A stretch of 64,000 nt of DNA from Streptococcus equinus ATCC 9812. Lineage in GTDB: Bacteria > Bacillota > Bacilli > Lactobacillales > Streptococcaceae. The translations under genes and the position numbers were made by a program. A model generated the notes under the pieces. That model made no database searches. It saw nothing but the letters and a program-made list of their open reading frames with translations, and was not told the origin of the DNA. Below, one piece after another: positions 1 to 64,000 of the stretch. The stretch is from NCBI RefSeq assembly GCF_000187265.1, contig NZ_GL698429.1, positions 1,138,929 through 1,202,928 on the forward strand, given 5' to 3'. The first letter of the stretch is position 1. Each line of letters begins with the position of its first letter.

Positions 1-3000
1 AAATCGTTAATGTGGCATTTGACACTTGGAAGTGAACATCAAAGTTAGGATCGGTATTAGTAAAGTGATTATCTAGATCTAATATATATGTTCCAGCATT
101 TTTTTCAGTAAGACTTGAGTCTGAACCATTAAATTGAATCTTATCTTCTGTGTAAAGACTTTTACTAATACCTGTAATGTGATATCCAACTGTTGAATAT
201 GTACCGTCATAGACTCTTGCGATAGTATCACCGTCAATCATGACAGATACATAAAGCGGATTAACCGTTAGCGTACCAGGTACGTAAACAATATTGTAAT
301 AATCAGTTCGGTCATCACCATCATCGTTAGTGATTGTAATGTCTGATGGTGTTGTGCTACTTGTTCCAACGTTAGTTTGAGAACCAGAATAAGTGATTGA
401 ACCAATCTTATCACCACTTTGTAGTGAAAGTCTGTAAGAATCATTTATATCTGCCAAGTCATTGCTCTTAAGAGCTGTACCATCATAATCTTTTTCCTTA
501 TCACGCGCTACAATATTGAGGTCTTTCTTATAGTAGAAATTAACATCAATATTTTCACCACCTTGGAAGGTATAGATTTCTTTCACGCTCGTAGGATTAT
601 TACTATCTGTTACATCTTTTCCTGAGTGATAAGTATATCCTGGGATATTTAGATGATGGTCGATAGTACCACAAGTACCACCTTCACTAAATGTTTCTTT
701 AACTGGTGCAACACCAGGAATTGGATTACCATCCATATCAAGATATTGGAAAGTAATGTTACCATCTGTTTTCTTACTGTAGTAGAATGTAATAACGTTG
801 TTTGCTGAGCTTGAAGTCAAGGTCAACGTCAAAACGTCATCTAGTGGGTAGTACTCACTACCAACATCAGCTGCAATTTCCTTAACACGAACCGTATCAC
901 CATTAACTGTCTTAGTGACTTCTGGTTTAAGGACTTCATTTGTACCTTGCAACAAGTAACGAATAGTATAATTAACGCTAGATTGTTTCCTACTATAGTA
1001 GAATGTAATAATATTATTTTCATAATCTAGGGTAATAGATTTTTCATTATTACCTGGACGATAACCAGTGATTGCCAAGGCTTTTTCAGTGACAGTATCA
1101 CCAAATTGAAGCGCTGGGCTTGTTACCACTTTATCAGGCGATAATTTACTGTTATTATTGTCAGCATCAACATACTGAACAGTGTAAGTCAATGGATTTA
1201 ATTTCCAATGAGCAGTCAATACAGTATCTGATGTGATTGGCTTAGCCCAGTCAAATCGTTTACCGTTTTGGTCGAACCAACCATCAAACGTGTTGTGTTC
1301 TCGAGTAGGGTCAGCTGGCGCTTGCGCACAAACATGTTTTTCAACAGATTGTGTCGCAGGAGTAGCTCCCTCACCACCATTCAAATTAAATGACACATTG
1401 TAACGTGGAGGATTCCACTTAGCATACAAAATCACGTTGTGATTTGGCATCGTGCTAAAGTTATAAGGTGTTGTTAACATTGAATCTTCGTACCAGCCAC
1501 CCCAAGTATAATCACTATCGACACCACTTGGTCGACTTGGAACGTAATTATAAGTTGATGATGAAATATCTGCTTCGTATGGAATGTTAGAAATCGTATT
1601 TACTTCATCATTTTCATAGAAGTAATTGATTTTGAAACTATCACGATTATAGTAGAAACGATAAATTCTTTGACTTGTCTTACTACCATAATATTGAACA
1701 CCATTTGCTACAAAATTTTGGTCAGTGCGGTAAGTATAACCAAAGATTTCCTTAGCAGTAAATGTACCAGAGTTAAAAATGAATGACTGACTATACTTAT
1801 CAGACTTGACATAAGAACCATCAGGTTGTTGCAACCAATATTCAGCCGTGTAGTTATTACCACGGTTAGTCCAAGAAGCTTTAAACGTTCTTGTTGTTCC
1901 TGAATTTGGTAAAAGTTCAGGAGTAACTTCTTGACGTTTAGTTTTATATTCATTTTCCCAAGTGTCAAAGAAACGTTCTGTTGAAACCTGACCAAGATAG
2001 TTAAGTGAATATACTTCTCTTGGATTTGATGTTGAACTTGGCCATACGCTTGAAACATCTTGTCCTAAAACAATATTTGTTAATCGATATTCAGTACCTT
2101 GATAAGTTTGACCACCTATGTCAATGCGACCTAGTGAATATCCCCAACTACTAAGATTCAAATCAAAAACAAAGGTATAACGAATCAAGCTATAGTAAAC
2201 ATTCAAAACAGATGAACCATCGGCTGCCACAACAATTGATGACGTGCTATTTGGACCACCTGAGGCATTTTCACGTTGATAACCTTTTGAAACACTAGCA
2301 AGGTTTGGCGCACTTGATGCATTTATTGTCGTATCAACGGTAGCACTTCGTGTAATTGAACTATCGTAAACGTAGTGGGTCGTGTGAGTCGTGTTATCAT
2401 AAACTTCTTTGAAGTAAGCTATTGTATAACCAACTGTATCAGCTTTCCACTTAGCATACAATGTTTTATTACCCTCTAGTGTAACGTTACCAGTAATCTT
2501 ACTACCTGTCAGTTGTGGGTTATCATACCACCCATCAAAAGAGTAACCCCTTTTCTGTGGCACTTCGCTTGTTAAAGGAACTGATTCTCCATATTTACCA
2601 ACTGTTGGTTCAATATAATAACCACCGTTTGTATTATATGAAAGTTCGAAATCTTTACGTGTGTAATAAACATACAAATCTTGCCCTTGAGCTTGAGTAA
2701 GTGTTACCGAGTTTGTTCGTTCAAAATCAGCATACTCATAAGTCAAGATTTGTGGTCTGATTGTTGATCCAATAACACCATGAGCTTGTGTTGATTCAAT
2801 TTCAGTGTAACCACTACCGGTTAAATCTTTCAACATGTAGTGGATGTTGTAGGTTGCATCCGCAGCAACATATGGCACCCTAATCGTAAATTTCTTATCG
2901 ACAGTTCCATCGGCTGCATCCTTAGCAGCTAAATCATTAGCATCAGCTAATTCAACAATTGATTGGCTTGGATAATAAATTTCACCATCAGTTACTGTAG

Positions 3001-4144
3001 CATCATTTTCTGGTTTTACAGAAGGTGGTGGTGTCACACGATAAGGTGTATCTTTAACTTCAACGTGGTGAATATCATTACCAAAGACAGTATCTGTATC
3101 TGTAGTATTGTTATGGTAATAATATTGAATTGTGACGTTGTAAATTGTAATTTCAGAATACTCAGCAATAACGTCCATATCACCAGTAATTGTAGTGTCT
3201 TCTGTAACCGTTGAACCATCAGCTGCATTCACCCATCTACTGAAACGATAACCTTCACGATAAACTGGCGTTGGGAAGACTGTAATTGTTCCTCCATCGA
3301 CAATTTGTGCAGTTGTCATTTCATGTTCAACACCTGCATTATCAGTGTACTTGAACGTCACATTATGAGTAGTTGTTGATTTCGGACCACCAACTTTATT
3401 AAGATTGGCTTTTGACTCAGAAGGATTGCTTGATGTTACCAAAGCATAAGCTGAAAATTGACTATTATCAAAAGAAACTGATGTGATTTTATGATCGATT
3501 TCTTTAACATCTTTTTGTGAAATATTTTCTTGCGAACCATCATCAGGGAAATGCAAAACATCAAAGTTATCTTTTGCATCCATAGCTTCTTTTGGTGTGA
3601 TTGTCACCTTAACGTCAGCTTTAGGTTCCACTTTTTCACCTTTTGATTCAAAAGTAATGTCATAGAAAAGGACATTATCAATCGTCTTTCCTGTTAAATA
3701 ATTTTGAACTTTTTCATAATTTGATTGATAAGCTTCATCATCGGTTTTGATTTCTTTAACAGTCAAGCTTGTATCTTTAGGCAATTGCGCATCCGCATTA
3801 ACATCAGCTGTAATCGTGTAATCTTGATTAGTAGCTGTTAATGTTGTTGCCTGTGTGATTAAGTTATCCTCAGTAGATTCTGTCTGAGAAGTATCTGCTT
3901 CTTGTGAGCTTTCAGTTGCAGAACTTAGATTGCTATCAGAATCTCCCATAGCTGGAAGGCTTGGTGGCGATTGACTACTTTGTTCTACTTCAACGCCAGG
4001 TTCTTCTCTAGCTCTTTCGATATCTAATGTGATAGCTGGAAAGATTAGAAGGTATGTCGTTACCAGAGCGACCATTATAGCAAGGAAAGTTACAAGCTTT
4101 TTATGTCTTTTGATTAAATTACTTTTTCTAAAAAAATTTCCCAT
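1..4144 (-). CDS. Giant repeat-rich cell-surface adhesin, N-terminal 1381 residues (C-terminus outside window)
   Basis: The frame is open from the ATG at 4144 to the window edge, so the C-terminus and any LPXTG anchor are not seen. GAGGAGAG lies 8-9 bases before the ATG. Residues 1-40 form a basic stretch (KRHKK) and one hydrophobic segment ending in FPAITLD, a signal type common in streptococcal surface proteins. A Ser/Glu-rich linker follows (about 45-95), then a folded region (about 96-245). Five InlB/Listeria-Bacteroides-type repeats (about 252-331, 497-568, 655-762, 835-910, 912-980) carry GWYD...LYAKW-like motifs. Three MucBP-like repeats (981-1203) end in FYYS/FYYK. Two MBG/YDG-like repeats (1205-1381) begin with KDYDGT or RVYDGT. 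The family suggests host or mucin adhesion; the ligand is unknown. It is the last gene seen of a three-gene operon. Confidence 0.85.
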   Translation of the reverse strand, partial: MGNFFRKSNLIKRHKKLVTFLAIMVALVTTYLLIFPAITLDIERAREEPGVEVEQSSQSPPSLPAMGDSDSNLSSATESSQEADTSQTESTEDNLITQATTLTATNQDYTITADVNADAQLPKDTSLTVKEIKTDDEAYQSNYEKVQNYLTGKTIDNVLFYDITFESKGEKVEPKADVKVTITPKEAMDAKDNFDVLHFPDDGSQENISQKDVKEIDHKITSVSFDNSQFSAYALVTSSNPSESKANLNKVGGPKSTTTHNVTFKYTDNAGVEHEMTTAQIVDGGTITVFPTPVYREGYRFSRWVNAADGSTVTEDTTITGDMDVIAEYSEITIYNVTIQYYYHNNTTDTDTVFGNDIHHVEVKDTPYRVTPPPSVKPENDATVTDGEIYYPSQSIVELADANDLAAKDAADGTVDKKFTIRVPYVAADATYNIHYMLKDLTGSGYTEIESTQAHGVIGSTIRPQILTYEYADFERTNSVTLTQAQGQDLYVYYTRKDFELSYNTNGGYYIEPTVGKYGESVPLTSEVPQKRGYSFDGWYDNPQLTGSKITGNVTLEGNKTLYAKWKADTVGYTIAYFKEVYDNTTHTTHYVYDSSITRSATVDTTINASSAPNLASVSKGYQRENASGGPNSTSSIVVAADGSSVLNVYYSLIRYTFVFDLNLSSWGYSLGRIDIGGQTYQGTEYRLTNIVLGQDVSSVWPSSTSNPREVYSLNYLGQVSTERFFDTWENEYKTKRQEVTPELLPNSGTTRTFKASWTNRGNNYTAEYWLQQPDGSYVKSDKYSQSFIFNSGTFTAKEIFGYTYRTDQNFVANGVQYYGSKTSQRIYRFYYNRDSFKINYFYENDEVNTISNIPYEADISSSTYNYVPSRPSGVDSDYTWGGWYEDSMLTTPYNFSTMPNHNVILYAKWNPPRYNVSFNLNGGEGATPATQSVEKHVCAQAPADPTREHNTFDGWFDQNGKRFDWAKPITSDTVLTAHWKLNPLTYTVQYVDADNNNSKLSPDKVVTSPALQFGDTVTEKALAITGYRPGNNEKSITLDYENNIITFYYSRKQSSVNYTIRYLLQGTNEVLKPEVTKTVNGDTVRVKEIAADVGSEYYPLDDVLTLTLTSSSANNVITFYYSKKTDGNITFQYLDMDGNPIPGVAPVKETFSEGGTCGTIDHHLNIPGYTYHSGKDVTDSNNPTSVKEIYTFQGGENIDVNFYYKKDLNIVARDKEKDYDGTALKSNDLADINDSYRLSLQSGDKIGSITYSGSQTNVGTSSTTPSDITITNDDGDDRTDYYNIVYVPGTLTVNPLYVSVMIDGDTIARVYDGTYSTVGYHITGISKSLYTEDKIQFNGSDSSLTEKNAGTYILDLDNHFTNTDPNFDVHFQVSNATLTI

Positions 4145-4199
4145 CGGATTTCACTCTCCTCACATCCTAAAACACAGTGAATAAGCTTCGATAATACTT

Positions 4200-4784
4200 T
4201 TAATTTAGAGTTCCAATTTCTGATAAAGGCCAGATTCTGAAAATTAGTTTACCAACTAATTGTTCATCCGAAACCACACCGATAGAAGTATTTCGCGAGT
4301 CAATAGAGACTTTACGGTTATCTCCTAAAACAAAGATACGATTTTCTGGAACTTGGTAAGGAAACTTGATGTTTGTCTCACCATAAGCCTTATTCTCGAT
4401 ATAAGGTTCATTTATTTTCTTGTTATTGACGTAAACTGTACCATCTTTTGTGATGTTAACCCAGTCACCAGATTCGGCAATGACACGTTTAACTAAGATA
4501 TTGTTGTTGTAATAAAATGCAACGATGTCTCCCGTCTTAAAGCGATTACTCTTAACAGCTAATACGATATTCCCGCCTTCTAGCGTTCCCTTCATGGATT
4601 TTCCATAAATTCTGAGGGTTGGAAGATAAAGCATGGCTACCAAAATCGCAAAGGCTGCAACAACGATTAACATAAAAACCGTACTTCTAATCTTTTCAGA
4701 AAATAGTTTACGGTATTTTGCTTTCTTATAGAGCTCCTCAATCTCACTCGTTGTCAGGAGAGTGATATTTTCATTCTTTTTCAT
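4200..4784 (-). CDS. Signal peptidase I, probably dedicated to the adjacent surface protein
   Basis: Membrane serine-lysine protease that removes signal peptides from exported proteins. About 40 cytoplasmic residues precede one membrane helix (VFMLIVVAAFAILVAMLYL). The Ser motif YGKSMKGTL follows; housekeeping enzymes usually have SMxPTL, so the Pro is replaced by Gly. The Lys motif is NILVKRVIAESGD and the C-terminal box is GDNR...SIDSR. Both catalytic residues are present, unlike the degenerate SipA of some pilus islands. I chose the ATG at 4784 (MKKNENI) because GGAG stands about 8 bases upstream; the ATG at 4799 has no ribosome site. It overlaps the preceding gene by 14 bases and lies 55 bases before the adhesin, implying coupled expression. 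A housekeeping lepB is at 18546-19139. Confidence 0.88.
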   Translation of the reverse strand: MKKNENITLLTTSEIEELYKKAKYRKLFSEKIRSTVFMLIVVAAFAILVAMLYLPTLRIYGKSMKGTLEGGNIVLAVKSNRFKTGDIVAFYYNNNILVKRVIAESGDWVNITKDGTVYVNNKKINEPYIENKAYGETNIKFPYQVPENRIFVLGDNRKVSIDSRNTSIGVVSDEQLVGKLIFRIWPLSEIGTLN

Positions 4785-5040
4785 GTTTCGCTTCTCCATT
4801 CATTAATTTGACATTTTTAAGATATAAATCCGCTGCTTTTTGACTTTCTTCAAAAACCTTTGTCAAACTAAGAGAAGCTTCTGCGATAGATCCAGCGTTA
4901 GCTAGGCGAATTTCTTGGTTTTCCAATTTTTCATTAGCCTTTGCCAACTCATCTCGTAATCTATCAATCTCTTTGCTTTGCGCTAACATAATCTCATAAA
5001 GTTCGATTCGTTTTAATTTTCGAAGACTTCCTTTTCCCAC
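4771..5040 (-). CDS. Small coiled-coil protein of unknown function, first gene of surface operon
   Basis: 89 residues, no signal peptide or membrane segment. The N-terminus is basic (MGKGSLRKLKRIEL). Residues about 12-50 form a heptad-like charged helix (SKEIDRLRDELAKANEKLE) and the rest is helical and acidic. I do not recognise a family. AGGAGATTTAGG directly precedes the ATG. It is translationally coupled (14-base overlap) to the signal peptidase gene and is first behind a good promoter, so it may assist export or assembly of the large surface protein, but that is inference from position only. Confidence 0.75.
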   Translation of the reverse strand: MGKGSLRKLKRIELYEIMLAQSKEIDRLRDELAKANEKLENQEIRLANAGSIAEASLSLTKVFEESQKAADLYLKNVKLMNGEAKHEKE

Positions 5041-5065
5041 CTAAATCTCCTCGTTTCTTTTTATT

Positions 5066-5080
5066 ATAAAGCGTTTTCAA
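5066..5080 (-). promoter_or_regulatory. cre-like site in the surface-operon leader
   Basis: On the minus strand TTGAAAACGCTTTAT matches the CcpA consensus WTGNAANCGNWNNCW except for one position. It lies between the -10 box and the start codon of the coiled-coil gene, where CcpA binding would block transcription. This suggests catabolite repression of the adhesin operon; not proven. Confidence 0.55.
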
Positions 5081-5088
5081 TTGATTGT

Positions 5089-5117
5089 ATTATAATAAAT
5101 TTAAAGTATTTTTTCAA
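5089..5117 (-). promoter_or_regulatory. Promoter of the surface operon
   Basis: TTGAAA (5112-5117) and TATAAT (5089-5094) on the minus strand are separated by exactly 17 bases. The predicted start is near 5083, about 40 bases before the first gene. Confidence 0.75.
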
Positions 5118-5136
5118 TTATTTCTGTAGATTTTCT

Positions 5137-5156
5137 AAAAATTCTTCAGAATTTTT
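5137..5156. promoter_or_regulatory. Perfect inverted repeat upstream of the surface promoter
   Basis: AAAAATTCT-TC-AGAATTTTT is a perfect 9-bp dyad with a 2-base centre, about 20 bases upstream of the -35 box. The position suits an activator or repressor. It resembles a CodY box only loosely (four mismatches to AATTTTCWGAAAATT), so the binding protein is unknown. Confidence 0.45.
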
Positions 5157-5186
5157 GTACATTTTAATCATTTTTGTCATTTTATA

Positions 5187-5217
5187 CCAAAAAAAGACGA
5201 GATTTTCATCTCGTCTC
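5187..5217 (-). terminator. Terminator of the tiny-ORF array
   Basis: Perfect 9-bp stem AGACGAGAT/ATCTCGTCT with a 4-base loop, followed on the minus strand by TTTTT. It ends the mini-ORF unit and separates it from the surface operon. A second perfect hairpin (7-bp stem, 5231-5248) stands just before it. Confidence 0.85.
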
Positions 5218-5263
5218 TAAAAATTTTTTCGTATGTTATCCAACATACCATTCTCATAAGGAG

Positions 5264-5320
5264 TTAGGCTGTTAGATCATTATCTCCGTTTTTATAGCGA
5301 TTTAAATTCATTTTCAGCAT
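5264..5320 (-). CDS. Mini-ORF F, 18-residue RYKNGD peptide
   Basis: Encodes MLKMNLNRYKNGDNDLTA. GGAGG ends 10 bases before the ATG. It carries the core N-L-N-R-Y-K-N-G-D shared by the five other mini-ORFs of this unit. Its core codons (CGC TAT AAA AAC GGA GAT) differ synonymously from the other copies, so the amino acids rather than the DNA appear conserved. It is the last ORF before the terminator. No signal peptide or hydrophobic stretch. Function unknown. Confidence 0.7.
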   Translation of the reverse strand: MLKMNLNRYKNGDNDLTA

Positions 5321-5337
5321 TGTACATATACCTCCAT

Positions 5338-5382
5338 GACATTTTTATCTACTACAACTTACATTGGTATCACTCCTTTAGC
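5338..5382 (-). pseudogene. Decayed RYKNGD unit between mini-ORFs E and F
   Basis: A strong ribosome site (AAAGGAG) is followed by an ATG that is immediately a stop (ATG TAA). Downstream, GTAGTAGATAAAAATG aligns with GTAGCAAGATATAAAAATGG of mini-ORF E, with small deletions that destroy the frame. It looks like a seventh copy that has decayed. Confidence 0.45.
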
Positions 5383-5404
5383 TATTTTCTGCGACTAGCT
5401 AAAG
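5376..5404 (-). promoter_or_regulatory. Hairpin at the end of mini-ORF E
   Basis: CTTTAGCTA and TAGCTAAAG form a perfect 9-bp stem around an 11-base loop. The 3' arm runs into the AAAGGAG of the following decayed unit. No T-run, so more likely an RNA processing or translation element than a terminator. Confidence 0.4.
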
Positions 5405-5435
5405 TATCACCATTTTTATATCTTGCTACATTCAT
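5382..5435 (-). CDS. Mini-ORF E, 17-residue RYKNGD peptide
   Basis: Encodes MNVARYKNGDTLASRRK. GGAGG lies 6 bases before the ATG. It has the shortest N-terminus of the set (core begins at residue 2) and a basic tail. Arg is AGA here but a CGN codon in all other copies, which supports selection on the peptide. Function unknown. Confidence 0.7.
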   Translation of the reverse strand: MNVARYKNGDTLASRRK

Positions 5436-5482
5436 AAGATACCTCCATTTAACTGAAAATACTCACTGAGCAATGATAATAA

Positions 5483-5581
5483 TCATCCGATTGTTTGGTT
5501 TTTTCTCATGTAGCGATTTACTCGTCGCCACATGTGTTTTGAGTCTCCGCTTTTGTAACGACTTACATTGATTGCTTTCAT
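5483..5581 (-). CDS. Mini-ORF D, 32-residue peptide with RYKSGD core and a second NRY motif
   Basis: Starts MKAINVSRYKSGD and continues with a basic tail containing RRVNRYMRKN, which looks like a second degenerate copy of the core (VNRY). An in-frame ATG at 5599 would add six residues. Neither ATG has a clear ribosome site, unlike the other copies, so expression is uncertain. It is the only member with Ser instead of Asn in the core. Confidence 0.5.
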   Translation of the reverse strand: MKAINVSRYKSGDSKHMWRRVNRYMRKNQTIG

Positions 5582-5778
5582 ATCTATTACAACTTTCATT
5601 AAAAGCTTTTGAACATGGAAGCAATATGATTAGAAGCCCATTCGATTACTACTGTTACTAGCAACAAAATCAACCGGTAATATTTTTTGCGCTAGCTATT
5701 TCTAATCGCTCACTTCCAATTATAATTTTCATCTAAAATGTGACATCACTCCTTTATTGACTTAAATCCAACTAGTTG

Positions 5779-5820
5779 TTAGTCTCCATTTTTGTAACGA
5801 CCTACATTTACCATCAACAT
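5779..5820 (-). CDS. Mini-ORF C, 13-residue RYKNGD peptide
   Basis: Encodes MLMVNVGRYKNGD and stops directly after the Asp, as does mini-ORF B. GGAGG lies 8 bases upstream. Core codons are CGT TAC AAA AAT GGA GAC. This and B define the minimal product. Function unknown. Confidence 0.7.
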   Translation of the reverse strand: MLMVNVGRYKNGD

Positions 5821-5906
5821 AAGACGTTCCTCCGATGTGTTAAATTTTCAATGTTACAATATTATGAGATTTTTGAGGTATAAATCTTTATGGCTAAACA
5901 AAGTAC

Positions 5907-5948
5907 CTAATCACCATTTTTATAGCGACCTAAGTTTAATGTTAACAT
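5907..5948 (-). CDS. Mini-ORF B, 13-residue RYKNGD peptide
   Basis: Encodes MLTLNLGRYKNGD. GGAGG ends 8 bases before the ATG and begins just after the stop of mini-ORF A, so A and B are probably translated in sequence. Core codons CGC TAT AAA AAT GGT GAT. Function unknown. Confidence 0.7.
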   Translation of the reverse strand: MLTLNLGRYKNGD

Positions 5949-5962
5949 AAGCGCCACCTCCA

Positions 5963-6046
5963 TTACGTAAAGTTAACTGTGCCTACCCAACTCCGACTAG
6001 AGACTTTATCACCATTCTTATACCGGGAGACATGTGGTTTCATCAT
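5963..6046 (-). CDS. Mini-ORF A, 27-residue RYKNGD peptide, first of the array
   Basis: Starts MMKPHVSRYKNGDKVSSR and ends with a short uncharged tail (WVGTVNFT). A perfect AAGGAGGT lies 10 bases upstream of the first ATG. Core codons CGG TAT AAG AAT GGT GAT. It is the promoter-proximal copy. No signal peptide. Function unknown. Confidence 0.7.
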   Translation of the reverse strand: MMKPHVSRYKNGDKVSSRSWVGTVNFT

Positions 6047-6099
6047 AAGAACTGTTACCTCCTTACTTCGTTTCTTTTGTCATCCTTCTTTACACTTTT

Positions 6100-6129
6100 A
6101 TTGTAATGTAACCGCTTACCTTTTGTCAA
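6100..6129 (-). promoter_or_regulatory. Promoter of the tiny-ORF array
   Basis: TTGACA (6124-6129) and TACAAT (6100-6105) on the minus strand, 18-base spacer. The predicted start near 6093 gives a leader of about 47 bases before mini-ORF A. No other strong promoter is visible inside the array, so one transcript of about 900 bases is expected. Confidence 0.8.
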
Positions 6130-6194
6130 GAGATATGAGCTTTTTTATCAAATTTTTTTTCTAAGAACTTTTATTACCTTTAAAAATCAATCTT

Positions 6195-6203
6195 TGCTAC
6201 AAT
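6195..6203 (+). promoter_or_regulatory. Extended -10 promoter of mutY
   Basis: TGC-TACAAT with no good -35. The mutY ATG begins 7 bases after the end of the -10 box, at the expected transcription start, so the message would be leaderless. Confidence 0.5.
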
Positions 6204-6209
6204 GGAAAC

Positions 6210-7355
6210 ATGACTAATTTGAAAGACTACGGTATCGACATGTGGGATGCTGAAAAAATTGCTTCTTTTCGACGCACCCTGCTTAATTGGTACGATAATA
6301 AAAAACGTGATTTGCCTTGGCGCAGGACAAAAAATCCTTACCATATTTGGATATCTGAAATTATGCTGCAGCAAACTCAAGTAGTTACTGTTATTCCTTA
6401 CTATGAGCGCTTTTTAGACTGTTTTCCAACCATCGAGTCACTGGCTAATGCTCCTGAAGAAAAAATACTCAAAGCTTGGGAAGGGCTTGGCTACTACTCT
6501 CGCGTGCGCAACATGCAAAAAGCTGCACAAGAAATCATGGAAAATTTTGGCGGGGTATTTCCTGACAATCACAAGGACATTCTTTCTCTGAAAGGTATCG
6601 GCCCTTATACGGCTGGCGCGATTGCTAGTATCGCTTTTGGGCTTCCTGAACCTGCTGTTGATGGCAATGTCATGCGTGTTATGGCTAGACTTTTCGAGGT
6701 CAATTACGATATTGGTGACCCTAAAAATCGAAAAATTTTCCAAGCTATTATGGAAGTGCTCATTGACCCAGAGCGTCCTGGTGATTTTAACCAAGCACTG
6801 ATGGACCTTGGAACGGATATCGAATCAGCTAAGAACCCTCGTCCAGATGAATCACCGATTCGATTTTTCAGCGCAGCTTATCTACACGGAACTTACGACA
6901 AATATCCTATAAAACTTCCTAAGAAAAAACCAAAACCGATCCAAATTCAAGCCTTTGTCATTCGTAACAGTGATGGCGATTTCTTAATGGAAAAAAATCT
7001 TGATGGACGATTACTTGGAGGTTTCTGGTCATTTCCAATCATGGAAACTGATGTTATCGGACAGCAACTTGACTTATTTGAAAAAAATAATGCTGCACTT
7101 CAGACCATTTCACAAAAGGCAAGATTCAAAGAGGATTATCATCTCAAGCCAAATTGGACAAGTAAGACATTTCCAGCTGTCAAACACACCTTCAGCCACC
7201 AAAAATGGACCATTGAGCTCATCGAAGGAAACGTAACAACAACTGACTTCACGGCCACCAAAGAACTCCGCTGGATTCCACAAGACCAACTCTCACAATA
7301 CCCCATGGCAACCCCGCAGAAGAAAATGCTGAAGGTTTATTTGGAGGGGAAATAG
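6210..7355 (+). CDS. mutY: A/G-specific adenine glycosylase
   Basis: Base-excision repair enzyme that removes adenine mispaired with 8-oxoguanine. 381 residues. The HhH-GPD domain covers about 35-225, with the substrate loop LPWRRTKNPYHIW, the helix-hairpin-helix around LKGIGPYTAGAIA and the catalytic Asp in VDGNVMRV. The Cys-rich FeS loop usual in MutY is absent: after MDLGTDIESAKNPRP no CX6CX2CX5C pattern is seen, which matches FeS-free MutY of lactic bacteria. The C-terminal NUDIX-like domain (about 245-375) reads 8-oxoG. The ATG at 6210 has no ribosome site; an alternative ATG is at 6240. Monocistronic, with a terminator just after. Confidence 0.93.
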   Translation: MTNLKDYGIDMWDAEKIASFRRTLLNWYDNKKRDLPWRRTKNPYHIWISEIMLQQTQVVTVIPYYERFLDCFPTIESLANAPEEKILKAWEGLGYYSRVRNMQKAAQEIMENFGGVFPDNHKDILSLKGIGPYTAGAIASIAFGLPEPAVDGNVMRVMARLFEVNYDIGDPKNRKIFQAIMEVLIDPERPGDFNQALMDLGTDIESAKNPRPDESPIRFFSAAYLHGTYDKYPIKLPKKKPKPIQIQAFVIRNSDGDFLMEKNLDGRLLGGFWSFPIMETDVIGQQLDLFEKNNAALQTISQKARFKEDYHLKPNWTSKTFPAVKHTFSHQKWTIELIEGNVTTTDFTATKELRWIPQDQLSQYPMATPQKKMLKVYLEGK

Positions 7356-7360
7356 TTTAA

Positions 7361-7386
7361 ATGCCTGATTTTCATCGGGCTTTTTC
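7361..7386 (+). terminator. Terminator after mutY
   Basis: GCCTGAT-TTTC-ATCGGGC stem followed by TTTTTC. Confidence 0.75.
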
Positions 7387-7430
7387 TTCTATTTTGTGTT
7401 CATTTGAAAATTAATTTTCTACCTTTATAC

Positions 7431-7468
7431 CAAAAACGTTTTCAATTATTCTTAAAAAAGAGTATGAT
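7431..7468 (+). promoter_or_regulatory. Promoter with cre-like element for the flavin reductase pair
   Basis: TTCAAT (7441-7446) and TATGAT (7463-7468) with a 16-base spacer. AAAAACGTTTTCAA overlaps the -35 and resembles a CcpA site on the opposite strand. Moderate evidence only. Confidence 0.4.
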
Positions 7469-7502
7469 GAAAGTAACAATTTGTAAAAAGGGAGTAAATT
7501 AT

Positions 7503-8102
7503 ATGAAATTAGTTGCTATTGTCGGAACGAATTCTGAGCGTTCTACCAACCGTAAGTTGTTAAAATTTATGGCAAAGCATTTTTCAGATAAGGCTGACAT
7601 TGAACTTCTTGAAATCAAAGATTTACCAGCTTTCAACGAACCTGAAGACAAGCTAGCTCCTACTAGTGTCGAAGGATTTTCTAAGAAAATTGCTAGCGCA
7701 GATGGTGTTATCATTGCAACGCCTGAGTATGACCATACTATCCCAGCGCCTTTGTCTTCTGCTCTCGAATGGATTGCCTACACTAGTCGCGCTCTTATCA
7801 ATAAACCAACTATGATTGTAGGTGCTTCTCTTGGTGCTCTTGGAACTTCACGCGCACAAGCACACCTCCGCCAAATCTTAGATGCCCCTGAGTTGAAAGC
7901 ACGTATCATGCCTGGAATCGAGTTTCTTCTCGGTCACTCCGAACAAGTTTTAGACGATGAAAATAATCTTAATAATCCTGAAAAGGTAGCTGAGCTTGAG
8001 GAGAATTTTAAAGAATTCCAAGCTTTCGTTGAGATTACCAATCAAGTTGTCAGCAAGGCTGATACTGACCGTAAAAAAGCTTTCGCTTGGGAAGTCAACT
8101 AG
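7503..8102 (+). CDS. NAD(P)H-dependent FMN reductase family protein
   Basis: 199 residues, flavodoxin-like NADPH-dependent FMN reductase fold. Seen: N-terminal [20 protein letters not shown] (FMN phosphate loop), [13 protein letters not shown] and [19 protein letters not shown]. It should pass electrons from NAD(P)H to flavin. The start at 7503 is chosen because GGGAG precedes it and because [10 protein letters not shown] is repeated at the start of the next gene. The N-terminal domain of the downstream protein is a clear paralogue, so the pair arose by duplication. It stands 11 bases before that gene and is probably its electron-supply partner. Confidence 0.85.
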
Positions 8103-8113
8103 GAGGTGCATTT

Positions 8114-10528
8114 ATGAAATTAGTTGCTATCGTCGGAACCAATGCTAAAAAATCATATAATCGACTTTTACTCCAATATATGGCAAGACATTTTGCTAAA
8201 CAAGCAGATATTGAGCTTTTAGAAATCACTGATGTCCCAATGTTTAACGAAACAGATGACCAAACAGAATCTGCTGTTATCCAAAATTTTAACACCAAAA
8301 TCACTGAAGCTGACGGTGTGATTATTGCTACACCTGAACATAATCACACTATCCCATCAAGCTTAAACAGTCTGATTGAGTGGCTATCATTTAACATTCA
8401 TCCATTGACTGGTAAGCCTGTCATGATTGTTGGAGCCTCTTATGGTATCCAAGGGTCTTCACGCGCACAGCTCCATCTTCGCCAAATTCTAGATGCTCCT
8501 GGTGTTAATGCTGTTGTCATGCCAGGTAGTGAATTTTTACTCGGTCTTGCTCATCAAGCTTTTGATGAAAATGGCGACCTCAAAGGCCAAGGCACAATTG
8601 ATTTCTTAGAATCTTGCTTCTTCCGCTTTGTTCGCTTTGCAACTATTGCTAATCAGCTCAACGAACCTGAAGACGTACGCTTTGAACCAGGTACTTACCA
8701 AGTCACAACTGTCGGACATAACGGTGAACTTCCAATGTCAGTAACCCTTTCAGAAGAACGCATCGAAGCCATCGATATTGATTCATCTGGTGAAACAGGA
8801 GGAATTGCTGATGTGGTATTCACCCGCATTCCAAATGAAATCATCGAAGGTCAAACCCTTAATGTCGATGCCATTTCTGGTGCTTCAGTTACTTCAAGAG
8901 GTGTCCTAAATGGGGTCGCGCGTGCGGTGCGCCAAGCTGGTGCTAATCCTGATGCCCTTCGTTCACGTCCAAAAGCTCCTTCAGCTCTTGATAAAGAAGA
9001 TAAAACTTACGACACAGAACTTGTCATTGTCGGTGGGGGTGGTGCTGGTTTGACAGCAGCTGCTCGTGCCCTTCAAGCTGGTAAAAAAGTCATCCTCGTT
9101 GAAAAATTCCCAGCGGTCGGTGGAAACACTGTCCGCGCTGGTGGTCCAATGAATGCCCCTGACCCTGCTTGGCAAAATACATTTGCTGCTAACCCAGGTG
9201 AAGCCCACAATCTGCAAGAATTGCATGATATTGATGAGGCAACTATCGACCCAGAATTCTTACCAGATTTCCGTGCCCTCAAATCTGAAATTGAAGAGTA
9301 TCTCAAAGACCCAACTTATCTTTTTGACTCAAAACTTCTCTACCGTATCCAAACTTATCTTGGCGGTAAACGTAAAGACCTCAAAGGGCATGAGATCCAC
9401 GGCAATTATGAACTTATTCGTGTTCTAACAGAACATGCTCTTGAATCTGTTCGCTGGTTGGAAAATATCGGTGTCAAATTTCTACGTGATGAGGTAACTA
9501 TGCCAGTTGGTGCTATTTGGCGTCGTGGTCATAAACCAAAAGTTCCAATGGGAGTTGCCTACATCGCTGTTTTGAAAAATTTCGTTTTGAAAAACGGAGG
9601 AATCATTCTAACAGATACCCAAGTTAAAGAACTTATTGTTACAGACGGTGTTGTTACAGGTGTTAAAGGAAGCGGACGTAACGGTCAAACCATTACAGTC
9701 AACGGTAAAGCAGTCATTTTGACAACAGGTGGTTTTGCTGCCAATACTAAAATGCTTCAACAATACAACACTTATTGGTCAGAAATCGATGATGACATTG
9801 CGACATCAAATACACCTGCTGCTACTGGTGACGGTATCCTACTTGGTCAATCTGTTGGTGCAGACCTTGTCGGTATGGGATTCAGCCAAATGATGCCCGT
9901 ATCAGACCCAGTTACTGGTGCTCTCTTCACAGGTTTGCAAGTTCCGCCAGCAAACTTTATCATGGTCAATACCAAAGGTAAACGATTCGTCGATGAATAT
10001 GGTAGCCGTGACCAATTATCTCAAGCAGCTATTGATAACGGTGGTCTCTTCTATCTTATCGCAGATGAAAACATCAAAGAAACAGCCTACAACACTAGCC
10101 AAGAAAAAATTGATGCCCAAGTTGAAGCAGGTACCCTCTTTAAGGCTGATACCTTGGAAGAATTGGCTGAGCAAATCAACATTGACCCAGCTACTTTGGT
10201 AGAAACAATTACCAATTACAATTCATACGTTGATGCTGGTCATGACCCTGAATTTGACAAAGGTGCCTTCGACCTCAAAGTCGAAAAAGCACCATTCTAC
10301 GCAACACCACGTAAACCAGCCACACACCACACGATGGGTGGTCTAAAAATCGATACTCACGCCCATGTCATCAACGAAGATGGCAAAATTATCAAAGGTC
10401 TCTTTGCTGCTGGTGAAGTTGCAGGTGGACTCCACGCAGGTAACCGACTCGGTGGTAACTCACTAACAGACATCTTCACATTTGGACGTATCGCAACTGA
10501 TACCGCAATCAAAGAATATCTTGATTAA
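8114..10528 (+). CDS. Three-domain flavoprotein reductase of fumarate reductase type (FMN reductase + FMN_bind + FAD_binding_2)
   Basis: 804 residues. Residues 1-190 repeat the FMN reductase of the previous gene ([22 protein letters not shown]). About 195-280 is an FMN_bind domain with DAISGASVT, the ApbE-type flavinylation motif D-x-x-(S/T)-G-A-(S/T) for covalent FMN. About 300-804 is a FAD_binding_2 domain of the fumarate/urocanate/acrylate reductase family: [18 protein letters not shown] binds FAD, and [10 protein letters not shown] and [11 protein letters not shown] are typical of the active-site half. All three parts in one cytoplasmic chain imply NAD(P)H to FMN to FMN to FAD to an unsaturated carboxylate. 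Fumarate is the usual guess; the substrate is not settled by sequence. Start chosen at 8114 behind AGGAGGT. The ApbE transferase is not in this window. Confidence 0.88.
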
Positions 10529-10604
10529 GATTGAAGCATGCTTCTTTGACAATAAAAGTTACTTCATGCTAACAACAACTAAGATTTGTGTAAATCTAAC
10601 ATAA

Positions 10605-10635
10605 GAAAAACACCCTGCTTGCCAAAGCTAGGGTG
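10605..10635 (-). terminator. Second terminator of the alcohol dehydrogenase gene
   Basis: CACCCT...AGGGTG stem with inner GCTT/AAGC; the T-run (TTTTTC) lies on the minus-strand side. Confidence 0.6.
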
Positions 10636-10663
10636 AAAAAACCTTCCGAAAAATTTCGGGAGG
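10636..10663 (-). terminator. First terminator of the alcohol dehydrogenase gene
   Basis: CCTCCCGAAA/TTTCGGAAGG stem followed on the minus strand by TTTTTT. Two hairpins in tandem end the convergent dehydrogenase transcript. Confidence 0.7.
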
Positions 10664-10688
10664 CTATGTTAACAGCTTAAGCGTTAGG

Positions 10689-11732
10689 TTAGTCCATGAC
10701 AATCATTGATTTGATTGCTTTGCGGTCTTGCATGTCTTTGTAGGCTTGGTTGATGTCGTCCAAGTGATAAGTATTTGTAAAGACGCGACCTGGGTTGATG
10801 TCACCGTCAAGGACTGCTTTAAGAAGGAGTTGTTTGTCGTAGGTAGTGACAGAAGCTGAACCGCCTCCGACAGTAATGTTTTGTGCAAATGTTGAACCTA
10901 GCGGACGATTATTGTAATGAGGGACACCAACAAATCCAACACGTCCGCCATTGTGGATAACACCGAGAGCTTGCTCGATAGCGGCTTCTGTACCGACACA
11001 TTCAAGAGCAGCGTCAGCTCCTCCGCCGAGAATTTGACGAACCTTAGCAATGCCTTCTTCACCGCGTTCAGCAACGACAGCGGTAGCTCCTGAAGCAAGC
11101 GCCATTTGTTGACGGTCTTCGTGTCGGCTCATCAAGACAATCTGAGAAGCTCCGCGCATTTTCGCCGCAATAACGGCACATTGTCCAACCGCTCCATCAC
11201 CGATAACAACGACTTTGTCACCGCGTTTGACGTCAGCAACACGCGCAGCATGATAACCTGTTGGCATAACATCAGCCAAAGTAAGGAGTGATTTCATCAT
11301 ACCTTCTGAATAATCAGATGGTTGTCCAGGGATTTTAATCAAAGCCCAGTTAGCATAGTGGAAGCGAACATATTCTGCTTGGAAACCAGAAGACCAGTTG
11401 CTATAACCTGGGTGGTTATCACACGTTCCGTCAAAACCAGCACGGCAAGCATCACATTCCCCACAACCGTGAGTAAATGGTACGATGACAAAATCACCAG
11501 GTTGTACGGTCGTAATGGCAGAACCAACTTCTTCAACAATACCAAGAGCTTCGTGACCTGAGTTTTCAGAATGTGCAGCTTTTTCATCACCATTAGCATA
11601 AGACCAAAGGTCAGAACCGCAGACACATGCTCGAACAACCTTGATAATAACATCATCGTCAGCTTGTAAAGTTGGCTTAGCCACTTCTTCAACAGTCATC
11701 AGACCAGCTTTTTCAAAAATAGCAGATTTCAT
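10689..11732 (-). CDS. Zinc-dependent alcohol dehydrogenase
   Basis: 347 residues, medium-chain dehydrogenase/reductase. Catalytic zinc ligands are the Cys in VCGSD and the GHEALG motif. Structural zinc ligands are seen in HGCGECDACRAGFDGTC. The Rossmann motif is VIGDGAVGQCAVI. It should oxidise alcohols or reduce aldehydes with NAD(P). The promoter about 200 bases upstream has the 19-base spacer used by MerR-type aldehyde/NmlR/AdhR regulators, which fits an aldehyde-detoxifying role. Odd: no ribosome site stands before ATGAAATCTGC, while a strong one lies about 140 bases upstream in front of a five-codon ORF in the same frame. Confidence 0.9.
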   Translation of the reverse strand: MKSAIFEKAGLMTVEEVAKPTLQADDDVIIKVVRACVCGSDLWSYANGDEKAAHSENSGHEALGIVEEVGSAITTVQPGDFVIVPFTHGCGECDACRAGFDGTCDNHPGYSNWSSGFQAEYVRFHYANWALIKIPGQPSDYSEGMMKSLLTLADVMPTGYHAARVADVKRGDKVVVIGDGAVGQCAVIAAKMRGASQIVLMSRHEDRQQMALASGATAVVAERGEEGIAKVRQILGGGADAALECVGTEAAIEQALGVIHNGGRVGFVGVPHYNNRPLGSTFAQNITVGGGSASVTTYDKQLLLKAVLDGDINPGRVFTNTYHLDDINQAYKDMQDRKAIKSMIVMD

Positions 11733-11935
11733 AAATAAGATACCGAGCCCGTATACGACAAAGTAAAAATAGGAAATCGACCGATGATGCTTGCATATAG
11801 GAAGATTTATCTTTTTTACACAGTCGGTAGGGCAAGTTCAATTATCATCAAACATGATGAACTGAACCTCTCCTTTCTACTTTTTTAGCAAATGATAAGA
11901 TAATAAATGTTAGAGTTCCATCTCTTAACACACTC
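11733..11935 (-). promoter_or_regulatory. Structured leader of the alcohol dehydrogenase gene with a 5-codon ORF
   Basis: About 200 transcribed bases precede the ATG. AAAGGAGAGG is followed by ATG TTT GAT GAT AAT TGA (MFDDN), in the same frame as the dehydrogenase, and by an ATCAT/ATGAT hairpin flanked by GTTC/GAAC. No protein gene is seen. It could be a translational attenuator or the scar of an insertion between ribosome site and gene. Confidence 0.4.
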
Positions 11936-11966
11936 ATTATATTCCTTGAAGTCTACTCCAAGTCAA
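11936..11966 (-). promoter_or_regulatory. MerR-type promoter with 19-base spacer and dyad operator
   Basis: TTGACT (11961-11966) and TATAAT (11936-11941) are 19 bases apart, and the spacer holds a CTTGA...TCAAG dyad. The overlong spacer with a central palindrome is the hallmark of promoters twisted into activity by MerR-family regulators. NmlR/AdhR is the likely candidate given the target gene; the regulator is not in this window. Confidence 0.7.
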
Positions 11967-11984
11967 GGACAAAATTACTTTATC

Positions 11985-12010
11985 AAAAAAGTCAGGGTTA
12001 CCCCTGACCT
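11985..12010 (-). terminator. Terminator of trxA
   Basis: GTCAGGG-GTAA-CCCTGAC followed on the minus strand by TTTTTT. Confidence 0.8.
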
Positions 12011-12017
12011 TAATTGA

Positions 12018-12332
12018 TTAACTCAATTCAGCAACGATTGCTTTGATTTGGTCTTTAGTGTGAACACCAGCAACTTGTTTCACAACTTCACCATCTTTTT
12101 TGAAAAGCAATGTTGGAATTGACATGATACCAAATTTTTGAGCTGTTTCTGGATTTTCGTCAACATCGATTTTAACGATTTTAAGTTCGTCTTCGTCCAT
12201 TTCTTCTGACAATTGTTCCAAGATTGGAGCTTGCATCATACATGGACCACACCATGTTGCCCAAAAGTCAACAAGGACAAGGCCTTCATTAGTTTCTGCT
12301 TCAAATGTAGCATCAGTAACATTAAGTGCCAT
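12018..12332 (-). CDS. trxA: Thioredoxin
   Basis: 104 residues, the usual length. The redox motif is [11 protein letters not shown] (about 24-34), with the cis-Pro in SIPTLLF. Cytoplasmic disulfide reductant for ribonucleotide reductase, peroxidases and methionine sulfoxide reductase, recharged by thioredoxin reductase elsewhere. Own promoter and terminator, so monocistronic. Divergent from the PAP2 gene. Confidence 0.96.
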
Positions 12333-12444
12333 TATAATTACCTAGAACTTCTAAATGGGCTGACTTGTTTTTTCAATAAAAAACGGATACGAATCAGCCA
12401 AGCATCCCAAAGTTCTTTTTCCTTTTCTATTAGTTTATGAGCCT

Positions 12445-12473
12445 ATTTTACGGGAAATTTACCATTTTGACAA
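12445..12473 (-). promoter_or_regulatory. Promoter of trxA
   Basis: TTGTCA (12468-12473) and TAAAAT (12445-12450) on the minus strand, 17-base spacer. Confidence 0.55.
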
Positions 12474-12536
12474 CTAATTGCTACGGAATTTTCTTTTTTT
12501 GGAAAAATTCTCATTTTCCCCCTATTCTAGCTCATG

Positions 12537-12545
12537 TGCTATAAT
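12537..12545 (+). promoter_or_regulatory. Extended -10 promoter of the PAP2 gene
   Basis: TGC-TATAAT. It overlaps the upstream in-frame ATG at 12534, which therefore cannot be the start codon. Confidence 0.6.
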
Positions 12546-12572
12546 AAAATTATCATTACTCAGAGGAATCCT

Positions 12573-13070
12573 ATGAAAAATTATGCTGATTTTTATGCCA
12601 AAATAACTGACCCAATCCGAAAAAATCCACGCACTGTCCACAGTTTGAGACTTATCAACAGACTATTAACAGCAGTCATGTATCTGGTCTATCCGCTACT
12701 GCTTGTTTACCTTTTTTTCAAACGGCAAAGCCAACTTATCCCAGCTATCTTTATCCCTGGAGTATCGTTTATCCTTGTATCCTTGATGCGAAAAATGATT
12801 AATACACCACGTCCTTACGAAGCTTGGCAGATTAATCCCCTCATCAAAAAAGACACCAAAGGTCAATCCATGCCAAGTCGCCACGTCTTTTCAGCAACGA
12901 TTATCAGCATGGCTATTTGGCGACTAAATCCGATTTTAGGAATTCTTTTCCTTGTTTTATCGCTAGTCATCGCTATTTGCCGTGTCATTGGTGGAGTTCA
13001 CTACCCGCATGATGTTGCGGCTGGTTATCTTATTGGCATTATCTTTGGACTATTATTTTTCCTTTTTTAG
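12573..13070 (+). CDS. PAP2-family membrane phosphatase
   Basis: 165 residues with five or six hydrophobic segments. The three phosphatase signature motifs are present: KMINTPRPYE, MPSRHVFSA and RVIGGVHYPHDVAAG, giving the catalytic His residues. Likely substrates are undecaprenyl pyrophosphate or phosphatidylglycerophosphate at the outer membrane face; the sequence does not distinguish them. Start at 12573 because GAGGAATCCT precedes it and the promoter lies between it and the earlier ATG. Confidence 0.88.
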   Translation: MKNYADFYAKITDPIRKNPRTVHSLRLINRLLTAVMYLVYPLLLVYLFFKRQSQLIPAIFIPGVSFILVSLMRKMINTPRPYEAWQINPLIKKDTKGQSMPSRHVFSATIISMAIWRLNPILGILFLVLSLVIAICRVIGGVHYPHDVAAGYLIGIIFGLLFFLF

Positions 13071-13084
13071 TTATCAACATCAAA

Positions 13085-13118
13085 TCCCCAACTCAATTGA
13101 GCTGGGGATTTTTTTATC
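13085..13118 (+). terminator. Terminator of the PAP2 gene
   Basis: CCCCAACTC-AATT-GAGCTGGGG-like stem followed by TTTTTTT. Confidence 0.75.
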
Positions 13119-13140
13119 ATTTCTTCAAAAGATTTTCCAC

Positions 13141-14031
13141 TTAATTTTCAACAGGATGCAAATTTTTAAGCGATAAATCCAGAATATTCGCTGAATGCGC
13201 AATCGCTCCGCTTGACACGTATTGAACTGCCAAACCTGTGTAAGAAGCAAGATTTTCTCGAGTGACATTTCCTGAAATTTCGATTTCAGCTCTGCCATCA
13301 ATCAAAGCTACCGCTTCTTTCATAACATCGTATTCCATATTATCAAGCATAATGATATCAGCTCCAGCTTCAACCGTTTCTTTAACCATATCAAGTGTTT
13401 CCACTTCGATTTCGATTTTACGGACAGATGGTGCATAAGCTTTAGCAGCAAGAACTGCCTCTTTAACACCACCAGCAGCATCGATGTGATTATCTTTTAG
13501 CAAAACACCGTCTGATAAGTTGTAACGGTGTTTTTTACCGCCACCAACTTTAATAGCATATTTTTCAAAAATACGGTTATTTGGCGTTGTTTTACGTGAA
13601 TCAAGCAACGTAATCGGGCTATCTTTTAAAAGGTCTGTCATTTCATGCGTGTAAGTCGCAATCCCGCTCATGCGTTGAAGATAGTTGAGTGCAGTGCGTT
13701 CTCCTGAAAGAAGGACACGAATATCACCACGAACAGACTCAGAAATCAAAAATGAACGTTCTTTCGGATTTTCTTGGTAGAGTGTTGTTGGGTAAATTTG
13801 CACGTAAGACATATCCTTAAGTTCGATACCGTGTTTTAGTGAAATCGCTAGCGCATCACCAGTTAAATGTTTGAAGTTTGTACTGTTTGTATACAAACCA
13901 CCAACACCACCACTGGCAAGAACTGTCACATCAGCTGTAATCTTTTTAAGTTCACCATTTGAAAGGCGCACAATACCACCGTAACAACGATTATCTTCTT
14001 CTAAGATATCAAGCAGACAAGTATCTTCCAT
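13141..14031 (-). pseudogene. Deletion chimera: middle of L-aspartate oxidase (NadB) fused in frame to C-terminal NadC
   Basis: Residues 1 to about 103 are the middle of NadB (ADVTVLASGGVGGLYTNST, HGIELKDMSYVQIYPTTLY, FLISESVRGD). From about 104 the chain is quinolinate phosphoribosyltransferase (RVLLSGERTALNYLQRMSG, DSRKTTPNNR, KVGGGKKHRYNL, GVLLKDNHID, MLDNMEYD) to its natural C-terminus. The FAD-binding N-terminus of NadB, the NadB C-terminus and the N-terminal domain of NadC (about 100 residues) are missing, and no nadA is seen. One in-frame deletion between nadB and nadC plus a 5' loss explains this. De novo NAD synthesis by this locus is lost; the NadC half lacks the N-terminal domain that builds the active site at the dimer interface. 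The open frame may still make protein. Confidence 0.85.
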
Positions 14032-14169
14032 TAAAGTTACATTTCAGTATACCAAAAAATCTTGCTTGTGAACGTCAATGTCGTAAACGGTTAAAATTCA
14101 GTCGCTAACCGCTATTTTTTTATAGGAAGAAGTTGAAAATTATGGTTGCTCACAACTAAAAATAACTCA

Positions 14170-14197
14170 AAAAAGCCTAGGACAGTCCTAGACTTTT
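14170..14197 (-). terminator. Terminator of mutS2
   Basis: GTCTAGGACTGTCCTAGGC hairpin followed on the minus strand by TTTTTTG. Confidence 0.75.
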
Positions 14198-14202
14198 TAC
14201 AT

Positions 14203-16539
14203 TTAACCAAGATTTGCGATGGTACAGCCACTGCCACCTGCATTTTGTGGGGCGTAGCCGAATGATTTGACATGTTTGTTGCGGCGAAGGTATTTTGTGA
14301 CCCCTTCACGAATAACACCTGTTCCGATACCGTGAATGATATCAACTTGAGCCATGTTATTAAGCAAGGCTTGGTCGATAAATTCATCCAATTCTTGCAT
14401 AGCTTCTTCATAACGTTTACCACGAAGGTCAAGTCGAGCACGTGGTCCAGCTGATTTCTTGCTTTTCTTAACAACATGAACTTGTTTTTTCTTAGGTTTT
14501 TGCACTTCTTCTTGAACTTTGACAAGGCTAAATTCGTCTTCTTTAAGCGTCATCTTAATGAGACCAACTTGCGCTTCCCATTTACCGTTTTTCGTTTGGT
14601 TGATCAAGGTTCCGCGTTGACCATAAGCTGTGACGATAATATCATCACCCACGCGCGGTGCACGCAATTTCTTAGCTTTCTTAAGAACTTTATTTTTCGA
14701 TAAATCAACTTCAGGTGCCAATTTTTTCAACTGACTTTTAGCTTCAATGACTTCGTGTGGTTTAAGACTTGCTTTGTGGTGAAGATTTTTAAGGATTTCT
14801 TCACTTTCAGCCATGGCTTTATCCACAATTTCTTGTGCCTTAGCAGAAGCTTTTTCAAGTTCTTTGTCTTTTGCATGTGAGAATTCATTGTAAAGTTTCT
14901 TGACTGCACGATTGAATTTAAGGTTATCTTGTTCAACTTCTTTGATATGGTCAAGACGTTTGCGACTTTCATGCGTTTGTTCTTCCAAACGTTCGATGAT
15001 GCGGTTAACATCCGTATCAGAATCCGTCAAACGCTCTGCTTCGTTGACAATCACTTCTGCAAGACCTAAACGACGAGCGATTTCAAAGGCATTTGAGCGT
15101 CCTGGCACACCTTGCATGAAATGATAAGTCGGGCTCAAAGTCTCTGTGTCAAATTCCATGCTGGCATTTTCAACAAACTCTGTCTCGATACCGTAAGCTT
15201 TTAGTTCAGGATAGTGAGTTGTTGCCATGGTTTTCACTTGTGTCAAACGCAAATGCTCCAAGATTGAAATGGCAAGACTTGCCCCTTCTTGTGGGTCAGT
15301 TCCTGCCCCCAATTCATCCACAAGGACCAAGCTATCTTTATCAGCAGCTGCCAAGATATCCACAATATTTGTCATATGGCTTGAGAATGTTGACAGGCTT
15401 TGCTCGATAGATTGTTCATCACCGATGTCAGCAAAAATCTCATTGAAAACAGCAACTTTACTACCTTTGTCAGCTAGGATTGGAAGTCCTGATTGTGCCA
15501 TAAGCTGCGCTAATCCCAAAGTTTTCAACATGACGGTTTTACCACCGGTATTTGGACCAGTGATAACGATCACTGTCAATTCATCAAGGAAATGAAGGTC
15601 ATTTGCGATAGGATTTGTCAACAGCGGGTGACGAGCTTGTAAGAGCTGAACGGTCTTATCTGTGGATAATTGTGGAACGACTGCTTTGTTTTCCTGCATG
15701 AAAAGAAATTTTGCACGTACAAAATCCAAGTGTCCTAAAACCCAAGCATTGTTGCGAATAATATTAGTATGCGGACGAAGCATATTTGACAACTCACGCA
15801 AAATACGTGCCATTTCATGACGTTCATCTGCGCGCAATTGTGTGATTTCTTCGTTTAATTGGACAACGGCGCGTGGTTCAATATAAACAGTGCTTCCTGA
15901 TGCTGAAATATCATGCACAACCCCTGAAATACGATTGCGGTAGCTATTTTTCACAGGTAAAACTGCACGACCATTACGGCTTGCAATCAAAGTCTCTGTC
16001 AAATGGTCAGCTTGCTTTTTCAAAATATCTTGCAAAACTTGACGCACGCGGCTTTCATCATGATTGATTTGACGACGAATACGGTCAAGTTCATGACTTG
16101 CAAAATTTTCAATAAAACCGCCATCGTTGATCGCTTGAAGACTACCCTGCAGACTTGGTAGAAGTTCGATTTTTTCAAAAAGATTATTGAGCGCATGCAG
16201 CTCGACATTTTCTAAATCATTGTAAAAATGTTTAACTTCTGCAGAAACTTGCAAGATTTTTTTGATGTCGATAATCTCTGAAACGTTAACATCAGCATCC
16301 AATTCTAAGCGACGCATACTTTCAGAAATATCACGCAAACTGCCAAGACCAAATCCGTGTTGCTCAATGAAAATCTGCTCCATATCAGACATTTCATCAA
16401 ATGAACGTGAGATACGATCTGGTTCAGTCATTGGAGAAAGTTTACGTAATTCCTCCTGCCCTTGCTCAGTTTGTAAATAGCCAGCAAAAAGTTGCTTGAC
16501 CTTATCAAATTCTAACTGTTCTAAAATTCTGTTATTCAT
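14203..16539 (-). CDS. mutS2: Endonuclease MutS2
   Basis: 778 residues, family length. The MutS-type core has Walker A GPNTGGKT, Walker [17 protein letters not shown] and the signature [12 protein letters not shown] long coiled clamp (about 515-600) and a KOW-like segment follow. The C-terminal Smr nuclease domain (about 700-778) shows [12 protein letters not shown] and [12 protein letters not shown]. It acts in suppression of recombination and, in Firmicutes, in rescue of collided ribosomes. Lies after zapA and cvpA in the usual streptococcal order, 108 bases after cvpA. Confidence 0.96.
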
Positions 16540-16647
16540 ATCACTATTATACCAAAACTCATCTCATCAAGCGCCATTTGGCACTTGTGTTTTCCTTTAA
16601 ATATAAACTGAATAAGTCTGAGATAAACTACCCCAGACTCTTTTACA

Positions 16648-17196
16648 TTATCCTAAAATTGCTGTCACCCATAGTGACTTAATGATTCCCGCTAGTGGCT
16701 GAAAATCATTAATAATTAGACGTGCTAACCAACTACTTGATAGCAAATTCTGCACCATTGACATAGGAACAGTTGCAAGTAATGTCAACAAGAGATTGCA
16801 AGATATCAGTGTTACTAAAATCGCCAAAACGCCACTGACACAATTAACCTTGACATTATCAAAATGATGAAGCGGCAATAAATGCACAATAATCCCTAGT
16901 AAACGAAAAAGTGCATAGACAACCATATAAATAGCTGTAAAAGCTACCCCTGCATAAAAAACTTTATCTAAATCAAAAATATTAACATCGGTGAAAAAAT
17001 TTACCACGGCTCCTTGATTCGGATTTGAATAAGGAATCCACAAAGTCAAATTTTCCGACAACGCTTGGTAAAAACGACTAGCTACAACTAATGACACAAT
17101 ACTCGCTACAAGATAATAAGCTTGCAAAATAATGCCACGTGAATAGCCAATATAAAAATGCCAAGCTAAAATCAGCAAAATAAAAACTGATAACAT
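16648..17196 (-). CDS. CvpA-family membrane protein
   Basis: 182 residues with four predicted membrane helices (about 2-35, 70-95, 102-125, 140-165). CvpA homologues are linked to colicin V export in E. coli and to envelope stress in general; the role in streptococci is unclear. Only 5 bases follow zapA, so one transcript with zapA and mutS2. Confidence 0.85.
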   Translation of the reverse strand: MLSVFILLILAWHFYIGYSRGIILQAYYLVASIVSLVVASRFYQALSENLTLWIPYSNPNQGAVVNFFTDVNIFDLDKVFYAGVAFTAIYMVVYALFRLLGIIVHLLPLHHFDNVKVNCVSGVLAILVTLISCNLLLTLLATVPMSMVQNLLSSSWLARLIINDFQPLAGIIKSLWVTAILG

Positions 17197-17201
17197 ATAT
17201 A

Positions 17202-17510
17202 TTATTCCTCTTCAGAATCAGCCTTGCTGGCTTTCTCCTTAATATCGTCAATTGTCTCAGAACGAAGCGCCATCAATTCTTTTTCCATTTTTTCAACTTC
17301 AATCTCACGACTAAGCTGAGTAGAAAGGGAATTGATAGCCATTAAAATAGCCACAGTTTCATTGTCAGCTTGTGGCAATTTTTCTTTGATTGTATTGTAT
17401 TTTTCTTTGGCTACACGCTCAACTTCTTCCATAAAGAGGTTATCTTTATCTGTTGTTAATGTGAGCGACTTCTCTCCAAAGACGAATTTATAACGATTTT
17501 TGCTTTCCAT
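17202..17510 (-). CDS. zapA: Cell division protein ZapA
   Basis: 102 residues. The N-terminal globular part (RYKFVFGEKSLTLTTDKDN) and the C-terminal coiled coil (about 50-100) match ZapA, which bundles FtsZ filaments at the division ring. AGAGGTGA precedes the ATG. First gene of zapA-cvpA-mutS2, divergent from rnhC. Confidence 0.88.
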   Translation of the reverse strand: MESKNRYKFVFGEKSLTLTTDKDNLFMEEVERVAKEKYNTIKEKLPQADNETVAILMAINSLSTQLSREIEVEKMEKELMALRSETIDDIKEKASKADSEEE

Positions 17511-17615
17511 ATAGTCACCTCTTTGACATTATACCTTAAAATGGGCATTTCGTAAAATGTAAGCGTGAAAATAGCAGTTTTCAACGGCTATTTTACCACT
17601 TTGTCTACCTTTTTA

Positions 17616-17624
17616 TGTTACAAT
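17616..17624 (+). promoter_or_regulatory. Extended -10 promoter of rnhC
   Basis: TGT-TACAAT, no clear -35. The rnhC ATG starts 7 bases after the box, so the message is probably leaderless, the same geometry as mutY. Confidence 0.5.
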
Positions 17625-17630
17625 TAAAGC

Positions 17631-18530
17631 ATGAATACAATTGTTATAAAACTAGGGAAAAATGACTTGCAAAACTTAGTCAAAACACTTGCTAGTAAGC
17701 AAATCACAAACAACAACCCTTACGTCACTTTCGCCGCAAAAATCAATGGCGTCACAGTTCTTGCCTACACCTCTGGTAAGGTTGTCTTTCAAGGCAGTTC
17801 TGCTGAAGAGGTTGCTAGCCAATTTGGTTATAAAGCTTCTGAGCCAGCTGAGAAAAGCAGCCAAGCTGGGCAAAACATGCCACTTATCGGTTCAGACGAA
17901 GTTGGAAACGGGTCTTATTTTGGTGGTTTAGCTGTTGTTGCTAGTTTTGTAACACCTGATGACCATGCTCTGCTTAAAAAACTCGGTGTTGATGATTCCA
18001 AAAATCTAACCGATAGTAAGATTCGACAAATCGCTCCAATCTTAGAAAAAAACATCAAGCACAAAGCTCTGCTATTGTCCCCGAAAAAGTATAATCAAGT
18101 TGTCGGGAAAGGCAAAATGCATAATGCCGTATCCGTTAAGGTGGCTCTCCACAATCAAGCTATCTTTCTACTTCTGCAAGATGGTGTAAAACCTGAAAAA
18201 ATCGTTATCGATGCTTTTACAAGCCGTCAAAATTATGAAAAATACCTAAAAAATGAAGTCAATCATTTTAACAATCCGCTCACGCTTGAAGAAAAAGCTG
18301 AAGGCAAATACCTTGCTGTCGCAGTCAGCTCAATCATCGCTCGCAATCTCTTCTTGGAAAACTTGGATAAACTCAGTCAAGAAGTCCAATATAAATTACC
18401 AAGTGGTGCCGGTAGCCAGTCCGATAAAGTTGCTAGCCAAATCCTAGCAGCATATGGTATGCCTGGTCTAGAGCACACCGCGAAACTTCACTTTGCAAAC
18501 ACTCAAAAAGCACAAAAATTATTAAAATAA
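17631..18530 (+). CDS. rnhC: Ribonuclease HIII
   Basis: 299 residues. An N-terminal TBP-like substrate-binding domain (about 1-85) precedes the RNase H2-type catalytic domain. The acidic residues are in [12 protein letters not shown] (Asp-Glu), [11 protein letters not shown] and [11 protein letters not shown]. It removes RNA from RNA-DNA hybrids. No ribosome site before the ATG. Followed after 15 bases by lepB. Confidence 0.95.
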
Positions 18531-18545
18531 AGTCGAGGAAGATTT

Positions 18546-19139
18546 ATGAAACATTTTATCAAAGAATGGGGACTCTTCATCCTCTTTGTCCTACTACTTG
18601 CTGTCCTTCGTATTTTTGTCATCGAACCTGTCAGAGTTGATGGACATTCTATGGACCCGACACTTGCTGACGGTGAACGCTTAATCGTTTTAAAAACGTC
18701 ATCGATTGACCGATTTGATATTGTAGTCGCAAAAGAAAAAGAAGGCAAAAAGACAAAAGAAATCGTAAAACGTGTTATCGGACTTCCAGGTGATACTATT
18801 ACTTACAAAGACGATGTTCTTTATGTCAATGGCAAGAAAACAAGTGAACCTTACTTAGTCAAATACAAAAAAGCTTTTGACAATGGTGACTTGGAAGATA
18901 TTTACTCTTACAACACTTTATTCCAACAGTTAGTTGATAATTCAGATGCCTTTACGACTGATAAAGATGGTAACACTGAATTTACAGTTAAAGTTCCAAA
19001 AGGTCGCTATTTCTTGCTAGGTGATGACCGTATCGTCTCAAAAGATAGCCGCGAAGTTGGTACCTTTAAAAAATCAGCTCTCGTTGGTGAAGTCAAATTC
19101 CGCTTCTGGCCACTTTCAAAAATTGGAGGCGTCAACTAA
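18546..19139 (+). CDS. lepB: Signal peptidase I (housekeeping)
   Basis: 197 residues: one N-terminal membrane helix (LFILFVLLLAVLRIFVI), the Ser motif DGHSMDPTL, the Lys motif EIVKRVIGLPGD and the box GDDRIVSKDSR. It cleaves most secreted proteins. It keeps the normal SMxPTL, in contrast to the surface-operon enzyme at 4200-4784. SD GAGGAAG; cotranscribed with rnhC. Confidence 0.95.
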   Translation: MKHFIKEWGLFILFVLLLAVLRIFVIEPVRVDGHSMDPTLADGERLIVLKTSSIDRFDIVVAKEKEGKKTKEIVKRVIGLPGDTITYKDDVLYVNGKKTSEPYLVKYKKAFDNGDLEDIYSYNTLFQQLVDNSDAFTTDKDGNTEFTVKVPKGRYFLLGDDRIVSKDSREVGTFKKSALVGEVKFRFWPLSKIGGVN

Positions 19140-19149
19140 AAATCATTGA

Positions 19150-19180
19150 AGGCTTAGCTCACTTGAGTTAAGTCTTTTTT
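19150..19180 (+). terminator. Terminator after lepB
   Basis: GGCTTAGCTC-ACTT-GAGTTAAGTC stem followed by TTTTTT. Confidence 0.75.
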
Positions 19181-19189
19181 ATGCAGTGT

Positions 19190-19218
19190 TTGTCTATCAG
19201 ATTTCCGAATGTTATAAT
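19190..19218 (+). promoter_or_regulatory. Promoter of recD2
   Basis: TTGTCT (19190-19195) and TATAAT (19213-19218), 17-base spacer. Confidence 0.65.
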
Positions 19219-19251
19219 AAAGCCACTATAGTAATCAAGTAAGGACAAGTT

Positions 19252-21714
19252 ATGGAATACTTCTTTTCTGGCATTGTTGAGCGTATTATTTTTGAAAATG
19301 CCAGTAACTTTTTTAAAATCGTACTACTCGAAATCGAAGATACTGACTCTGATTTCGATGATTTTGAAATCATTGTCACAGGGACAATGGCTGAAATCAT
19401 TGAAGGAGAAAATTATACTTTCTGGGGTGAATTGACCCAGCATCCAAAATACGGTGATCAGCTTAAACTCACGCGCTACGAGCGTTCAAAGCCAAGCTCA
19501 TCTGGATTGATTAAATATTTTTCAAGCGAGCACTTTAAAGGAATTGGGAAAAAAACTGCTGAAAAAATCGTGCAGCTCTACGGCGAAGACACCATCGATA
19601 AAATTCTAGAAGACCCAAGTAAACTCGACAGTATTTCAGGACTTTCTAAGGAAAATCGTGATAATTTTGTTGCCAAATTAAAACTCAATTATGGTACGGA
19701 GCAAATCCTTGCCAAACTTGCTGAGTATGGGTTGACTAACCGTGTGGCTTTTGAGATTTTTAACCAGTACAAAGAAGAAAGTCTTGACATTATCCAAGAA
19801 AATCCTTATCAACTCGTTGAAGACATCCAAGGGATTGGGTTTAAAATAGCTGACCAACTGGCTGAGCAGTTAGGCATCGAAGCAGATTCTCCACAACGTT
19901 TTCGTGCGGCACTTGTCCACACATTATTCGAACTTTCTGTGGAAAACGGCGATACTTATGTCGAGGCGCGTGATTTATTAGAAAATGCCATCACTATTCT
20001 TGAAGAAGCACGACAAATCGAACTTGACCCCGCAGCTGTCGCTAAAGAGTTATCCACACTTATTGCTGAAGACAAGGTGCAGAATATCGGTACTAAGATT
20101 TTTGACAACACGCTCTTTTATGCTGAAGCAGGTATCAAAAAACATTTGACGCGTATCCTTGATACCCCACTGTCTAAGCAATTTTCAGCCGAAGAACTGG
20201 AAGAAGAAATCGCTGAAGTCGAAGAAAATTTTGGGATTTCTTATGACCAAGTGCAAAAAGATGCTATCAAAAATGCCCTGCAAAGCAAAGTCTTTATTCT
20301 AACTGGTGGACCGGGAACAGGAAAAACGACCGTTATCAACGGTTTAATCGAGACCTATGCTGCTCTTCACCGCATTGACCTTGAGAAAAAAGATATCCCA
20401 ATCATTCTAGCAGCACCGACTGGTCGTGCAGCCCGTCGTATGAACGAATTGACTGGCTTACCAAGTGCCACGATTCACCGCCACCTCGGCTTAAATGGCG
20501 ATAATGACTATCAAGCTATGGATGATTATCTTGATTGTGACTTGATTATCATCGATGAGTTTTCAATGGTCGATACATGGCTTGCTAACCAACTGTTTAG
20601 CTCTATTTCATCAAATACTCAAGTTATCATCGTCGGAGATAGCGACCAATTGCCTTCGGTAGGACCTGGACAAGTTTTGGCAGATTTATTGAAAATCAAA
20701 GAATTACCGCAGTTAGCACTGACAAAAATCTTTAGACAGTCCGAAGATTCAACTATCGTTACTTTAGCCAATCAAATGAGACAAGGCATCTTGCCAGCTG
20801 ATTTCACACAGAAAAAAGCTGACCGCTCTTATTTTGAAGCTAGCGCCCAATACATTCCTGAGATGATTCCAAAGATTGTCAGCGCAGCTATTAAAAGTGG
20901 TATCAGCCCACAAGAAATTCAAATTCTTGCCCCCATGTACCGCGGAGCAGCTGGGATTAATCGCCTTAATACGATTATCCAAGATTTGTTAAACCCACTC
21001 GGTGACCAATTGTCATTTGCCTTTGGTGAGATGAATTTTCGTAAGGGAGACAAAGTTCTCCACCTCATCAACGATGCCGAACTCAATGTCTTTAACGGTG
21101 ATATCGGCTATATTACTGACCTTATTCCTGCCAAATACACCGAGTCTAAGCAAGACGAGCTGTTTATGTCTTTTGATGGTACTGAAGTGAGCTATCCTCG
21201 TAACGAATGGCATAAAATCACACTGGCTTACGCCATGTCTATCCACAAATCTCAAGGTAGCGAATTTCAGGTTGTTATTCTGCCAATCACACGTCAGAGT
21301 CACCGACTCTTGCAGCGTAACCTTATCTATACTGCCATTACACGCTCAAAAAGTAAGCTAGTCATGCTGGGAGAAATTGCTGCCTTTGACTACGCGATTA
21401 AAAGCGAAGGTGCTAAACGCAACACTTACCTCGTCGAACGTTTCACAGGAGACGAAGAACTCCCTGAAATAGATTCTTCTGAGGGCATCACTGATTCTGG
21501 AATTCAAAAACACGAAACAGCTAAAAACACTCCTTCAAATTTCGAAGAAGAAAATTCTTCTAAAAAAGCTGAACAACTCAGCTTGGATATTGAGGAAGAA
21601 CTTGAAACTGAAGAGCCAAAAATTTATCGCCTAACAGAAGAAAATATGGCATTTATCGATCCGTTGATCGGTATTACCCAAGAAGATATCGAACAATTTT
21701 TTAAACGTTCATAA
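19252..21714 (+). CDS. recD2: ATP-dependent RecD-like DNA helicase
   Basis: 820 residues. An N-terminal OB-like domain and helix-hairpin-helix region (about 95-220) precede SF1B helicase motifs: Walker A TGGPGTGKTTVI, LAAPTGRAARRM (Ia), LIIIDEFSMVDTW (II), VGDSDQLPSVGPG (III) and the C-terminal AYAMSIHKSQGSEF with YTAITRS (V/VI). 5'-3' helicase acting in recombination and replication-stress tolerance outside RecBCD. The last 100 residues are an acidic tail without a recognised domain. Own promoter and terminator. Confidence 0.95.
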   Translation: MEYFFSGIVERIIFENASNFFKIVLLEIEDTDSDFDDFEIIVTGTMAEIIEGENYTFWGELTQHPKYGDQLKLTRYERSKPSSSGLIKYFSSEHFKGIGKKTAEKIVQLYGEDTIDKILEDPSKLDSISGLSKENRDNFVAKLKLNYGTEQILAKLAEYGLTNRVAFEIFNQYKEESLDIIQENPYQLVEDIQGIGFKIADQLAEQLGIEADSPQRFRAALVHTLFELSVENGDTYVEARDLLENAITILEEARQIELDPAAVAKELSTLIAEDKVQNIGTKIFDNTLFYAEAGIKKHLTRILDTPLSKQFSAEELEEEIAEVEENFGISYDQVQKDAIKNALQSKVFILTGGPGTGKTTVINGLIETYAALHRIDLEKKDIPIILAAPTGRAARRMNELTGLPSATIHRHLGLNGDNDYQAMDDYLDCDLIIIDEFSMVDTWLANQLFSSISSNTQVIIVGDSDQLPSVGPGQVLADLLKIKELPQLALTKIFRQSEDSTIVTLANQMRQGILPADFTQKKADRSYFEASAQYIPEMIPKIVSAAIKSGISPQEIQILAPMYRGAAGINRLNTIIQDLLNPLGDQLSFAFGEMNFRKGDKVLHLINDAELNVFNGDIGYITDLIPAKYTESKQDELFMSFDGTEVSYPRNEWHKITLAYAMSIHKSQGSEFQVVILPITRQSHRLLQRNLIYTAITRSKSKLVMLGEIAAFDYAIKSEGAKRNTYLVERFTGDEELPEIDSSEGITDSGIQKHETAKNTPSNFEEENSSKKAEQLSLDIEEELETEEPKIYRLTEENMAFIDPLIGITQEDIEQFFKRS

Positions 21715-21718
21715 CTCA

Positions 21719-21753
21719 AAATAGGATTTTAAACCATTGAAATCCTATTTTTT
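21719..21753 (+). terminator. Terminator of recD2
   Basis: ATAGGATTT...AAATCCTAT stem followed by TTTTTTT. Confidence 0.8.
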
Positions 21754-21881
21754 TATCACTTAAAAAGTAAAATGGAATCTTCCAAATTTTGATTTCACAG
21801 CTAAAATATTTAGAAGTATAAAACGATTTAACCCTTGAAACTAAAGGTTTTCACAAGCTTACATCTTCTGATATAAAAGTG

Positions 21882-21909
21882 TTTACATAAAAAAATATTA
21901 TGATATAAT
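21882..21909 (+). promoter_or_regulatory. Promoter of the 164-residue membrane protein gene
   Basis: TTTACA (21882-21887) and TATAAT (21904-21909), 16-base spacer. Confidence 0.6.
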
Positions 21910-21954
21910 AGCCGTACTATCATATTAGTTAACCATTATTTTAGGAGGTTTAAA

Positions 21955-22449
21955 ATGGTTCCATATGAAAAAATTCGTCAATCTTTGCGTTCTTGGACGC
22001 TCTTCATCGCTTGGGTAAATGTTCTCGGCGCTGGTGCTAAAGTAGTTTCTATTATTAGTCACTTTATTTTAGTCAACAACCTTGATCAATTAAAAGCACA
22101 ATTAGATGCTGAAAGCTATCAAGCTATCGAAATCTCAGCACATTTTGGGAATGTTATTCTTTATGTTGCTGCACTTATCGTAAATATTCTTGTAGCTGTT
22201 TTAGCATTTAAAAACTTAGCAAAAATCAAAGACGATGCACCAAGTTTGTCACCTTACCGCATTGCCTTGATTTATACTGTTGTTTGCAACCTTGTATCTT
22301 TTGCTTTTACAATTTACCTTGGTGCGACACTTTCACCATTTAGTATTGTTCTACCACTTGTCTTCTTAGCACTTTATGGCTATGTATACAATAAGGCTGC
22401 ACAACTTTTAGACAAAGACGATGCTGATGATTCTGAAAGTAATAAATAA
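21955..22449 (+). CDS. Small four-helix membrane protein, function unknown
   Basis: 164 residues, AGGAGGT before the ATG. Four hydrophobic segments at about 14-38, 66-88, 103-122 and 126-146, with a charged acidic tail (KDDADDSESNK). No conserved motif that I recognise. Monocistronic, with a promoter and a shared bidirectional terminator facing dinB. Confidence 0.75.
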   Translation: MVPYEKIRQSLRSWTLFIAWVNVLGAGAKVVSIISHFILVNNLDQLKAQLDAESYQAIEISAHFGNVILYVAALIVNILVAVLAFKNLAKIKDDAPSLSPYRIALIYTVVCNLVSFAFTIYLGATLSPFSIVLPLVFLALYGYVYNKAAQLLDKDDADDSESNK

Positions 22450-22465
22450 CTAGGTCTTTTAGAAA

Positions 22466-22502
22466 CAATACCGTCTCAGCACTTACTAAGACGGTATTTT
22501 AA
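22466..22502. terminator. Bidirectional terminator between the membrane protein gene and dinB
   Basis: AATACCGTCT...AGACGGTATT perfect 10-bp stem. TTTT follows on the plus strand; the minus-strand side is less T-rich. Confidence 0.65.
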
Positions 22503-23599
22503 TTTTTGAAAAGATTTAAAGGACGAATATTATCTTCTAATCCCATGATAGTAACCCCCAGAAGACGCACACCAACTTTGGATTCTTCCAAGCTGTCAAA
22601 AATCTCATAAGCAGCTTGTTCAATGATATCAAAATCATTAGTGGCATCATCTAATGTTTTACGCTTGGTCAATGTTGAAAAGTCAGCATAACGAACTTTC
22701 AAAACAACTATTCGACCAATTTTATTATTACGTGCCAAGCTATTAACAACACGACGTGCATTTTTAGAAATCTCTGATTTAATATCCGCGTCATCGTATA
22801 ATAGCTTGCCATATGTTCGCTCACTTCCAATTGATTTTCGAATACGATTGGGTTTGACAGGAGAATTAGAAATACCACGCGCTTTACGGTACAAATCATA
22901 GCCAAAACGCCCAAAATGATCAATCAAGGTCATCTCAGGAATTTCTAACAAATCTGCTCCTGTATAAACACCAAGTTGGTGTAGTTTTTCAACAGATTTC
23001 TTACCCACGCCATGAAATTTTTCAACCGGTAATTCTTTCAAGAAATCTTCGGCATCTTCTGGCATTACCAATGTCAAACCTTTTGGTTTATCAAAATCTG
23101 AAGCTAATTTTGCTAAGAATTTGTTATAAGAGACACCTGCTGAACAAGTCAGGTGAACTTCTTGCCAAATATCATATTGAATCATTTTAGCGATTTTAAT
23201 AGCAGATTTAATGCCTAATTTATTCTCAGTGACATCCAAGTAAGCTTCATCAATGGACATGGGTTCAACCAAGTCTGTGTAACGCTTGAAAATCTCACGA
23301 ATTTGCATTCCAATCTCTCGGTATTTTTGGTAGTTACCAGAAATGAAAATGGCCTGTGGACATCGCTCATAAGCTTCCATCGATGACATGGCAGAATGCA
23401 CGCCAAATTTTCTCGCCTCATAGTTACAAGTTGACACGACACCGCGTCCACCAGTCTTACGTGGGTCAGAACCGATAATAACAGGCTTTCCTTTGAGTTC
23501 TGGATTATCCCTTTCTTCCACTGACGCAAAAAAGGCATCCATATCAATATGAATAATTTTTCGAGAAGTATCATTAATTAATGGAAAAATAAGCATCAT
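22499..23599 (-). CDS. dinB: DNA polymerase IV
   Basis: 366 residues, Y-family translesion polymerase. Seen: [17 protein letters not shown] (palm Asp), SCN YEAR-type motif [16 protein letters not shown], and [12 protein letters not shown] with the catalytic Asp-Glu. An HhH region ([12 protein letters not shown]) and the little-finger domain follow; no QLxLF-type beta-clamp motif is obvious at the C-terminus. I chose the ATG at 23599, which has AGAAAGGATT upstream; the earlier ATG lies in the promoter (TATAAT at 23616-23621). Divergent from pflB, a conserved arrangement. Confidence 0.94.
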
Positions 23600-23657
23600 C
23601 CAATCCTTTCTGATTCTATTATAACAATTTTCATTACTTTCAAGCAAAATTTACAAA

Positions 23658-23699
23658 TTTCTAGTACAGTTGGCCAACTTTCTGAAACTGTTCTAGAAA
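23658..23699. promoter_or_regulatory. Long inverted repeat upstream of pflB
   Basis: TTTCTAGTACAG and CTGTTCTAGAAA are inverted copies (11 of 12) enclosing the perfect palindrome AGTTGGCCAACT. A third TTTCTAG follows at 23702-23708. It lies upstream of the pflB -10 and may bind a dedicated regulator. Unidentified. Confidence 0.5.
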
Positions 23700-23730
23700 A
23701 GTTTCTAGTTTTTTCCAATTTTTTCGATTG

Positions 23731-23762
23731 GGAAAACGCTTCCTTTATGATAGACTTATAAT
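23731..23762 (+). promoter_or_regulatory. pflB promoter with cre-like site
   Basis: TATAAT at 23757-23762 without a good -35. GGAAAACGCTTCC (23731-23743), a near-palindromic CcpA-type site, lies where the -35 should be, consistent with sugar control of pyruvate formate-lyase. Confidence 0.6.
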
Positions 23763-23818
23763 TGTAAATGTAACAGATGACTTGTTACAGCTACTAGAAT
23801 TTAAGGAGAAATCTCATT

Positions 23819-26143
23819 ATGGCGACTGTTAAAACAAATGCAGATGTTTTTGAAAAAGCCTGGGAGGGCTTTAAAGGTACTGACTGGAAAGAAAAAGCCA
23901 GCGTTTCTCGTTTCGTACAAGCTAACTACACACCTTATGATGATGATGAAAGCTTCTTAGCTCCAGCTACTGAACGCTCTCTTAAAATCAAAAAAATCAT
24001 TGAAGATACAAAAGCTAAATACGAAGCAACTCGTTTCCCAATGGACACTCGTCCAACATCAATCGCAGATATTCCTGCCGGCTATATTTCAAAAGACGAT
24101 GAATTAATCTACGGTATTCAAAATGATGAGTTGTTCAAATTGAATTTCATGCCAAAAGGTGGTATCCGTATGGCAGAAACAGCACTTAAAGAACATGGTT
24201 ATGAACCAGATCCTGCTGTTCATGAAATTTTCACAAAATATACTACTACAGTAAATGACGGAATTTTCCGCGCTTATACATCTAATATCCGCCGTGCGCG
24301 TCACGCACACACTGTAACTGGTCTTCCGGATGCTTACTCTCGTGGACGTATCATCGGTGTTTACGCACGTCTGGCTCTTTATGGTGCTGACTACTTGATG
24401 CAAGAAAAAGTTAACGACTGGAACGCCATCACTGAAATCGACGAAGAGTCAATCCGTCTTCGTGAAGAAGTAAACATGCAATACCAAGCTCTTGGTGAAG
24501 TTGTTAAACTTGGTGACCTTTACGGACTTGATGTTCGTAAACCAGCCATGAACGTTAAAGAAGCTATCCAATGGGTTAACATTGCTTTCATGGCGGTGTG
24601 TCGTGTTATCAATGGTGCCGCTACTTCTCTAGGACGTGTTCCAATTGTTCTCGACATCTTTGCAGAACGTGACCTTGCTCGTGGTACATTTACAGAATCA
24701 GAAATTCAAGAATTTGTTGATGACTTTGTCTTGAAACTTCGTACTGTTAAATTCGCACGTACAAAAGCTTATGATGAACTTTACTCAGGTGACCCAACAT
24801 TCATCACTACTTCTATGGCTGGTATGGGTGCTGACGGTCGTCACCGTGTAACTAAAATGGACTACCGTTTCTTGCACACACTCGATAACATCGGTAACGC
24901 TCCAGAACCAAACTTGACAGTTCTTTGGACTGATAAATTGCCATACTCATTTCGTCATTATTGCATGAAGATGTCACACAAACACTCTTCAATCCAATAT
25001 GAAGGTGTGACAACAATGGCTAAAGATGGTTACGGTGAAATGTCATGTATCTCATGCTGTGTATCACCACTTGACCCAGAAAACGAAGAACAACGTCACA
25101 ACATCCAATACTTCGGTGCTCGTGTAAACGTCCTTAAAGCTCTTCTTACTGGTTTAAACGGTGGTTACGATGATGTTCACAAAGACTACAAAGTATTTGA
25201 CATCGAACCAGTACGTGACGAAATCCTTGATTTCGAAACAGTTAAAGCTAACTTCGAAAAATCACTTGATTGGTTGACTTCAACTTATGTAGATGCCCTT
25301 AACATCATTCACTACATGACTGATAAATACAACTACGAAGCTGTTCAAATGGCATTCTTACCAACTAAACAACGTGCTAACATGGGATTTGGTATCTGTG
25401 GATTTGCAAACACTGTTGATACATTGTCAGCAATCAAATACGCTACTGTAAAACCAATCCGCGACGAAAATGGTTACATCTATGACTACGAAACTACTGG
25501 TGACTACCCACGTTGGGGTGAAGATGACCCACGTTCTAACGAACTTGCAGAATGGTTGATTGAAGCTTACACTACTCGCCTTCGTCGTCATAAACTTTAC
25601 AAGAACGCTGAAGCAACTGTATCACTTCTTACAATCACTTCAAACGTTGCTTACTCTAAACAAACTGGTAACTCTCCAGTTCACAAAGGGGTTTACCTCA
25701 ACGAAGATGGTACTGTAAACCTTTCTAAACTTGAATTCTTCTCACCGGGTGCCAACCCATCTAACAAAGCTCGTGGTGGTTGGTTACAAAACTTGAACTC
25801 TCTTGCTAGCCTTGACTTCTCATATGCTGCAGATGGTATCTCACTTACAACTCAAGTTTCTCCACGCGCTCTTGGTAAGACATTCGATGAACAAGTTGAT
25901 AACTTGGTAACTATCCTTGATGGTTACTTCGAAAACGGTGGACAACACGTTAACTTGAACGTCATGGACCTTAAAGATGTTTATGATAAAATTATGAATG
26001 GTGAAGATGTTATCGTTCGTATCTCAGGTTATTGTGTCAACACTAAATACCTTACAAAAGAACAAAAGACAGAATTGACTCAACGTGTCTTCCACGAAGT
26101 TCTTTCAATGGATGACGCTGCTGAAACCGTTGCTGCCAAATAA
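23819..26143 (+). CDS. pflB: Formate C-acetyltransferase (pyruvate formate-lyase)
   Basis: 774 residues. Converts pyruvate and CoA to acetyl-CoA and formate under anaerobic conditions; the key step of mixed-acid fermentation. The adjacent active-site cysteines are in [12 protein letters not shown]. The glycine radical site is the Gly in [11 protein letters not shown] near the C-terminus. The radical-SAM activase (PflA) is not in this window. AAGGAGAAA precedes the ATG. Strong codon bias fits high expression. Monocistronic. Confidence 0.97.
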
Positions 26144-26151
26144 TAAATATC

Positions 26152-26187
26152 AAAAAAGACTTTGTCAGTTGACAGAGTCTTTTTTTG
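26152..26187 (+). terminator. Terminator of pflB
   Basis: GACTTTGTCA-GT-TGACAGAGTC perfect stem followed by TTTTTTT. Confidence 0.85.
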
Positions 26188-26203
26188 TCCTTAAAATAGA
26201 GCT

Positions 26204-26641
26204 ATGAAAATCAAACAAACACGAAATACACTCTCAGATACATACCTTGATGCCATGAAAATTCGTCAAGAAGTTTTTGTTAAAGGGCAGGGCGTCCCAT
26301 TATCGCTTGAAATCGACGAAAACGAAGCTCACTGCCTTCATTTTGTCCTTTACCATAGTAATGGACAAGCTGTCGCAACTTGCCGTATTTTGCCTAATCA
26401 TGACCTTAGCCAAGTAACTTTGCAACGCATGGCTGTTCTTAAAGACTATCAAGGAAAACACTTAGGACAATACTTGCTAGAAGATGTCATTAACTTTTGT
26501 AAAGCTCAAGAGTTTAAACGTATCATCCTTCACGCACAGCTATCTGCCAAAGGTTTTTACGATAAACTTGGTTTTACATGTTTTGGCGATGAATTTGAAG
26601 AAGCTGGTATTCAGCATATCAGCATGGAAAAAATTCTCTAA
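26204..26641 (+). CDS. GNAT-family N-acetyltransferase
   Basis: 145 residues. The acetyl-CoA site is in LQRMAVLKDYQGKHLGQYLL (R/Q-x-x-G-x-G/A-like) and the C-terminal part is LHAQLSAKGFYDKLGF. This resembles the ElaA/YjcF-like subgroup. The substrate cannot be inferred. Starts 17 bases after the pflB terminator, with a weak ribosome site; some read-through from pflB is possible. Confidence 0.8.
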   Translation: MKIKQTRNTLSDTYLDAMKIRQEVFVKGQGVPLSLEIDENEAHCLHFVLYHSNGQAVATCRILPNHDLSQVTLQRMAVLKDYQGKHLGQYLLEDVINFCKAQEFKRIILHAQLSAKGFYDKLGFTCFGDEFEEAGIQHISMEKIL

Positions 26642-26654
26642 AATTTTAGATATT

Positions 26655-26688
26655 AAAAGCTCTCTTATACAAGAGAGCTTTTTTTTAT
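26655..26688 (+). terminator. Terminator after the acetyltransferase gene
   Basis: AAAGCTCTCTT-ATAC-AAGAGAGCTTT followed by TTTTT. Confidence 0.8.
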
Positions 26689-26729
26689 GACACTGTGGAG
26701 AGCTTAAAAAGATTGACTACTTTTCCTAT

Positions 26730-27344
26730 TTATTCTTTTCCTCTTAGGCGATGGAATTTTTCTTTGATTGCTTCTGCGATATCATTACCTTGTTCTTTAA
26801 AGTGATTGATACGACGTTCGTTCACATCTTCTTGAAACTTATCAAACAATTCATCTTGAACCTGACCTGCAAGCTCAATTTCACGAGCAAGTGCTACAGC
26901 ATCCCAACGCATAATATTAGTTTTATAAGGAGCAAAGACATGGTTTAGTACGCTTTCGTCTTCTTCATGAACTAGAGCAATCACCGCCACATCACCGTCA
27001 AGCAACTTCGTTGTGACTTCTTCAATCAAACTATCATCATTTGCATCGTTCATACTACCGCTAGCAGCACCAGCAAGACTTCCAATACCATATCCGATGA
27101 TAACTCCGATTGGTCCGCTCAAGATACCGAGTAAACCACCAATGATACCACCAATTGTGGCATATTCGTGACTAGAATCATCAAAATCAACGGAATCTTT
27201 GATACTAATTTTTCCATTTTCGTTTTTCACCAAAGCAATTTGAGCAATCTGTGTTTTTTGATCTTGCTTAAAAGCTTTTAATTCTGAAAATGCTTGGTAC
27301 GCTTCACTTTCAACATTGAAAACAACCGTAAGTACATCTGCCAT
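26730..27344 (-). CDS. DUF1269-family protein with a glycine-rich hydrophobic hairpin
   Basis: 204 residues. A central Gly-rich hydrophobic segment (IGGIIGGLLGILSGPIGVII, about 64-95) may insert into membrane. The N-terminal half (VFNVESEAYQAFSELKAF) and the charged C-terminal helix are typical of DUF1269 proteins, whose function is unknown. Start chosen at 27344 behind GGAGGATAGG; the upstream ATG has no ribosome site. Confidence 0.75.
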   Translation of the reverse strand: MADVLTVVFNVESEAYQAFSELKAFKQDQKTQIAQIALVKNENGKISIKDSVDFDDSSHEYATIGGIIGGLLGILSGPIGVIIGYGIGSLAGAASGSMNDANDDSLIEEVTTKLLDGDVAVIALVHEEDESVLNHVFAPYKTNIMRWDAVALAREIELAGQVQDELFDKFQEDVNERRINHFKEQGNDIAEAIKEKFHRLRGKE

Positions 27345-27439
27345 AAGCCTATCCTCCTTTTCTCTGACTAACTTCATTATAGCACTTTCATGCAAAAAAA
27401 GCCGAGAAAAAGTTAAACGTTTTCATGTTTTTATTAATC

Positions 27440-28360
27440 TTACAAATTTTCCTGAATCCAATCAGAAATTTTCTTTCGCTCCTCAATCCAAAGGGGACGA
27501 TCATCATAAGCATAGGTGCGATTCGTCAAGAAAATAGCTGCCTTTTGTTCTTTGCGATTTATCGCAACATAAGTTCCAGTATAACCAGTGTGATCAAGCC
27601 AATCACCTTCTTTATTCCAAGCAAGTGAACGCTCTTTATTAGCACGGCTATAATTTTGCCAAATATCACGTGCAAAGTCATCAGTCAGATAATGCTGACA
27701 CATTTTTTCCAAATCACTTACAGTTGAAAATAACCCTGCCGAGCCAGAATGGCAACCAAGAACTTTTGCTTTTGGATCATGGACAACACCATCTAAAATT
27801 CCTGCAACGGTCGGCACAGCGTTTTTTACAGGTCCAAAACTGGTGTCTGACATAGCAAAAGGATTAAAGACCTCTTCTTGAAAAATAGCTTGTAAAGATT
27901 TATCGAAGATTTTTTCCAGCATAAAGCCTAGCAGTAAGAAATTAATGTCAGTATAAAGAAAATCTTTTTTATCTTCTACCGTGATATGATTGATTGCATC
28001 TTTAAGCTGCTCAGCATTAAGAGAATCTCGATTTGGAATAAAAGGATTAATACCACTGCTATGCGTTAAGAGCTGACGAAGCGTAAGCTTATTCTCATGA
28101 AATTCAGGATAGTAGTGCTTAAAAGGCATATCAATATCCAACTTACCCTCACGAACAAGCGAGATGACTACAGTGCCCACTCCAACAACCTTAGATACCG
28201 ACGCCAAATCATAAAGCATCCCAGGCTGGACAGGATTGTCACCATCAATTGTTCCAACATAGGATTCTGACCATTTACCGCCTTTAAAAAGAGCTATAGA
28301 AGCTCCATGATAAATATTACGATCAATCTGATCATTCACAACATCAATTAAATCGATCAT
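27440..28360 (-). CDS. Serine hydrolase of the beta-lactamase/S12 family
   Basis: 306 residues. The SxxK nucleophile motif is DLASVSKVVG (about 55-64). A Tyr motif is FLYTDINFLLLG and a KTG-like box is HTGYTGTYVAINR. Likely a peptidase or esterase acting on D-amino-acid or other ester substrates. No signal peptide is visible, so probably cytoplasmic. The start ATG overlaps the stop of cppA (ATGA), so the two are translationally coupled. Confidence 0.85.
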   Translation of the reverse strand: MIDLIDVVNDQIDRNIYHGASIALFKGGKWSESYVGTIDGDNPVQPGMLYDLASVSKVVGVGTVVISLVREGKLDIDMPFKHYYPEFHENKLTLRQLLTHSSGINPFIPNRDSLNAEQLKDAINHITVEDKKDFLYTDINFLLLGFMLEKIFDKSLQAIFQEEVFNPFAMSDTSFGPVKNAVPTVAGILDGVVHDPKAKVLGCHSGSAGLFSTVSDLEKMCQHYLTDDFARDIWQNYSRANKERSLAWNKEGDWLDHTGYTGTYVAINRKEQKAAIFLTNRTYAYDDRPLWIEERKKISDWIQENL

Positions 28361-29103
28361 TTGATAAACCAAATTTCAACTTGACTAGGATCTGAAAGAA
28401 CAAGAACACTCTCTTTTTTATCCAAATAAATGGATTGCTCTTTAGATTCCAAATAATCTGCCAAAGCTCTCAAGTCATATTCTTTAGGAACTTTAAATTC
28501 AAGAATTTCCAAATCCCAAGTTTTAAGTGGGTCAATCGTCAAATCTGAACCGTTACCTTCTTTGAACTTAAGATTTAATGGCAAGTTACCACCAAAGATA
28601 TCTTTATAGAAAGCTTGTGAGCTTGCTTTATCAGCAACATTTAGCGTCAATCCTTCAAAACGGAAGGCTGAAACTTCTTCTAATTTATCATTTTCAGGAA
28701 AAGGTCGATTGTCAATTTCTTCAAGAGTTTGAATGTCATCTTCTGAGTGTAACAGGAAAAGATCACCTTCTGGAGAAACTGTCTCAAAAGCATAACCACG
28801 GTCACCTTTAAATAGACGTTCTACGTCAACACCGTTACCTAAAATTGCTTCGATTTCATCAGCTTTAGGAATTTTAACAATAATTTTATTAATTTTTTTA
28901 TCGCCTTTAACAGCACGAGTCCATGGTGCTGGTGATTCTTCAATAACAAAACGTGCATTTCGTTGTTTTGTTGAAAAAACGGCGATTGCATTTTCTTCGT
29001 GAACTAATTTAAAACCTAATCGTTGGTAGAAATCAACGTTTTGATCTCGATTGTTGATTCGTAAAACAGGGTGCCTAAACGTGACTCCGTTAAATAAAGT
29101 CAT
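28357..29103 (-). CDS. cppA: CppA family protein (VOC-like fold)
   Basis: 248 residues with two glyoxalase/VOC-like modules: residues about 1-120 (FRHPVLRINNRDQNVDFYQR) and 145-248 (FEGLTLNVADKASSQAFYK). It matches streptococcal CppA, once described as a complement C3-degrading proteinase. No protease motif or signal peptide is visible, so the name may not reflect its activity. GAGGAG precedes the ATG. Gene order cppA, gla, pepX is conserved in streptococci. Confidence 0.85.
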   Translation of the reverse strand: MTLFNGVTFRHPVLRINNRDQNVDFYQRLGFKLVHEENAIAVFSTKQRNARFVIEESPAPWTRAVKGDKKINKIIVKIPKADEIEAILGNGVDVERLFKGDRGYAFETVSPEGDLFLLHSEDDIQTLEEIDNRPFPENDKLEEVSAFRFEGLTLNVADKASSQAFYKDIFGGNLPLNLKFKEGNGSDLTIDPLKTWDLEILEFKVPKEYDLRALADYLESKEQSIYLDKKESVLVLSDPSQVEIWFIK

Positions 29104-29233
29104 AAAAATCTCCTCACAGTGTTATGTATTTATAGATTATACGAGTAAGTTCTTATAAAAAATAAGGACCGTGTCTTTTCTATTTTAGAAAAAATTAGTC
29201 AGTTTGACAAGAAATTATGCTTTTCACGACAAA

Positions 29234-29262
29234 ACAAAAAAGAACCCGAAGGTTCTTTTTTC
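29234..29262 (-). terminator. Terminator of gla
   Basis: AGAACC-TTCG-GGTTCT stem followed on the minus strand by TTTTTTG. Confidence 0.8.
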
Positions 29263-29274
29263 TGTTTTATTATC

Positions 29275-30126
29275 TTATAGATACAATAGTTTAAACAAGG
29301 CAACTGCAGCAATACCAGCAAGGATTGGAGCTACAACTGGTACCCATGAATACCACCATTTAGAATCGCCTTTGTGTTCACCAAGAATTGATTTTGGAAG
29401 CAACGCATGGACGATACGTGGACCAAGATCACGTGCAGGGTTAAGACCAGGACCTGTAGGACCACCGAGTGAAGCTACGAGTGTCATTACCAAGAAACCT
29501 AAAGCAAGGTGAGCTACTGATAAACCTGAGTTAGTGAAAGATCCCAGTTGCAATTTACCTTGAATAGTCGTGCCATCAATGCCTTGTTCTGTAGCGTATT
29601 GAACAATTTCAGAACCAAAGTAGTTCTTAGTAAGTGCCATAGCCCCAAAGAAAAGAACGAATGAACCTAAGAACTCATTCAAGAAACCGTTAATCCAAGC
29701 AGCTTTGTGGCTTTCTTTTGTACCATCGTCAACAGCTGAGATAGTTGAGAATGAACCAAGGATAGCATTTGGATTTTCAGTTTTAAGGTAGTATGGCTTG
29801 TGTGTCATAACGATAAGCAATTGACCAAACATTGCACCAAGTAATTGTGCAGTGATGTACTGTGGAACGTGTGACCAGTCAAATAAACCTGAAACTGCAA
29901 GTGCAAGTGTGAAGGCTGGATTAATGTGGTTACCTGAAACGTTACCAAACATGAGTGCAGGAATCATAACACCAAAACCATACCCAAGTGCAATGATAAC
30001 CCACCCAGAGTGATTCCCTTTTGTCCCCTTAAGTTCCACATTAGCAACTGCACCATTACCAAGAATGATGAGTAAAGCTGTCCCGATAAATTCTGTGATG
30101 TATTTCACAGTCCATGAAAAGTCCAT
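29275..30126 (-). CDS. gla: Aquaglyceroporin (glycerol facilitator/aquaporin)
   Basis: 283 residues, six membrane helices. The two pore loops carry NPAFT (GNHINPAFTLA) and NPARD (GPGLNPARDLGPR); the Asp after the second NPAR is the usual mark of glycerol-permeable channels. Passes water and glycerol across the plasma membrane. Start at 30126 (MDFSWTV) behind GGAGGAAAC. Divergent from pepX, as in Lactococcus and Streptococcus. Confidence 0.9.
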   Translation of the reverse strand: MDFSWTVKYITEFIGTALLIILGNGAVANVELKGTKGNHSGWVIIALGYGFGVMIPALMFGNVSGNHINPAFTLALAVSGLFDWSHVPQYITAQLLGAMFGQLLIVMTHKPYYLKTENPNAILGSFSTISAVDDGTKESHKAAWINGFLNEFLGSFVLFFGAMALTKNYFGSEIVQYATEQGIDGTTIQGKLQLGSFTNSGLSVAHLALGFLVMTLVASLGGPTGPGLNPARDLGPRIVHALLPKSILGEHKGDSKWWYSWVPVVAPILAGIAAVALFKLLYL

Positions 30127-30181
30127 GTCTTTTTGTTTCCTCCAAAAAAAATATAGCTTAGACAACTAACATTTTATCAAG

Positions 30182-30227
30182 TATAATAGACAATGTAAAG
30201 GTTATCTGTAAAATTAAAACGTTTACT
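30182..30227 (+). promoter_or_regulatory. gla-pepX divergent control region with cre-like site
   Basis: TATAAT at 30182-30187 serves pepX. ATTAAAACGTTTACT (30213-30227) matches the cre consensus with one mismatch and lies about 20 bases into the pepX transcript and upstream of a possible gla promoter (TTTACA...TATTAT on the minus strand). Confidence 0.5.
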
Positions 30228-30246
30228 TTTAGAAGGAGAAATTTTC

Positions 30247-32529
30247 ATGAAATATAACCAATTCTCTTACATACCACGGCCTGCCGATACTTGTGAACAA
30301 GAATTACAAGCTCTTGGATTTGAGCTTAACAAACGTCAATCTGATAAAGAGACATTAGAGCACTTCTGCCGTAAGATTTTCTTTAATTATAAAGATACGG
30401 ACTATCCACTTGGCAACCTTATTGCTGATTTTGAAACTGATTTACTAACATTCTTGCAATCTGATTATCCTTTAACGGCAGATATTTTTTATACTGTTGC
30501 TCTTCAATTGCTTGGATTCACACCACATGTTGATTTTACAGATACAACCGACTTTTTAGAAAAAATTGCATTTCCAATCAATTACCAAAAAGGTCACATC
30601 ATCGAGATACTTTACCAGCTTCTTCTTAGTCGTCAAAAAAATGGTATGACTTTGCTTGATAACTTGATTAGTAAAGGACTTATCCCAGTTGATAATGATT
30701 ATCATTTTTTCAATGGTAAATCTTTAGCAACCTTTAATACAAATGATTTAATTCGTGAAGTTGTTTATGTACAAGCTCCGCTTGATACTGACAATGATGG
30801 TCAGTTAGATTTGGTTAAAGTTAATATCATTCGTCCTAAAACTAGCCACAAAGTACCAACAATGATGACTGCTAGCCCTTATCACGAAGGGACAAATATC
30901 GTTGCTAACGATAAAAAACTTTACAAAATGGAAGGCGACTTAGCTATCAAGCAAGCAGGTAAAATCGACGTTGAAACTCGAGATTTCAAACCACTTGCAA
31001 CACCTGAATTAGAACTTCCAGTAGGTGAAGCTGAAGAAAGTTTCAGCTTTATCGACCCATACACATTAAACGACTACTTCCTAGCTCGTGGATTTGCAAA
31101 TATTTACGTTTCAGGAGTAGGGACTGCTGGTTCAAATGGCTTTATGACAAGTGGTGACTACGCTCAAGTTGAAAGCTTTAAAGCTGTTATCGATTGGTTA
31201 AATGGCAGAGCTGTTGCCTTTTCTAGCCATCGCCGTGACCAAAAAGTTCTTGCTGATTGGGCTAGTGGGCTAGTCTGCACAACTGGTAAATCTTATCTCG
31301 GTACTATGTCAACAGCCCTTGCGACAACAGGTGTCGAAGGACTCAAAGTTATCATCGCTGAATCAGCTATTTCATCTTGGTACGACTACTACCGCGAAAA
31401 CGGTCTTGTCTGTAGCCCTGGCGGCTATCCTGGTGAAGACCTTGATGTTCTTACCGAATTGACTTACTCACGAAACTTACTAGCTGGCGATTATCTCCAT
31501 AATAATGACCATTACCAAAAATTACTCGATGAACAATCAGCTAACTTAGACCGAGAAACTGGTGATTACAACCAATTTTGGCATGACCGCAACTACCTTC
31601 CTCATGCTGATAAGGTATCCGCAACATGCGTTTATACACACGGTCTTCAAGATTGGAATGTTAAACCTCGCCACGTCTTCAATATTTTCAATGCACTGCC
31701 TCAAAATGTCGAAAAACATGCTTTCCTTCACAACGGTGAGCATGTCTACATGCATAACTGGCAATCAATCGATTTCCGCGAAAGTATGAATACACTACTT
31801 TCTGAAAAAATGCTCGGACAAGATAGCCACTATGACTTACCAACACTTATTTGGCAAGATAATAGTCAAGAACAAACTTGGTCAAGTCAATTAACAAAAT
31901 TTGGCAGCGATGACAAAGAAACATTATCTCTTGGCACTAACCAACAAATCATTGATAACCACTATGGCAAAGATGACTTCGAACGTTACAGTAAAAACTT
32001 CCATACTTTCAAGACAGATTTATTTGCTGGAAAGGCAAACAGTATCTGCGTTGATATTCCACTCCACAAAGACTATCACATCAACGGACAAATAACCCTA
32101 CATTTAACACTGAAATCAAGTGAAAATAAAGGGCTCTTATCTGCACAAGTGCTTGATTACGGTCAGAAAAAACGTTTCAAAGATGTGCCAACCAACCGAA
32201 ACCTTCATGCTATCGACAACGGGCGCAACTTTTCACGCGAAGCACTTAAAGAATTGCCATTTGTCAAAACACAAGAACGTGTCATCACAAAAGGTGTTCT
32301 CAATCTGCAAAATCGAAGTGATTTGCTGACTGTCGAAGATATCAAACCAAATGAGTGGATGACTCTTGATTTTACCCTTCAACCAAGCATCTACAAACTC
32401 AAAAAAGGTGATAACTTGCGAGTCCTTCTCTACACAACAGACTTCGAGCACACTATCCGTGATAACGGAAATTACATTTTGACAGTTGATTTGGAAAACT
32501 CAAGTCTTGAAATGCCCGTAGAAAAATAA
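30247..32529 (+). CDS. pepX: Xaa-Pro dipeptidyl-peptidase
   Basis: 760 residues, S15 family. Releases X-Pro dipeptides from the N-terminus of peptides. The catalytic Ser lies in GKSYLGTMS (about 350). Asp is near QDWNVK and His near [12 protein letters not shown] in the alpha/beta-hydrolase part; the C-terminal jelly-roll domain covers about 560-760. Cytoplasmic, no signal. GAAGGAGAA upstream. Own terminator. Confidence 0.96.
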
Positions 32530-32532
32530 CTA

Positions 32533-32568
32533 TCAAAAAAGATTGAACCAAAGGTTCAATCTTTTTTA
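32533..32568. terminator. Bidirectional terminator between pepX and the sensor kinase
   Basis: AAAAAAGATTGAACC-AAA-GGTTCAATCTTTTTT, symmetric T-runs on both strands. Confidence 0.85.
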
Positions 32569-34281
32569 TTTATGAAACGTTAGTAACATCTGTGTCCCAA
32601 TATTTTCCTGACTTTGGACTTGAATAGTAGCGTTATGAAGTTTCAAAGCATGTTTGACAATTGACAAGCCAAGACCTGTTCCGCCAACTTTTTTAGAGCG
32701 GCTTTTATCAACACGATAAAATCTTTCAAAAATACGGTTCTGCTCTTCTTTTGGAATACCAAGACCAGTATCCTTAATAGCTAAGAAAACATCTTTTTTG
32801 TTCGATGTGATTGTTACTTCAACGCTTCCCTTATCACGATTATAAGTAATAGCATTATCACAAATATTGTACAAAATCGAATGAATCAAAGCAGGATCTC
32901 CAAACATCATGGTTGACTGACCTGTTAAGTGTAGACGAATCTGTCTCTGACTAGCTTTAGTAGATAAACTATCAAGAACATTTTTAGCAATTGCGTAAAC
33001 ATCCAATGTTTCCATAGGTACTTGATCTATCTCATCCAGATGTGACAATTTGATAATATCTTCTACTAACTGAACCATACGCTTAGACTCTTTGTAAATT
33101 TTACCAGCAAAATGAGGAGTATCCTCACTTGAAACCATTCCACTTGCAAGCATCTCTGAATATCCTGAGATTACATGTAAAGGTGTTTTTAATTCATGTG
33201 AGACATTAGCTGTAAATTCATGACGCAACTGTTCATTTTGCAGTTGTTCTGTCACATCAAACAAAAGAATAACTAATCCTGTCACGTTGCCTTCAAATAA
33301 AATCGGACGAATCAGAACTTTATAGCTTTCCTTATCAAAATGGATAATTCTTTCTTGCTTTTGACCATCTAGACCTGATTTTAACCATTTATTAAACGAA
33401 AAATCCATCGTGAGTTTTAAGATGTTTTTTCCAAGACACGTTTGATCTGTCTGAAAAAGTTGTTGCGCAGCATCATTGATACTAATTACCTGACACTTAG
33501 CATCCAATAAAATAATACCTTCTTTAATTTTTGAAATAATGGTATCAAATTCTTCTTTTTTCTGGTTTAACAAAGCTTCTTGTTTACTCAATGCCTTTTG
33601 GTGATGATCAATCCGTCTTAGCAAAGGAGAAATTTCATCATAAGCTTCATTTTTCAGTGGCTGATCCAAATCTAAATCATTTAAAGGCGCCACAATACGT
33701 TTAGCAGTATATCGCGCGACCCAAATGGATAATGTAATAGCTAATATGATAATTAGCGCAAATGGCTGAAACATTCGAATGTATAGTAACAACAAGCTGT
33801 GCTGTGTCACTGATAATCGGATAACCGTCCCATTATCTAGACGCTGCGCTAGATATAGAGACTTAGTTGTTAAGGTTGATGAATAGCGCGTGCTTTCTCC
33901 TTTTCCATCAGTCAAGGCTTCCTTAAATTCTTTCCGATTGGCATGGTTATCCATTTTCTTAGCATCATACTGATTATCATAGAGGACATTTCCTTCGTGG
34001 TCAATCCAAGTCATTCAAACTCCGGATACCTTAAGGTAATCAAAGTAGCTCTTTCCCTCAAGGTTTACCCCTTGAGCAACCAAAGAAGTCTCCGCACGAA
34101 GTTGCTCTTTTTGTACCTGAGCAAAGTAGCTATAAAGAACCCCCATAATTAACATAACTGCCAAAAAGAGAATTCCCAAAGTTACCATCCCAAAAGCAAT
34201 AAGGACATGCCAAACTCCAAACTTTAAGTTCTGTAGGAAAGATGCTATAATATTAATATCTTTTCCAAGATAAATTTCCAA
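32566..34281 (-). pseudogene. Sensor histidine kinase (PhoR-like) split by an in-frame TGA
   Basis: Two frames in the same register, 34281-34018 and 34014-32569, are separated only by TGA at 34015-34017. Together they make a complete 571-codon kinase: membrane helix (about 27-50), extracellular part, second helix (about 180-200), HAMP, PAS (IISKIKEGIILLDAKCQVIS), HisKA with the phosphorylated His in TANVSHELKTPLHVIS, and HATPase boxes (ILYNICDNAITYN, DTGLGIP, GGTGLGLSIV). The expected residue at the stop is Arg (R-M-T-W-I-D), so CGA to TGA is likely. The first start is a TTG, and no response regulator gene is adjacent. The downstream 482-codon part has its own ATG but lacks the first helix. 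Confidence 0.85.
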
Positions 34282-34327
34282 ATTAATAAAGGATTAAACC
34301 CTTGCTCTGAAAGGAATCTCGTTAATT

Positions 34328-34627
34328 ATGATGAACATGCAAAACATGATGCGTCAAGCTCAAAAACTTCAAAAACAAATGGAGAAAAAACAAGCTGAGC
34401 TTGCTAGCACAACTTTCACTGGAAAATCAGCTCAAGAACTTGTCGTTGCTGAATTCACAGGTGACAAAAAATTGGTAAATATCTCATTCAAAGATGCTAT
34501 CGTTGACCCAGATGATATCGAAACACTTCAAGATATGACAACTCAAGCTATCAACGATGCTCTTGCTCAAGTTGATGCTGCAACCAAAAAAACTCTTGGC
34601 GCATTTGCAGGAAAATTGCCATTCTAA
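34328..34627 (+). CDS. YbaB/EbfC nucleoid-associated protein
   Basis: 99 residues: the helical N-terminus ([20 protein letters not shown]), the conserved core [18 protein letters not shown] and the C-terminus typical of YbaB. Homodimeric DNA-binding protein. AAAGGA stands about 12 bases before the ATG. TATAAT at 34246-34251 is a likely -10. Confidence 0.93.
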
Positions 34628-34635
34628 TTTTAAAA

Positions 34636-34671
34636 CAAAAAACTCGAACCAATTGGTTCGAGCTTTTTTTA
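34636..34671. terminator. Bidirectional terminator between ybaB and the MerR gene
   Basis: AAAACTCGAACC-AATT-GGTTCGAGCTTTTTTT. Confidence 0.85.
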
Positions 34672-35391
34672 CACTTCTTTTGCTGTTTCAATACAATATG
34701 ATTTTTCATGACAATGTGGACAAGTTAATTTTCGTATTTTTGGCGTATGGGGCGCAAAGAAAAATGTTTTAAAATTTGGTTGGAACACATGATGACAATT
34801 TGGGCAGATATAAGCAACATTTTGAGCATAATTCTTCGTAAACCAAACAGCGAAGGGAGCTAGGATGATTTCAGCAATCACATAAATCCAAATATTCCAA
34901 GCCACTATTGCCCAGACTAAACTACCAACTTGAACAAGAAACAAGGGCAAAAAGATGAAAAACATCTTCCAATGAACTTTTTTCAATGATTTTTGATTTT
35001 TCATGGTAAGAGAAATGTCTGATAAAAATTCTAGTGACTGACTTGAATCAGTTTTAACCCTGTCAAGAAGATTTACAGCTGTGTCAAGTTTAGCTTTTTT
35101 CTCTGCAAGCTGCTGCTTGATAGCTTTGATATGCTCGACCAAAAGCAATTCTAAAACCTGCTTTGCATTTTCTTCAGCATACAAGCGTTTAATCTGCTCT
35201 ATTGAAAAGTCAAGATCACGCAAAAAACAAATCAAGCGTAATTTCTCCAAATCAGATTCGCTATAAATACGACGACCACCTTCTGATAACTGAGATGGCA
35301 CTAAAATGCCTCGTTTATCATAGTACTGAACTGTGCGAACAGAAACACCTGCTAGCTTAGCCAAATCACCAGTTGTATAAGTCTGAGACAT
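34669..35391 (-). CDS. MerR-family regulator with two membrane helices and a zinc-ribbon-like tail
   Basis: 240 residues. The N-terminal MerR HTH (YTTGDLAKLAGVSVRTVQYY) is followed by a dimer coiled coil (about 75-125), two membrane helices (about 143-162 and 167-186), then a Cys-rich domain with CPNCHH and CPHCHEKSYC, four Cys that could bind zinc. This is a membrane-tethered regulator layout. The sensed signal and targets are unknown. Start at 35391 behind AAAGGAGGTGA. Confidence 0.82.
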   Translation of the reverse strand: MSQTYTTGDLAKLAGVSVRTVQYYDKRGILVPSQLSEGGRRIYSESDLEKLRLICFLRDLDFSIEQIKRLYAEENAKQVLELLLVEHIKAIKQQLAEKKAKLDTAVNLLDRVKTDSSQSLEFLSDISLTMKNQKSLKKVHWKMFFIFLPLFLVQVGSLVWAIVAWNIWIYVIAEIILAPFAVWFTKNYAQNVAYICPNCHHVFQPNFKTFFFAPHTPKIRKLTCPHCHEKSYCIETAKEV

Positions 35392-35486
35392 TTCCTTCAC
35401 CTCCTTTCTGCCCTCATTATAGGACATGCCCCAAGGTCATAAGCAAGAGGTTACCTTAGATGATTTTTTTGAAAAATAGCAGAGCC

Positions 35487-36074
35487 TTAGCCAAAAAAGC
35501 CACCCAAAGCAGCAAATGGATTATCACCATGCTCTTCTTCTTGCTGATTTAAATAAGATTTATTCTCATCAAATTCCATAAATTTTTCATAAACAAGAGC
35601 TGTCATACGAGCATCTTCTAGTGAATTATGACCGTGACCAGAAATCCCCAAAAAGTCTGCAACACTTGTTAATTTAAGATTAGCAATACCATTTAAATCT
35701 GAGCTACGACGTTCATAAGCTTCATCATAAAGATCAACCTTGTAAAGCTCTGTCAAATCTAAATTATTTTCAGCTAACAAAGGAAGGTCTGATTTCAAGG
35801 CATTGTAGCCAACGAGAGCTGTTTTGCCAACAAAATCTTTAAAATTAGCCAAGACTTTATCTAATTTTGGCGCCTTAGCAATTTTTTCAGACGTGATTCC
35901 TGTCAAACCATTAATAAAAGATTGTAAAGGCACATCAGTGTAAACATAAGTGTCAAAGCTGTCAATCTCTTCACCATCTTTAAATTTTACTGCTGACACT
36001 TGGATAATATGACTAACTTCAGCAACTGTGTTGAATTCCAAGTCAAAAGCAATGTACTCAGATAGCTTTTCCAT
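35487..36074 (-). CDS. DnaQ-like 3'-5' exonuclease
   Basis: 195 residues. DEDDh exonuclease motifs: FDLEFNTVA (ExoI; Asp-Glu), VGYNALKSDLPLL (ExoII) and HNSLEDARMTA (ExoIII; His and Asp). Related to the DNA polymerase III epsilon subunit. Also fits an RNase T/oligo-RNase-like role; DNA proofreading is not proven. Strong AGGAGGAATT before the ATG. Lies after rocS. Confidence 0.87.
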   Translation of the reverse strand: MEKLSEYIAFDLEFNTVAEVSHIIQVSAVKFKDGEEIDSFDTYVYTDVPLQSFINGLTGITSEKIAKAPKLDKVLANFKDFVGKTALVGYNALKSDLPLLAENNLDLTELYKVDLYDEAYERRSSDLNGIANLKLTSVADFLGISGHGHNSLEDARMTALVYEKFMEFDENKSYLNQQEEEHGDNPFAALGGFFG

Positions 36075-36113
36075 AATTCCTCCTTAATCACATAACTAGT
36101 TTGCTTTTACAAA

Positions 36114-36142
36114 ATAAGCTGGAACTTTCGTCCCAGCCACCA
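36114..36142 (-). terminator. Possible terminator after rocS
   Basis: GCTGGGACGAAAGTTCCAGC hairpin with TTATTTTG after it on the minus strand; T-run interrupted. Confidence 0.45.
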
Positions 36143-36148
36143 ACTTCC

Positions 36149-36697
36149 TTATTTTTTACCAAAAAGGCGTGAGAACAAACCTTTTTTCTTAGTTTCTTCT
36201 ACTTCTTCTTGTTCTTGAGTTTCTTCTTCAGTTTTTGTTTGAATTTCTTCAAATTCAGCTTTAGCTTCGTTTAGTTCAAGTTGAAGACGTTTACTATCTT
36301 CCATTGCGGCAAGTGTCAACTGTTGTTGTTGATCCAACTGTTTATCTTTCTCACCGATTTGAACATCTTTAACACGAAGTTGTTCATCTTTTGAAGCCAA
36401 TTGTTTATCTTTAGCTTTTAGTTGTTCATACAAACGAGTAATTTCTGTATTTTTCTCGTCAACTAAAATCTCTAAAAGCTCACGTTGTTTTGTTTCTTCA
36501 TCAATTGGTTCATCTTCAAAGATTGTTTTTTTGTAGATTTCTTCTAGCTTGATAAGTCCGCTACGATTAACAACCGTAACCCCTTTTTCATTTTTATCAA
36601 CATCTTCTTCTGGGAGATTCTTAACACGATTGTTAACCGCTTGACGGCTAACTCCTAGAATCTCAGCAATTTCACTAACTGTTTTCTCGATTGCCAT
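36149..36697 (-). CDS. rocS: RocS-like chromosome segregation regulator
   Basis: 182 residues. An N-terminal HTH (VSEIAEILGVSRQAVNNRV) is followed by a long central coiled coil with repeats of KDEQLRVKDVQIGEKDKQL (about 85-130), an acidic stretch and a short amphipathic C-terminal helix (KKGLFSRLFGKK). This is the domain order of pneumococcal RocS, which links DNA to the membrane and to the capsule tyrosine kinase pathway. AGAGGATATT precedes the ATG. Confidence 0.82.
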   Translation of the reverse strand: MAIEKTVSEIAEILGVSRQAVNNRVKNLPEEDVDKNEKGVTVVNRSGLIKLEEIYKKTIFEDEPIDEETKQRELLEILVDEKNTEITRLYEQLKAKDKQLASKDEQLRVKDVQIGEKDKQLDQQQQLTLAAMEDSKRLQLELNEAKAEFEEIQTKTEEETQEQEEVEETKKKGLFSRLFGKK

Positions 36698-36868
36698 AAT
36701 ATCCTCTTTACATTGAAATACTTATGACAAGAATAACACATGAGCCCTTGATTGTCAATTTAAAGTCGGTTTCTTGACTGCTTCAAGCTTGAAATGATAG
36801 GCTTTTTTTAAATCGTGTCAACTTTCTGTCATTTTTTGTAAACTTGGTCATTTCATTACGGGACTTGA

Positions 36869-38065
<1,197 letters not shown>

Positions 38066-38111
38066 TTCACAAAAGAAATCCAAAAATGGGTTTCTTTTTT
38101 TAAAATAATAT

Positions 38112-38123
38112 TTAACTAGTTAA
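38112..38123. promoter_or_regulatory. AdcR box 1 upstream of rpsN
   Basis: TTAACTAGTTAA, an exact match to the zinc repressor AdcR consensus TTAACYRGTTAA, upstream of the -35 box (TTGATA at 38133-38138). Confidence 0.85.
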
Positions 38124-38132
38124 GATTTTTAC

Positions 38133-38160
38133 TTGATAATCTCTGCTAAAATGTTATGAT
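38133..38160 (+). promoter_or_regulatory. Promoter of rpsN
   Basis: TTGATA (38133-38138) and TATGAT (38155-38160), 16-base spacer, between two AdcR boxes. Confidence 0.65.
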
Positions 38161-38168
38161 AAACATTG

Positions 38169-38180
38169 TTAACCAGTTAA
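38169..38180. promoter_or_regulatory. AdcR box 2 at the rpsN start site
   Basis: TTAACCAGTTAA, also an exact AdcR match, covering the transcription start region. With zinc, AdcR should shut off rpsN. Confidence 0.85.
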
Positions 38181-38197
38181 CTAAAAAGGAGGTTGTC

Positions 38198-38467
38198 ATG
38201 GCAAAAAAATCTAAAATCGCTAGATACAACAAACAATTAAAACTCATCGAACAATATGCTGACTTGCGTCGAGAACTTAAGGCTAAAGGTGACTATGAAG
38301 CCCTTCGCAAACTACCACGCGATTCAAATCCAAATCGTCTGAAAAATCGTGACCGCATTGATGGACGCCCACATGCTTATATGCGAAAATTTGGTATGAG
38401 CCGAATCAATTTCCGCAATCTTGCGCACGAAGGAAAAATCCCAGGCATCACAAAAGCCAGCTGGTAA
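38198..38467 (+). CDS. rpsN: 30S ribosomal protein S14, zinc-independent paralogue
   Basis: 89 residues. This long S14 form lacks the CxxC pairs of the zinc-ribbon type and ends in [21 protein letters not shown]. It replaces the zinc form when zinc is scarce, freeing zinc. Start at 38198 behind AAGGAGG. The two flanking AdcR boxes confirm zinc control. Confidence 0.94.
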
Positions 38468-38502
38468 TCAATTTAGAAAGAAAAAAGTTTTAATCAAGAT
38501 AA

Positions 38503-38535
38503 AAAACTCCTGACAGCACCGTTCAGGAGTTCTCT
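38503..38535. terminator. Bidirectional terminator between rpsN and tsaD
   Basis: AACTCCTGA...TCAGGAGTT 9-bp stem; T-run on the minus-strand side (rc of AAAAAA). Confidence 0.7.
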
Positions 38536-38543
38536 TATGTATT

Positions 38544-39554
38544 TTAATCCAAAGTATCAAAAGCCAAGCTTGGTTTTGCATTTAAATCAAGACCTGCAAA
38601 GTGACCTTTATCGTATTCGATAGCTGCGGCAAGTGAAACCATTCCAGCATTGTCACCACATAGACGAAGTGGTGGAATAACGACTTCTGCTTCTGTGATT
38701 TCATCGGCTAAGCGTTCACGCAAGCCTTGGTTTGCAGCAACACCACCAGCAACAACTAATGTTTTTACTGGAAATTTTTCCAAAGCTTTTTTAGTTTTAG
38801 CCATCAAAACATCTAAAACGGCTGCTTGGAATGAAGCTGACAAGTCTTCGTTTGACAATGTTTCACCTTTTTGAGCGGCATTGTGATGCAAATTGATAAA
38901 GGCAGATTTCAAACCTGAGAATGAAAATTCTAGATTATCTTCTTTAATCATAGCACGTGGAAAATCGTAAATATCTTTTCCTTTGTGGGCTAACTGGTCA
39001 ATTTCACGTCCTGCAGGATATGTAAGTCCCATAACACGCCCCACTTTATCATAAGCTTCACCAACGGCATCGTCACGTGTTTCACCGACAATTTTATAGT
39101 TACCAGGTTCAGACACATAAACAAGTTCTGTGTGACCACCAGAAACTAACAGAGCCATCAATGGGTATTGAAGTTCTTGCACCTCACGCGCAGCCATCAA
39201 ATGCCCTGACATATGGTTAACTGGAATAAGTGGCAAATTATTAGCCCAAGCAAACGCCTTCGCAGCCGCCATTCCGACCAAAATTGCACCAACTAAACCA
39301 GGTCCGTAAGTCACAGCAACAGCATCAAGGTCACTGACCTCAATCTCTGCGGCAGCTAAGGCATCCTTAAAACAAGTTGTAATAACTTCCACATGGTGAC
39401 GACTCGCAACTTCTGGTACAACACCACCAAAACGTTTATGACTTTCGATTTGGCTTGCAATAACGTTACTTAAAATCTCACTTTCATTTTTTAAGACCGC
39501 GATACTTGTCTCGTCACAAGAACTCTCCACGGCCAGAATATATCTATCTTTCAT
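38544..39554 (-). CDS. tsaD: tRNA N6-threonylcarbamoyladenosine transferase TsaD
   Basis: 336 residues, Kae1/TsaD family. Iron ligands are in [14 protein letters not shown] ATPase motifs: [13 protein letters not shown] and [11 protein letters not shown]. With TsaB, TsaE and TsaC makes t6A37 on ANN-decoding tRNAs. Lies after rimI in the tsaB-rimI-tsaD operon. Confidence 0.96.
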
Positions 39555-39568
39555 CTAATTTTTTCCTC

Positions 39569-39985
39569 TTATTTACCTTCGCGCTTCATAATAATCGCAT
39601 CTTCTACAGGTTCATGATAATATTGCTTGCGCTTGCCGATAATGTCAAAGCCAAACTTCTTGTATAAGGCTTGAGCTGAAGCATTCGATGCCCTAACCTC
39701 TAAGAAAATGGGATAGTCCATCTGGTCTAGATTGGCTAGCAATTGACTTCCAAGACCGTGTCTTTGATAAGCTTTTTTAATAGCAATATTTGTGATTTCT
39801 AATTCCCCTGCCAGCTGCTGAATCGCTAAAAATCCAGCGATTTCACCATTTTTTTCAATAAAAAAGTAATCAACATTTTCCTGCTGCATGTCCGATAAAA
39901 TCTGCTTTTCAGACCAGGGAGAAACGGGATAGACATCCGACAAAATCTCATAAACAGCAGTGACATTTTTTTGTAAATCTTTCAT
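39569..39985 (-). CDS. rimI: Ribosomal protein S18 alanine N-acetyltransferase
   Basis: 138 residues, GNAT fold with the acetyl-CoA motif KKAYQRHGLGSQLL and FLEVRASNASAQALYKKFGF, as in RimI. The start at 39985 is set by family alignment; its ribosome site is weak and it begins 1 base after the tsaB stop, which suggests reinitiation. Confidence 0.88.
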   Translation of the reverse strand: MKDLQKNVTAVYEILSDVYPVSPWSEKQILSDMQQENVDYFFIEKNGEIAGFLAIQQLAGELEITNIAIKKAYQRHGLGSQLLANLDQMDYPIFLEVRASNASAQALYKKFGFDIIGKRKQYYHEPVEDAIIMKREGK

Positions 39986-39986
39986 A

Positions 39987-40679
39987 TTAGATACGGTTAA
40001 TGTAATGAGCGCTTGGGTCTTCTTTGTGTGTCTTAAGCCAGTTTTCTTCTGCTTCCACACGTTTTAGGTAACTTGGAACAAAACTATCCACATCGACTGG
40101 TTGTAATTCTTGTCCACGTTTACCGATGGCACATGCTGATGGCAAGACGGTCATTGTTTTGGCAGTTGGCATCGCTTCTTCGATTTGTTGACAGAAATTA
40201 GCCACTTCACCGACAAACATGACCTCTTTTTCATCTTTAACAGCTTCTAAAACATCCGCAAAATTCATGTGTTGGTCTTCTTTGATAGCTTGACCATTCT
40301 TGTAAAATCCAGCATAGACATTGTTACGACGAGCATCGATAAGTGGGACAACTACTCCCTCAAAATCAGCTGCCGCAGCAAGAGCATATAGACTAGAAAC
40401 ACCAACTAAATCAATTTTTAATGTATAAGCTAGCGTTTTAGCTGTCGCAACTGCCACACGAAGTCCAGTATATGAACCTGGACCTTGAGCCACAGCAATT
40501 CTATCCAAATCAGCTGGTTTTAAGTCCACAGCTTTCATCAAAAAATCAATCGCAGGCATCAAATTAATGCTATGATTTTTCTTAATATTGACCGTAACAT
40601 CGGCTAGTAAATTTTCACCATCCAAGATGGCAACAGACAAAGCCTTACTTGAAGTATCAAAGGCTAAAACTTTCATCAT
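39987..40679 (-). CDS. tsaB: tRNA t6A modification protein TsaB
   Basis: 230 residues: VLAFDTSSKALSVAIL, GPGSYTGLRVAVATAK. Scaffold partner of TsaD without its metal site. GAGGGA precedes the ATG pair at 40679/40676. First gene of the operon, divergent from rpoY with overlapping promoters. Confidence 0.93.
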   Translation of the reverse strand: MMKVLAFDTSSKALSVAILDGENLLADVTVNIKKNHSINLMPAIDFLMKAVDLKPADLDRIAVAQGPGSYTGLRVAVATAKTLAYTLKIDLVGVSSLYALAAAADFEGVVVPLIDARRNNVYAGFYKNGQAIKEDQHMNFADVLEAVKDEKEVMFVGEVANFCQQIEEAMPTAKTMTVLPSACAIGKRGQELQPVDVDSFVPSYLKRVEAEENWLKTHKEDPSAHYINRI

Positions 40680-40693
40680 TTAAATTCCCTCAC

Positions 40694-40723
40694 TTGATTA
40701 TACTTCTTATTTTATGATATAAT
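40694..40723 (+). promoter_or_regulatory. Promoter of rpoY-rnjA
   Basis: TTGATT (40694-40699) and TATAAT (40718-40723), 18-base spacer. It overlaps a minus-strand promoter for tsaB (TTGCAA...TAAAAT). The leader to rpoY is about 130 bases. Confidence 0.6.
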
Positions 40724-40860
40724 TTTAATAATTGCAACGAATCAAGGTTAAATCAATTACTCGGAAAAAATTTAATAATAACTGGTCAAGTAGCTACAAG
40801 CTAGTTGATGTGTTTTGTGTATTTTGATTAGCCACAGGTACATTAAGAAAGGAAAAAACT

Positions 40861-41091
40861 ATGATTTATAAAGTTTTTTATCAAGAAACAAAAGAACGTA
40901 ACCCACGCCGCGAACAAACTAAAGCACTTTACTTAGAAATCGATGCGGCTAACGAACTTGAAGGACGTATCAAAACACGTAAACTCGTTGAAGAAAAAAC
41001 ACCTTACAACGTAGAATACATCGAACTTCTTTCAGACAAACACCTAGCTTACGAAAAAGAATCAGGTGCCTTTAAATTAACGGAGTTATAA
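40861..41091 (+). CDS. rpoY: RNA polymerase epsilon subunit
   Basis: 76 residues, DUF1447 family: [20 protein letters not shown] and YLEIDAANE. Small auxiliary subunit of Firmicute RNA polymerase. AAAGGAAAAA upstream. One base separates its stop from rnjA. Confidence 0.94.
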
Positions 41092-41092
41092 C

Positions 41093-42775
41093 ATGTCTCA
41101 AATCAATTTAAAACCCGAAGAAGTTGGGGTTTATGCAATTGGTGGTCTTGGAGAAATAGGGAAAAATACTTACGGTATAGAATACCAAGATGAAATTATC
41201 ATCGTCGATGCTGGTATCAAATTCCCAGAAGATGATTTGCTCGGTATTGACTATGTCATTCCAGACTATTCATACATTGTTGACAATATCGATCGTATCA
41301 AAGGGCTTGTGATTACTCACGGGCACGAAGACCACATCGGGGGAATTCCATTCCTTTTAAAGCAAGCTAACATTCCTGTTTACGCTGGACCTTTAGCGCT
41401 TGCTCTTATCAAAGGAAAATTGGAAGAACACGGACTCTTGCGTGATGCTAAACTCTACGAAATCAATGCTAATACAGAATTGACTTTCAAAAATCTTAGC
41501 GTTACATTCTTCCGTACTACCCACTCAATTCCAGAACCTCTAGGTATCGTCGTTCACACACCTCAAGGTAAAATTGTCTGCACGGGGGATTTCAAGTTTG
41601 ACTGGACACCAGTTGGTGAACCTGCCGATATCCACCGCATGGCTGCCCTTGGGGAAGACGGTGTCCTATGTCTGCTATCTGATTCTACTAACGCAGAAAT
41701 TCCAACTTTTACAAACTCAGAAAAAGTTGTTGGACAATCTATCATGAAGATTATCGAAGGCATTCATGGTCGTATTATCTTCGCATCATTTGCTTCAAAT
41801 ATCTTCCGTCTCCAACAAGCTGCCGAAGCAGCTGTCAAAACAGGACGTAAAATCGTCGTCTTTGGTCGTTCAATGGAAAAAGCCATTGTTAACGGTATCG
41901 AACTTGGTTACATCAAAGTTCCAAAAGGAACATTCATTGAACCAAGCGAAATCAAAGATTACCATGCTAGCGAAATCTTAATCATGTGTACTGGTAGCCA
42001 AGGTGAATCAATGGCTGCGCTAGCACGTATTGCTAACGGTACACACCGCCAAGTTTCACTACAACCTGGTGACACTGTTATCTTCTCATCTAGCCCAATT
42101 CCTGGTAACACAACAAGTGTTAACAAACTTATCAACACTATCCAAGAAGCTGGTGTAGAAGTTATCCACGGTAAAGTTAACAACATCCACACATCTGGTC
42201 ACGGTGGACAACAAGAACAAAAATTGATGCTCCGCTTGATGAAACCAAAATACTTCATGCCTGTTCACGGTGAATACCGTATGCTTAAGATTCACGCAGG
42301 TTTAGGTATGGATACTGGTATTCCAAAAGAAAATATCTTTATCATGGAAAACGGTGATGTGCTAGCTCTTACAGCTAACTCAGCTCGTCGCGCTGGACAC
42401 TTCAACGCTCAAGATATTTACGTTGATGGTAATGGTATCGGTGATATTGGTGCTGCCGTACTTCGTGATCGTCGTGATCTTTCTGAAGACGGTGTCGTAC
42501 TTGCTGTTGCTACAGTTGACTTTGATAGTCAAATGATTCTTGCTGGACCAGACATTCTTAGTCGTGGTTTCATCTACATGCGTGAATCAGGTGACCTTAT
42601 CCGTGAAAGCCAACGTGTTCTTTTCAACGCTATTCGTATCGCATTGAAAAACAAAGACGCAAGTATCCAATCTGTTAACGGAGCAATTGTTAACGCACTA
42701 CGTCCATTCTTATATGAAAAAACAGAACGTGAACCAATCATTATCCCAATGATTCTCACACCTGATGATAAATAA
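41093..42775 (+). CDS. rnjA: Ribonuclease J1
   Basis: 560 residues, metallo-beta-lactamase/beta-CASP nuclease. Metal ligands are in [10 protein letters not shown] and the beta-CASP part has SGHGGQQEQ and MPVHGEYRM. 5'-3' exo- and endoribonuclease of the mRNA decay machinery. The pair rpoY-rnjA is conserved in Firmicutes. Confidence 0.96.
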
Positions 42776-42778
42776 AGC

Positions 42779-42812
42779 AAAAAAAGCGAGTTGATATCAA
42801 CTTGCTTTTTTA
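42779..42812 (+). terminator. Terminator of rnjA
   Basis: AGCGAGTTGATATCAACTTGCT followed by TTTTTTA. Confidence 0.75.
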
Positions 42813-42813
42813 T

Positions 42814-42855
42814 TTATCCACATTTTATCCACAAGTTGTTAACAACTTATCCACA
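42814..42855 (+). promoter_or_regulatory. Cluster of three DnaA boxes around a palindrome
   Basis: TTATCCACA occurs exactly at 42814-42822, 42825-42833 and 42847-42855, all in one orientation. Spacing is 11 and 22 bases, keeping them on one face of the helix. The perfect palindrome AAGTTGTTAACAACTT (42833-42848) fills the gap. No dnaA or dnaN is near, so this is not a normal oriC. Confidence 0.8.
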
Positions 42856-42862
42856 ACTGTTT

Positions 42863-42888
42863 AAAAGACCTAGATATTCTAGGCCTTT
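42863..42888 (-). terminator. Terminator of the LysM-CHAP gene
   Basis: CCTAGA-ATA-TCTAGG followed on the minus strand by TCTTTT. Confidence 0.55.
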
Positions 42889-42896
42889 TCCATTTA

Positions 42897-43548
42897 TCAT
42901 AAATTTTTTGGATAGATATAACTAACTTCTCCAGCTATTTTACTATTTGTCGGATCAAACCACCCACGGTAGTTATCTATCCACTGTTTATTTCCATAAT
43001 TTGATTCCAGCACTTGAATTTGGCCAGAAGTATTGACGGCAGTCACGTAGGCAACATGCCCGTAACTATTAGGATCAGTCCAGCAAACAACCGCTCCCAC
43101 TTCTGTTTGACTGCTGACAACAAATCCCTGACTAGCTGCGTTAGCTGACCAATCACCAGCATTTCCCCACCAATTGCTTGCCCAGGTTGCTAGCTGCTTA
43201 ACACCCCAAGTACACATTGACCAACAGGGTATGTATTGTCTGTTTGGGCTAAATTTGATGCCAATTGGCTAGCCTCACTAGATTCACTGTTAACAAGTTC
43301 GTCACAAATAGATCAATCGGCGTTTTATCAGGAATCTGCAAAAACCTGACCAGGAAAAATAGTGTCATAAATTGACATGCCACTCAATGCTGCTAAGTCA
43401 TAAACACTCAAGCCGTACATCTGCGCTACACTATAAAATGAATCGCCATTTTGAATCGTATAAGTGTCTGCTTTTACATCTGCTTGAGAAAGCAATACCA
43501 CACCTGCTAATGCAGCTGTTGCTAGTGTTAATATTTTTTGTAGTTCAT
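42897..43548 (-). pseudogene. Frameshifted LysM-CHAP peptidoglycan hydrolase
   Basis: The remnant starts at the ATG at 43548 (AAGGGGGATTTTT upstream). A run of six A in MNYKK puts it out of frame at once; seven A would restore MNYKKILTLATAALAGVV, a signal peptide. A LysM domain follows (DTYTIQNGDSFYSVAQMYG), then stop codons near 43335. A linker and a CHAP domain (QCTWGVKQLATWASNWWG, GHVAYVTAV, ESNYGN) continue in another frame to the stop at 42897. The catalytic Cys, His and Asn-like residues of CHAP are intact, so decay is recent. It would have been a secreted wall amidase or endopeptidase. Confidence 0.85.
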
Positions 43549-43647
43549 AAAAATCCCCCTTTACGCTTACCAGTATAGCAGTCAAATATTACAAAAAATA
43601 TAAAGATATGTAAACGCTGTATTTCATTACCTACCATCTTTGAAACA

Positions 43648-43675
43648 AAAAAACTGCCCTCAGGCAGTTTTTTAA
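43648..43675 (-). terminator. Terminator of gltD
   Basis: AAACTGCC-TGAGG-GGCAGTTT, T-runs on both sides. Confidence 0.8.
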
Positions 43676-43678
43676 GAT

Positions 43679-45118
43679 TTATTGAGCAACCATGATACGA
43701 AGACCTTGGTCGATTTTTTCTGCGGCTTTACGTCCTTCACGAATTCCCCAAATCACAAGACTTGGACCACGACGCGCATCACCAGCAACAAAGACTCGAT
43801 CATTATTGGTTGAATAATCATCATAAACACTTTGAACGCCAAATTGGTCAAAGAGTGATTTTTCAGCACCAGTGAATCCCATCGCCAATAAAACAAGGTC
43901 AGCTTTAATGATTTCTTCAGTACCTTCAATTGGTTTGAAACCAGGCCCAACTTTGATTGTCTTCGCTGCGATGACTTGACCACGATCTGCACCAATCAAT
44001 TCTGTTGTTGATGTCGCATAAGTCGTCAACTCAGTATCTTGAACAAAGTTTGCTTCTTCTTGTCCGTAACCAATACGTTTAATCATTGGATATTGCGGCC
44101 AAGGATTTGTTGGAAGACGTTTTTCTGGTGGTTCTGGAGTAATTTCAAGTTGTTTAACACTTGCTGCTCCAAAACGAATAGCTGTACCGATACAGTCGTT
44201 ACCAGTATCACCGCCACCGATAACAAGAACGTGTTTTCCTTCAAGCGTTGGACCAAGTTTTTTATTATCAGAAGCAAGAACATTCTTAGTAGTTTCTGTT
44301 AGGAAATCAACCGCAAAACGGACACCAGTCAAATGACGACCAGGAACATTTAAATCACGTGGAACACTTGCACCTGTTGCAAGAACAACACGATCAAATT
44401 TTTTCAACAAATCATCAGCAGTCACATCACGTCCAACTTCTGTATTTGCCACAAAATTGATGCCAAGTTTTTCCATAAGATCAATACGGCGTTGAACAAC
44501 TTCTTTATCCAACTTCATATTTGGAATACCGTACATCAAAAGGCCTCCAAAACGATCACTGCGTTCATAAACGGTCACGCTATGACCAAGTTTATTGAGG
44601 CGCCATGCAGCTGACAAACCTGCAGGACCTGAACCGATAACCGCTACCTTAAAGCCGGTACGAGCAGCTGGTTTTCCTGATTCTTCAACCCAACCCTTTT
44701 CAAATGCAGTGTCAATGATGAAACGTTCGTTATCATGAATAGTCACTCCAGAGCCATTGAGGCCTTCTGTACAGCCTTTTTCACATGGAGCTGGACAAAC
44801 ACGTCCAGTCATCTCTGGAAACGGATTAGTGCGTGATAAACGCTCAAATGCACGCTTATAATCTCCTTTGTAAAGAAGATCATTCCATTCAGGAATCAAA
44901 TTATCATTTGGGCACCCTGAAACTGCACGACCACCGCCATAAAACTGTCCAGAATGGCAGAACGGAATTCCACAAGACATACAACGTGCAGCTTGTTTTT
45001 GACGTTCTTCTTCTGTCAGTGGCACTTGCAGTTCTTCAAAGTCCAAGATGCGTTCAGCAACAGGACGAAACGGATTATCTTTTCGATCATATTTCAAAAA
45101 ACCAAATGGATTAGCCAT
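43679..45118 (-). CDS. gltD: Glutamate synthase (NADPH) small subunit
   Basis: 479 residues. The N-terminal cysteine-rich part (CMSCGIPFC, CPAPCEKGC) carries FeS clusters. Two Rossmann motifs bind FAD (VIGSGPAGLSAAWRL) and NADPH (VIGGGDTGNDC). Feeds electrons to GltB. Only 1 base separates it from gltB, so the pair is co-translated. Confidence 0.96.
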   Translation of the reverse strand: MANPFGFLKYDRKDNPFRPVAERILDFEELQVPLTEEERQKQAARCMSCGIPFCHSGQFYGGGRAVSGCPNDNLIPEWNDLLYKGDYKRAFERLSRTNPFPEMTGRVCPAPCEKGCTEGLNGSGVTIHDNERFIIDTAFEKGWVEESGKPAARTGFKVAVIGSGPAGLSAAWRLNKLGHSVTVYERSDRFGGLLMYGIPNMKLDKEVVQRRIDLMEKLGINFVANTEVGRDVTADDLLKKFDRVVLATGASVPRDLNVPGRHLTGVRFAVDFLTETTKNVLASDNKKLGPTLEGKHVLVIGGGDTGNDCIGTAIRFGAASVKQLEITPEPPEKRLPTNPWPQYPMIKRIGYGQEEANFVQDTELTTYATSTTELIGADRGQVIAAKTIKVGPGFKPIEGTEEIIKADLVLLAMGFTGAEKSLFDQFGVQSVYDDYSTNNDRVFVAGDARRGPSLVIWGIREGRKAAEKIDQGLRIMVAQ

Positions 45119-45119
45119 T

Positions 45120-48100
45120 TTATTTACCTCCTGTTACTTTTGCGAGAAGTTCTTCTTTTTCAGCAGCTGTTTCTGCACCACCTGTAGCAATTTCAAAGGT
45201 ACGCAACTCAAGTTCATCACCTTCAAGACCTGTATCTGATAGCGCGTATTCAATGTTATTGATTTCGTGGAATTCAGTTGGGTAAACTTTAATGAATTTA
45301 TCAACTTCTTGTGCCCAGTTATCAAGCAAACGTTTTGCCTTGGCACTACCAGTGTATTCATAATGTTTTTGAATCATATCTACCAAGATATCATCGCCAC
45401 GAGTTTCACCCACTTTATAGAGGTCAACCATTTGATGATTTACTTTTTCAGCAAAATCGCCATCAACATCATAAACATAAGCAACACCACCACTCATACC
45501 AGCAGCAAAGTTACGTCCTGTTGTACCAAGGATAACAGCAACACCACCAGTCATATACTCACAACCGTGGGCTCCAACACCTTCGACAACAACTTTCGCA
45601 CCTGAGTTACGAACACAGAAACGTTCACCAGCACGTCCAGCGAAGTAAGCTTCACCTTTAACCGCACCAAAGAGAGCAACATTACCAACAATTGGTGAAT
45701 TTTCAATATCATAAGCTGCATCATGTGGTGGTTTCACAATCAAGCGACCACCTGACATTGATTTAGCAATATAGTCATTAGCTTCACCAACCAAAGTCAA
45801 TTCCATACCTTGTGTAATAAAGCTTGCAAATGATTGTCCAGCAATTCCCGTGTATTCATATTTAATCAAACCAGGTTCAACTGAGTAGTTACCATAACGT
45901 TCAGCCATCCAACCTGCCATACGAGCACCAACTGCACGTTGAACGTTGTTGATTGATTCTTTAACTGTTACACTTATTCCACTATCAACAGCAGCTTTGG
46001 CAAATCCATCCAATTCTTTCCATTGACGTGCATCTGCAAATGGGTCTTCTGTCTTACGTTCGATAGGGTAAGCTGTTCCAAGCATGCGAGAGAAATCAAG
46101 TGATTTAGCTTTACCTTTTGGAATGAATTTAGCTTTCAAGATTTCTGAATGACCGACCATTTCATCGACAGAACGGAATCCAAGCTCAGCCATGTATTCA
46201 CGCAATTCTTCTGCCATAAACATCATCATGTTGATGACATGTTCAGGCTTACCAGCAAAATGTTTACGAAGTTCAGGATTTTGAGTAGCTACACCAACTG
46301 GACAAGTATTAAGTGAGCAAACACGCATCATAACACATCCAATTGAAACCAGGGTAAGACTCGCAAATGAATATTCTTCAGCTCCAAGGAGTGTTGCAAT
46401 AGCCACATCACGTCCTGTCATTAATTTACCATCTGTTTCAAGCGTCATGCGTTGACGTAGGCGGTTAAGTGACAATGTTTGGTGTGCTTCAGCCAATCCC
46501 ATTTCCCATGGAAGACCGGCATCACGGACAGAGTTACGTGGAGAAGCTCCAGTACCACCGTCATAACCAGAAATGACAACTTTATCCGCACCAGCTTTAA
46601 CACAACCTGTAGCGATTGTACCAACACCAGTACTTGAAACCAATTTAACATTGATTTTAGCGTATGGGTTAATTGCTTTAAGGTCATAAATCAATTGTGC
46701 CAAATCTTCAATTGAGTAAATATCATGGTGAGGTGGTGGTGAAATCAAACGAACACCAGGCGTTGCACCACGGATTTCAGCAACCCAAGGGAAGACTTTT
46801 TGACCAGGCAATTGACCACCTTCACCAGGTTTTGCACCTTGTGCTAACTTGATTTGAATTTCTTCAGCAGACGTAAGATATTCAGCATTGACACCGAAAC
46901 GTCCTGAAGCGACTTGTTTAATCTTTGAATTCAAATTACGACCATCTGGCTGAACTTTGAAACGATTACGATTTTCGCCACCTTCACCAGAGTTTGATTT
47001 AGCTCCGATTGAGTTCATAGCTTCTGCGATTGTTTCGTGCGCTTCTTTTGAAAGTGAACCAAAACTCATGGCACCCACTTTGAAACGTTTAACGATACTT
47101 TGAGCAGGTTCAACTTCTGAAAGGGCAACTTTTGGTCGATTTGAATTGAATTCCCAAATTGAACGAAGAGTTGTTGGTGTTGCCAAAGCCTCTTTATCTA
47201 ATTCAGCGGTGTATTCTTTAAAGAGCTTGTAATCACCTTTTCGAACAGCCTGTTGGAAATTATAAATAGTATGCGGATTGAAGAGGTGGTATTCTCCATC
47301 TGCTTTAAACTGATAGATACCGCCACTTTGCAAATAGTCATCTTTACGAGGACCAAAAGCATCTTCCATACGTTGAAGATATTCTTTTTCGATTTGATCC
47401 AGTGACAAGCCACCAATACGTGTCACAGTACCTGTAAAGTACTTGTTAACAACTTCATCAGAAAGTCCTACTGCTTCAAACAGTTGAGCACCTTTATAAC
47501 CGAGAATTGTAGAAATCCCCATACGACTCATGACTTTGACAATACCTTTTTCAGCTGCTTTACGGTATTTTTCAAATGCAAGTTCATCTTTACCGTATTC
47601 TTTTAGTGTCGCATAAGCGCCATAAGGATGAACAGCCGCTGCACCATAACCTACTAAAGTAGCAAAATGATGAACTTCAATAGCTTCCGCAGTATCAACC
47701 ACAATTGAGAATTGGCTAGCTTTACCTTTTCCAACCATATAGTTATTCAAACCAGAAACTGCTAACAACATTGGAATAGTTGTTTGATTTTCTTTAACAT
47801 TTCGGTCTGAAAGAATGATAATCTTGCTACCTTTATCAATAGCTTTTTCAGCAGATATAAACAGATTTTCCAAAGCACGTTGCAAACGATTTTGTGATGG
47901 TTTTACCAGATCATAGACAGTAGACAAAGTCGTTGCACGATAGCGATCATCTGTCAAATTGGAGATTTTTGCAAAATCTTGTGTTGAGAGGACAGGACTA
48001 TCGATTTTCACTTTAACACAATTGGCTGCACCATCTTCCTTGAAATTACCATCCCCACCAAGATAAACACTTGTTGATACGACGATTTGTTCACGAATAG

Positions 48101-49637
48101 CATCAATCGGTGGATTTGTAACTTGCGCAAATTGTTGTTTAAAGAAAGTGAAAAGAGACTGACTCTTATTAGAAAGCATAGCCAACGGGCTATCGAATCC
48201 CATTGAAATAACTGGTTCTTCGCCTCTTTCAGACATTGGGAGAATAACCGTACGAATGACTTCTTCGTTGTATCCGTAAGCTTTCCACATTGTTTCAATG
48301 TCATTTGCTTCTTGGTTTAGCTCAGCTGCTTCAAAGTCATTAAGATGTGCAATGTTTTCTTCAACCCATTCTTTATATGGATGTTGTGCAGCATAATAAG
48401 CTTTGACTTCTTCATTACGCATCAATTTACCAGAAGTAGTATCAATCAACATCATATTACCAGGGCCAAGCACACCTTTTTCGATAACACAACTTGGTTC
48501 AAGATCAACTACACCAGATTCACTTGAACAAATCAAGAAATTGTCTTTAGTAAGTGAATATCGGCTAGGACGCAAACCATTACGGTCCAAGCGAGCACCA
48601 ACCATATCACCATCTGTAAAGACAAGCGCAGCTGGACCATCCCACGGAGCAACAAAACTTGACGCATACTCGTAAAATGCCTTAAGATCATCTGAAAGCC
48701 CCGATTCATCACCCCAAGCCTCAGGCACCATCATCAAAAGACTTTGTGGAATATCACGACCATTACGATAAAGATACTCTAGACAGTTTTCCAACTTAGC
48801 AGAATCAGAATTTTCTTCATTGTAAATTTCAATCTGGTGGCTATGCATCCAATTTTCAGCACCACGAAGCGTATTAATTTCACCGTTATGCGCTAAAAAT
48901 CGGAAAGGCTGCGCACGATCCCAAGATGGGAAAGTATTTGTTGAAAAGCGTGAGTGTGTCAAAGCGATGTGGGATTTAAAATGCTCATCTTGCAAATCAG
49001 GATAAAATAGCCCTACTTGAAAAGCATGAAGCATCCCTTTGTACACAATTGTCTTACTTGAAAGTGAACAAATGAAAAATTCATCTGCTGAGAAACTCTT
49101 TTCAAGCTGACGACGTAAACGGAATAATTTGTCTTCAAAATCCCGACCAGCTTTAGTATCAGCAGGCTTTTTAACAAAAAATTGAACAAAACTTGGCATG
49201 ATTTCCTGCGCTGCAGGACCACAATTATCATAATTAAATGGCACATCACGCGTCATCAAAACATGAAAACCAGCCGACTCAATTTCTGCTTTAACAGCCT
49301 CTAAAAGACTATCTTTAGCCTCAGTTTCCTGAGGTAAAAATAGCTGTGCGACTGCATAATCACCTTTTTTAGGTAATTCATAACCTGCTTCTTTTGCCTT
49401 TTCTTGGAAAAATTCATCAGGCAAAGCGAGCAGCATTCCAGCACCGTCACCAGTATCAGGTTCTGCACCTGTACCACCACGGTGATTCATACGTGTCAAC
49501 ATCGTCAAAGCATAATCAATCAACGCATGACTTGCTTTTCCATCAAGCTGTGCAACAAACCCCATACCACAGGCATCTGACTCAAAAGATGGATCCCAAA
49601 GCGTTGTCTGCTGCGCCCTCAAAGCACTTTCATTCAT
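45120..49637 (-). CDS. gltB: Glutamate synthase (NADPH) large subunit
   Basis: 1505 residues. The class II amidotransferase domain starts at the Cys in DACGMGF after a short propeptide. The central domain (about 470-800), the FMN-binding synthase domain (GGTGASPRNSVRDAG) with the 3Fe-4S cysteines (CVMMRVCSLNTCPVG) and the C-terminal beta-helix follow. Makes two glutamates from glutamine and 2-oxoglutarate. Start at 49637 (MNESALR) behind AGGAGTAAGAGCT. The promoter carries a dyad operator. Confidence 0.96.
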   Translation of the reverse strand: MNESALRAQQTTLWDPSFESDACGMGFVAQLDGKASHALIDYALTMLTRMNHRGGTGAEPDTGDGAGMLLALPDEFFQEKAKEAGYELPKKGDYAVAQLFLPQETEAKDSLLEAVKAEIESAGFHVLMTRDVPFNYDNCGPAAQEIMPSFVQFFVKKPADTKAGRDFEDKLFRLRRQLEKSFSADEFFICSLSSKTIVYKGMLHAFQVGLFYPDLQDEHFKSHIALTHSRFSTNTFPSWDRAQPFRFLAHNGEINTLRGAENWMHSHQIEIYNEENSDSAKLENCLEYLYRNGRDIPQSLLMMVPEAWGDESGLSDDLKAFYEYASSFVAPWDGPAALVFTDGDMVGARLDRNGLRPSRYSLTKDNFLICSSESGVVDLEPSCVIEKGVLGPGNMMLIDTTSGKLMRNEEVKAYYAAQHPYKEWVEENIAHLNDFEAAELNQEANDIETMWKAYGYNEEVIRTVILPMSERGEEPVISMGFDSPLAMLSNKSQSLFTFFKQQFAQVTNPPIDAIREQIVVSTSVYLGGDGNFKEDGAANCVKVKIDSPVLSTQDFAKISNLTDDRYRATTLSTVYDLVKPSQNRLQRALENLFISAEKAIDKGSKIIILSDRNVKENQTTIPMLLAVSGLNNYMVGKGKASQFSIVVDTAEAIEVHHFATLVGYGAAAVHPYGAYATLKEYGKDELAFEKYRKAAEKGIVKVMSRMGISTILGYKGAQLFEAVGLSDEVVNKYFTGTVTRIGGLSLDQIEKEYLQRMEDAFGPRKDDYLQSGGIYQFKADGEYHLFNPHTIYNFQQAVRKGDYKLFKEYTAELDKEALATPTTLRSIWEFNSNRPKVALSEVEPAQSIVKRFKVGAMSFGSLSKEAHETIAEAMNSIGAKSNSGEGGENRNRFKVQPDGRNLNSKIKQVASGRFGVNAEYLTSAEEIQIKLAQGAKPGEGGQLPGQKVFPWVAEIRGATPGVRLISPPPHHDIYSIEDLAQLIYDLKAINPYAKINVKLVSSTGVGTIATGCVKAGADKVVISGYDGGTGASPRNSVRDAGLPWEMGLAEAHQTLSLNRLRQRMTLETDGKLMTGRDVAIATLLGAEEYSFASLTLVSIGCVMMRVCSLNTCPVGVATQNPELRKHFAGKPEHVINMMMFMAEELREYMAELGFRSVDEMVGHSEILKAKFIPKGKAKSLDFSRMLGTAYPIERKTEDPFADARQWKELDGFAKAAVDSGISVTVKESINNVQRAVGARMAGWMAERYGNYSVEPGLIKYEYTGIAGQSFASFITQGMELTLVGEANDYIAKSMSGGRLIVKPPHDAAYDIENSPIVGNVALFGAVKGEAYFAGRAGERFCVRNSGAKVVVEGVGAHGCEYMTGGVAVILGTTGRNFAAGMSGGVAYVYDVDGDFAEKVNHQMVDLYKVGETRGDDILVDMIQKHYEYTGSAKAKRLLDNWAQEVDKFIKVYPTEFHEINNIEYALSDTGLEGDELELRTFEIATGGAETAAEKEELLAKVTGGK

Positions 49638-49680
49638 AGCTCTTACTCCTATCATCAATACAAACAGCTCAAAATAGTCT

Positions 49681-49737
49681 AACTATTCTGAATATTTATC
49701 TTATATTATACCACATTCCTGTTATTTAGAATAGTTC
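49681..49737 (-). promoter_or_regulatory. gltB promoter with paired inverted sites
   Basis: The minus-strand -10 TATAAT is at 49705-49710 and there is no good -35. AACTATTCTGAATATT (49681-49696) and its near-copy on the other strand, AACTATTCTAAATAAC (49737-49722), flank the box. Paired sites in opposite orientation suggest a regulator such as a LysR-type activator or other dimer. The protein is not identified. Confidence 0.6.
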
Positions 49738-49780
49738 TTATTAAAACTTTCTAAATTGAGAATGTGGTTTTTGGTAAAAA

Positions 49781-49807
49781 AAAGACAGCTAGAAGCTGTC
49801 TTTTTAC
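49781..49807 (-). terminator. Terminator of glnA
   Basis: AAAGACAGCT-TCTA-AGCTGTCTTT stem; T-run on both strands. Confidence 0.85.
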
Positions 49808-49813
49808 TACTTC

Positions 49814-51160
49814 TTAATAAAGATCTAGATAGTTGTCAATTTCCCATTGTGAAACGAAGGCCGCATAGCTTGACCATTCAATTTTCTTAGCTTCAACAAA
49901 GTTTGTGAAGATGTGGTTTCCAAGAGCAGCTTTAACCACTTCATCTTCTTGCAAAGCTTTAACAGCGTTGTGCAATGTTGATGGAAGGTCACGGATTCCT
50001 GCTTCTTTACGTTCTTCTTGAGTCATGATGTAGATGTTTGATTCAACTGGAGCTGGAGCTTCAATTTTGTTTTCAATACCATCGAGACCTGCTTCAAGAA
50101 GTACAGCAAGAGCAAGATATGGGTTAGCAGTTGGGTCAACAGAACGAAGTTCCAAACGAGTACCCATACCACGTGATGCAGGAATGCGAATAAGTGGTGA
50201 ACGGTTACGTCCAGCCCATGCGATGTAAACGGGTGCTTCATAACCGGGAACCAAACGTTTGTATGAGTTTACAGTTGGGTTCATGATTGCAGTGTAGTTA
50301 TAAGCATGTTTCATCAAACCGCCAAGGAAGTAGTAAGCTGTTTCTGACAATTGCATACCTTTTGGATCTTCGGTATCGAAGAATACGTTGTTTCCTTCAT
50401 AGTCAAATAGTGACATGTTACAGTGCATACCTGAACCGTTGATACCAAATTTAGGTTTAGCCATAAATGTAGCATATAGACCATGTTTACGAGCAATTGT
50501 TTTAACAACAAGTTTGAAAATTTGAATGTTATCACAAGCTTTCAAAACATCAGCATATTTAAAGTCAATTTCGTGTTGACCAATCGCAACTTCGTGGTGA
50601 CTTGCTTCAACTTCAAATCCCATTTCAGTCAAAACATTAACGATTTCGCGACGAGTGTTGTCAGCAAGGTCAGTTGGTGCAAGGTCAAAGTAACCACCAC
50701 GGTCGTTTACTTCAAGAGTTGGTTCACCTTTTTCATCCAATTTGAACAAGAAGAATTCTGGTTCTGGACCAAGGTTAAATGATTTAAATCCAACTTTTTC
50801 CATGTGGCGAAGAGCACGTTTCAAGTTACCACGTGGGTCACCTGCAAATGGTTCACCTTCAGCAGTATAGATGTCACAAATCAAACCTGCTACTGCACCA
50901 TTTTCACCACCCCATGGGAAGACAGTCCAAGTATCAAGATCTGGATACAAATACATGTCAGATTCATTGATACGCACAAAACCTTCGATTGATGATCCAT
51001 CGAACATTGCTTTGTTTGACAATACCTTATCAAGTTGTTCATCAGTTGCTGGGATTTCTACGTTTTTCAATGTTCCTGTAATATCTGAGAACATCAAGCG
51101 TAAAAATGTAACATTTTTTTCTTTGACTTCGCGACGGATGTCAGCTGCTGTAATAGTCAT
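49814..51160 (-). CDS. glnA: Glutamine synthetase
   Basis: 448 residues, type I-alpha (Firmicute length, feedback-inhibited form). [10 protein letters not shown] and PEFFLFK metal/glutamate sites, and the ATP-site region [17 protein letters not shown]. It condenses glutamate and ammonium. AAAAGGAGACC upstream. Follows glnR in one operon. Confidence 0.97.
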
Positions 51161-51208
51161 GAATTTAGGTCTCCTTTTAAAACCGAAATAAACGAACGAC
51201 GCTTATTT

Positions 51209-51580
51209 TTAGATGCGCCAATTGCTAATGTACTGTGATGGAGCCGAAAAACGGCCTTGGTTTCGGAGTTCATCTTGTAAGATTCGACGAACATCAGCAT
51301 CAGTTAAAGATTTTTGCTTTTTAAGAGCCTTATCTTGTCTATCAGCATACTCTCGCTTGATAGCAGCAATATTTAGCCCTTCATCAAGGAAGTCTTTAAT
51401 TTCAAGCAATCGATCCATATCATTTAATGAAAACATACGGCGATTACCCGATGTACGTTCTGGGGTTATTAATCCCTGATCTTCGTAATAACGAATCTGA
51501 CGTGCAGTTAAATCGGTCAATTTCATTACTGTTCCAATAGGAAAAACCGCCATGGAACGTCTGAGTTCTTTTTCTTTCAT
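51209..51580 (-). CDS. glnR: Nitrogen regulator GlnR
   Basis: 123 residues, MerR-type HTH (FPIGTVMKLTDLTARQIRYY). Represses its own operon under nitrogen excess with help from glutamine synthetase. Start at 51580 (MKEKELR) behind GGAGG; the upstream ATG lies inside the GlnR operator and cannot be the start. Confidence 0.94.
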   Translation of the reverse strand: MKEKELRRSMAVFPIGTVMKLTDLTARQIRYYEDQGLITPERTSGNRRMFSLNDMDRLLEIKDFLDEGLNIAAIKREYADRQDKALKKQKSLTDADVRRILQDELRNQGRFSAPSQYISNWRI

Positions 51581-51601
51581 GATGACCTCCTTCCGAGTAT
51601 T

Positions 51602-51654
51602 ATTATAGTCTGAAAATTCTAAACTGTCAACCCCATATGTCAGAAAATATAACA
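51602..51654 (-). promoter_or_regulatory. glnRA promoter with GlnR box
   Basis: TTGACA (51625-51630) and TATAAT (51602-51607), 17-base spacer. TGTCAGAAAATATAACA at 51638-51654 is an exact TGTNAN7TNACA GlnR site just upstream of the -35. Confidence 0.88.
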
Positions 51655-51675
51655 TTAATCACTATTTTTTTATGA

Positions 51676-52206
51676 CTATTTTTTCAGCATCTTGCGAAGT
51701 AAATCCACATCTGAATTAACAAGAATCGCCACAAAGACACCGCAAAAAGTTTCGAACACCCTAGCAAAAACATATAAAATGGTATCACCTGCTGGAATTG
51801 ACAAGGTAATAATCAGAAGCGCAGCTGTTGCACCAATAATTCCAGACTTATTATTAATTGAAACATTAATCATAATACCAAGCATAGTAAAAATTGGAAC
51901 AAAAACCAAAGTCACCCAGAATTGATTATGAAAAAACTGATTGATCAAGAAAAACAACAAAGATAGAAATCCACCTACACTATTTCCGATAATTCGTGAA
52001 AATCCAAAATGAACACTTCTATCAAAGCTCTCACGTAAACTAAAAACAGCTGTCAGCGTTCCAATCTGCAGCCCTTCCCAACCAAATAAATGAAATATTA
52101 ACAAGACCAGAAAGACTGAGAGACCAGTCTTAAGTGTTCGCATACCAAGCTTGAATTTACTTGGATCAAATTTATAATTCGATAAAAGTTTTTTTAAGTA
52201 CCTCAT
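51676..52206 (-). CDS. FUSC-family membrane protein (aromatic acid exporter-like)
   Basis: 176 residues with five or six membrane helices and the motif VFSLRESFDRSVHFGFSRIIGN. It belongs to the DUF939/FUSC group of efflux proteins, but the truncated length (no C-terminal soluble domain) leaves its activity open. The same gene stands between pgk and glnR in pneumococcus. Ribosome site weak (GAGTG). Confidence 0.75.
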   Translation of the reverse strand: MRYLKKLLSNYKFDPSKFKLGMRTLKTGLSVFLVLLIFHLFGWEGLQIGTLTAVFSLRESFDRSVHFGFSRIIGNSVGGFLSLLFFLINQFFHNQFWVTLVFVPIFTMLGIMINVSINNKSGIIGATAALLIITLSIPAGDTILYVFARVFETFCGVFVAILVNSDVDLLRKMLKK

Positions 52207-52295
52207 GACCCACACTCAAGTTTATTTTCTTTATTTTATCACATTTGAACTTTATCATGCTACACTTTTATACACTTGACTAAAAAGTTTTTAAG

Positions 52296-52327
52296 CAACA
52301 AAAAAGAGCCCATAAATAGGCTCTTTT
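52296..52327 (-). terminator. Terminator of pgk
   Basis: AAAGAGCCTATTTATGGGCTCTTTT on the minus strand with T-run. Confidence 0.8.
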
Positions 52328-52346
52328 ATCCTCTTAAAAACGAGAA

Positions 52347-53543
52347 TTATTTGTCTGTCAATGCAGCAAGACCTGGAAGAACTTTACCTTCGAGAAGTTC
52401 CATAGAAGCTCCACCACCAGTAGAGATCCATGAGAATTTGTCAGCGCGGCCAAGGTTGATAGCTGCAGCAGCTGAGTCACCACCACCGATGATTGATTTA
52501 ACGCCTGGTTGTTTAACGATAGCGTCCATTACACCGATTGTACCAGCTTGGAAATCAGGGTTTTCGAACACACCCATAGGTCCGTTCCAAACAACTGTTT
52601 TAGCACCAGTCAATTCTTCGTCGAATTTAGCGATAGATTTAGGACCGATATCAAGACCAAGGAATCCAGCGTCTACAGCTGCACCTTCAGTATCTTTAAC
52701 TTCAGTGTAGTCAGCAAAAGCGTTAGCTTCTTTTGAGTCAACTGGCAAGATCAATTTACCGTTAGCTTTAGCCAAAAGTTCTTTAGCAACTTCAAGTTTG
52801 TCTTCTTCAACAAGTGAGTTACCGATTTCGATACCTTGTGCTTTAAGGAATGTGTAAGTCATACCACCACCGATAAGAACTTTATCAGCTTTTTTCAACA
52901 AGTTTTCGATAACACCGATTTTATCTGAAACTTTTGAACCTCCAAGGATTGCGATAAATGGACGAACTGGGTTTTCAACAGCTTCTTGGATGTATGCAAT
53001 TTCGTTTTCAAGAAGGAAACCTGCAACAGCTTTTTCAACGTTTGCAGAGATACCTACGTTAGATGCGTGTGAACGGTGTGCAGTACCGAATGCATCGTTA
53101 ACGAAGATTCCATCACCAAGTGAAGCCCAGTATTTACCAAGTTCTGGATCGTTTTTAGATTCTTTTTTACCGTCAACATCTTCAAAACGAGTGTTTTCAA
53201 CAAGAAGAACTTCACCATCTTTAAGGTTGTTGATAGCTTCTTCAAGTTTAGCACCACGAGTAACACCTGGGAAGACAACATCTTGACCAAGTTTTGCAGC
53301 CAAATCAGCAGCTACTGGAGCAAGAGATTTACCTTCTTTATCAGCTTCTTCTTTAACACGTCCAAGGTGAGAGAAAAGAATTGCACGACCACCTTGTTCG
53401 ATGATGTACTTAATTGTTGGAAGAGCCGCAGAAATACGGTTGTCATTAGTGATAACGCCATCTTTCAAAGGTACGTTAAAGTCAACACGAACAAGAACTT
53501 TTTTACCTTTCAAATCAACGTCTTTAACAGTCAATTTAGCCAT
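52347..53543 (-). CDS. pgk: Phosphoglycerate kinase
   Basis: 398 residues. [11 protein letters not shown] substrate site, [14 protein letters not shown] and the ATP loop [11 protein letters not shown] and GGGDSAAA. Makes ATP from 1,3-bisphosphoglycerate. An extended -10 (TGA-TATAAT) lies near 53578. GAGTCC before the ATG. Confidence 0.97.
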
Positions 53544-53670
53544 TGATAGGACTCCTTATATTTTTTTATACATGCTAATTATATCACAAAACCTCTAAAA
53601 GAGATAGTTAAATCAATAGAATTTGTCCCTATAACCCTTTTTAAAGGCCTAAAAATCAGGATTTTTGACA

Positions 53671-53701
53671 AACAAAAAAGAGAGGAATAAATCCTCTCTT
53701 T
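53671..53701 (-). terminator. Terminator of gap
   Basis: AGAGAGGATTTATTCCTCTCT with T-run on the minus strand. Confidence 0.8.
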
Positions 53702-53719
53702 CACTAATCAACTCAATGA

Positions 53720-54733
53720 TTATTTAGCAATTTTTGCGAAGTATTCAAGAGTACGAACAAGTTGTGAAGTGTATGACATTTCGTTGTCGTACCATGAAAC
53801 AGTTTTAACCAATTGAGTACCGTCAGCTGCTTCAGTTACTTCTGTTTGAGTTGCGTCAAACAATGAACCGAATGAGATACCTACGATATCGCGTGAAACG
53901 ATTGGGTCAGTGTTGTAACCGAATGATTCAGTTGCAGCAGCTTGCATAGCAGCGTTAACTTCTTCAGCAGTTACTTTTTTGTCAAGAACTGAAACAAGTT
54001 CAGTAAGTGATCCAGTTGGAACTGGTACACGTTGAGCATGACCTTGAAGTTTACCGTTCAATTCTGGGATAACAAGACCGATAGCTTTAGCAGCACCAGT
54101 TGAGTTAGGAACGATGTTTTCAGCAGCAGCACGTGCGCGACGGAAGTCACCTTTACGGTGTGGTGCGTCAAGAGTCATTTGGTCACCAGTGTAACCGTGA
54201 ACTGTAGTCATTGTACCAACTTTAAGACCGAATGATTTGTTCAAAGCATCAGCCATTGGTGCAAGACAGTTTGTTGTACATGAACCAGCTGAGATAACTG
54301 TTTCAGTACCATCAAGAATTTCGTGGTTAGTGTTAAATACGATTGTTTTAACATCTGATCCACCAGGAGCTGTGATAACAACTTTTTTAGCTCCACCTTC
54401 GTGCAAGTGTTTTTCAGCAGCAGCTTTAGTTGCAAAGAAACCAGTTGCTTCAAGAACGATTTCTACACCATCGTTAGCCCAGTCGATTTGTTCTGGGTCA
54501 CGTTCTGCAGAAACTTTAACGAATTGACCGTTAACTTCAAAACCACCATCTTTAACAACAACATCACCGTCGAAACGACCTTGAGTTGTATCGTATTTCA
54601 ACAAGTGTGCAAGCATAGCTGGGTCAGTAAGGTCGTTAATACGAGCTACTTCAACACCTTCAACATTTTGGATACGACGGAATGCAAGACGACCGATACG
54701 ACCGAAACCGTTAATACCAACTTTAACTACCAT
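53720..54733 (-). CDS. gap: Glyceraldehyde-3-phosphate dehydrogenase
   Basis: 337 residues. NAD-binding [13 protein letters not shown], catalytic Cys in [13 protein letters not shown] and phosphate site [10 protein letters not shown]. Phosphorylating glycolytic enzyme; also a surface moonlighting protein in streptococci. Start at 54733 behind AAGGAGGAAATC. Confidence 0.97.
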
Positions 54734-54848
54734 TAGTGATTTCCTCCTTATGAAAATCAAAAAAATTTTTTATTTTAAAAGGTTTCCCTTTTAGACAATT
54801 GTGAAAAGATTAACTTACGTAGGCACAAATCAACCTTTCAACGTTAGT

Positions 54849-54877
54849 ATTATATAACTATTTCGCTAAAATTGCAA
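54849..54877 (-). promoter_or_regulatory. Promoter of gap
   Basis: TTGCAA (54872-54877) and TATAAT (54849-54854), 17-base spacer; leader of about 110 bases. Confidence 0.7.
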
Positions 54878-54897
54878 ATATTATTACCGTTTTCATA

Positions 54898-54931
54898 ATA
54901 AAAAAGGACGCTCTTTTGAGCATCCTTTCTA
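54898..54931 (-). terminator. Terminator of fusA
   Basis: AGGATGCTC-AAAA-GAGCGTCCT followed by TTTTTT on the minus strand. Confidence 0.8.
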
Positions 54932-54938
54932 TCAAAAA

Positions 54939-57017
54939 TTATTCACCAGAATTTTTCTTGATGATTTCTTCTTGTACTGATTTAGGAACGTCTTCATAGT
55001 GGTCAAATACCATCATGAATGTACCACGTCCTTGAGTTGCAGAACGAAGAACTGTTGCGTAACCAAACATTTCAGCAAGTGGAACGAAGGCACGAACAAT
55101 TTGGCTGTTACCATGAGCTTCCATACCATCAACACGTCCACGACGAGCTGTAACGTGACCCATAACGTCACCAAGGTTTTCTTCTGGAGCTGTGATTGTA
55201 ACAAGCATCATTGGTTCAAGAATAACTGGGTGTGCAGTTTTAGCAGCTTCTTTAAGTGCAAGTGATGCAGCAATCTTGAAGGCTGTTTCAGATGAATCGA
55301 CATCGTGGTATGAACCATCGTAAAGTTTAGCTTTAACGTCAACCATTGGGTAACCAGCAAGAACACCGTTAGCCATAGATTCTTGAAGACCTTTTTCTAC
55401 TGCAGGGATGAATTCACGAGGAACGACACCACCGACGATAGCATTTTCGAATTCGAATCCTTTACCTTCTTCATTTGGAGTAAATTCAATCCAAACATCA
55501 CCAAATTGACCTTTACCACCAGATTGGCGTTTGAAGAATCCACGTGCTTGAGTAGCTTGACGGAATGTTTCACGGTATGATACTTGTGGAGCACCTACGT
55601 TTGCTTCAACTTTGAATTCACGTTTCATACGGTCAACAAGGACGTCAAGGTGAAGTTCACCCATACCAGAGATAACTGTTTCACCAGTTTCAACGTTAGT
55701 TTCAACACGGAAGGTTGGGTCTTCTTCAGCAAGTTTTTGAAGAGCGATGCCCATTTTATCTTGGTCCGCTTTAGATTTAGGTTCAACCATCAATTGGATA
55801 ACTGGTTCTGGAACTTCGATTGATTCAAGGATGACTTTAGCTTTTTCATCTGTCAATGAGTCACCAGTTGTAGTATCTTTCAAACCAACGGCAGCAGCGA
55901 TATCACCAGCATAAACTGTTTCGATTTCGTTACGGTGGTTAGCGTGCATTTGAAGGATACGTCCGATACGTTCACGTTTACCTTTAGATGTGTTAAGAAC
56001 GTAAGAACCGCTATTCAATACACCTGAGTAAACACGGAAGAATGTCAAACGACCTACGAATGGGTCAGTCATGATCTTGAAGGCAAGCGCTGCAAATGGT
56101 TCTTCATCTGACGCTGGACGTTCTTCTTCTTCGTCTGTATCTGGGTTAACACCTTTGATTGCAGGGATGTCAAGTGGGCTTGGAAGGTAGTCGATAACCG
56201 CATCAAGCATCATTTGAACACCTTTGTTTTTGAAGGCAGAACCACAAAGAACTGGGAAGAATTCAACGTTGATAGTTGCTTTACGGATAGCAGCTTTCAA
56301 TTCACCTTCAGTGATTTCTTCACCTTCAAGGTATTTCATCATCAATTCTTCATCAGTTTCAGCAACTGCTTCGATCAATTTTTCACGATATTCGTTAGCT
56401 TGATCTACGTATTCAGCTGGAATATCTTCTTCAAGAATATCTGTACCAAGGTCGTTAGTATAGATTTCAGCTTTCATTTTAACCAAGTCAATGATACCGT
56501 TGAAGCTATCTTCAGAACCGATTGGCAATTGAATTGGGTGAGCGTTAGCTTGAAGACGATCGTGAAGTGTGCTTACTGAGTAAAGGAAGTCAGCACCGAT
56601 TTTGTCCATTTTGTTTGAGAATACGATACGAGGAACACCGTATTCAGTAGCTTGACGCCAAACTGTTTCAGTTTGAGGTTCTACACCTGATTGTGAGTCA
56701 AGAACTGTTACCGCACCATCAAGAACACGAAGAGAACGTTGTACTTCGATTGTGAAGTCCACGTGTCCTGGTGTGTCGATGATGTTTACACGGTAGTCTT
56801 TCCATTGCGCTGTTGTAGCGGCAGAAGTGATTGTGATACCACGTTCTTGCTCTTGTTCCATCCAGTCCATTTGTGAAGCACCTTCGTGTGTTTCACCGAT
56901 TTTATGGATTTTACCAGTATAGTAAAGAATACGCTCAGTTGTTGTTGTTTTACCAGCATCGACGTGAGCCATGATACCGATGTTACGAGTTTTTTCAAGT
57001 GAAAATTCGCGAGCCAT
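54939..57017 (-). CDS. fusA: Elongation factor G
   Basis: 692 residues. GTPase motifs [17 protein letters not shown] (G1), DTPGHVDF (G3) and NKMDKIGAD (G4). Moves tRNA and mRNA through the ribosome. GGAG before the ATG. A secondary promoter with extended -10 (TGT-TATAAT, 57053-57058) lies 36 bases upstream. Confidence 0.97.
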
Positions 57018-57068
57018 TTTTTTCTCCTATTTTATATTTAGTTTACTACTTTATTATAACATACTTTT

Positions 57069-57097
57069 AGAACGGATAGGCAGGACCTACCCGTTCT
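57069..57097 (-). other. Hairpin between rpsG and fusA
   Basis: Stem AGAACGG-TAGG/CCTA-CCGTTCT of 12 bp with one mismatch and a 5-base loop, no T-run. It may be an attenuation, processing or S7-binding element in the str operon. Confidence 0.4.
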
Positions 57098-57215
57098 AAA
57101 GATGTTTTATTAAATTTGATACTGTTTTGCCAAAAAAGTTTGACTAAACACTGCCCGAATACCAGTAGTAAAACAAGTTAAATGTATTCGAAGCTTCGTA
57201 TCATTATGTTGCTGA

Positions 57216-57686
57216 TTACCAGCGGAAGTGTGCGAATGCACGGTTTGCTTCTGCCATACGGTGTGTATCTTCGCGTTTTTTAACTGAAGCACCAGTGTTG
57301 TTAGCAGCATCAAGAATTTCTTTTGCAAGACGATCTTTCATAGTGTGTTCACCACGATCACGTGATGCGTTTACCAACCAACGAAGTCCAAGAGTTGTAC
57401 GACGTTCTGGACGAACTTCAACTGGGACTTGGTAGTTAGAACCACCGACACGACGTGCACGTACTTCAAGAACAGGCATGATGTTTTCCATAGCTGTTTC
57501 GAATACTTCAAGTGCATCGTTTCCAGTAGCTTCTTTAATTTGTTCAAATGCATCATATACGATTGATGCAGCTGTACCACGTTTACCATCAAGCATAACA
57601 CGGTTGATAAGACGTGTTACAAGTTGTGAATTGTATAATGGATCTGGCAATACTTCGCGTTTTGGCGCTCTATTTTTACGACTCAT
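57216..57686 (-). CDS. rpsG: 30S ribosomal protein S7
   Basis: 156 residues, [17 protein letters not shown] and the C-terminal [10 protein letters not shown]. Nucleates assembly of the 30S head. In the rpsL-rpsG-fusA order; 21 bases after rpsL. Confidence 0.97.
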
Positions 57687-57707
57687 TCTTTCTTATCTCC
57701 CTTCTTA

Positions 57708-58121
57708 TTATCCTTTAGGACGTTTAGCACCGTATTTAGAACGGCTTTGTTTACGGTCAGCAACACCTGCAGTATCAAGTGCACCACGAACGATGTGGTA
57801 ACGTACCCCTGGAAGGTCTTTTACACGTCCACCACGGATAAGAACAACACTGTGTTCTTGAAGATTGTGTCCGATACCTGGGATGTATGCAGTAACTTCA
57901 ATAAGGTTGCTCAAACGTACACGAGCGAATTTACGAAGGGCTGAGTTAGGTTTTTTAGGTGTCATTGTTCCAACACGTGTTGCAACACCACGTTTTTGTG
58001 GTGAAGATACGTTAGTTTGAACTTTTTTGTGGCTGTTGTAACCAACGTTAAGAGCTGGCGATTTAGATTTTTCAACTTTAGATTTACGTGGTTTACGTAC
58101 CAACTGGTTGATTGTAGGCAT
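57708..58121 (-). CDS. rpsL: 30S ribosomal protein S12
   Basis: 137 residues, [25 protein letters not shown] and [16 protein letters not shown]. The Lys residues at the streptomycin-sensitive sites are wild type. Decoding-centre protein. CAGGAG upstream. Confidence 0.97.
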
Positions 58122-58261
58122 CTACTTTTCTCCTGTAAGATTTTTATTTTGGTTGATAAGGCGCTTGGTGACAGTCCTTATCTAAAATGTGTACTTTGCA
58201 ACATTTGTCAGCACGTCTCTGTACACTCTGGAGAGACCAAAAGTAAAAAGTACCGTTTTTA

Positions 58262-58290
58262 ATAGTACCACATAACAAGCAATTTGTCAA
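58262..58290 (-). promoter_or_regulatory. Promoter of the rpsL-rpsG operon
   Basis: TTGACA (58285-58290) and TACTAT (58262-58267), 17-base spacer. The leader of about 130 bases contains no gene; no known riboswitch is recognised. Confidence 0.8.
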
Positions 58291-58344
58291 ATTATTTTGC
58301 TTATTTTTAACATTTTTAAGAAATAAATTAACAAGAACTTTTTG

Positions 58345-58373
58345 CAACAAAAAAAAGAGGCTCTCGCCCCTGA
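58345..58373 (-). terminator. Terminator of purR
   Basis: AGGGGC-GAGA-GCCTCT followed by TTTTTTTT on the minus strand. Confidence 0.8.
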
Positions 58374-58376
58374 AAA

Positions 58377-59192
58377 TTATTTGTCAAAAATGTTACCAAG
58401 TTCAACTTTAACATGATTGTTTTTAACGTCAATCTCTGAAACTTTCAACAATGATTTGTAGTTCATGCGGTCACGTTTTTCTTGTGCATTTTCAGCAAAG
58501 ACTGCAACACCCACAAGAGTACTATCAAATTCAGTCAAAAGGCTAACCATACCAGAAATTGTACCCCCACCTTTAAGGAAGTCGTCGACAATCAAGACGC
58601 GGCTATTTGGTTTCAAGCTACGTTTAGACAAGAACATTTTTTCAATGCGATCGCTTGACCCACTTGCGTAATTGACTGAAACAGTTGAACCTTCAGTAAT
58701 TTTAAGGTCTCGACGAACGATAACAAAAGGCACATTCAAAATGCTCGCTACTGCATTTGCAAGCGGAACACCTTTTGTCGCAACTGTCATAACAGCATCA
58801 ATCTTGTGTCCTTTAAAAGCATTCGCAATAATACGTCCCACGCTTTGTAAAATGCGAGGGGTACTAAGCAAATCTGATAAATAAATATAACCACCTGGAA
58901 GGATACGGTTGCTTTCTGACATGCTGTCTCGCAAACCTTCGATAACCGATCTTGCTTCTTCTTCAGAAATTCCTGGTGTAAAAATGACACCTCCACTTGC
59001 CCCTGTTACTGTTTCAATTTCGCCGATGCCTGATTCTTCAAAAGCTTTTTTGATAATGGCGATATCTTCTGAAATAGAAGATTTTGCTGCCTCATATTTT
59101 TCGGCAAAAGTATTCAAACTTGTCAATTGATAAGGGTTGTTAATCAAATAGTTGGAGATGACAACCATGCGTTCACTACGTCGTAATTTCAT
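58377..59192 (-). CDS. purR: Purine operon regulator PurR
   Basis: 271 residues. N-terminal winged helix (RRSERMVVISNYLINNP) and C-terminal phosphoribosyltransferase-like domain with the PRPP loop VLIVDDFLKGGGT. Binds PurBoxes and senses PRPP. Start at 59192 behind GGAG; the upstream frame is not translated because the promoter lies inside it. Confidence 0.93.
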   Translation of the reverse strand: MKLRRSERMVVISNYLINNPYQLTSLNTFAEKYEAAKSSISEDIAIIKKAFEESGIGEIETVTGASGGVIFTPGISEEEARSVIEGLRDSMSESNRILPGGYIYLSDLLSTPRILQSVGRIIANAFKGHKIDAVMTVATKGVPLANAVASILNVPFVIVRRDLKITEGSTVSVNYASGSSDRIEKMFLSKRSLKPNSRVLIVDDFLKGGGTISGMVSLLTEFDSTLVGVAVFAENAQEKRDRMNYKSLLKVSEIDVKNNHVKVELGNIFDK

Positions 59193-59225
59193 AATTTCTC
59201 CATCTTTTAAGTATCTGTTTTTGTC

Positions 59226-59281
59226 ATTATAACATAAGAAAGCGAAAAAAACGAACATTTTTATAAAAAAATGTTCATTTT
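59226..59281 (-). promoter_or_regulatory. purR promoter with two inverted PurBoxes
   Basis: TATAAT at 59226-59231. ACGAACATT (59251-59259) and its inverted partner AATGTTCAT (59270-59278) are near-PurBox elements (AWWWCCGAACWWT) facing each other across the -35 region, as expected for autoregulation. Confidence 0.65.
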
Positions 59282-59347
59282 ATATATTTTTCCCTAATGT
59301 AAAGGCATTCTAGAAAGCAAAACATTAAAATATACAGTTTTTTTGTC

Positions 59348-60289
59348 TTATTTCAATTTTGGTTTGTAGAATGAGCGATTGTCCATAGCAAAAATACGAT
59401 TTGTCATTTCACCTTCATCAACTCGGCTTAGTGCCGTTGTCATCATCATCATTTCAGCATCAATATTATCAATCATATGAATAATTTCAGCTTCCATAAC
59501 ACGAGGGCGAACAGGACTTCCGTATTCAAGCAATCCGTGGTGACTTAAGACAACGTGACGAAGAATAATCACATCTTCTTTTGTATCGTCAATATTTAGT
59601 TCAGTAAGAACTTTCGTGATTTCCTCATCAATCAAGGCAATGTGTCCAATCAGGTTACCACGAACGGTATATTCTGTATTATCTGGACCCGTTAACTCAA
59701 TGACTTTAGCCAAATCGTGTAGCATAATTCCCGCATAAAGTAAGCTTTTATTAAGTTGAGGATAAACATCACCAATTGAATCAGCTAAACGCACCATTGT
59801 TGCTGTGTGATAAGCCAAACCAGACTCAAAAGCGTGGTGATTTGTTTTGGCAGCTGGATATGTAAAGAATTCTTTATCATATTTACGATAAAGTGCTCGG
59901 ACAACACGTTGCCAAACAGCATTTTCAATTCTGAACATCATTTGTTCAAGATATTCTTTAACATCTAGAACATCCACAGGTGATTTTTCTTTAAAATCAC
60001 GTGGATTATTCGGCTCACCTTCTCGCGTGTTACGCAAAGAAATTTGGTTCACTTGAGGCGTACCATTATAAACCTCACGACGCCCTTTCATATAAATGAC
60101 TTTCCCAGCAGTAAATTCTTCAACATTGTATGGCTGTGCATCCCAAAGATTACCAGAAATTTGACCACTATCATCTTGGAAAGTAAATGCAATATAATCT
60201 TTTCCAGCTCTTGTCTTACGAAGCTCTGCAGATTTTATCAAGTAGAACCCTTCAAAAAGTTCATCCTTTTTCATTTGATTAATTTTCAT
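59348..60289 (-). CDS. yhaM: 3'-5' exoribonuclease YhaM
   Basis: 313 residues. N-terminal OB fold (about 10-90) and C-terminal HD domain with HHAFESGLAYHT and MLHDLAKV. Acts in RNA turnover, also called Cbf1 in pneumococcus. It overlaps rmuC by 11 bases. Confidence 0.9.
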   Translation of the reverse strand: MKINQMKKDELFEGFYLIKSAELRKTRAGKDYIAFTFQDDSGQISGNLWDAQPYNVEEFTAGKVIYMKGRREVYNGTPQVNQISLRNTREGEPNNPRDFKEKSPVDVLDVKEYLEQMMFRIENAVWQRVVRALYRKYDKEFFTYPAAKTNHHAFESGLAYHTATMVRLADSIGDVYPQLNKSLLYAGIMLHDLAKVIELTGPDNTEYTVRGNLIGHIALIDEEITKVLTELNIDDTKEDVIILRHVVLSHHGLLEYGSPVRPRVMEAEIIHMIDNIDAEMMMMTTALSRVDEGEMTNRIFAMDNRSFYKPKLK

Positions 60290-61553
60290 GATTGTCCTCT
60301 TCTTCTAATGGCGGGAGGTTAAGTAAGCTCGTTGTCGCTTGATCTTGATAAGACTCAACTGTATTTAAAGCACGGATAATAGCATTTGTACGAGTTGAAA
60401 TCAAACTGTCTAGGGTATTATTAGCGGTATTGATTTGTTTTTGCGCTTTTGCAAGCATGCTACCAAATTTCCCAAATTCCACTTTAACGTTGCCCAAAAT
60501 TTTGCTAATGTCATTAGCATTTTTCTGAATATTAAGAGTTTTAAAACCAACAGCAAGTGAATTTAACAAAGCCGATAAGGTCGATGGACCAGCAACAACA
60601 ATATTTTCATCACGTCGCAAACTGTCAAAGAAACTTGCATTGCGAACCACTTCTGAATACAAACCTTCTGTTGGCAAGAACATAATTCCGAAATTCGTTG
60701 TCTCAGGCGGGTTAAGGTATTTCTTATTAATATCTTTAGCGAAACGTTTGATGCTGTTTAAAAGTGATTTGCGATAAAGTTCAATCTGCTCTTTATCACC
60801 ACTTTCATAAGCATCTTCCAAACGATAATAATCTTCCAAAGGGAATTTCGAATCGATTGGCAAGTAGACATGTCCGTCATCTTCAACACCTGGCAATTTA
60901 ATCGCGTATTCGACACGCTCGCTCGAACCAGAAACCGTTGGAACTTCGCGGTCATATTGACTTGGCGTCATAATGTCTTCAATGATTTGACCAAGTTGCA
61001 ATTCACCAAGAATACCACGAGTTTTGGTATTTGAAAGAACCTTGTTTAAAGTTCCCACGTCTTGAGCAACAGTTTTCATTTCACCCAAGCCTTGGTTTAC
61101 AGATTCTAACTGTTTTGAGACTGTTTCAAAAGAAGCCTGCAAGCGATTCTGTAGAGTCTGTTCAAGTTTTTCTTCAACAGTCTGACGCATTTCTTCGAGG
61201 CGCTTCTCGTTAGAGGCTTGCATCTCTTTGACCGAATTTGTCAAATTACGATTAATAACCTCTAGACGTTGGTCAGAACGATCACGATTATCACTCAAGC
61301 TCTTATGAAGAACATCACGAATGTCATTCAATTGTGTATATAAATCATTTTGCAGACGATTCAGTTGGCTATTTAAAGCCAAAACTTGATCTTTTTGTGC
61401 TAAATCAAGTTGATACGATATTTGATCGGAGAGATTATCTGCATTGTCATCTAATTTTTGTGACATCTCATCAGTCAGTTTAGCAACCCTCATTAAAAGA
61501 TAAGCGATTAAAACAAGACTAACAATTGCCACTAATAAAGTTATTACTAACAT
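60279..61553 (-). CDS. rmuC: DNA recombination protein RmuC
   Basis: 424 residues. An N-terminal membrane helix (VITLLVAIVSLVLIAYLLM) is followed by a long coiled coil (about 30-160) and the RmuC nuclease-like domain (GNVKVEFGKFGSML). Limits inversions at short repeats. Two bases after thiN. Confidence 0.92.
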   Translation of the reverse strand: MLVITLLVAIVSLVLIAYLLMRVAKLTDEMSQKLDDNADNLSDQISYQLDLAQKDQVLALNSQLNRLQNDLYTQLNDIRDVLHKSLSDNRDRSDQRLEVINRNLTNSVKEMQASNEKRLEEMRQTVEEKLEQTLQNRLQASFETVSKQLESVNQGLGEMKTVAQDVGTLNKVLSNTKTRGILGELQLGQIIEDIMTPSQYDREVPTVSGSSERVEYAIKLPGVEDDGHVYLPIDSKFPLEDYYRLEDAYESGDKEQIELYRKSLLNSIKRFAKDINKKYLNPPETTNFGIMFLPTEGLYSEVVRNASFFDSLRRDENIVVAGPSTLSALLNSLAVGFKTLNIQKNANDISKILGNVKVEFGKFGSMLAKAQKQINTANNTLDSLISTRTNAIIRALNTVESYQDQATTSLLNLPPLEEEDNHEN

Positions 61554-61555
61554 TT

Positions 61556-62188
61556 TTACCTATCCTTACTTTGAATAACGATGAGATAACCTGAGTCTAA
61601 GATAACTGTGATAGGCTGCTGGTCAAGAAATTCATTGCTTGAATAAATTTTTTTCTTGAAAAAATTGCTTGCATCTAAATTGTATTTTGCACCTGAAATA
61701 GCTAAATCAGCATCGCCATCAGCCATAAACGAAACATAAGTCATTCCATCTTCTGGCATAACATGACAAGTTCCAGCAGGATAAAATTGAACACTATTTT
61801 GCTTATCTCGTAAAATTATTTGTCGCATAAATGGTGCTATGTCAACATCTCCTGGTAAAAATAGATTTGACATCATGTGGTCAATTCGTCCACCAAACGC
61901 TCCAAAAATCGTGACTTGAGCCTTTGGATATTGCTCAAATACTTTTTTTAAAGCAAGTTCGGTATCAGTATCATCCTTTTCAGGAGATGCTTGAACAAAA
62001 GCTTTCGCTGTTTTTTTAATCAACTGCAATTCATCCTGACTGACAGAATCAAAATCACCAACAGCTAAATCAAGCGGAAGCTGATTTTCTATCAAAAATA
62101 AACTACCTCTATCGACACCAACATAAACATCAAAACCAGTGGAAAAATCTGCTAACTGACCACCAGCAAACACAGCTACTTTAATCAT
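61556..62188 (-). CDS. thiN: Thiamine diphosphokinase
   Basis: 210 residues. AVGDFDSVSQDELQ and EKDDTDTELALK carry the ATP/Mg residues, with GAFGGRIDHMMSN. Makes thiamine diphosphate. Overlaps rpe by 8 bases. No TPP riboswitch is seen upstream. Confidence 0.93.
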   Translation of the reverse strand: MIKVAVFAGGQLADFSTGFDVYVGVDRGSLFLIENQLPLDLAVGDFDSVSQDELQLIKKTAKAFVQASPEKDDTDTELALKKVFEQYPKAQVTIFGAFGGRIDHMMSNLFLPGDVDIAPFMRQIILRDKQNSVQFYPAGTCHVMPEDGMTYVSFMADGDADLAISGAKYNLDASNFFKKKIYSSNEFLDQQPITVILDSGYLIVIQSKDR

Positions 62189-62843
62189 CTAAGGCCACAC
62201 GTAATGTTTCTACTTGTGCGGCTAAATCTGTTGCTTTGAAAAGATATGAGCCTGCAACAAAGACATTTGCTCCTGCTTGATAACAAGCTTTAATTGTCTT
62301 GTTATCCACACCACCGTCAACTTCAATATCAAAGTCATAACCTTTTTCGTCACGGATTTTAGCAACTTTTTCTACTTTTTCAAGCATTTCTGGAATAAAG
62401 GCTTGACCACCAAATCCTGGGTTAACTGTCATGATAAGCACTTGGTCAACCAAACTCAAAACAGGTTCAATAGCTGAAACAGGTGTTCCTGGATTGATAA
62501 CAACACCAGCTTTCATGCCAGCTTTTTTAATTTTTTGAAGAGCCCCATGAACGTGCAGTGTTGATTCTGCATGAATTGTCATGATGTCAGCACCTGCTTG
62601 AGCGAAAGCATCAACAAAGCGTTCTGGATTAACAACCATTAGGTGGCAATCAAAAATAAGTTTGCTGTGTTTACGCATACTAGCCACAACGTCTGCACCA
62701 AAAGTAATGTTAGGTACAAATTGACCATCCATGATATCAATGTGAACATATTCAGCACTTGTTTCTTCAATACGTTTTAGTTCTGAAGCGAAATTAGCAT
62801 AATCAGCAGCTAAAATTGATGGAGCGATTTTATTATTTGACAT
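62181..62843 (-). CDS. rpe: Ribulose-phosphate 3-epimerase
   Basis: 220 residues, TIM barrel. HIDIMDGQFVPNITFG metal site, MTVNPGFGGQAFIP and EVDGGVDNKT. Pentose phosphate pathway. 6 bases after rsgA. Confidence 0.96.
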   Translation of the reverse strand: MSNNKIAPSILAADYANFASELKRIEETSAEYVHIDIMDGQFVPNITFGADVVASMRKHSKLIFDCHLMVVNPERFVDAFAQAGADIMTIHAESTLHVHGALQKIKKAGMKAGVVINPGTPVSAIEPVLSLVDQVLIMTVNPGFGGQAFIPEMLEKVEKVAKIRDEKGYDFDIEVDGGVDNKTIKACYQAGANVFVAGSYLFKATDLAAQVETLRVALDD

Positions 62844-62849
62844 GTGTAC

Positions 62850-63722
62850 CTACTTTCTTTTTATAACTTTTTTGTATGTTTCGCGACGATTTTCAATTTC
62901 ACTGAGAAATTGAAGATAGTTATCATAACGTGATTTCCAAAGTTCACCAGCCTCTAAGGCATCTTTGACCGCACAAGACGGTTCATGAGTATGTGTACAT
63001 GAGCGGAATTTACAAAAACGGCTTAGGCGACGTAACTCTGGAAAAGCTTTGTTAAGGTCTTCTACATTAGTAATTTCGTAATCCAATGAAGAAAATCCAG
63101 GTGTATCAGCGATTTTCCCGCCATTCACGTTGTAAAAGCTAACTGCTCGTGTCGTATGGCGACCGCGTCCAAGGCTATCTGAAATTTCACCTGTTCCCAA
63201 TTTCAATTCGGGAGCAATTTTATTTAATAATGTTGATTTTCCAACACCTGTTTGCCCCATAAAAACAGTGACCTTATCAGTTAAGAGCGGAAGTAATTCT
63301 TCTAAAGATGTACAGAAATGATATCCGATTTCTTGATATTGTTTTTGAATTGCCGCAATGTCATCAGGGTTTGTCAGTAAATCCATTTTTGAAATATAAA
63401 CAATTGGCTCAATAGCCTTGTGCTCAAGTAAAACCAAGAAACGGTCTAATAAGTTTGCATTGAAATCTGGTTCTTTAGCAGACATGATAACCACCGCTTG
63501 ATCAATATTAACAATTGGTGGACGGACAAGACTGTTTTTTCTGTCATGAATTGCTAAAATATAACCTTCTGAATGGTCTTCAGCTGAAAAATCAACAAAA
63601 TCACCAACGTATGGTGTCTGACCTTTTTTTCTAAAATTTCCACGCGCACGCGTTTGATAAACTACTCCATCAGATTCTACATAATAAAAACCTGCTAGAG
63701 ACTTGATAATTCTACCTTTCAA
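62850..63722 (-). CDS. rsgA: Ribosome small-subunit GTPase RsgA
   Basis: 290 residues from a TTG start. OB domain, circularly permuted GTPase ([14 protein letters not shown]1, [10 protein letters not shown]3, ISKMDLL G4) and a C-terminal zinc site with [14 protein letters not shown]. 30S maturation factor. The ATG at 63755 overlaps the -10 box (TATAATG) and cannot be used; TTG at 63722 has AAAGGAAA upstream and fits the family N-terminus. Confidence 0.92.
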
Positions 63723-63753
63723 ATGTATTTCCTTTTTTTCGATTGATAGTCCC

Positions 63754-63762
63754 ATTATAGCA
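63754..63762 (-). promoter_or_regulatory. Extended -10 promoter of the rsgA operon
   Basis: TGC-TATAAT on the minus strand. Drives rsgA-rpe-thiN-rmuC-yhaM, whose genes overlap or nearly touch. Confidence 0.65.
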
Positions 63763-63808
63763 AAAAATAGGCTTTTATTCAGTAATCAAGCCCAAAGATT
63801 TCACTTGA

Positions 63809-63837
63809 TTGTCTTTTTGAGATAAAAGGCGTATAAT
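63809..63837 (+). promoter_or_regulatory. Promoter of tRNA-Ser
   Basis: TTGTCT (63809-63814) and TATAAT (63832-63837), 17-base spacer; divergent from rsgA. Confidence 0.7.
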
Positions 63838-63880
63838 GGCCTTGTCTTTTATGAAGTACTACAATTATTGTGATTCATAT

Positions 63881-63968
63881 GGAAAGGTGGCCCAGCTTGG
63901 TACGGCACCAGACTCGAAATCTGGCAAGTGGATTCTTTTCACACGCGGGTTCAAATCCCGTCCTTTCC
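63881..63968 (+). tRNA. tRNA-Ser (anticodon CGA)
   Basis: 88 bases. Acceptor GGAAAGG/CCTTTCC, anticodon stem CCAGA/TCTGG with loop CTCGAAA, anticodon CGA at 63915-63917. The long variable arm (GTGGATTCTTTTCAC) marks class II. T arm CGGGTTCAAATCCCG. No encoded CCA. The rest of the window (63969-64000) shows nothing I can assign. Confidence 0.95.
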
Positions 63969-64000
63969 TTTATATAGAAAAAAGGCCAGCGTTGTACTGC

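Follow-up and report, generated by a model that had tools for sequence, protein, structure and literature searches.

The 64,000-nucleotide stretch of Streptococcus equinus ATCC 9812 DNA analysed here (the window) carries a run of micro-ORFs that share the core RYK(N/S)GD, which raises the question of whether their released peptides, the RNA that encodes them or the ribosomes that translate them are the object of selection. Six such ORFs had been claimed in the original prediction, and all six were located on the minus strand between positions 5264 and 6046 (Table 1). Its description of the units was also borne out: a GGAGG-type Shine-Dalgarno (SD) sequence precedes five of the six, unit 4 being the exception without any; N-[V/L]-x stands ahead of the core in five of six, with H-V-S in unit 1; two peptides, those of units 2 and 3, end exactly at the Asp; the claimed promoter and terminator are both present; and the claimed lack of a signal sequence agrees with the absence, by eye, of any hydrophobic stretch of signal length. 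Unit 4 comprises 32 aa, or 38 aa if started at an ATG further upstream. Four elements of Table 1 are not named in the original prediction: the cre-like palindrome, the hairpin at 5414-5365, the ATGTAA that follows it and the hairpin at 5248-5231. Across the 1.74 Mb genome (20 contigs), a degenerate pattern of the motif gave six matches, all within the array, and its reversed control gave none.

Table 1. Elements of the micro-ORF array and their positions in the window
Feature	Position	Strand	Sequence and remarks	Basis
Unit 1 (27 aa)	5963..6046	-	MMKPHVSRYKNGDKVSSRSWVGTVNFT; MMKPHVSRYKNGD plus tail	
Unit 2	5907..5948	-	MLTLNLGRYKNGD; stop directly at Asp	
Unit 3	5779..5820	-	MLMVNVGRYKNGD; stop directly at Asp	
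Unit 4	5483..5581	-	MKAINVSRYKSGD plus tail; without SD	
Unit 5	5382..5435	-	MNVARYKNGDTLASRRK	
Unit 6	5264..5320	-	MLKMNLNRYKNGDNDLTA	
Sigma-70-type promoter	6100..6129	-	TTGACA-18-TACAAT	located in sequence
cre-like palindrome in promoter spacer, predicted CcpA site	6107..6120	-	GGTAAGCGGTTACA	consensus match
GTAGGCA..TTTAC element	5967..5986	-	behind core of unit 1, inside ORF tail	pattern search
Hairpin from Asn-Gly-Asp codons of unit 5	5365..5414	-	SD-like AAAGGAG in 3' arm	model R1, covariation
Start-stop ORF	5359..5364	-	ATGTAA, behind hairpin	read in sequence
Anti-SD-like element	5253..5265	-	AACTCCTTATGAG, behind last unit	pattern search
Further hairpin	5231..5248	-		read in sequence
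Intrinsic terminator	5189..5216	-	hairpin plus T-run	located in sequence

Absence of the motif from other genomes had been named as grounds for abandoning the original prediction; the motif is in fact widespread in streptococci. The pattern matched in 111 of 284 Streptococcus genomes, which is an upper bound because AGY (serine) is also accepted by the pattern at its first codon and because scattered single matches are included. At least two matches on one strand were found in 60 of the 284 genomes, versus 3 of 284 for the reversed control; this count of 60 is one of match numbers, with clustering read up to genome G136 and in the loci from the hairpin search described below, and it excludes genome G095, whose two matches lie on different contigs. 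Of 40 regions fetched, 36 contained a short frame with the motif, and 27 of the 36 are arrays, making 28 with that of the window. An array in S. vestibularis (L076) places them in the salivarius group as well. Each array holds 2 to 8 units, eight being read directly in two loci (L201 and L203), and first units like unit 1 of the window are present in many arrays. Duplicates (L085, L109, L110, L125, L151, L137, L116, L132, L120 and L101) were removed before the array unit lists were made.

The genomic place of the arrays is constant on one side. In all 28 arrays whose flanks were read, mutY lies divergently upstream at less than 2 kb, and rpsF-ssb-rpsR lies further downstream on the array strand in 17 of the 28, several contigs ending before that point. 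These gene names rest on mutY of the window (TIGR01084) and on S6, ssb and S18 of locus L036, and elsewhere on clustering. Variation in copy number from 2 to 8 and degenerate copies, such as unit 4 of L057 and an HYKNGD unit in L063, could be read as the marks of decaying tandem duplicates without present function, but the promoter, the cre-like site, the core and the mutY position are kept genus-wide and the hairpin in many species, which makes decay scarcely credible. A phage or plasmid origin was rejected, since no match to the array turned up among 50,697 records from phages and 72,556 from plasmids. The motif pattern matched seven viral-contig stretches; frames were obtained for six of them, four of 67 to 659 codons, one an SD-less frame of 10 codons and one of 49 codons, and none forms an array. 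Mimicry of a protein loop was also set aside, as a coincidence of pattern: seven of the ten long frames with the core that were examined share an N-[L/F]-E-RYKNGDL-like stretch, and the one scanned, in L093, is an outer membrane efflux protein (PF02321).

The original prediction remarked that the surface operon adjacent to the array may be a coincidence. Behind the array in the window and in L044, L056 and L063, that is, beside only 4 of 28 arrays, come a small gene of no family, signal peptidase I and a long surface-protein-like frame. In L063 rpsF comes after this operon, which therefore looks like an insertion, and in the window the operon has its own promoter-like sequence (5117-5089). The proximity looks like coincidence, as the remark allowed. 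In the window the small gene that opens this signal peptidase/surface-protein operon occupies 4771-5117 on the minus strand, has a GTG start and belongs to no known family.

Peptide conservation was assessed in 206 distinct SD-led units from all loci collected, single copies included. The core reads RYKNGD in 192, RYRNGD in 7, RYSNGD in 3, RFKNGD in 2 and RYKSGD and RYKDGD in 1 each, an invariance that is overstated because the search patterns were restricted to the exact core or near variants of it and the unit count admitted few substitutions; HYKNGD in L063 and RYKNCD in L197 fall outside the count. All synonymous codons are used in the core (six for Arg, two for Tyr, two for Lys, two for Asn, four for Gly and two for Asp), in agreement with the claim that the peptide sequence is selected. 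Ahead of the core, position -3 is N in 148 units, H in 24 and D in 19, position -2 is V, I or L in 168, and the core starts at residue 8 in 147. The commonest cassette is an SD followed by M-x(1-5)-N-[V/I/L]-x-RYKNGD, with no protein conservation thereafter; the usual length up to the Asp is 10-15 residues, again without a hydrophobic stretch of signal length by eye. A stop codon directly follows the Asp in 61 units, and the other 145 continue for 1 to 12 or more residues, the first of which is never G, P, V or D. Residues up to the Asp are conserved and those behind it are free, as in ribosome-arrest leader peptides.

Codon choice within the core is uneven. Among 100 array units, Arg is encoded by the rarer codons CGG or AGG in 38 versus 12.6 expected (about threefold), Gly by GGA in 64 versus 24.4 expected and Asp by GAC in 53 versus 33.7 expected; the p values for these biases are too small because orthologous units are not independent. 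In 36 arrays, 122 ORFs of at most 60 aa behind an SD-like sequence contain the core and 82 do not, the latter comprising many overlapping or chance frames and including the start-stop ORFs as well as HYKNGD, RYSNGD and RFKNGD variants.

Near-invariant residues written in varied synonymous codons, a length of 13 residues to the Asp that is fixed in most units (147 of 206 have the core start at residue 8) and multiple copies would all suit released cytoplasmic, or lysis-released, N-[V/I/L]-x-RYKNGD peptides that bind a conserved cell component, the array being a dosage device for when the preferred sugar is gone. A TprA/PlcR-like HTH regulator beside three streptococcal single copies (L042, L053 and L059) fits such peptides too; the assignment is by appearance, with HTH_3 (Pfam) in the one scanned. 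We nevertheless consider trans-acting peptides rather doubtful. They have no signal sequence, any tail length is tolerated behind the Asp, and start-stop elements yield no peptide. Neither a receptor nor a protease nor a modifying-enzyme cluster recurs beside the 28 arrays (clusters judged by eye from sequence, some contigs ending within the flank); the HTH-TPR receptor cluster c25, which three streptococcal single copies have, lies beside none of the 28, and other receptor types were judged solely by the absence of a recurrent cluster. The likeness to RRNPP pheromones of streptococci (TprA/PapR and SHP/Rgg; PMC12445099) lies in short conserved peptides and in the similar-looking HTH regulator at the three single copies. 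In contrast to RRNPP systems, the arrays have neither a signal sequence nor such a regulator, and the core is nearly invariant across orders. TprA regulators pair with signal-bearing PapR-type precursors according to the same source (PMC12445099). A reading of the peptides as Rgg/TprA ligands was rejected, since the known peptides of the similar-looking systems bear signals and the regulator cluster is absent from 28 of 28 arrays.

Modified peptides were, with signals, among the roles first proposed. Repeated short ORFs whose core is fixed while their flanks vary, together with single copies beside bacteriocin-type genes and one YcaO/nitroreductase set, would be in keeping with precursors of a RiPP or of a microcin-like product; yet no modifying enzyme recurs beside the 28 arrays, and single-copy loci of bacteriocin type encode the secreted product in a separate gene, so that such precursors appear very improbable. 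Because no recurrent receptor or enzyme was found at the 28 arrays and nothing is conserved as protein past the Asp, neither modified peptides nor signals could be retained as the leading reading.

Conservation behind the Asp is found at the RNA level. A model (R1) with 14 pairs was built from 7 sequences for the region behind unit 5. At E 0.001 it matched 55 times across 54 sources, which comes to 44 distinct hairpins, and it has matches in 37 of 279 Streptococcus genomes. Thirty loci were fetched from this genome search, of which 29 have at least two RYKNGD-like units and one (L215) a single unit; in seven arrays (L036, L044, L045, L048, L064, L068 and L115) R1 had no match up to E 5. The predicted hairpin begins in the Gly-Asp codons of many units. 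In the alignment, which was fitted to R1 and is biased toward the model, 87.0% of 607 cells are paired versus 80.2% in shuffles (0 of 500 as high), 9 of 14 pairs changed on both sides versus 6.0 (4 of 500 as high), and 45 cells show two-sided changes versus 21.3 (0 of 500 as high); sliding controls also fell below the observed covariation values. Six of the seven apical pairs have two-sided changes. At the base, the GG of the Gly codon stands opposite a nearly invariant CC, a pairing that says little because it hardly varies, and the pair of the third Gly base with its partner holds in 18 of 44 rows and fails in 26. RNAalifold on sequence-aligned units gave weak values or none (-3.59 for unit 5 homologues, -2.52 for last units and about 0 for two other groups), and the evidence for the hairpin is that of the model-fitted alignment.

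Loop and downstream sequence of the hairpin are also conserved. The exact loop AAAAUAG occurs in 37 of the 44 distinct hairpins. Relative to the micro-ORF it falls in frame 2 in 25 cases, frame 1 in 11 and frame 0 in 1, and it comes after the stop codon in 10; being kept in any frame or past the stop, it is therefore selected as RNA. The 44 hairpins are followed by ATG-stop in 27 cases, GTG-stop in 2, another ATG in 13 and none of these in 2. Since a start-stop ORF yields no peptide, this arrangement speaks for ribosome placement as the selected trait. In Rfam 15 the array region had six weak matches, the best at 22.5 bits versus a gathering score of 60, and across the 64-kb window only tRNA exceeded the threshold.

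Further elements frame the arrays as separate transcripts. A script assigned a promoter to each of the 37 arrays; two of these promoters, in L043 and L139, are unconvincing, the latter with an N in the likely promoter site, and the spacer measures 17-18 nt in the other 35. Scored against the cre consensus, 33 of the 37 promoter spacers hold a cre-like site with two mismatches or fewer, versus 1.1% of random AT-rich spacers; the four arrays without one are L043 and L139, which have no convincing promoter, and L055 and L130, with three mismatches. With the cre at an operator position, control of the array by CcpA is predicted from these sequences. An element GYAGGCA..UUUAC stands behind early units in 23 of 36 arrays, 22 of 36 have [C/T]TCCTTATGA (RNA: [C/U]UCCUUAUGA) after their last unit, and candidate terminators (hairpin plus T-run) were found behind many other arrays. 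Pairing is also conceivable between the tail of the last unit and the 5' arm of the 5248-5231 hairpin (CTAACAGCC with GGTATGTTGG), by eye a possible switch before the terminator; such pairing was seen at 5231-5275 of the window and at matching places in L039, L051 and L071. We do not claim an end-of-array switch, which is attractive by eye in a few species and without counts, nor a pairing of CUCCUU with AAGGRGU of the hairpin, for which no covariation was seen by eye.

The covarying hairpin, RNA-level conservation across frames, the elements behind first (23 of 36) and last (22 of 36) units and the array's own promoter and terminator would also accord with a structured, CcpA-controlled RNA as the product itself, whose SDs, hairpins and 3' CUCCUU would bind ribosomes, mRNAs or small RNAs while translation would only stabilise it. 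This is unlikely in our judgement, as it leaves unexplained six residues held with varied synonymous codons, in hairpin-less lineages as well.

Single copies of the cassette occur outside the arrays. A stricter pattern was scanned across named genomes; among the matches listed (80 of 115 stretches), tiny SD-led core ORFs occur in Erysipelotrichaceae, Lachnospiraceae, Parvimonas, Peptoniphilus, Ezakiella, Anaerotignum, Granulicatella and others, and in Anaerococcus a core ORF lies behind a weaker SD. Of 398 genomes of class Bacilli, 27 are Streptococcus, 4 of which matched the strict pattern; none of the 371 others did, and single copies are therefore rare in class Bacilli outside Streptococcus. 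Two Erysipelotrichaceae MAGs each have three separate RYKNGD loci (L080, L082 and L091; L094, L098 and L129), each preceding a gene with a hydrophobic N-terminus. A near-identical single unit, MLKMNMSRYKNGD, was seen in three streptococci (L065, L067 and L072), at least 800 nt before a PTS-transporter-like gene and with no close same-strand gene directly behind it.

The single-copy set comprised 28 loci, 20 outside Streptococcus and 8 inside; L118 (a copy of L100) and L124 and L145 (without SD) were dropped before these counts, and L067, L101, L104, L120 and L128 are absent from the single-copy list. The next same-strand gene lies within 500 nt in 25 of the 28 loci, and by a simple ad hoc signal/anchor rule it has a hydrophobic N-terminus, as secreted and membrane proteins do, in 20 of 25, versus 37 of 206 other genes there. 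Some neighbours are of bacteriocin type: a Lactococcin_972 protein (L060; PF09683, 35.2 bits against a cut-off of 22), a weaker likeness below the cut-off (L066), a DUF1430 protein (L042) and a set of YcaO, nitroreductase and a sub-threshold ThiF match (L059). Most other scanned neighbours have no family above the cut-off, and that they are toxins would be an inference.

Two forms of attenuation found no support in the single copies. For release of an SD, next-SD accessibility was flat when a ribosome was masked at the core, with means of 0.58 without and 0.57 with the mask in the 15 of 19 loci that could be scored. For an intrinsic terminator, candidates lay behind the core in 4 of 30 single-copy loci, none with a gene within 460 nt. 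Nor was a constant hairpin found behind the core in the 30 loci (z below -2 in 4).

Peptide selection that ends and RNA selection that begins at the Asp, a fixed hairpin register and a productless start-stop argue together for the ribosome, and not a released product, as what matters, and a nascent-chain pause at Gly-Asp would account for all three facts. We tentatively favour, as a quite possible reading built on sequence comparison, an array of tandem cassettes, predicted to be under CcpA control, in which RYKNGD chains may pause ribosomes at Gly-Asp, so that the position of the ribosome would matter and not the peptide. Each nascent chain would pause its own ribosome at the Gly-Asp codons; while held there, that ribosome would prevent the hairpin from closing, the SD-AUG-stop site would become accessible, and a second ribosome would then be parked on the start codon without making a product. 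The array might thereby report on, or tie up, translating ribosomes once the preferred sugar runs out, with stability, processing or pairing through the CUCCUU near the 3' end as candidate outputs of its RNA.

Placement of the single copies like leader ORFs, with a gene within 500 nt in 25 of 28, counts for pausing, as do the excess of rarer Arg codons in the array units and the lack of a recurrent receptor or modifying-enzyme cluster beside the 28 arrays. Against it count the arrays that carry no hairpin, the lack of a constant downstream gene at the arrays and the core start at residue 8 (147 of 206), which also fits a diffusible peptide of fixed length. Release of an SD or terminator, as in arrest leaders, was not found in the single copies, and the array hairpins precede only a start-stop or very short ORF. 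Since single copies have no constant hairpin, the SD test was flat and some arrays are hairpin-less, any pausing must have another consequence, which could be, for example, protection or cleavage of the RNA. In an extended form that we hold to be somewhat doubtful, the array would be a regulatory RNA of a new kind, free-standing and catabolite-controlled, that parks ribosomes serially on arrest cassettes and AUG-stops and so converts translational state into its own fate, and single cassettes before secreted antimicrobial-like genes of other Bacillota would be the ancestral cis form.

Several known systems resemble parts of this scheme. Like the Rae1 target operon yrzI/S1025 of Bacillus subtilis, the array has several tiny ORFs per transcript and may have a ribosome-dependent RNA fate; the peptides of that operon are different ones and are not known to contain the RYKNGD core. 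In drug- or metabolite-dependent arrest leaders such as ErmBL, a hairpin that holds the SD of the next gene follows. ErmBL itself is reported to have 10 residues, a hydrophobic N-terminus and an Arg that matters for its action, and to stall on macrolide binding with Asp10 in the P site (PMC4935803). It offers a precedent in shape for a short chain with an Arg and a C-terminal Asp that pauses its ribosome, there with a drug bound. The units here share with it the tiny ORF, the hydrophobic N-terminus, the Arg and, at a stall site that is here putative, the critical Asp. Unlike ErmBL-type leaders, the array has 2-8 tandem copies and no constant downstream gene, and the single-copy loci gave no support for SD-release attenuation. 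The same six bases as in the array's start-stop, AUGUAA, are reported to hold the ribosome in the untranslated region of Arabidopsis NIP5;1 (PMC11915504). That case is a plant one and boron-dependent, whereas the AUGUAA of the array is bacterial, lies behind an SD in a hairpin and would stall ribosomes only putatively.

The main text of a pneumococcal ribosome-profiling paper, in the portion available, contains no 'RYK' (PMC9426450). RYKNGD was likewise absent from a full-text literature search, which sequences in figures or supplements would escape; no paper was found linking mutY and rpsF with short ORFs, none on CcpA and small peptides, and none on the array among papers on mutY, rpsF, CcpA or small RNA, as judged by title and the start of the abstract. 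With no Rfam match above threshold and the motif in no paper found, the claim that no family with this motif is known stands as far as these searches reach. We know of no counterpart of tandem micro-ORFs with a hairpin and a start-stop in a transcript of their own.

The finding concerns a motif of six to nine residues that is nearly unchanged from streptococci to distant Bacillota in ORFs below the usual annotation size, and its promoter and, in many species, its hairpin hint at when and how the motif is used. If the pausing reading is true, RYKNGD would be an arrest motif that is testable in a cell-free system, the single cassette would itself be a new type of leader peptide, and the array as a whole would count as a genetic switch of a kind unusual in bacteria. 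The AUG-stop that follows the hairpin would then be a bacterial case of a ribosome-holding device that is, to our knowledge, known from plants only. If the peptides act in trans instead, the motif would be a small conserved ligand for a receptor. Either way, it offers a test of function for micro-ORFs of a class that is passed over in genome annotation.
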